From positions 1 to 20,560 of IMG/VR virus record IMGVR_UViG_3300025411_000745: a DNA stretch of 20,560 bases. One strand, 5' to 3'. Positions 1 to 20,560 of the stretch are shown in pieces. This DNA is from a virus. Made by a program: the position numbers and the translations under genes. The stretch's first letter is position 1. Each line of letters starts with the position of its first letter. Under the pieces are notes generated by a model, which worked only from the letters and a program-made list of their open reading frames with translations, was not told the DNA's origin and did not search any database.

Positions 1-262
1 CGCCATTTAATATACCTTCACACTTATGATCGACTGTTTTATGCTCATAAAGAGTTTCATCGCAGAACCTGCAACGAAATATTCTAGGCTCTACAAAGTT
101 ATTTTGAGCTGTACCACCTATAGCAACATCTTCATCTACCGGTATATAGTCGGTAATTACTTCTGGACGTTGGTAGATCTCTGGTGGAAATGGGCCTTTT
201 GGGTAGCCTGCAGTCTTAGGTACCGCATGACCTTGTTTAGTTATTACCCTCTGTATGCGCAC
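1..262 (-). CDS. Partial zinc-finger-like protein of unknown function (C-terminus off the window)
   Basis: An open frame of 87 codons runs from a GTG at 262-260 off the left edge. The GTG shares one base with the TAG stop of the upstream gene (TAGTG), the same tight joining used throughout this block. The residues look like real protein: a Pro-rich stretch with YPKGPFPPEIY near residues 20-30, an acidic segment, then C64-x2-C67 followed by H74, H79 and C81 (FRCRFCDE, DHKC), a likely zinc-binding knuckle. No ATG is available in this frame after the upstream stop, so GTG is the only likely start. Function is unknown; the opposite-strand frame across 26-406 is a shadow. Confidence 0.7.
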   Translation of the reverse strand, partial: MRIQRVITKQGHAVPKTAGYPKGPFPPEIYQRPEVITDYIPVDEDVAIGGTAQNNFVEPRIFRCRFCDETLYEHKTVDHKCEGILNG

Positions 263-471
263 TATTCAGCCTTTGCCGTCTTCTTTACACGCTTAGGCTT
301 AACTTCTTCTACAACAGGAATCATGATTCTTTCAGCACGCTTTACGAAGTCTGGAAGTGACTTCTTGTTGTATTGCACAGGCAAATGGTGGTCACAAAAG
401 TGCTGAATAGCCGCCCAGGTGCTATCAATCCTATATTCAGCCGGATTGTGGCAATTATCACATTTTGACAT
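262..471 (-). CDS. Small Cys/His (zinc-binding) protein
   Basis: This is a 69-aa protein with C4-x2-C7 and C26-x-H28/H29 (FCDHH), a pattern that would bind one zinc. It resembles the actinobacterial DUF7455-type knuckle also seen at 6369-6587. The tail (VKPKRVKKTAKAE) is basic and could touch nucleic acid. An AAAGGG sits 6-7 bases before the ATG and supports this start. It is the first leftward gene after the divergent gap that separates it from the lysozyme-like gene. Function unknown. Confidence 0.75.
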   Translation of the reverse strand: MSKCDNCHNPAEYRIDSTWAAIQHFCDHHLPVQYNKKSLPDFVKRAERIMIPVVEEVKPKRVKKTAKAE

Positions 472-517
472 ATATTACCCTTTCAACGGTAAGATATTAG
501 TATCTCACACTTCTACG

Positions 518-555
518 TTGCTTGAGCCCTGTATTTACTGGTAGAATATTAATTA
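518..555 (+). promoter_or_regulatory. Promoter-like element with extended -10 (TGGTAGAATATTAATTA)
   Basis: TTGCTT at 518-523, an 18-bp spacer and TAGAAT at 542-547 preceded by TGG make a plausible sigma70-type promoter with an extended -10. The 17 bases at 539-555 recur exactly on the minus strand at 10177-10193, and with 14 of 17 identities before hsp20. It faces the lysozyme-like gene at 690. Confidence 0.55.
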
Positions 556-636
556 GAGGGGTAAAAGCCTCGACACTAACAACGAAACAAAAAGAGTTGC
601 AACTAGCCTGGCAGACAGACGCTGGGCTGTTTTTAT
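556..636 (+). ncRNA. Candidate short leader RNA ending in a terminator
   Basis: Between the promoter-like element at 539-555 and the lysozyme-like gene lies about 80 nt with no convincing reading frame. It holds a small hairpin (GAGG/CCTC at about 556-571), an A-rich unpaired segment, a 10-base palindrome AGTTGCAACT at 597-606, and then a terminator-like hairpin. It would be either a short free RNA or an attenuated leader controlling the lysozyme gene. This is inference from promoter and terminator spacing. Confidence 0.35.
605..634 (+). terminator. Terminator or attenuator hairpin ahead of the lysozyme-like gene
   Basis: AGCCTGGC (605-612) pairs with GCTGGGCT (621-628) in an 8-bp stem with two G-T wobbles and an 8-base loop, followed by GTTTTT. 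It sits between a promoter-like element and the gene it should drive, so it could attenuate that gene. Confidence 0.5.
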
Positions 637-689
637 CCAAGTGACAGTTGGGTAAAGATTCGGGTTGGCTCTCTAGCCTAGGAGATAGT

Positions 690-1205
690 GTGAATTTATA
701 TGACAAAAGGAATTATCTAGTAATAGGACTCGTAATACTTCTGTCCTTTGGGAACCTTATATCTGCGCCTGCTAGGGCAGCGGCTCCCGTAATAGGAAAG
801 TGCCTAACCCCGCTAGGGGAATACAAATTAGCTAAAAAACTAAACCCAAAACAGCTTTACCAGGTATTGCAGTTTGCTGGGTTTAAGGGTCATTCCCTTA
901 AGGTAGCTTGGGCTGTGGCCATGAAAGAAACTCATGGAAACCCTGTAGCACACAACTTTAGCAATACGACTCAAGACGACTCCTATGGGGTCTTCCAGAT
1001 TAACCTTTACGGGGCTTTAAAGGGCCGTGTGAAGGCTTTTGGACTTAAGTCAGCTAAAGACCTTACAGATCCGATTACAAACGCTCAGATCGCCTACAGA
1101 ATGAGTTCTGGGGGTACTAATTGGTCACCTTGGCACGCTAACCCAGGTGAGCGTGATCACTGGCTAGTTCAGCAGTGGATGAAACTCTGTCCTAAAACAA
1201 TCTAG
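690..1205 (+). CDS. Exported lysozyme-like / lytic transglycosylase-fold protein
   Basis: This is a 171-aa protein probably acting on cell-wall peptidoglycan, as an endolysin or similar lytic enzyme. The chosen GTG start at 690 has AGGAG five bases upstream; the frame is also open from a TTG at 648 but without a good ribosome site. Residues 9-26 are hydrophobic (YLVIGLVILLSFGNLISA) and followed by ARAAA, a signal-peptide-like export segment. The mature part has the SLT/lysozyme-fold hallmarks: a helix ending in the likely catalytic Glu (MKETHGNP, Glu80) and then DDSYGVFQIN (about 97-105). The C-terminus holds NWSPWHANPGERDHW. It is the only plus-strand gene within the left block. Its TAG stop overlaps the HNH gene's TAG in one CTAG. 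The lysozyme-like fold is fairly secure; the exact bond cleaved is not known. Confidence 0.85.
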   Translation: MNLYDKRNYLVIGLVILLSFGNLISAPARAAAPVIGKCLTPLGEYKLAKKLNPKQLYQVLQFAGFKGHSLKVAWAVAMKETHGNPVAHNFSNTTQDDSYGVFQINLYGALKGRVKAFGLKSAKDLTDPITNAQIAYRMSSGGTNWSPWHANPGERDHWLVQQWMKLCPKTI

Positions 1206-1495
1206 GACTTCTTACCAGCTCTGCGCCTGTTCTCTTTAGCGGTATTCTTACCGTGCTTGAGTGGGCGCAGATTGCTGGCGGAATCATTATCATGATTGTT
1301 ATCTTTATGATCTACGTCAGTGCCCTTAGGTAGCTTGCCGTGCTTCTTCTCGTACTTAGCCTTGGCAGCGTTCTTTGAAGTAGTGTGCCACTTACCGTCT
1401 TTCTTATAATGCTCAACAATAATTTTGCGGCCGCCATTAGCGGCAGACCCTTTATATTCTTTACCGCCAGCTACTTCTTTTTTCTTAGTTGCCAT
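1202..1495 (-). CDS. HNH endonuclease domain protein
   Basis: A 97-aa basic protein. The second half carries an HNH-type core: VDHKDNN at residues 61-67 (the D-H pair), SNLRPL at 74-79 with the conserved Asn, and KHGKNTAKENRR at 80-91 with His81 and Asn84. This matches small phage HNH nucleases of the ββα-metal fold, which nick or cut DNA. The N-terminus is Lys/Gly rich. AGGAG lies eight bases before the ATG. It is the downstream member of a string of tiny genes and converges on the lysozyme-like gene. It may be a free-standing homing-type nuclease or take part in packaging; the position does not decide. Confidence 0.8.
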   Translation of the reverse strand: MATKKKEVAGGKEYKGSAANGGRKIIVEHYKKDGKWHTTSKNAAKAKYEKKHGKLPKGTDVDHKDNNHDNDSASNLRPLKHGKNTAKENRRRAGKKS

Positions 1496-1758
1496 TAGTA
1501 ATCTCCTGACAATTGTTTTTCAACACATTTTGGACAATCTCTAACAGGTGCGTTTTCTCCAACAGATCCTAAGTATTCAGATTTATTTGGGTCTTTGTCA
1601 ACAGTTCCACAAAGAGCCGGATGCGTATGTGGTGTTGTACCGGCTTTCCAAAAATGAGCATAGTTTAGGCTATCATCGTCTCCGGTAGCATTATCCGGTT
1701 TAGGTAACGTTTCATGCTCAGTATTACCTACTTCAAAATCCGTGTTGTTGCGACCCAT
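1495..1758 (-). CDS. Small Cys/His protein of unknown function
   Basis: An 87-aa acidic protein joined to its upstream gene by a TAATG overlap. The pattern THPALCG with His44, His46 and Cys50, then CPKC at 75-78, resembles the zinc knuckles common in small actinophage proteins. No enzymatic motif is visible. The opposite-strand frame at 1714-1974 is a shadow. Confidence 0.75.
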   Translation of the reverse strand: MGRNNTDFEVGNTEHETLPKPDNATGDDDSLNYAHFWKAGTTPHTHPALCGTVDKDPNKSEYLGSVGENAPVRDCPKCVEKQLSGDY

Positions 1759-2084
1759 TACTTTTTCTTCTTGCCTTTATTCTTATTAGAGATAGCAGCA
1801 GCCTTCTTCTTAGCATCAGCTTTAGAAGATGCACCCCAAGCCTGTAGTGACAAGAGTAGGCGAGTTGGCTCGCCATTTGGCTTGTGCTCAGGGCCAGGAG
1901 CGTTGCCCATACGTGCTAAGAATGATGCACGACGTGGGTTATCACCAGACTTAACTGGTGCCTTAAGGTTATGACCTTCTGCCTTAGCAGAAGCGCGACC
2001 CTTAGCATTTAATCCGCCCTTAGGGTTCTGACCCTCTTTGCGTGTCCACGCAGCGGACTTGTGATGTTCTTTCTTTTCAGCCAT
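1758..2084 (-). CDS. Basic protein resembling phage DUF6321-type proteins
   Basis: A 108-aa Lys/Ala-rich basic protein. The segment around residues 22-60 (GGLNAKGRASAK, NLKAPV, NPRRASFLARMG) recalls a conserved short family in marine and other phages that I remember as DUF6321 (pattern GGLNAKGR..., NLKAPV..., FxARM). The Pfam label is from memory and should be checked. The segment NGEPTRLLLSLQAWGASS follows, and the end is poly-basic. It may bind nucleic acid. It starts directly after the stop of the 55-aa gene and ends in a TAATG overlap with the next. Confidence 0.75.
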   Translation of the reverse strand: MAEKKEHHKSAAWTRKEGQNPKGGLNAKGRASAKAEGHNLKAPVKSGDNPRRASFLARMGNAPGPEHKPNGEPTRLLLSLQAWGASSKADAKKKAAAISNKNKGKKKK

Positions 2085-2252
2085 TTACTTTTTCTTCTTT
2101 CTTGCTACTGCAATATTGTCTACCGCATTTGGATATGGACGACCTGCTGCTTTAGCACGTGCTTTAGCTGCAGCTTTTTGTGAATCGCTTAATTTACTAT
2201 GTTTTCCGCCGTCTGGATCTTTCTTTTTCCACACTGGGGTTGCTTTGGCCAT
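2085..2252 (-). CDS. Small basic protein, 55 aa
   Basis: A complete 55-codon frame from ATG 2252-2250 to TAA 2087-2085. It starts MAKATPVWKKKDPDGGKHSK and ends in a run of lysines, with an Ala/Lys-rich centre (KAAAKARAKAAGRPYP). The ATG overlaps the upstream stop (TAATG) and the gene fills the gap between two clear genes in the same direction. AGGGA lies about nine bases upstream. Function unknown; the composition suggests binding to DNA or RNA. Confidence 0.7.
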   Translation of the reverse strand: MAKATPVWKKKDPDGGKHSKLSDSQKAAAKARAKAAGRPYPNAVDNIAVARKKKK

Positions 2253-2512
2253 TACTGTAAGTCCCTTCGATCACTCCATGAATCTTTAGAAGAATCATAG
2301 CACTTATGACGCTGAGCTTCTGCAGCCCCAGAATTAATAGCTTGCTGCCCACCAATGCGAGTTGCGTGCCAACCACAGGACATCCCATCTGCACCGTTGC
2401 AGGTCCACCTATGTACAGCTTTACCGTTTAACTCGCCATCACGGCTATAGTTAGTAAAGTTTGGCTCTGGAGGTGTTCCGCTTTGTTGTGCTGGGCGCTT
2501 TTTTTTAGCCAT
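2252..2512 (-). CDS. Small zinc-finger-like protein, 86 aa
   Basis: The N-terminus is basic and Pro-rich (MAKKKRPAQQSGTPPEP). The centre has Cys38-x7-Cys46-x2-His49 and later His69-x-Cys71, so one zinc site is likely. It is joined to the next gene by TAATG. No further homology recognised. Confidence 0.75.
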   Translation of the reverse strand: MAKKKRPAQQSGTPPEPNFTNYSRDGELNGKAVHRWTCNGADGMSCGWHATRIGGQQAINSGAAEAQRHKCYDSSKDSWSDRRDLQ

Positions 2513-2694
2513 TAGTTTGATGACTCCCCGCTTGCTCCACGACCTGGACGACCTACCGGAATAGGGGCATCCGGATCTTTCATGTAAGGTAATCCAGTAA
2601 GGTACTCGGCAGCTTCACGTGCGTTGTGACGCAAGTTCTTAGCCATCTTATTACCCTTAGGATAGTGTGATTGAAAGATTTTGTTGAGGGACAT
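2512..2694 (-). CDS. Small protein, 60 aa, two possible starts
   Basis: The frame begins at an ATG that overlaps the 994-aa gene's stop in TAATG, with GAGG seven bases before it. A second ATG at 2646 (MAKNLRHNAREAAEYL, giving 44 aa) has AAGGG at good spacing and may be the true start. The C-terminus is Gly/Pro/Ser rich (PIPVGRPGRGASGESSN). Unknown function. Confidence 0.65.
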   Translation of the reverse strand: MSLNKIFQSHYPKGNKMAKNLRHNAREAAEYLTGLPYMKDPDAPIPVGRPGRGASGESSN

Positions 2695-5678
2695 TACTCA
2701 GCCTCAGAAGTCTCTCCACGCATCTTTGCAATAATTGCCTCAAGCTGCTTACCAGATCGGTTATCACGCATTTCACCAATAATTCTCTGACCGGCAGGAG
2801 TTGTAGGGGAAACTCCTCGTAGAGATACTGGAGCCTCTGAAGCCTTAGCAATACCTGATGGTGCGGGTACTGGGTTGCGAGGCTTTTCTGCAGCTTTGGT
2901 GTTAGAACCTTCAGTAGCCTGCCTAACAACTTCTGAATCTTGTGATTCAACATTTCCAAGCAAACGAGGATCCAAGAATCCCCATTGTTCTCCGCTACGG
3001 CGGAAACGCTTTCCTGTTGATGAGTCAATGCCACCATTGTTTTGGGAAGCTTCCCTGCGCTTTTGCTCTTCTTCACGCTCTTCAGCACCAAAGTCAAGCA
3101 TAGGTTGTGCAGGTCCCTTATCAGGATTATCTTCAAGATAAATGCGGCTAAACTTACGGGCTTCAGCCGCAGTCATAGTAGGCTTAACTTCATCAGTCTC
3201 TCTTAATTTTGCCAGTTCAGCTTCAGCTTCAGCTCTTGTATCGCGGGAGTTTGAAATTGTACCTGCTGCTGGACCATATACATTTTCTTTTTCTGTAGCT
3301 CCACGCTTAAGAAGACGCATAGGACCAGGAACAATTTCTTGTCCCATACCAGGAAGAGTCCACTGATGAGCACCCATGTGTTTTGGTGTTAATGGGGTAT
3401 CCCAACCTTGCATTCCAGGACTTGCAGGAGTAGCACGAGTCTCTCCTTGTACAATATCTCCCGCTTCATTTCTAACTGCTTCTTGTGCCTCTTGTGCGGG
3501 GAACCCAGAAGTTACCGCTGGTCCTGGCACATCTGAACCTAAACCATGTACAGGAGTAAATGAGGCAAGCAACGATTGCTGACGTGCTCCACGAGGAGCA
3601 TTAGTTGTGCGACCACGAACAAATAAAGGCTTCTGACCCGGACGTCCAACCTTAGGTGCCTTTGGAAGTGGGTTTCCTGACGCATCTACATAGAATGATG
3701 GTGCCTCTTCAGGCTTAAAGTCTTCAGCGTTACCTCTAGTAGGACCCTTAGTAAGTGATGGGTCTTGATTAGCAATAGCTTCAGATGTATCAAGATTTTG
3801 CTCTGCTGTTCCAGCTACTACTTCTTTTCCTGGCTGGAAGGCTTCAGAACCTTCTGTACGAGTAGATTCTAGTGGCATAGAAAGGCGACCAAAGCTAGCA
3901 TCTCTTCCTACAATTCCTGTACCTGTTACTGGTCCGCCACCTACAGTAGTAGCCATTTGTTGAGAGACAAGATGGTTAATGTCTTTAATGACATTTTTTC
4001 CACGGCCTTTGCGCTTGTATACAGTCGCGTCTTCAGCTGGTTCAGAAGTAGTTACTGTTGTCTCCTGAGGAGTAGTCTCTACCTGCTCTGGTTCAGCAAG
4101 TGGAAGTCCTGTGCTTGGATTAGTAACACGTGTTTGTGAAATGCGTGCGGGCGCAGCAGGTGCTCCAGCGCTTGCAGCGTGGATCTCTGCCATAGCGCGA
4201 GTTGCTTCTGCAATCTGTGCGCGGCTCTGTTTAGAACCTACTGGGATTGATTCTCTAGCCTGAGCAACAGTATAGTCGTAAGCCGGAATTGCTTTAGTAC
4301 CTTCAGCCGCACCAGAAAGAGCAACTTGACCTTGATAACGCCAAGTACCACGAACACCTGATGGGCTTGTTCCTTCTGGAACCTTTGTATCAAAAGTCTT
4401 TGTCCAACCAATATGTGTAGGAATTGTTGTACGCATCTTTCCAGAAGCGTCTTTATAAACAGATGTATTAGTTCCCTTTGATGCAATTAGAGCTGGGGCG
4501 CCTTCTCTGCGTCCCGCAACGTCAAGCTCATCAAGTCTAGGATCTTTTCCATATGAAGGCATACCATGTTTTTCCCAATCAGCAATTGGGTGCTCTTCGC
4601 CTGTTTCAGGATGGATAAATGTATCTGCAGGATGCAAGTGCTGAGCACCAAAATCAACTGGTCGAGAGGAATCAATACGATCTTGTAGCAAAGCATGCTT
4701 GCCTTCTACAGCATCATATTCAGTCATATTCATTTTTTTAGCATATGACTTAACATCATCAACACTTTCACCAGCAGCTTGCAAACGAGCTAGACGCTCG
4801 TAGTGTCCGCCTTTATGATCATAAGGAGATGCAAAATCTTCATCTCCAGACAATCCTGCAAGACGGTTTGCCTTACCTGGGTTATTTTCAAAGTCTAATG
4901 AGTATAGGCGATGAGCCATTGCAATATGCGATGGAACTTCCATCTTACCGTATACAGGGTGGTTAATCTCTTCTCTTTCTACACCCTCTTCAAGTCCAGA
5001 GATACCCATGCCTGAAGCAATACGCTCTTCACGGTTTGACTCAACCTCAGCAGATGCTGGTTGTGCACGATTTCCTCGGATAGCGCCTGTTGGTGCAGGA
5101 GTAAAGATACCGGCTTTAGTTCCCTGAATCCAGCTTGAGCCTTTTGGCTGATCTACTTCAGCAGCTGGAACGTCTACTGGTACAAAGTTAGGAGTAGGAG
5201 CAGGTGCTGCTGGGCCTTGAGCACGAAGATTTCTTAATCCTTTTACATCAAGTCCTGCGGCTTCAGCATCAGCACGCTCTTGCTCAGCAGGAGTCTTTTC
5301 ACGATTAGACTCTGCAACAATAGCGGCATCTGCTTTTCGCTGCGCAGCAGCCTCACGACGTGCTGCTTTACCCTTTTCTGACTTACCCACATCAGATTTA
5401 ATAGTTTCTTTAACAGCTGCCTTATCTTCTTCAGACATTTCCTTAGACTCTAAAGGTAGCTTATATGTAGGGGTCTCTACACGTTCACCAGCAACAATAC
5501 CTGTTCTAGGGGTTTCAGAGAAGCTTAGATCTACAGGAGCTTCTTCACGTGGAGAAATTCCCGCAGTAGCTGCAGCAGTATCTTCTGCAAACTTCTGGCT
5601 AGCGGCACGCTTTCTAGCGGCACGCTCTTGCTTTACCTTAGGATTATTCCTATTTACCTTTTTACCACGAGCTGACAT
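2694..5678 (-). CDS. Very large disorder-rich phage protein of unknown function (994 aa)
   Basis: This is the largest gene in the window. Residues 1-235 are Lys/Ala/Glu-rich and probably disordered, with two similar ESNRE segments near 123 and 213. Residues about 238-502 look globular: HPVYGKMEVPSHIAMAHRLY, then a His-rich stretch (AQHLHPADTFIHPETGEEHP, about 345-364) and Trp/Tyr-containing strands (HIGWTKTF, GTWRYQG). Residues 505-994 are again Pro/Ala/Thr/Glu-rich and disordered. GGGGAG precedes the ATG. It follows the 228-aa gene with a two-base gap, so the two are probably co-translated. No known family is recognised. In a late block such a protein could be a scaffold, internal head protein or ejected protein, but that is inference. 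Confidence 0.85.
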   Translation of the reverse strand: MSARGKKVNRNNPKVKQERAARKRAASQKFAEDTAAATAGISPREEAPVDLSFSETPRTGIVAGERVETPTYKLPLESKEMSEEDKAAVKETIKSDVGKSEKGKAARREAAAQRKADAAIVAESNREKTPAEQERADAEAAGLDVKGLRNLRAQGPAAPAPTPNFVPVDVPAAEVDQPKGSSWIQGTKAGIFTPAPTGAIRGNRAQPASAEVESNREERIASGMGISGLEEGVEREEINHPVYGKMEVPSHIAMAHRLYSLDFENNPGKANRLAGLSGDEDFASPYDHKGGHYERLARLQAAGESVDDVKSYAKKMNMTEYDAVEGKHALLQDRIDSSRPVDFGAQHLHPADTFIHPETGEEHPIADWEKHGMPSYGKDPRLDELDVAGRREGAPALIASKGTNTSVYKDASGKMRTTIPTHIGWTKTFDTKVPEGTSPSGVRGTWRYQGQVALSGAAEGTKAIPAYDYTVAQARESIPVGSKQSRAQIAEATRAMAEIHAASAGAPAAPARISQTRVTNPSTGLPLAEPEQVETTPQETTVTTSEPAEDATVYKRKGRGKNVIKDINHLVSQQMATTVGGGPVTGTGIVGRDASFGRLSMPLESTRTEGSEAFQPGKEVVAGTAEQNLDTSEAIANQDPSLTKGPTRGNAEDFKPEEAPSFYVDASGNPLPKAPKVGRPGQKPLFVRGRTTNAPRGARQQSLLASFTPVHGLGSDVPGPAVTSGFPAQEAQEAVRNEAGDIVQGETRATPASPGMQGWDTPLTPKHMGAHQWTLPGMGQEIVPGPMRLLKRGATEKENVYGPAAGTISNSRDTRAEAEAELAKLRETDEVKPTMTAAEARKFSRIYLEDNPDKGPAQPMLDFGAEEREEEQKRREASQNNGGIDSSTGKRFRRSGEQWGFLDPRLLGNVESQDSEVVRQATEGSNTKAAEKPRNPVPAPSGIAKASEAPVSLRGVSPTTPAGQRIIGEMRDNRSGKQLEAIIAKMRGETSEAE

Positions 5679-5680
5679 TA

Positions 5681-6367
5681 TTACTCCCCTACCTTATTAG
5701 CATTTGCAATATCTGATGAGATGCTCTGTGATGATAGAGCAGTTGTTGTAGATGTATCTTTTTTAGGCGTAGCAGCGCTCTTCTTACGAGACCTTGTAGC
5801 CTTTACAGGCTGATCTGGACCAGTATCTGCAGTTGGACCTGGAGGTGTTGGAGGAGCTGGAGGTGTTGGAGGAGTATCGTCGTGATCGTCGGTAAATGAT
5901 GAGTCATCGTTAGAACGACTTGTATCCATAGCATCTTCTGGGTTAGCAGTAGGGTTAGCATTTGCAGGTTTCTCTGTTGGCTTGATACGACCAACACGTG
6001 ACTGACCAAGTTGCTGAAAGTCTTTGCCGCCTACTAGGAATGGATCAATGTCTCCAATACCGGCAGCTGTACGCTCTTCTGGAGAAAGGTGTGAATGGAT
6101 ATCATTTGTTAACTTTTTGTAGTGCTCTCTACGATTTTCCATATCGGTATTCTCAGCTTCAGAGGTGATGCCCGCTTTAGCAGCGTGAGCAACAATCTCT
6201 CCGATAGTACGTTGACGAATAAGATCAGATGAATATTCATGGTTGATTGCAGCACGATGTGCCTGTGCAATTCCGCCAATAATCTTTCCAGCTAGGCTGC
6301 CACCACGACGGCCGCCTCCTTCGCTTGGCTTAACCACATTGCTGAAATAAGGGTTGTAATTTGGCAT
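5681..6367 (-). CDS. 228-aa protein with Pro-rich tail, unknown function
   Basis: The start chosen is ATG 6367-6365 (MPNYNPYFSNVV), with AGGA six bases upstream and only a one-base gap from the preceding stop; the longer frame from 6433 would overlap the upstream gene by about 65 bases. The N-terminus has a Gly-rich motif (EGGGRRGGSLAGKIIGG), residues 35-110 are helical and charged, and the C-terminal third is low complexity: PTPPAPPTPPGP, then a basic Ser/Thr segment. It sits directly upstream of the 994-aa gene. Possibly structural or head-associated, by position only. Confidence 0.8.
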   Translation of the reverse strand: MPNYNPYFSNVVKPSEGGGRRGGSLAGKIIGGIAQAHRAAINHEYSSDLIRQRTIGEIVAHAAKAGITSEAENTDMENRREHYKKLTNDIHSHLSPEERTAAGIGDIDPFLVGGKDFQQLGQSRVGRIKPTEKPANANPTANPEDAMDTSRSNDDSSFTDDHDDTPPTPPAPPTPPGPTADTGPDQPVKATRSRKKSAATPKKDTSTTTALSSQSISSDIANANKVGE

Positions 6368-6368
6368 A

Positions 6369-6587
6369 TTAATCCTGATCTTCCTCTGGTATACCCAGAA
6401 GTCTAGCAACTCCGCCCTGTTCTGTAAGGACATCAGAGTGTTTATTATAATGGTGGTTGCAAAAAGCTAAATCCCCGTAGGGCATGGTTACTACCAGGAC
6501 CGCTCTGGCTGAACAGCCGTCACATTGGACCCGCTGCTGCTCCTGCTCCGCTAGAAGTGGCTGAGGCGGGTTCGCTAGACTCGGCAT
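6369..6587 (-). CDS. DUF7455-like small zinc protein
   Basis: A 72-aa protein starting at the ATG with AGGAG seven bases upstream (6587); an ATG two codons earlier lies too close to that ribosome site. The motif C22-x2-C25 (CDGCSARAV), then LAFCNHHYNKH with Cys43, His45/46 and His50, closely resembles the small actinobacterial family known to me as DUF7455 (CDxC, FCxHHYxxH). That supports an actinobacterial host. Its first 68 bases overlap the end of the upstream gene in another frame. Role unknown. Confidence 0.75.
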   Translation of the reverse strand: MPSLANPPQPLLAEQEQQRVQCDGCSARAVLVVTMPYGDLAFCNHHYNKHSDVLTEQGGVARLLGIPEEDQD

Positions 6588-6774
6588 TTTCATTCTCCTG
6601 ACCAGTAGGTGCGTCCATATCGACGCCTGTATAGGTGCTCAACATTCCATCTCCTACGCCCCACAAAGAATTGTACCAGCTCTTAGCTGCGGGTAGAAGG
6701 GTGCCTTCAAGACGGCCAACTGTAGCAACGTCCCTCATAGGGTACTGATGCTGATGTTTCTTAGGATGTGCCAT
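6520..6774 (-). CDS. 84-aa protein of unknown function
   Basis: It starts MAHPKKHQHQYPMRDV, with GGGAGA about eight bases upstream. The middle (LLPAAKSWYNSLWGVGDGMLS) looks like a folded helix; the C-terminus is Ser/Ala/Glu low complexity. It is the first gene after the strong terminator at 6801-6824, so it needs its own promoter or read-through. The 3' end overlaps the next gene by 68 bases. Confidence 0.65.
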   Translation of the reverse strand: MAHPKKHQHQYPMRDVATVGRLEGTLLPAAKSWYNSLWGVGDGMLSTYTGVDMDAPTGQENENAESSEPASATSSGAGAAAGPM

Positions 6775-6800
6775 AGGTTTATTCTCCCACTAAAGCAAAA

Positions 6801-6824
6801 AGCCGGGAGCGTTAACTCCCGGCT
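6801..6824 (-). terminator. Strong intrinsic terminator after the beta-repeat protein
   Basis: AGCCGGGAG and CTCCCGGCT form a perfect 9-bp stem around a 6-base loop. On the minus strand it is followed by TTTTGCTTT. A CTTTT run on the other side means it could also work on the plus strand. It lies 16 bases beyond the stop of the 455-aa gene. Confidence 0.9.
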
Positions 6825-6839
6825 CTTTTCTATCTGCTA

Positions 6840-8207
6840 TTAAGCAAATGGTGTGATTGTGATTGCAGCGCCTGCGGCTGTTGAGGCAGTTCCAGCAGCA
6901 ATGCTCTGTGTCTTGATGGTTCCAGTGGTTCCCTTGACTGTTGGGGTACCTGTTGGAGAAGCCACAGCGATGGCGGTTGTGGCGTTAGATACGAACGATA
7001 CAGTGTTTGTAGCGTTTGCGGTAACTGTCCAAGTACCGTTGAGTTCTGTAGTTGTTGCGTCTGCAAGACCAGCGATTGTGATCTTAGTACCGACTGGGAA
7101 GGCTGCGCCTGCGCCAGTAGCGGTTACAGTTGCGGTTGAAGAGCTAGCTGTACGGGCAGCAGCTGTGATTGCAATTGCTGTGTTTGTAGCAGCTGTAGCA
7201 GTTGTGATAACGAACTCACCGGCACCGAGTACTGCCTGAGCATTTGCGGTTGTAGCGCCAAGAACGTTTGGAACTGTTACATAAGCAGTTGAACCTACAT
7301 ATGCGCCGTCAGAATCAGCAGCGCCAGCACCAAGCTGTGCAACGCCATACTGACCTGTAAGTGATACTCCTGAACCAGCTGAGTTAGTTACTGTGAACTG
7401 ATAAGCAGTAGCTGACGCGATAGTTGCATTTGTAAGGTTGAATGCAGAGTTTGTAAGGCCTGTGATAGTTACGTTCTGACCAACGAGTGAAGCCGGTACA
7501 AAACCAACTGATTGAGCTGTGTAGGTGATTGTTGTACCATCTCCCTTAACAGCTGTAACGTGGAGCTTTGCATCGGCGGCAGTAAATGATGGGAAACCTG
7601 AGTAGTTAGACTCAATGATTTCGTGGTAACCCTTTGTGTAGTCAACAGTTGCTGAAGCTACAGTTCCGGTGTTAGACCATTGTGCATTTCCTGTAACACC
7701 GTAAGTAACTGTTGCTTCTGGGATAACTGTCGCAGTAGCAGAAAGACCTGTTAGTGATGCTGAGAGGTTGCTGTAGATGCAGAATGTTGTTGAGCTTGGT
7801 ACAGAGTGGATATTAGCGTTTACGAAGTTAAGAGGATTTCCGAGAGATCCAACAGCTCCGACAACAGCGTTTGGAATACCAGCAATGTTTACATTCTGTC
7901 CCTGTGTAAATCCATGGGCAGATGATGTAGTAAATGTAACATAGCCTGTATAAGCTGTGCTGTCTGCAGCAGTTACTGATGCAGTAGTTGTTACGGTACG
8001 GCTATCGTTTGGCTGAAGTGCGAGGTTCTTCCATACAAAATCAACTGCAACGTTTCCAGTTGATGTAGTACTTGTGACGTTATTCAACATTGCGTTTGCG
8101 TATGTTGCTGAGGTTGTTGTAACAGTTGCGCTGGTATTTCCCACCTTTGGGTTACCAGAATAGACTGTCCATGACTCGAGGGCATTACCTTCGATATTTG
8201 TTGCCAT
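6840..8207 (-). CDS. Thr/Ala-rich beta-repeat virion protein with PASTA-like segment
   Basis: This 455-aa protein is rich in Thr, Ala, Val, Gly and Ser with almost no Cys and few charges, typical of phage surface beta-sandwich proteins. Three related modules are visible at about residues 85-172, 214-292 and 355-428, each with the pattern VTxT...G-F-xx-G-(Q/T)-x-V/I-x-I-x-G-L/I then LN/N...T...F. This resembles the small beta module that automated searches label as an E1 FCCH-like domain in phage tail proteins. Residues 308-335 (VTVPNVLGATTANAQAVLGAG) match the start of a PASTA domain, a peptidoglycan- or beta-lactam-binding fold. It has its own strong terminator and a 71-base leader, suggesting high expression. 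A decoration, tail-tube or fibre role is inference. Confidence 0.85.
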   Translation of the reverse strand: MATNIEGNALESWTVYSGNPKVGNTSATVTTTSATYANAMLNNVTSTTSTGNVAVDFVWKNLALQPNDSRTVTTTASVTAADSTAYTGYVTFTTSSAHGFTQGQNVNIAGIPNAVVGAVGSLGNPLNFVNANIHSVPSSTTFCIYSNLSASLTGLSATATVIPEATVTYGVTGNAQWSNTGTVASATVDYTKGYHEIIESNYSGFPSFTAADAKLHVTAVKGDGTTITYTAQSVGFVPASLVGQNVTITGLTNSAFNLTNATIASATAYQFTVTNSAGSGVSLTGQYGVAQLGAGAADSDGAYVGSTAYVTVPNVLGATTANAQAVLGAGEFVITTATAATNTAIAITAAARTASSSTATVTATGAGAAFPVGTKITIAGLADATTTELNGTWTVTANATNTVSFVSNATTAIAVASPTGTPTVKGTTGTIKTQSIAAGTASTAAGAAITITPFA

Positions 8208-8278
8208 TGTTGTCTTTTCCTATCTAGAGAGGGTTAAAGTCCCGGTGCACTTAGGGACAGGAGAAATCTTAACAAAGA
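8208..8278 (-). promoter_or_regulatory. Leader of the beta-repeat protein gene
   Basis: This 71-base gap between two leftward genes contains a small hairpin (GTCCC/GGGAC, about 8239-8258) and AGGAAAAG some ten bases before the ATG. No clear promoter hexamers were found. The independent terminator downstream suggests a separate transcript. Confidence 0.35.
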
Positions 8279-8845
8279 TTAGGCTTCCTGTACGTATGTA
8301 TGAATCTCTCCACCGGAGTAAATGTCGTGCTTTATGGCCGCTTCTATGGCTTTATATACAGCTTTCTCTGCTGCTTCGGGGGATTTGAGCTTCTGGTAGT
8401 TTAAAATCTCTAAAGCACCTAGCGCGATGTCCCCACCACTACCAGAATAGTAAACATTGCGAGCTTCACGATCCCAAGAGTAATCTTCAAAGATCGGATA
8501 GATTACGCCGCGTATAGCCACAATAAGGCTTGAGTCATGCCCAGCAGCAGAACCATCATCCTTACCTTCATACCCAGCATCTTGAAAAGCTTTACGTAGG
8601 GAAGGAATGAACTTAGTAGTCATAAAAACATCTAGATCTTCATTAGCGCGAGGTTTTGGAGCTTTCCATCCAAATTGTGCGATATTTCCACCGCGGGATG
8701 CTCCAGAGACGGCAATAAGCGCTCCGTTATTTTCTACGATCTTATGAGTAGCAAGATCCATGTAACGGCCGCCTTCATCGGATGCACGTGAGTCACATCC
8801 TATTACGGACCATCCATCACCTTGAATTGCGGCAAGCGTTGTCAT
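8279..8845 (-). CDS. Proteasome-beta/HslV-like Ntn-hydrolase protease
   Basis: The 188-aa protein begins M-TTLAAI, so removal of Met exposes Thr as the N-terminal nucleophile, as in HslV. Other core features follow: GCDSRAS with Asp18 (Asp17 in mature numbering), THKI with Lys35 near the position of the catalytic Lys33, and SGSGGDIALGALE at about 134-146, the Gly-Ser-Gly-Gly motif. The C-terminal DIYSGGEIHTYV resembles HslV's end. Length matches HslV or bacterial beta subunits. GAGAGGG precedes the ATG. There is no ATPase partner next to it and no propeptide. In a late gene block it may process virion proteins or remodel host proteins; both are inference. The family call is strong, the substrate unknown. 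Confidence 0.88.
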   Translation of the reverse strand: MTTLAAIQGDGWSVIGCDSRASDEGGRYMDLATHKIVENNGALIAVSGASRGGNIAQFGWKAPKPRANEDLDVFMTTKFIPSLRKAFQDAGYEGKDDGSAAGHDSSLIVAIRGVIYPIFEDYSWDREARNVYYSGSGGDIALGALEILNYQKLKSPEAAEKAVYKAIEAAIKHDIYSGGEIHTYVQEA

Positions 8846-8881
8846 TAGAACCCTCTCGGTATGTACAGTAAGGATACCAGA

Positions 8882-9475
8882 CTAGTCGACAGTTCCCTGT
8901 TCAAAGTGCTGCTCAGAGGTCTGAGGCGGTTGCCCATTTACCCCAAAGTCTTCCCATCCGCCCCCGTTATACCCGGACAGCTCTGTATAGATGTAGCTAT
9001 GGGTGGAGGTGTAATTCTGATAGTTAGCCCAAGTATCTGCATCTACACCTGGGTAACCGATCATGTGATCATCACGCATCTTTATTGCTAGGTATTGAAG
9101 CTCTCGGTTGTAACCGATCTTCTGAGCACGGGCATCTCCATGACCACTAGTCTTAGCAGGATTGATAACTTCATATCCTGGACCAAAGTCTGCATCTACG
9201 CCAGAACGGCTAATGCGGTTGTGAAGAGCCTGATGAGCAGGGGTCAAGTTATCTAGACCATCATTACGAGATCTAAAGTTAGCTACAGCTTGACGATATC
9301 CATCAGGATCAGATTCACGAAGAGATAGTTGTGCCTCGTTAGGGATTAAAGAGTTGAGGCCATATGGGTCATTTGCCCTTCTCTCAGCCTCAGAAGATAT
9401 CTGGGCAGCAGAAGGACCGGGAGCTGAGTTAATCTCATTCAGCCCTCTACCTAAACCACGCCTTCTACCTGCCAT
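8882..9475 (-). CDS. 197-aa protein with KTSC-like C-terminal segment
   Basis: The basic N-terminus (MAGRRRGLGRGLNEI) recalls the first residues of ParB proteins, but no ParB domain follows. Residues about 110-170 (AQKIGYNRELQYLAIKMRD, then YPGVDADTWANYQ, then HSYIYTEL) fit the KTSC pattern: IGYD, a strand, a Tyr/Val-Pro-like turn, a helix and a final strand. KTSC domains are small and poorly understood, found in phage and lysyl-tRNA-synthetase-associated proteins. The C-terminus is Gly/Gln rich. The ribosome site is weak (AAAGAG, about 12 bases). Function unknown; the KTSC call is tentative. Confidence 0.7.
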   Translation of the reverse strand: MAGRRRGLGRGLNEINSAPGPSAAQISSEAERRANDPYGLNSLIPNEAQLSLRESDPDGYRQAVANFRSRNDGLDNLTPAHQALHNRISRSGVDADFGPGYEVINPAKTSGHGDARAQKIGYNRELQYLAIKMRDDHMIGYPGVDADTWANYQNYTSTHSYIYTELSGYNGGGWEDFGVNGQPPQTSEQHFEQGTVD

Positions 9476-9484
9476 GATCTAATA

Positions 9485-9655
9485 CTACTCTTTGCCAGCC
9501 CAGCCGCCACCCTTAAAATGTGTGGGTGTGGCTTGCCAAACGCGGGACATGGTTGAATTACACCCGGTACACATAGGTTGCGACTCTTCATCAAATGAAC
9601 GGGTAACCTCTATTTGGGACCCACAACTATCACACTTATAGTCGTATCTAGGCAT
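9485..9655 (-). CDS. FmdB-type zinc-ribbon protein
   Basis: The start is ATG 9655-9653 (MPRYDYKCDSCG), overlapping the upstream stop as TAATG with GAGGTG seven bases before. The 56-aa protein has C8-x2-C11 and C29-x2-C32, and ends RVW...HFKGGGWAGK, the usual end of FmdB/zinc-ribbon putative regulators. The frame extends upstream to 9673, but that would reach further into the preceding gene. FmdB-like proteins are thought to be regulatory or nucleic-acid binding; the role in phage is unknown. Confidence 0.85.
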   Translation of the reverse strand: MPRYDYKCDSCGSQIEVTRSFDEESQPMCTGCNSTMSRVWQATPTHFKGGGWAGKE

Positions 9656-9852
9656 TATTTGCACCTCGCACACTTGGTATCAACTCGTACTTCTCCATGG
9701 CTAACCCAGCTCATGCGACCGCAATGGGTGCAGCGGACGTGTACAACGCCTCTCTGCATATCCTCTTTACGTTCTTTTTGTGCATGGGGCGAGGCAAAGA
9801 CCAACCATCCCCAGCTCAGCAACATGCCTGCCAGAACTCCTAATGTAAACAT
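9655..9852 (-). CDS. Membrane-anchored zinc-ribbon protein
   Basis: A 65-aa protein with an N-terminal hydrophobic helix (FTLGVLAGMLLSWGWLVFA, residues 2-20) followed by a charged linker and two CxxC pairs (C41/C44 and C61/C64) that could hold one zinc. GAGGG lies six bases upstream. The zinc part would face the cytoplasm if the helix is an N-out anchor. It overlaps the FmdB-like gene by TAATG, so the two may work together. Unknown function. Confidence 0.75.
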   Translation of the reverse strand: MFTLGVLAGMLLSWGWLVFASPHAQKERKEDMQRGVVHVRCTHCGRMSWVSHGEVRVDTKCARCK

Positions 9853-9887
9853 ATCTGCCCTCTTTCGCGCGGGATCCGGTGTATTTC

Positions 9888-10052
9888 CTAGTCGTGCATC
9901 TGTTGGTCCCAGTACGGGATACCATCTTTGTCATAGTCGTTGAGCTTCTCTAGTAGCTCTGCGTTCTCTGACATAGTTCTCTTGATCGACTCTGCAAGGC
10001 GCTTATCCTTACGAGCATCCTCTATCGCTTCAATTGCTTCTTCGTTATTCAT
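9888..10052 (-). CDS. Small acidic helical protein, 54 aa
   Basis: A complete frame from ATG 10052-10050 to TAG 9890-9888: MNNEEAIEAIEDARKDKR, then LAESIKRTMSENAELLEKL and DYDKDGIPYWDQQMHD. It has long charged helices with likely coiled-coil character. GAGAAG sits six bases before this ATG; another ATG two codons upstream is too close to it. It fills an otherwise empty stretch in the leftward operon. Confidence 0.65.
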   Translation of the reverse strand: MNNEEAIEAIEDARKDKRLAESIKRTMSENAELLEKLNDYDKDGIPYWDQQMHD

Positions 10053-10072
10053 AATCATCTTCTCTGCCTAGC

Positions 10073-10176
10073 CAATAAAAGACCTGTAAGCCCAATGCGC
10101 CTTAGAGTGCTACGGCGTTAGGGAGATTGCTCTCGATCGCCAGCTTCTAACTAGATTGCGGTACTTACAGGTCTGT
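10073..10176 (-). ncRNA. Candidate structured small RNA closed by an 11-bp stem
   Basis: Read on the minus strand, AGACCTGTAAG (10174-10164) pairs perfectly with CTTACAGGTCT (10090-10080), enclosing 73 nt. Inside are GTTAG/CTAAC, a GAGA-GCAA-TCTC hairpin with a GNRA-type loop, and CGCC/GGCG, giving a plausible three-way junction. The closing stem is followed by TTTTATT, and the promoter-like TGGTAGAATATTAATTA ends just before it, at a fitting distance for a transcription start. It is not a tRNA: no T-loop motif and the outer stem is too long. It lies between hsp20 and the 54-aa gene. No known RNA class recognised. Confidence 0.55.
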
Positions 10177-10193
10177 TAATTAATATTCTACCA
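10177..10193 (-). promoter_or_regulatory. Promoter-like element (second exact copy of 17-bp motif)
   Basis: On the minus strand the sequence is TGGTAGAATATTAATTA, identical to 539-555. TAGAAT (10190-10185) preceded by TGG acts as an extended -10; no good -35 hexamer is seen. It begins just beyond the hsp20 stop and points into the candidate small RNA. Confidence 0.55.
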
Positions 10194-10197
10194 CAAA

Positions 10198-10719
10198 TTA
10201 CTTGATCTTGATGACCTTTGGCTGCAATTCAGCGGGTAGCTCTTGTTCTAATGTGATTCTTAGCAATCCATCCTTAAGCTCTGCTCCCTTGACTACTACA
10301 TACTCCGCTAATACGAAGTCCTGCTTGAAGTCACGGGTAGCGATTCCCTTATGGATAGCGACCTCCTCAGATGCCTCTAAACGGCCTTCTACGGTCAACT
10401 GGAGCTCTTTTACAGTGATGGTAATGTCATCCTTACCAAAACCAGCTACAGCTAGCTCTAGGACGTATGTATCCTTATCTTTGTAGATGTTGTATGGAGG
10501 ATACCCGCCAGTTTTAGCACCAGTAGAGACTTGTTTGAACATCTCTAGTAGTGGATCGAATCCGATAGCCCAACGATTGAATTGAGGAAAGAGGCTTGTG
10601 ATTGTGATTTCAGGAACTGCCGTATTTCCAGGCTTGTAAGGCTTGTCAAATGGGCTTGGATACCGGTCTGAATACGGATCTCTATGTGGATGCCCGCTAT
10701 TTGTATATGGTGATGCCAT
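10198..10719 (-). CDS. IbpA-like small heat-shock protein (Hsp20)
   Basis: A 173-aa holdase-type chaperone. Residues 1-45 are a Pro/Tyr/His-rich extension not usual in IbpA. Then RWAIGFDPLLEMF (49-61) matches the IbpA motif RSAIGFDRL. The alpha-crystallin domain spans about 72-162: YPPYNIYK, LELAVAGFGKDDITI, LTVEGR, then GIATRDFKQDFVLAEYVVVKGAELKDGLLRI. The C-terminal VIKI is the I-x-I type oligomerisation tail. AAGGAG precedes the ATG, and a clear promoter lies upstream. Phage hsp20 genes are known, for example in cyanophages, and often sit near virion genes, where they may protect or help assemble capsid proteins. It is the promoter-proximal gene of the leftward block. Confidence 0.93.
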   Translation of the reverse strand: MASPYTNSGHPHRDPYSDRYPSPFDKPYKPGNTAVPEITITSLFPQFNRWAIGFDPLLEMFKQVSTGAKTGGYPPYNIYKDKDTYVLELAVAGFGKDDITITVKELQLTVEGRLEASEEVAIHKGIATRDFKQDFVLAEYVVVKGAELKDGLLRITLEQELPAELQPKVIKIK

Positions 10720-10770
10720 GATTTATCTCCTTAGACGATAAATTAGTTGTTAAGAGCCTCGATTTGAGCG

Positions 10771-10810
10771 CTCTAAGTAATATTTTATCATGTTCCCGCC
10801 CTTTTTTCAA
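10771..10810 (-). promoter_or_regulatory. hsp20 promoter
   Basis: On the minus strand TTGAAA (10810-10805), a 17-bp spacer and TAAAAT (10787-10782) form a strong sigma70-type promoter. The -10 region TGATAAAATATTACTTA matches 14 of 17 bases of the repeated element at 539 and 10193. An 8-bp palindrome GAGCGCTC follows around 10766-10773 near the expected start. Confidence 0.7.
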
Positions 10811-10823
10811 CGTACTTACGCTA

Positions 10824-10880
10824 ATTATGATCATAGTTCCCCCATTTCCCGCCCATTTTTCACCAAACTATGATCAGAAT
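10824..10880. repeat. Inverted repeat in the divergent control region
   Basis: ATTATGATCATAGTT (10824-10838) and AACTATGATCAGAAT (10866-10880) are inverted copies with 14 of 15 matches, separated by 27 bases. Each contains the palindrome TGATCA. This is the form of a paired operator for a dimeric regulator, placed just upstream of the hsp20 -35. Confidence 0.6.
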
Positions 10881-11035
10881 CACACATTTGGGATAAATCG
10901 GACATAGATCTCCCCGCTACCCGGGCCACTGTCTACTCCACCAAAGTCCCAACCCTTCGTGTGCTCTGCTGGACAAACGGGATAAAAGGGATTTAAGGGT
11001 GGGGGAGGGTAAAAGCGACAAATACAATAAGAGTA

Positions 11036-11217
11036 CGGACAGCCCGAAGGAATAGGGAGAGAACCCTGCTACCTAGCAGATAGTATCGCCCTAAGTGGAT
11101 AGGCAAACCTCTCTGTGTAGCCCGTAGCCCTAGCCCTTTAGGGGTAGTGCGTCATAGCACACTAGGGCACGGGTAATACCCCCACGACTATCTGTCGTGG
11201 TACTGAAAGGTAGTAAA
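11036..11217 (+). promoter_or_regulatory. Switch-like structured 5' leader RNA
   Basis: About 180 nt before the 174-aa gene can fold extensively. CTGCT/AGCAG (11066-11079) is one hairpin. A three-way junction is closed by CCCG and GCCCTAG (11121-11133) pairing with CTAGGGC and CGGG (11162-11173), with arms CCC/GGG and GTGC/GCAC. A perfect 7-bp hairpin CCACGAC/GTCGTGG (11182-11200) abuts the ribosome site GAAAGG (11205-11210). CAGATAGT (11077-11084) is also complementary to ACTATCTG (11187-11194) in the last hairpin, allowing an alternative fold or loop contact. No known riboswitch class recognised. Confidence 0.6.
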
Positions 11218-11742
11218 ATGTCTACAAAGACACTTACTCTCGCAACCGCGAAAGCGGTTATTTCACACACAGAGGATACTGAGTACTCCATCACGGCCTT
11301 CATTGGCTTGTTTGCTGGTGGCGTTGCTCTCTCCTCTATCTACACAGGTGGCAAGTACAAGCGTGCCATCAATGCTTCCCGCGTGTTTGGCGGCTATCTC
11401 TCAGGTGCTCTGAAGATAGACCCTTCCGATTGGGAAGACCTTCAGCAGACTTTCTTCAAGAATCCTGAAGGCTGTGCTGCTGTCATCGCTACCGGCGGTG
11501 ATGTTCTTGCGGGTCTTAACAACCTCAAGAAGAAGGTTGATGCTGCTGCTGCCGATAATGTGGCAGAACGCCGTGCCAACGGCAAAGCACACGCTGCTGC
11601 GCTTTCTTCTATGAAGCGTGCGCGTGAAGCCTACATCAAGGCAGGTCTTCCTGCTGATGTAGAAGGTCTTGAGAAGGAGATTGAGTCACTAATCTCCCTT
11701 CTTGAGGAAGTACGGGCTAATACAGAGAAGGTAGCCGCCTAA
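11218..11742 (+). CDS. 174-aa protein of unknown function, first gene of the rightward block
   Basis: The start is ATG 11218 with GAAAGG seven bases upstream; a GTG in frame at 11197 lies inside the leader hairpin and is rejected. Residues 20-45 contain a mildly hydrophobic stretch (ITAFIGLFAGGVALSSIYTGG). Residues 100-174 are Ala/Lys/Glu-rich and probably a long coiled coil (NLKKKVDAAAADNVAERR, EIESLISLLEEVRANTEK). Its codons favour C- and G-ended forms more than neighbours, which may reflect strong expression. A terminator-like hairpin follows 18 bases after the stop. The long structured leader suggests tight control. No homology recognised. Confidence 0.85.
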   Translation: MSTKTLTLATAKAVISHTEDTEYSITAFIGLFAGGVALSSIYTGGKYKRAINASRVFGGYLSGALKIDPSDWEDLQQTFFKNPEGCAAVIATGGDVLAGLNNLKKKVDAAAADNVAERRANGKAHAAALSSMKRAREAYIKAGLPADVEGLEKEIESLISLLEEVRANTEKVAA

Positions 11743-11760
11743 TCTGTGCCCGTAGTGGGG

Positions 11761-11782
11761 GAGCCAGAGGAAACTCTGGCTC
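11761..11782 (+). terminator. Terminator-like hairpin with GAAA tetraloop
   Basis: GAGCCAGAG and CTCTGGCTC form a perfect 9-bp stem around GAAA. The following TCTTGCT is only weakly T-rich, so it may be a 3'-stabilising hairpin rather than a full terminator. Confidence 0.65.
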
Positions 11783-11788
11783 TCTTGC

Positions 11789-11813
11789 TATGTGCATAGA
11801 TACTATGTACATA
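11789..11813. repeat. Two TATGTRCATA palindromes
   Basis: TATGTGCATA (11789-11798) and TATGTACATA (11804-11813) are two near-palindromes 15 bases apart in a promoter-like gap. They may be operator sites; no protein partner is identified. Confidence 0.35.
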
Positions 11814-11848
11814 CATACGGGCTATCGGGGAGTCTAGATTCAACCTAG

Positions 11849-12073
11849 GTGACGTTATGTCTAAATACACAGGTGTATGGAAGTGTTACACCGCCCCAGA
11901 GAGCAATGCCTATCCAATTCGGTGTCCTGCTGTACGAATGGGCTCCTAACTCTCATCATTGGGAGTTGGGGGCCTATTCAGGCTACTGTCGTCACACAAC
12001 TATTATCATTGAGAGTGAGACCAGGCTATGGGGCTTGGTGGCTCTCTATTATCAGGTAGTTCTCAAGCAATAA
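11849..12073 (+). CDS. Uncertain small gene; reading frame ambiguous
   Basis: Two overlapping frames compete here. A 74-aa frame from GTG 11849 ends at 12073 and its C-terminal part looks protein-like (YEWAPNSHHWELGAYSGYCRH...WGLVALYYQVVLKQ), but it has no ribosome site at the GTG. A 30-aa frame from ATG 11857 to TAA 11949 (MSKYTGVWKCYTAPESNAYP) has AGGTGA directly upstream. One product could start at 11857 and continue in the other frame after a frameshift, or the larger frame may start internally at ATG 11906. Function unknown. Confidence 0.4.
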   Translation: MTLCLNTQVYGSVTPPQRAMPIQFGVLLYEWAPNSHHWELGAYSGYCRHTTIIIESETRLWGLVALYYQVVLKQ

Positions 12074-12095
12074 CTATCTACCTGAGGAGGTAAGT

Positions 12096-12191
12096 ATGGA
12101 AGATGAATACTGCTGCTACAACTGTAGTTATGTAGATTCTGATACAGGCGAAGATTATGGTCCTAATGGACCTTATTGGGAGTCTGAATAA
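12096..12191 (+). CDS. 31-aa acidic zinc-knuckle peptide
   Basis: ATG 12096 to TAA 12191 reads MEDEYCCYNCSYVDSDTG and ends GPYWESE. It has CxxC and is very acidic. GAGGAGG lies five bases before the ATG, a near-perfect ribosome site, which is the main support. Unknown function. Confidence 0.6.
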   Translation: MEDEYCCYNCSYVDSDTGEDYGPNGPYWESE

Positions 12192-12220
12192 ATAACTATG
12201 CTCTAAGAAAGGAGGTTTCT

Positions 12221-12448
12221 ATGGAATGTACACACGACTTCGAGGACTACTTCGGTACTGGATACGATAAGTGTCTAAACTGTGGTCGTACTCAACGCTC
12301 TAGGCATCTAGGCGTGCTAACACATCTTATGGATGAGGATGGCTATCTATATCCTAATCCTGCTCTCTCTACTATTAACTCTAAGAGAGAGTCTAATATC
12401 TCTATTACTCTCTATCTTGCTTCTGGTGAGATACTAGAGAATCTTTAA
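12221..12448 (+). CDS. 75-aa zinc-ribbon-like protein
   Basis: MECTHDFEDYFGTGYDKCLNCG carries C3-x-H5 and C18-x2-C21, likely one zinc site. AAGGAGG precedes the ATG. The rest is Ser/Leu/Ile-rich with no recognised domain. The stop is followed at once by a TTCCCCGCCG-plus-T6 motif shared with the next gene's 3' side. Confidence 0.75.
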   Translation: MECTHDFEDYFGTGYDKCLNCGRTQRSRHLGVLTHLMDEDGYLYPNPALSTINSKRESNISITLYLASGEILENL

Positions 12449-12466
12449 TTCCCCGCCGTTTTTTAC
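12449..12466 (+). repeat. TTCCCCGC-plus-T-run motif (copy 3 of 4)
   Basis: TTCCCCGCCGTTTTTTAC lies directly after a stop codon. Similar strings occur at 10793-10809, 10846-10862 and 12684-12701, all on the plus strand and all between genes. No clear hairpin precedes the T run, so it is not a standard terminator. Confidence 0.5.
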
Positions 12467-12491
12467 CCCTGCCATCAGTAAGGAGGAAGTA

Positions 12492-12680
12492 ATGAAGCGT
12501 AAGTACACAGTAGATAATCCCCCTCATGTCTATGAGGTGGCTAAGGCTGTTAATGCCAGAGATGTTAGGCACTCCCTACACATCTACACAGGTATGCCAT
12601 ACAAGACCTATTGGACTCCTTCTCATAGGGTTCCTCTCTCTATTGCTATTGGGTTTATTGCTTGGTATCTGAAGCAATAG
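12492..12680 (+). CDS. 62-aa protein of unknown function
   Basis: AAGGAGG sits about five bases before the ATG (MKRKYTVDNPPHVYEVAKA). The C-terminus is hydrophobic (PLSIAIGFIAWYLKQ) and might pack as an amphipathic helix. The stop is followed by copy 4 of the TTCCCCGC-T6 motif. No homology recognised. Confidence 0.75.
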   Translation: MKRKYTVDNPPHVYEVAKAVNARDVRHSLHIYTGMPYKTYWTPSHRVPLSIAIGFIAWYLKQ

Positions 12681-12683
12681 AGT

Positions 12684-12701
12684 TTCCCCGCGGTTTTTTG
12701 C
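12684..12701 (+). repeat. TTCCCCGC-plus-T-run motif (copy 4 of 4)
   Basis: TTCCCCGCGGTTTTTTGC follows three bases after a stop codon and precedes the WhiB leader. Confidence 0.5.
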
Positions 12702-12734
12702 AGGTAGGCGGTGACGGGTCTAGGGCATAGCCTC

Positions 12735-12782
12735 CGTATATACGACGCTATCCCTACGCCCTTCACTCTCTATCTGAGAGTG
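12735..12782 (+). promoter_or_regulatory. WhiB gene leader: palindrome and hairpin
   Basis: CGTATATACG (12735-12744) is a perfect 10-bp palindrome, a possible operator. CACTCTC/GAGAGTG (12764-12770/12776-12782) is a 7-bp hairpin with a TATCT loop, ending about five bases before the WhiB ribosome site. Confidence 0.4.
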
Positions 12783-12800
12783 TTTAGAAAGGAATCCCTT

Positions 12801-13055
12801 ATGTCTGATCTGTTTGATGGGACACAACTTTGTGCCCAGACTGACCCCGAAGTATTCTTCCCTATGAATAACTTTCACAGGAAGGCTGACTTTGCCTTTG
12901 CTGTATCTATCTGTAAGCAATGTCCCCTTATGGTGGCTTGCTTAGAGTACGCCAATAAGCAGAACGGCTCCTATGGTGTATGGGGTGGGCAGTGGTTTGA
13001 TGGATCCGGCTATGTTTCCCCCGCTGTTGTAGAAAGGAAGGAGGTAGCAGCATAA
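12801..13055 (+). CDS. WhiB-family iron-sulfur transcription regulator
   Basis: The 84-aa protein starts at ATG 12801, with AAGGA seven bases upstream; an in-frame GTG at 12711 is rejected as it reads through the leader hairpin. It has all WhiB hallmarks: Cys11 (LCAQTDPEVFFP), then Cys38-x2-Cys41-x5-Cys47 (ICKQCPLMVACLEYA), which bind a 4Fe-4S cluster, and the turn YGVWGG at 58-63. A short basic end follows. WhiB proteins are confined to Actinobacteria and their phages. They act with the primary sigma factor; mycobacteriophage TM4 WhiB is known to interfere with a host WhiB and block superinfection. A similar host-takeover role here is inference. Confidence 0.95.
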   Translation: MSDLFDGTQLCAQTDPEVFFPMNNFHRKADFAFAVSICKQCPLMVACLEYANKQNGSYGVWGGQWFDGSGYVSPAVVERKEVAA

Positions 13056-13183
13056 TGGCATATGTAATTACGTTTGGAATCATTGGGCTGGTCTTTGTAT
13101 ATGCAGCCATCAGTTATCAAGCCGAGATCGATAAGCAGTATCAAGATGACCTTGAGCAACACTATCGTGATTGGCATAGATAG
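13055..13183 (+). CDS. 42-aa small membrane protein
   Basis: The ATG overlaps the WhiB stop as TAATG, so translation is coupled. Residues 3-20 are hydrophobic (YVITFGIIGLVFVYAAIS), then a charged cytoplasmic-type tail (EIDKQYQDDLEQHYRDWHR). It ends just before two tandem hairpins. It resembles small single-span phage membrane proteins; function unknown. Confidence 0.7.
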   Translation: MAYVITFGIIGLVFVYAAISYQAEIDKQYQDDLEQHYRDWHR

Positions 13184-13195
13184 TTTTATGTGAGC

Positions 13196-13255
13196 AAGCC
13201 TACACATCCGTAGGCTAGTAGGCGGGGGTTTGAGGGAGCCCCCGCCTATTTTTTT
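13196..13255 (+). terminator. Strong terminator with preceding hairpin
   Basis: AGCCTAC/GTAGGCT forms a first 7-bp hairpin (about 13197-13215). TAGGCGGGGG (13219-13228) pairs with CCCCCGCCTA (13239-13248) in a perfect 10-bp stem followed by seven T, a textbook intrinsic terminator ending the WhiB transcript. Confidence 0.92.
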
Positions 13256-13272
13256 ATCCCTTAGGAGGAAAG

Positions 13273-13491
13273 ATGCAAACGCTACAAGTGACAGCAAAGA
13301 TAAGCAAGCCTGTCATTACCCCCGCGGACAAGTTATCCCTGTGCGTGATGGTGGTGACCCAACTACTAGGAGCAGAGCATGTTCAGAAACTATCCCAACA
13401 AGGACAGGGTCAATCGGATACAGCAATTAAGGCGCTCCAATGCAGCGACTTCCTTACCCGACAAAAAGAAATGGTCACGCAAGGCGCGTAG
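13273..13491 (+). CDS. 72-aa protein of unknown function
   Basis: AGGAGG lies just upstream of ATG 13273 and the gene follows the strong terminator, so it is likely read from a new promoter or by read-through. Sequence MQTLQVTAKISKPVITPADK, then a helical part. The competing overlapping frame starting at 13230 has no ribosome site and crosses the terminator. Confidence 0.7.
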   Translation: MQTLQVTAKISKPVITPADKLSLCVMVVTQLLGAEHVQKLSQQGQGQSDTAIKALQCSDFLTRQKEMVTQGA

Positions 13492-13514
13492 GCTGTGGAG
13501 AAAGGAGATAGACA

Positions 13515-13652
13515 ATGACTGAGAACACACAAGCACACGAAGACAATCAAGATGAGCGTCTTACAAAATTGGAAGGCTATGTGGCACAGTTACGCCTTGA
13601 TGTAAATATCATCAAGATGCAACTCGACATACTAACGGAAGGTACAAAATGA
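13515..13652 (+). CDS. 45-aa coiled-coil protein
   Basis: ATG 13515 (MTENTQAHEDNQDERLTKLEG) has AAAGGAG nine bases upstream. Residues 15-41 show a leucine/isoleucine heptad pattern (LTKLEGYVAQLRLDVNIIKMQLDIL). The TGA overlaps the next ATG as ATGA, implying coupled translation. Confidence 0.7.
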   Translation: MTENTQAHEDNQDERLTKLEGYVAQLRLDVNIIKMQLDILTEGTK

Positions 13653-13906
13653 GCCCTGAAGACATTACAACTATCAAGCCAGGCATCCGCCTACAAGGAG
13701 ATGGTGGTGCTTCCACCGGTGCCCTTGTGCTTGCCAACAAGGAAGCAGATAACTTCACAGATATAATTCTGTGTTACGCAGAGAATAGTCCCCGCCATCC
13801 CTTTGTCGTGTGGTCATACGAGCACGCCTCAGGCATCTGCCGTAAAGGTGACTATGAGAAAACATTAGAAGCAGCAATGAACATCTATAAAGAAAGGGAA
13901 TGGTAA
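13649..13906 (+). CDS. 85-aa protein of unknown function
   Basis: It begins at the ATGA overlap with the coiled-coil gene, with GGAAGG six bases before. The centre reads IRLQGDGGASTGALVLANKEADNF, then PFVVWSYEHASGICRKGDYEKTLEAAMNIYKER, a compact alpha/beta-looking pattern. No family recognised. Confidence 0.8.
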   Translation: MSPEDITTIKPGIRLQGDGGASTGALVLANKEADNFTDIILCYAENSPRHPFVVWSYEHASGICRKGDYEKTLEAAMNIYKEREW

Positions 13907-14046
13907 TGTACAAAGCAAAGCAATATTACTTTAAGCGATTCTCTCTTGCCTTTGGTATGAGCAAGAGGTTTGGTGTAGGTATCTATGTGGACAGTATGTG
14001 TGCCGGCATAGACCTAGTATGTTTCTGGATATCAGTAGAGTACTGA
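13906..14046 (+). CDS. 46-aa protein of unknown function
   Basis: The ATG overlaps the previous stop as TAATG. MYKAKQYYFKRFSLAFGMSKRFGVGIYVD ends with IDLVCFWISVEY, rich in aromatic residues like other short phage proteins of this pattern. The stop leads straight into AGCCCAACATAAACA, a 3' element repeated at 16177. Confidence 0.65.
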   Translation: MYKAKQYYFKRFSLAFGMSKRFGVGIYVDSMCAGIDLVCFWISVEY

Positions 14047-14060
14047 GCCCAACATAAACA
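14046..14060 (+). repeat. AGCCCAACATAAACA 3' element (copy 1)
   Basis: These 15 bases begin with the last base of the TGA stop. An exact copy begins within the TAG stop at 16177-16191. Both lie at gene ends before structured sequence. Confidence 0.55.
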
Positions 14061-14086
14061 TTGCACGCCCGCCTATACCGCCTGTA

Positions 14087-14132
14087 CTTACCCTGTCTAG
14101 CACAGGGTGGGTGTAGGTTGTATAGACAACCT
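14087..14132 (+). promoter_or_regulatory. Paired hairpins before the 39-aa gene
   Basis: ACCCTGT/ACAGGGT (about 14088-14107) and AGGTTGT/ACAACCT (about 14115-14132) are two perfect 7-bp hairpins in tandem. The second ends directly before the ribosome site AAAGGAG. They could terminate upstream transcription weakly or modulate translation. Confidence 0.5.
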
Positions 14133-14147
14133 AAAGGAGTACACGAC

Positions 14148-14267
14148 ATGACGTACTGGCTCGGAAAGGAGCCTAAAGGGCATAGCCCGAGTAACCTCGC
14201 AGACCCGTTAAGATTCCCACAGGCTCCGTGGACTGTGGATCAAGATGGCCTTGTACTGATTGTTTAA
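14148..14267 (+). CDS. 39-aa protein of unknown function
   Basis: ATG 14148 (MTYWLGKEPKGHSPSNLADP) has AAAGGAG eight bases upstream. It ends DQDGLVLIV. The same frame is open from 14061, but that extension runs through the tandem hairpins and is unlikely. Confidence 0.6.
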   Translation: MTYWLGKEPKGHSPSNLADPLRFPQAPWTVDQDGLVLIV

Positions 14268-14293
14268 AAAGTGATTCTCCAATAATGGACAGC

Positions 14294-14321
14294 ATGGGGG
14301 GTTGCCTAGCCAGCCCCCCAT
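14294..14321 (+). terminator. GC hairpin, probable terminator or 3' stabiliser
   Basis: ATGGGGGG and CCCCCCAT form an 8-bp stem with a 12-base loop. The following CTGTATTAGTATT is not a clear T run. Confidence 0.55.
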
Positions 14322-14349
14322 CTGTATTAGTATTCCCACAGTCGTGGGA

Positions 14350-14376
14350 TGTACCTGCTAGAAGGAGGTACCCGCA
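14350..14376 (+). promoter_or_regulatory. Hairpin overlapping the ribosome site of the next gene
   Basis: GTACCT pairs with AGGTAC, whose 3' arm contains part of the ribosome site AAGGAGGT that lies ahead of ATG 14377. A small CCCAC/GTGGG hairpin lies just upstream. Pairing would partly hide the ribosome site. Confidence 0.45.
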
Positions 14377-14601
14377 ATGGCAAACCCATTGCATTACTGC
14401 GGAGGATGTGGACGGCGTGTCCAACCACATCAAGCCGAGTTATCAATCAACCTAATCAAGGGTGGAAAGATGTATTTCCACGAGACTTGGGAAGGCTGTG
14501 TTGAATCTAATCAACAGAGGTCTGTCGCTATGACAGAGTCAGAGCGTGACCTTCAGTTGTTAGGTATGTGGAATAACCCGACAGGTTATGACTACAACTG
14601 A
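14377..14601 (+). CDS. 74-aa zinc-binding protein
   Basis: MANPLHYCGGCGRRVQPHQ has C8-x2-C11; His35 and Cys41 (YFHETWEGC) could complete a zinc site. The pattern resembles small phage zinc-ribbon proteins. A strong ribosome site (AAGGAGG) lies upstream but may be partly hidden in a hairpin. It is the last gene before a 370-base RNA-rich gap. Confidence 0.75.
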   Translation: MANPLHYCGGCGRRVQPHQAELSINLIKGGKMYFHETWEGCVESNQQRSVAMTESERDLQLLGMWNNPTGYDYN

Positions 14602-14613
14602 TAACTCAATGTC

Positions 14614-14804
14614 CTGAGCATGACGTTAAACTGCTTACGCCCTCGTAGTTCAATGGATAGAACATCATCGTCCTAAGGTGAGTGTTGCTGGTTCAATTCC
14701 AGCCGAGGGCACGCTAGAAAGACACGGAGATGGGATGACTTTCAGTCAGAAAACCTCCCTCGTCTACGCTAGAAAAGCTGAGCATCTTTATTAAAACTGC
14801 TCAC
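14614..14804 (+). repeat. Duplicated hairpin leader ahead of each RNA
   Basis: CTGAGCAT...TTAAA-CTGCTTACG (14614-14639) and CTGAGCAT...TTAAAACTGCTCAC (14778-14804) are diverged copies. Each folds as a 5-6 bp hairpin and each lies a few bases before an RNA: the tRNA, and the stem-closed RNA at 14808. Confidence 0.5.
14639..14711 (+). tRNA. tRNA-Arg (anticodon CCT)
   Basis: A complete 73-nt cloverleaf: acceptor GCCCTCG/CGAGGGC with discriminator A; D arm GTTC-AATGGATA-GAAC; anticodon stem TCATC/GGTGA with loop GTCCTAA, anticodon CCT reading AGG; variable loop GTGTT; T arm GCTGG-TTCAATT-CCAGC. No CCA is encoded. It would supplement a rare Arg codon for phage translation. Confidence 0.95.
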
Positions 14805-14807
14805 ACC

Positions 14808-14948
14808 GAGTAGGCGCTACCGTCTAACAGAAAAATCCCGAACCGCCAACAATCCCAAAGTATGGTTAATTTCAGAAAGTGGAGGGGCGTACCGGCTGCC
14901 GTAAGGTAAGCGGTCAGAGAGTATCTTGAGACATTGGGGCGCCTACTC
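14808..14948 (+). ncRNA. Candidate structured RNA closed by a 10-bp stem
   Basis: GAGTAGGCGC (14808-14817) pairs perfectly with GCGCCTACTC (14939-14948), enclosing about 121 nt without a sensible reading frame. Inside, ACCG...CGGT with a CC-GTAA-GG tip (about 14890-14914) forms a GNRA-capped hairpin, and AATCCC occurs twice. It is not a tRNA: no T-loop signature near the 3' arm. It ends about 22 bases before the TTG start of the next gene, so it may be a free RNA or that gene's leader. No known class recognised. Confidence 0.5.
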
Positions 14949-14970
14949 ATTCTAATAGAAAGGGCAAAAC

Positions 14971-15183
14971 TTGTTTCCAACACAAACAACCATCGCCAAA
15001 CTCAAAGCTAAGGTAACAAAACGAGGCGGTGTGCTATTAGTTGATGACTCTATTCTTGAGTCGGCTAAGCGATTAGAATTCATTGTGAGTGCAGTTGCAT
15101 ATCACGGACTCACCTACAAGGAAGCGTCAGCCCTATGGGATGACGGTATTGACACTCTGCACACAAGTGTAGAGACCAACTAA
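14971..15183 (+). CDS. 70-aa protein starting at TTG
   Basis: AGAAAGGG lies about six bases before TTG 14971 and no ATG is available near the N-terminus. It reads FPTQTTIAKLKAKVTKRGGVLLVDD, then a helical part (ILESAKRLEFIVSAVAYHGLTYKEA). The rare start and the preceding structured RNA suggest low or controlled expression. No family recognised. Confidence 0.7.
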   Translation: MFPTQTTIAKLKAKVTKRGGVLLVDDSILESAKRLEFIVSAVAYHGLTYKEASALWDDGIDTLHTSVETN

Positions 15184-15203
15184 CCTACCGAAAGGGGCCA
15201 GCA

Positions 15204-15455
15204 ATGGCAAAGGTAAAAGGCGGACGCAACGATAACCGTCCAAATGGCAAGGCAAGCAAGAAAAATCCAGGACCAGCGAAGATGGAGAAGACAAACTTCA
15301 CCCATGTCAATGGTCGTACTCTCAAAAGCTATGAAAAGCGTGAAGCTTGGAAGGCTGCCGGTGGTCGTGCAGATCACAAATCTATTCCTCACTGGAAGAC
15401 GGGTAAGGTATTTAATCCTCAAGCGACTTCCAATCTTGGTAAGTCATTGGTATGA
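15204..15455 (+). CDS. 83-aa basic protein
   Basis: AAAGGGG precedes ATG 15204. The N-terminus is strongly basic and Asn/Gly/Lys rich (MAKVKGGRNDNRPNGKASKK) and the rest remains basic (YEKREAWKAAGGRADHKSIPHWKTGK). It may bind nucleic acid. It overlaps the next gene's start by four bases (ATGA). Confidence 0.75.
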   Translation: MAKVKGGRNDNRPNGKASKKNPGPAKMEKTNFTHVNGRTLKSYEKREAWKAAGGRADHKSIPHWKTGKVFNPQATSNLGKSLV

Positions 15456-15778
15456 ATGACATACTAAAAGTCTATTCTCTGGACTACCTCAAAGAGAAAC
15501 AGTATTCCGATAACATTACCGAGGATGCCACTCGTCTAGAGTGTGCTGGTAGGGCTATCGGTATGGTTGACCATATCGTAGAATCGAGGCTCTTGCACCT
15601 TACCGAAGATGAGCTTCAGAGTTTGAAGAGCGCATTGTTCTTCGCTATGGTTGACCAGACACCTGTAGGTGATGCCTACATGAATGACACGCTCGTGGTT
15701 ATTGATAGCCAGGAGAATGAATACGTTGCAGGTATACCTGTAACACCACCGACTAAAAAGGAGGCCAGTGATGGCTAG
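15452..15778 (+). CDS. 108-aa acidic protein of unknown function
   Basis: It starts MNDILKVYSLDYLKEKQYSDN in an ATGA overlap with the basic protein. It is mostly helical to residue 70, then a short beta-like part (DTLVVIDSQENEYVAGIPVTPP). It overlaps the next gene by eight bases. No homology recognised. Confidence 0.8.
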   Translation: MNDILKVYSLDYLKEKQYSDNITEDATRLECAGRAIGMVDHIVESRLLHLTEDELQSLKSALFFAMVDQTPVGDAYMNDTLVVIDSQENEYVAGIPVTPPTKKEASDG

Positions 15779-16178
15779 AGTCACTAATCTAATAAACAAG
15801 GCTGAGGCCCTTAAGCAACTCAATGCGAGTCTTAAGACTAACAAGGCTGAGTATGATAAAAATCTCAAGGAGTACGAGACACGAAAGGCTCAGTACGACA
15901 AAGATCTCGTTGCATTCAACAAAGCAGTTGTTGCAGCATCAATCACACACCTCAAGTCCATTGATTTAAAAGACAATGTATTCCGAGGTTATTACAACGG
16001 AGTCAATGTTGACTTTAAGGTTAGAGTTGACCTCAAAGAACCTAATCAGAGTGAACTGTGCAAGCCGTCCAAGACGTTGATCCAACGTATTGAGCGACAG
16101 ATTCGTTCTGTATCTATTATGGCTGGAGAGACATTCAACGCTAGTATGTTGGATGATGACTTCTTCAACTGCATCTAG
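15771..16178 (+). CDS. 135-aa coiled-coil protein
   Basis: The start is ATG 15771 with AAGGAGG six bases before; a GTG one codon upstream is less likely. Residues 1-60 are a charged coiled coil (NKAEALKQLNASLKTNKAEY, KNLKEYETRKAQYDKDLVAF). Residues 65-100 look like beta strands (NVFRGYYNGVNVDFKVRVDL). The end is acidic (DDDFFNCI). Unknown function; the gene ends in the AGCCCAACATAAACA element and a terminator. Confidence 0.8.
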   Translation: MARVTNLINKAEALKQLNASLKTNKAEYDKNLKEYETRKAQYDKDLVAFNKAVVAASITHLKSIDLKDNVFRGYYNGVNVDFKVRVDLKEPNQSELCKPSKTLIQRIERQIRSVSIMAGETFNASMLDDDFFNCI

Positions 16179-16221
16179 CCCAACATAAACAATCGCCCCC
16201 GTTAGCAATGGCGGGGGCTTT
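16177..16221 (+). terminator. AGCCCAACATAAACA element (copy 2) plus terminator
   Basis: The 15-base element at 16177-16191 is identical to 14046-14060. GCCCCCG (16195-16201) then pairs with CGGGGGC (16212-16218), followed by a short TTTC. Confidence 0.7.
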
Positions 16222-16237
16222 CACATAAGGAGGCAAC

Positions 16238-16546
16238 ATGCGACCGTTCTTTAGAACCAAGCGTGTAGTACAACAGATAAACCAACTGATGTTTGAAGAG
16301 CATCAGGATACTCAGTTCAATGATAGCCAAGTTATGCGTTCGTATAGCTCAGGCATTATAGATGGTCTTGGCTTAGCCTTGAACATCCTTACCAAGTCCC
16401 CGGCACAAGATGCCTACGCCTACCCTATCAGTTTGTCCTTTTATGAGGAGGATGAGCCTAAGATGACAGTCGAAGCCGTACGTGAGCACGTATTTGACTT
16501 ACAGAATGCAAGCAAGCTATCCTTATTTTATGAGGAGGTTGATTAA
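16238..16546 (+). CDS. 102-aa protein of unknown function
   Basis: AAGGAGG precedes ATG 16238. The basic start (MRPFFRTKRVVQQINQ) leads to a helical region and an acidic C-terminus (FYEEDEPKMTVEAVREH, LFYEEVD). It is joined to the next gene by TAATG. No family recognised. Confidence 0.8.
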   Translation: MRPFFRTKRVVQQINQLMFEEHQDTQFNDSQVMRSYSSGIIDGLGLALNILTKSPAQDAYAYPISLSFYEEDEPKMTVEAVREHVFDLQNASKLSLFYEEVD

Positions 16547-17295
16547 TGTCCTATACATACCAACATATGTCTGACTTTCTAAACGGAGGCCGTAAGAAGT
16601 ATGAGCGTCCAGCATACGATCGTGGTTTACGTGTGTGGAAAGAAAACCAGTGGGCACACAACACTGATATCCACATTGGTTGGACATTTAGTGGGAAACT
16701 CCCCTTTGTTACATGGCATGCTGATGGCACAACAACTATCCATGGCCATAGTAATAACCGTCTTAATTACCATGGTTGGACCCCATTGCGTAGCCAATCT
16801 GTTAGGCTAACCATCAGACGTTATGCCGGCATCAGTGTGTATCAGCGTGACTTCAAGTTCTACTTAGAAGAAGATGGTGCACCTCTTACGCCACCAAAGA
16901 TCCAAGGTTGTCGTATGTGTAAGCAGTCCGGGTTGGTAGATGGCTGGTGTAATTCAAGTACTTGTTGGAATGGTGAGGTTTATCAAATCAACTCTGTGCA
17001 AAGTGTTTTTGCTTGCCCAGAACATCCTGATGCGGAACCACCGTACTCTTCATCTTATTACAGGTATCACAAGATACCTTGTGAGCACGGTTCACTTGAT
17101 AACCATTCAACGCCTAAAACAGACCAATGCTATTACTGCAGCGGTTCCGGTAAACGGGACTATGGCAGTAAGCCTTTACGTACGCTATGGAGTGGGCAAC
17201 CACTTCGCTTACGTGATGGCAAGATTATCCAAACAAAAGCAAGCCAATCACTACTAGAAAGGATGATGGCAGATGTCGTTGAAACTGTCAGTTAA
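16546..17295 (+). CDS. 249-aa Cys-rich protein with DnaJ-like zinc repeats
   Basis: GAGGAGG lies upstream and the ATG overlaps the previous stop. Residues 42-108 (DIHIGWTFSGKLPFVTWHAD, then GWTPLRSQSVRLTIRRY) follow a pattern common in phage proteins, in which a strand ending in HxDG is followed by a GW turn and a strand on which basic residues sit. The C-terminal half has Cys pairs: C122-x2-C125 (CRMCKQSG), C135/C140, C157, C179, and C195-x2-C198 in CYYCSGSGKRDYG, which is like the CxxCxGxG repeat of the DnaJ zinc domain. At least two zinc sites are likely. It may bind nucleic acid or unfolded protein. It overlaps the next gene by 23 bases. Confidence 0.85.
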   Translation: MSYTYQHMSDFLNGGRKKYERPAYDRGLRVWKENQWAHNTDIHIGWTFSGKLPFVTWHADGTTTIHGHSNNRLNYHGWTPLRSQSVRLTIRRYAGISVYQRDFKFYLEEDGAPLTPPKIQGCRMCKQSGLVDGWCNSSTCWNGEVYQINSVQSVFACPEHPDAEPPYSSSYYRYHKIPCEHGSLDNHSTPKTDQCYYCSGSGKRDYGSKPLRTLWSGQPLRLRDGKIIQTKASQSLLERMMADVVETVS

Positions 17296-17773
17296 GTACG
17301 ATCCAAACAGTAAGCCAGCAATGATAGCAGGCCCAGTAAATGAGCCTGAGACTCCTGTGATATACCTTATGTCAGGTATGATCCCATCGAATCTTGCATT
17401 GCTCTCAACACAAACAAGCGCATTCCGCGATCTACTCATTGCTAACACTCTGAGCTGTCCGGATACTGAGTCTGTGCTAGCAACATTTGCACAGCAACTC
17501 AGGTGTGTAAATGGCACTATCTCACAACCATTAGACATCGTCTATTGTGAGTATGCTGCAAGCCTTGCATTCGCAAGCGATGATATGGATCTATTCAAAG
17601 AGATTCTTATCCGTGTAGAGCCTACAAAGATTAGCCCTTTCATACGAACTCTGTATGAAGCAGCGCTAGTAAATAAAAGCCTGAAGTCCAGCGATTACGT
17701 AAATATTGTTAAGAACAGCGTATATCGTGTTAAAGATCAATGGGAACGCGATAAGCAGAACCTAAACATCTAA
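17273..17773 (+). CDS. 166-aa protein of unknown function
   Basis: The ATG lies inside the end of the previous gene, with AAAGGATGATGG about eight or more bases upstream. It starts MSLKLSVKYDPNSKPAMIAG and is largely helical from residue 40 (NLALLSTQTSAFRDLLIANTL, DLFKEILIRVEP). No motif recognised. A hairpin pair follows its stop. Confidence 0.8.
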   Translation: MSLKLSVKYDPNSKPAMIAGPVNEPETPVIYLMSGMIPSNLALLSTQTSAFRDLLIANTLSCPDTESVLATFAQQLRCVNGTISQPLDIVYCEYAASLAFASDDMDLFKEILIRVEPTKISPFIRTLYEAALVNKSLKSSDYVNIVKNSVYRVKDQWERDKQNLNI

Positions 17774-17774
17774 G

Positions 17775-17821
17775 TTTGGTATCTCATATGAATACCAAAT
17801 AGGAAGGGTTGGCTAAGCCAA
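17775..17821 (+). terminator. Two hairpins after the 166-aa gene
   Basis: TTTGGTAT/ATACCAAA (17775-17782/17792-17799) is a perfect 8-bp stem, and TTGGC/GCCAA (17809-17813/17817-17821) is a second small one. No T run follows either, so they may stabilise the 3' end or be regulatory. Confidence 0.4.
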
Positions 17822-17860
17822 TCTCCATTATGTCCTACGTGATGCAATAGGCGGCGCAAT

Positions 17861-18076
17861 ATGACTAGTGCGTTATTAGCACGAACGATAACGTATCGAC
17901 AGTTGAGCAAAGATGAGCTAGACCAGATGGCCTCTGATGGCAACGAAGGTAAGCCAACCCAACCTACTAACAAAGGAGATAGATCATGTGCCACCAATGT
18001 GGAGATGAGTATGAAGACGATGTTCAGTTTAGTTCTGAATTCGTTGATGATCTACAGGCTTTACCGCCTGATGTAA
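17861..18076 (+). CDS. Doubtful small gene overlapping the next
   Basis: The frame starts MTSALLARTITYRQLSKDELDQMASDG, a believable start, and fills the gap before the 87-aa gene. However, the ribosome site is poor, and after residue 42 it runs in a shadow frame of the next gene (91-base overlap). It may be a decayed or leader-type gene. Confidence 0.35.
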   Translation: MTSALLARTITYRQLSKDELDQMASDGNEGKPTQPTNKGDRSCATNVEMSMKTMFSLVLNSLMIYRLYRLM

Positions 18077-18249
18077 AAGAATCTGTAATCAATGACATGC
18101 AAGCATCTATTGCTTACATTATGGATAAGGCAGAGTCACAAGGATTCTTGTTCGAGATGATTACATCTTGGCCAAGAACAAAGGTTGCTATGTATGAAGC
18201 AGCCGCAGTCATGGAGAAAAATATTCTCGATGATGGTCACAACCACTAG
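17986..18249 (+). CDS. 87-aa acidic protein with CxxC
   Basis: AAAGGAG lies about seven bases before ATG 17986 (MCHQCGDEYEDDVQFSSEF). C2-x2-C5 is too short a motif to define a zinc site alone. The rest is helical and acidic. It directly precedes the AAA+ gene (11-base gap) and may be co-expressed with it. Confidence 0.75.
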   Translation: MCHQCGDEYEDDVQFSSEFVDDLQALPPDVKESVINDMQASIAYIMDKAESQGFLFEMITSWPRTKVAMYEAAAVMEKNILDDGHNH

Positions 18250-18260
18250 AAAGGTACAAC

Positions 18261-19667
18261 ATGGAGATAGCAGTATTCACCGAGTCTTACGAACCTATGA
18301 TGGGTGCTAAGCGACGTCAAGTCCTTATGGCTCCATATGAGGGCGGAGTTAAGATCTGGTCTCGATTGACCGATGGTAGTAAAGGCCCACATAACAAGTG
18401 GGAAGAAACTAACCTCGATAGCTTCGAGAGCATGATTGAAGCTGATGAGCGATTGACACGGACCCCTGTTGGTGTATATGTTACGGCAGCAGATGAGAAG
18501 GCAATCGCAGACAAAGGCTATTCTCCTGTATTAGGTACCAAGGCATGCAACCAGCATACCAAGGCAGAACCTACTACAGATACCACGCCGTTCTTAGACA
18601 AGCTCTACGAACTTCACGACCAAATACTAATTGGAGATGATGCATTGGATACATTCGTAATCGATAATCGACGTCAGTCCGGTTCTACTGTTCCGTTGGT
18701 AGTTCCCGTACCAACACAAACAATGGACAGCACATCAAACATCACGCATACTGAAGGCGGTAAGGTGTTCAACGTGAGGCTGGCAACAGTCCCACGCAAG
18801 GCACTAGCCGATCGTTATGTACATCGCAAGATCTGGGGTCAAGAAGACTTTGCAGTCTATGACCACGCTCGCAAGCAAGGTACAAACGTTCTTATCTACG
18901 GCCCTACCGGTCCTGGTAAGACCACATCAGTTGAGGCGTGGTGTGCCGCACGTGACCTACGTATGGCAACCATCTCAGGTAACGCATCTATGGAACCAAG
19001 CCAGATGACCGGTAAGTTCGTCTCTGATGGCGAAGGTGCATTCATGTGGATCGACGGTCCAGTTACCGATGTGGTTCGTAATGGTGGTGTCCTCTTGCTT
19101 GATGAGGTTAACTTCATCAATCCTAAGATCTACACCAATCTGTATGCATTGACCGATGGTCGTCGCAGCATTACTTTGCTCGATCATCATGGCGAGACAA
19201 TTGAGGCTCATCCAGACCTCACTATCTTCGCTACTATGAATCCAGATTACATCGGCACCACACCGCTCAACTTCGCATTCCGTAACCGTTTCGACATCCA
19301 GATCCCATGGGATTACGATGACGCGGTTGAGGAGAAGCTGATCAGCTGTAAGTCTTTGCGTGTCTTGATGAAGCAACTTCGCATCGAGGCTGGCAAGGGT
19401 CAGTATGAGACACCAATCTCTACTAACATGGGTATGGAGTTCATCGATCTCGTAGGCTCACTTGGCTATGAGTTTGCATCCGAGAACTTCATCGCTCACT
19501 TCAGTGCAGATGAGCAAGCCAGCGTGCGTATGGTATTCCAGACTCACGAATACAATCTTAAGTCAGACCTTGGTCTTGAGGTAGAGATTGTAACTGAACA
19601 TCAGGCTGAAGCAAGCCTTGATGAACGTGTCGCTCAGTGGGCGGCTCAAATTCCGGCTAGCGTATAA
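18261..19667 (+). CDS. MoxR/CobS-like AAA+ ATPase
   Basis: The 468-aa protein has a non-conserved N-terminal part (1-180) and an AAA+ core. Walker A is GPTGPGKTT (214-222), Walker B is VLLLDE (277-282) followed by VNF, sensor 1 is in FATMNPDY (Asn327), and NRF (342-344) supplies a likely arginine finger. The order and the LLLDEVN and FATMNP motifs fit the MoxR/CbbQ/CobS clade, which remodels or loads metals into partner proteins and usually works with a VWA-domain partner. GAAAGG precedes the ATG. The next gene, AAGGAGG-spaced, encodes an HExxH protein that is the natural partner. CobS-like ATPases are known in T4-like and cyanophages, with unsettled roles. Confidence 0.92.
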   Translation: MEIAVFTESYEPMMGAKRRQVLMAPYEGGVKIWSRLTDGSKGPHNKWEETNLDSFESMIEADERLTRTPVGVYVTAADEKAIADKGYSPVLGTKACNQHTKAEPTTDTTPFLDKLYELHDQILIGDDALDTFVIDNRRQSGSTVPLVVPVPTQTMDSTSNITHTEGGKVFNVRLATVPRKALADRYVHRKIWGQEDFAVYDHARKQGTNVLIYGPTGPGKTTSVEAWCAARDLRMATISGNASMEPSQMTGKFVSDGEGAFMWIDGPVTDVVRNGGVLLLDEVNFINPKIYTNLYALTDGRRSITLLDHHGETIEAHPDLTIFATMNPDYIGTTPLNFAFRNRFDIQIPWDYDDAVEEKLISCKSLRVLMKQLRIEAGKGQYETPISTNMGMEFIDLVGSLGYEFASENFIAHFSADEQASVRMVFQTHEYNLKSDLGLEVEIVTEHQAEASLDERVAQWAAQIPASV

Positions 19668-19676
19668 GGAGGCTCA

Positions 19677-20560
19677 ATGCTTATAGACGAGATCGATAAT
19701 AGCCCGTGGGGTCAAGAGGCACGGAGTGAGGATGATCAAGAACGTATCATCCAACTTGGTGCCTTGTGTCGTGTGTATGAGCAAGCGGACCGTGTACTAA
19801 CTGGCGATCCGCTTATCGTCAACGTAATGCCTGATGGCCCTGCACCCGCATGGTCTGACGGTGCTGCAATCTATATCAATCAGCAAGAGATTACTGATAT
19901 GGATCTGGAGACGTTGACACAGGTCACCGGCCTCAACTATCACGAGCTTGCGCATCACTTCTATACTCCTCGTAAGGGTACAGAGTTGATCAAGTGGGTG
20001 TTGGAAAACAAATACATGCAAGCAACAAATATCTTGGAGGACCAACGCATCGAGACATTGCTCGTTGCTAGGTATCCATCTGTAGCGCCGTATCTAATCG
20101 GTACGGTGGCTAGGTGGTTGGGTGAGTCACCGGAAGAGGTAGCAGGTACCTATCCGTTGATTCGTGGTCGTAGGTATCTTCCAGTAGAAATTAGGGAAGC
20201 ATATCGTGACGAGTTCGCATTCCCCGACCTCATACCCAACATCATCGACATCGTGGATCAGTATCGTGTACTTGCATTCCCTAGGGATTATGCTAAGGCT
20301 CGAGTTCTTATCCAACGGTTCCAAGATGAGGTACTGACTCCAATGGGTATGCCAGATATATCTGGTGGCCCCAATGGTTGCGGTAGTCGTGACCCAATGG
20401 TTAAAGGTCGTCCTGAGCCTGGCAAGATGCAGGAGAAAGATAGCCAACGTGCTGGTGGCATGGGCAAGCAAGAGAGTCCGTATACTGGCAAGCCTAAAGC
20501 TGCGCCCAACACAAACACGTCACAGCCAGGTCAAGGTGACAAACCACAGCAACATGTGGA
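19677..20560 (+). CDS. Metallopeptidase-like (HExxH) partner of the AAA+ ATPase, 3' end off window
   Basis: ATG 19677 has AAGGAGG five bases upstream and lies nine bases after the ATPase stop. The 294 visible codons stay open to the edge. The zinc motif is NYHELAHHF (His89, Glu90, His93), followed about 28 residues later by NILEDQRIE, where Glu121 is a plausible third ligand. A long helical region and a Gln/Gly/Pro/Lys-rich linker (from about 225) follow. This resembles the putative metallopeptidase-VWA proteins (PF13203/CobT type) that pair with MoxR or CobS ATPases; the VWA domain would lie beyond the edge. Target unknown. Confidence 0.85.
   Translation, partial: MLIDEIDNSPWGQEARSEDDQERIIQLGALCRVYEQADRVLTGDPLIVNVMPDGPAPAWSDGAAIYINQQEITDMDLETLTQVTGLNYHELAHHFYTPRKGTELIKWVLENKYMQATNILEDQRIETLLVARYPSVAPYLIGTVARWLGESPEEVAGTYPLIRGRRYLPVEIREAYRDEFAFPDLIPNIIDIVDQYRVLAFPRDYAKARVLIQRFQDEVLTPMGMPDISGGPNGCGSRDPMVKGRPEPGKMQEKDSQRAGGMGKQESPYTGKPKAAPNTNTSQPGQGDKPQQHV

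Follow-up and report, generated by a model that had tools for sequence, protein, structure and literature searches.

A conserved mRNA leader with a possible tRNA-like core ahead of a gene without known relatives in uncultured actinophages

The region 11036-11217, which sits between a divergent hsp20 gene and the gene for a 174-aa protein (gene 1) in a 20.6-kb virus record (hereafter the window, meaning the whole stretch of 20,560 nucleotides that was analysed), is a real conserved RNA structure under selection. The conserved structure, the 12-bp length and T-loop of a hairpin found in its relatives, and the location were established by computation. With confidence just short of even, we propose that the leader is a cis-acting tRNA mimic that governs translation of gene 1 and is read by a tRNA-reading factor, possibly via RNase P. 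The comparison suggests that a tRNA-handling factor would read a phage message; this function is putative, and the fold appears eroded in the window.

Folding of 11036-11230 gave -74.6 kcal/mol, with a z of -3.85 relative to shuffled sequence, and the junction alone (11117-11181) gave a z of -3.5 (Table 1). A preliminary description of the window had reported a three-way junction and a perfect hairpin at the ribosome site, within a structured, regulatory-looking leader of no known class. The junction was recovered with P1 at 11121-11125/11169-11173, a stem at 11127-11133/11162-11168 and arms at 11134-11144 and 11147-11160; the hairpin was recovered just 5' of the Shine-Dalgarno (SD) sequence, and the leader was without an Rfam match.

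Table 1. Positions of the leader, its parts and its neighbours in the window.
Feature	Position	Strand	Remark
hsp20	10198-10719	-	divergent neighbour of the leader
Promoter-like conserved box TTTAAGGGTGGGGGAGGG	10992-11009	+	also found ahead of the leader in each close relative
Putative -10 element TACAAT	11023-11028	+	by eye; TAnnAT at the same place in several relatives
P0, 5' hairpin CGG/CCG	11036-11046	+	one two-sided change in clade A
Early domain: Pm (UAGGG/CCCUA) around hairpin 11066-11079	11053-11093	+	one two-sided change in Pm
CAGATAGT, switch segment of the preliminary description	11077-11084	+	pairs with 11187-11194 in the window
CCUCUC, possible anti-SD segment	11108-11113	+	predicted pairing with the SD region
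P1 and three-way junction	11121-11173	+	proposed diverged tRNA-like domain
GGG-UAAUA-CCC, possible alternative to the P1 3' strand	11171-11181	+	pairs in 6 of 6 aligned leaders
P3 hairpin, conserved loop CUAUCUG	11182-11200	+	three two-sided pairs; z -4.6
SD sequence GAAAGG	11205-11210	+	sequence; 7 bases 5' of ATG
Gene 1, 174-aa helical protein, family without known relatives	11218-11742	+	
Strong 58-nt near-perfect hairpin, terminator-like	11743-11800	+	z -8.75; directly after gene 1
WhiB gene	12792-13052		

In six close relatives (L001, L002, L003, L005, L007 and L009), a homologous leader likewise precedes a homolog of gene 1. Covariation in the window's clade (clade A) was evaluated on six well-aligning leaders, the window included. 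The main fold had 95.6% of cells paired and 6 two-sided pairs, located in P0, Pm, P2a and P3, and neither the number of pairs nor the covariation score was reached by any of 500 shuffles. P2a carries one two-sided change and the remainder of 11121-11173 is invariant in clade A. As P1, the 7-bp stem and P2b do not vary in the six aligned leaders, covariation has no bearing on them there, and GGG-UAAUA-CCC, also invariant, is outside its reach. Counterparts of P0 in other clades were identified by eye, as was P3 outside clade A. At 11058-11088, in the early domain, the facing strands GAGAA and AGUAUCG resemble a sarcin-ricin (bulged-G) motif.

The preliminary description had further claimed a two-state switch in which CAGATAGT leaves the early domain and pairs with ACTATCTG inside the last hairpin. 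The complementarity itself holds, being perfect over 8 nt (11077-11084 with 11187-11194) and equalled by 1% of early-segment shuffles (uncorrected), while a conserved switch was not confirmed. In one register 81% of cells pair over the six homologs, with 0 two-sided changes in the switch pairing compared with 6 in the main fold, so that covariation in both alternatives was not borne out, and the 3' column of the pairing never varies in the six aligned leaders. Complementarity in the same register extends over 10 nt in L005, 8 in L002, 7 in L007 and 6 in L001 and L003, a pattern due mostly to the invariance of both GUAUCG and ACUAUCUG. Mutually exclusive pairing via CAGATAGT is possible, without visible selection. 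A metabolite riboswitch or attenuator using this pairing as its switch is highly improbable: although the window and L005 both have the pairing and the junction core is near-invariant in clade A, the alternative pairing lacks covariation, L009 retains P1, P2 and P3 but has no early domain, the junction sequence is not kept across clades as a ligand pocket would be, and no Rfam match was obtained. What stands of the switch-like interpretation is the structured leader; the named switch does not, and the relatives suggest a tRNA-like domain rather than a metabolite pocket.

For the wider family, hsp20 and HslV-like proteins were used as bait together with an iterated gene 1 profile. A total of 38 distinct leaders were extracted from actinophage contigs of IMG/VR, and most of these leaders have a common layout of a TAAGGGTGGGG-type box, a strongly folded leader, an SD sequence and gene 1. 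The leaders were grouped by eye into the window's clade (A), B (L160, L153, L161), C (L159, L168, L155, L167, L144, L170), D (L150, L158, L149, L184, L186), E (L039, L182, L034, L037, L043, L169, L051, L033) and F (L125, L139), with the remaining leaders as singles. Clade C contained 4 two-sided pairs, and its covariation score was reached by none of 500 shuffles. A covariance model of group C found the leaders of B, L031, L157 and L032 just 5' of gene 1 at E-values between 4e-4 and 1.2; in 1.5 Mb it matched only one further site (E 0.86), E-values of such RNA models being rough. A second covariance model recovered the same leaders more strongly, which is partly circular because most of them were included in the model. 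The models had no matches in clades A, E and F and only L186 in clade D (E 5.8), and the membership of A, D, E and F therefore relies on gene homology, position and layout. Scans of the window and the distant leaders against Rfam 15 gave no family at the gathering cut-off, and the only fitting match was tRNA in L159 at 15.8 bits compared with a gathering value of 29. Among isolate phages, neither DNA nor protein searches recovered anything related to the leader or to gene 1, and genome contigs yielded no gene 1 relative. A degenerate core pattern run against IMG/VR gave chance matches only and no new relatives, and L018, an unrelated contig matched by the box pattern, was rejected. Four motif matches were obtained in Bacteroidota/Nitrospira MAGs; the second model gave one of them an E-value of 0.011, though this match had been selected for the motif.

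A hairpin of exactly 12 bp closed by a tRNA T-loop (UUCRANU/UGCRACU) was found in 11 of the 38 leaders, namely three of B, five of C, L157, L031 and L032. No T-loop leader had a stem of 9, 10, 11 or 13 bp; in L155 the 3' strand comprises 12 nt and the 5' side has a single bulge. T-loop hairpins elsewhere in the 2.45 Mb searched, on both strands, did not exceed 8 bp, and the best stem was 12 bp in 1.2% of shuffled leaders. Stem sequences differ widely between lineages, and length is therefore kept while sequence turns over, although the 12-bp leaders are related and do not represent eleven independent events. In tRNA, the acceptor stem (7) and T stem (5) together make 12 pairs. An apical T-loop was present in 15 of the 38 leaders. 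A T-loop arm of 6-7 bp was found in L125, L139, L041 and probably L033, in which the arm and a second 6-bp stem, judged by eye, sum to 12 around a GG-containing loop; some leaders thus appear to make 12 as 6+6 around a D-loop-like GG loop. Group D has 12-13 bp and larger apical loops, and clade E has mostly GNRA/UUCG tetraloops on stems mostly longer than 12 bp. Group C also carries AGAA-AGUAGGUAA-UUCU, which the Rfam tRNA model, below threshold, aligned in L159 as the D-arm, with the T-arm also aligned. The 3' flank of the stem is mostly R-C-G or A-C-U (RC(G/U)) rather than RCCA.

The window itself has a junction in the corresponding place. In CCCGU-A-GCCCUAG ... CUAGGGC-ACGGG an acceptor-like 7-bp stem lies above P1, with the arm at 11134-11144 in the D position and that at 11147-11160 in the T position. 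The 3' strand of the junction, GCACACUAGGGC, is 12 nt long, the stem itself being only 7 bp plus an arm, and the loop in the window is GUCAUA, which is not a T-loop. The flanks of the window recur in L041 (CCCGUAGCC ... GGCACGGGU), where a true T-loop occupies this place, making L041 the best bridge so far between the window and the T-loop leaders; none of the covariance models links group A to those leaders directly. We infer that the three-way junction of the window, which looks like a diverged, eroded version of the T-loop hairpin domain, is homologous to it.

Another pairing concerns the ribosome site. In the window, a 22-nt stretch just 5' of P1 that includes CCUCUC pairs with the SD region with an ensemble probability of 0.41, compared with 0.05 after shuffling of the stretch (p 0.049), and CUCUCU could pair with GGAGAG upstream instead. 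This competition is, in the window, somewhat better supported than the named switch. Of 36 leaders, 14 (the window, L003, group B, four of C, three of D, L157 and L032) had more pairing between the segment 5' of P1 and the SD region than their shuffles at p<=0.1. This pairing was absent in clades E and F; over all leaders it was not significant (Wilcoxon p 0.12), and a rank test of anti-SD windows was weak. That this pairing is not universal fits a purely structural leader without any switch, whose role would be to make the mRNA more stable or to ensure high expression through an accessible ribosome site, as do the very stable folds of all 38 leaders, the great sequence freedom and the replacement of the loop by GNRA/UUCG tetraloops in clade E. 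Stability by itself would not call for features as specific as the fixed 12 bp and T-loop seen in B, C, L157, L031 and L032, and we consider a purely structural leader unlikely.

Gene 1 is the first gene after the leader, and its product is predicted to be helical (pLDDT 86). No RNA-binding fold or family was recognised in it, and structure comparison of the model gave no result. The family is fast-evolving, with 13-20% identity to the window copy outside the window's clade. A strong hairpin follows the gene 1 stop in every relative with enough sequence to test. The main rival explanation is autogenous control, in which abundant gene 1 product would bind its own leader and block the ribosome, the tRNA-like domain serving only as a stable scaffold. 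The leader occurs exclusively ahead of gene 1, with which it diverges in parallel over the clades, the unit comprises a single gene with a terminator-like hairpin, and the protein has no assigned function. Autogenous control is nevertheless an unlikely explanation in our judgement, as gene 1 has no known RNA-binding character and the exact 12-bp stem and T-loop would be left unexplained.

In the proposed tRNA-mimic mechanism the unit would consist of its own promoter-like box, the leader, the gene 1 coding sequence and the terminator-like hairpin. The leader core would mimic the acceptor/T-arm half of tRNA, in many relatives as the 12-bp stem with T-loop, which in some relatives is preceded by a GG-containing D-like loop. 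The reader of the domain would most likely be host RNase P and, next, a tRNA-binding protein of the phage or the host. Since the segment just 5' of the domain may pair with the SD region in several lineages, including that of the window, a cut by RNase P at the 5' base of the stem, between the anti-SD segment and the ribosome site, would free the latter. In the window's clade, with its three-way junction and changed T-loop, recognition may be altered or lost, and because the 3' flank is partly paired in P1, RNase P should be hindered. The missing RCCA, the P1-paired flank and clades E and F all count against cutting by RNase P. In its specific form, that of a phage mRNA family with a 12-bp T-loop tRNA mimic bound or cut by RNase P or a tRNA-measuring factor so as to free the ribosome site, the proposal is doubtful.

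Bacterial RNase P RNA efficiently processes hairpins that consist of an acceptor stem, a T stem and a T-loop, and the phage RNAs C4, M3 and T4 gene 32 are among the known substrates of RNase P (PMC11143913); the D-loop is dispensable (PMC4919913). The leaders share the acceptor, T stem and T-loop hairpin with these minimal substrates, and phage RNAs are precedented (PMC11143913), but here the hairpin is in the conserved 5' leader of one gene family, lacks the RCCA end, and its cleavage is putative. The T-box riboswitch is a leader RNA with T-loops that measures tRNA length (PMC4919913); it binds tRNA, whereas the phage leader resembles tRNA itself. Rfam scans of the window and distant leaders gave no T-box match. 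The tRNA-like domain of tmRNA has an acceptor and T-arm with a D-loop and is without an anticodon arm, a plan that the leader follows without a tag frame or CCA end. No tmRNA was detected in the window, where ARAGORN called only a tRNA-Arg (CCU) gene (14639-14712) and Rfam gave no tmRNA match. The E. coli thrS operator is a tRNA-mimicking mRNA leader by the ribosome site that mimics anticodon arms for its synthetase; the leader here mimics the acceptor/T-arm half instead, and gene 1 shows no likeness to a synthetase. The YrlA Y RNAs of bacteria are stand-alone RNAs tied to Rsr/Ro60 that, like the leader, contain a tRNA-like module. An independent trans-acting RNA of Y-RNA-like or tRNA-derived type, ending by chance at the gene 1 ribosome site, would account for the tRNA-like features and the near-invariant clade A core. 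It is very improbable, however, as there is no U-tract terminator between RNA and gene, the leader is always directly 5' of the same gene, and YrlA had no match in Rfam; no Rsr/Ro60-type partner was recognised among the window proteins scanned. Mimicry of tRNA is well known at plant virus genome ends and in tmRNA, while neither the RNA family library nor the literature searched yielded a natural mRNA leader that copies the acceptor/T-arm half at a fixed 12 bp.

The TAAGGGTGGGG-type box lies ahead of the leader in most of the 38 loci, and TTTAAGGGTGGGGGAGGG showed no match to the sigma-70 consensus. We infer a promoter, with the putative -10 element, and a transcription start near 11035. In the divergent intergenic region, TATGATCATAG-type palindromes at 10820-10880 are kept in relatives and may be an operator. 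An HslV/proteasome-like peptidase gene lies at 8279-8845 (-), with its best isolate match in Actinomycetia phage DSL-LC01 (38.6%), an isolate with a gene order that differs from that of the window. At 18261-20558, a CobS/MoxR-type AAA ATPase gene is followed by an ORF with HELAHH, which is metallopeptidase-like. The WhiB gene of the window indicates an actinobacterial host, and phages with this leader are thought to infect lake actinobacteria.

The leader also points to a gene that is widely conserved among lake phages and uncharacterised. Control of translation by the mimic, if real, would tie a phage gene to tRNA processing, and if the tRNA-mimic reading is true, uncultured freshwater actinophages would use gene control by the tRNA-processing machinery.
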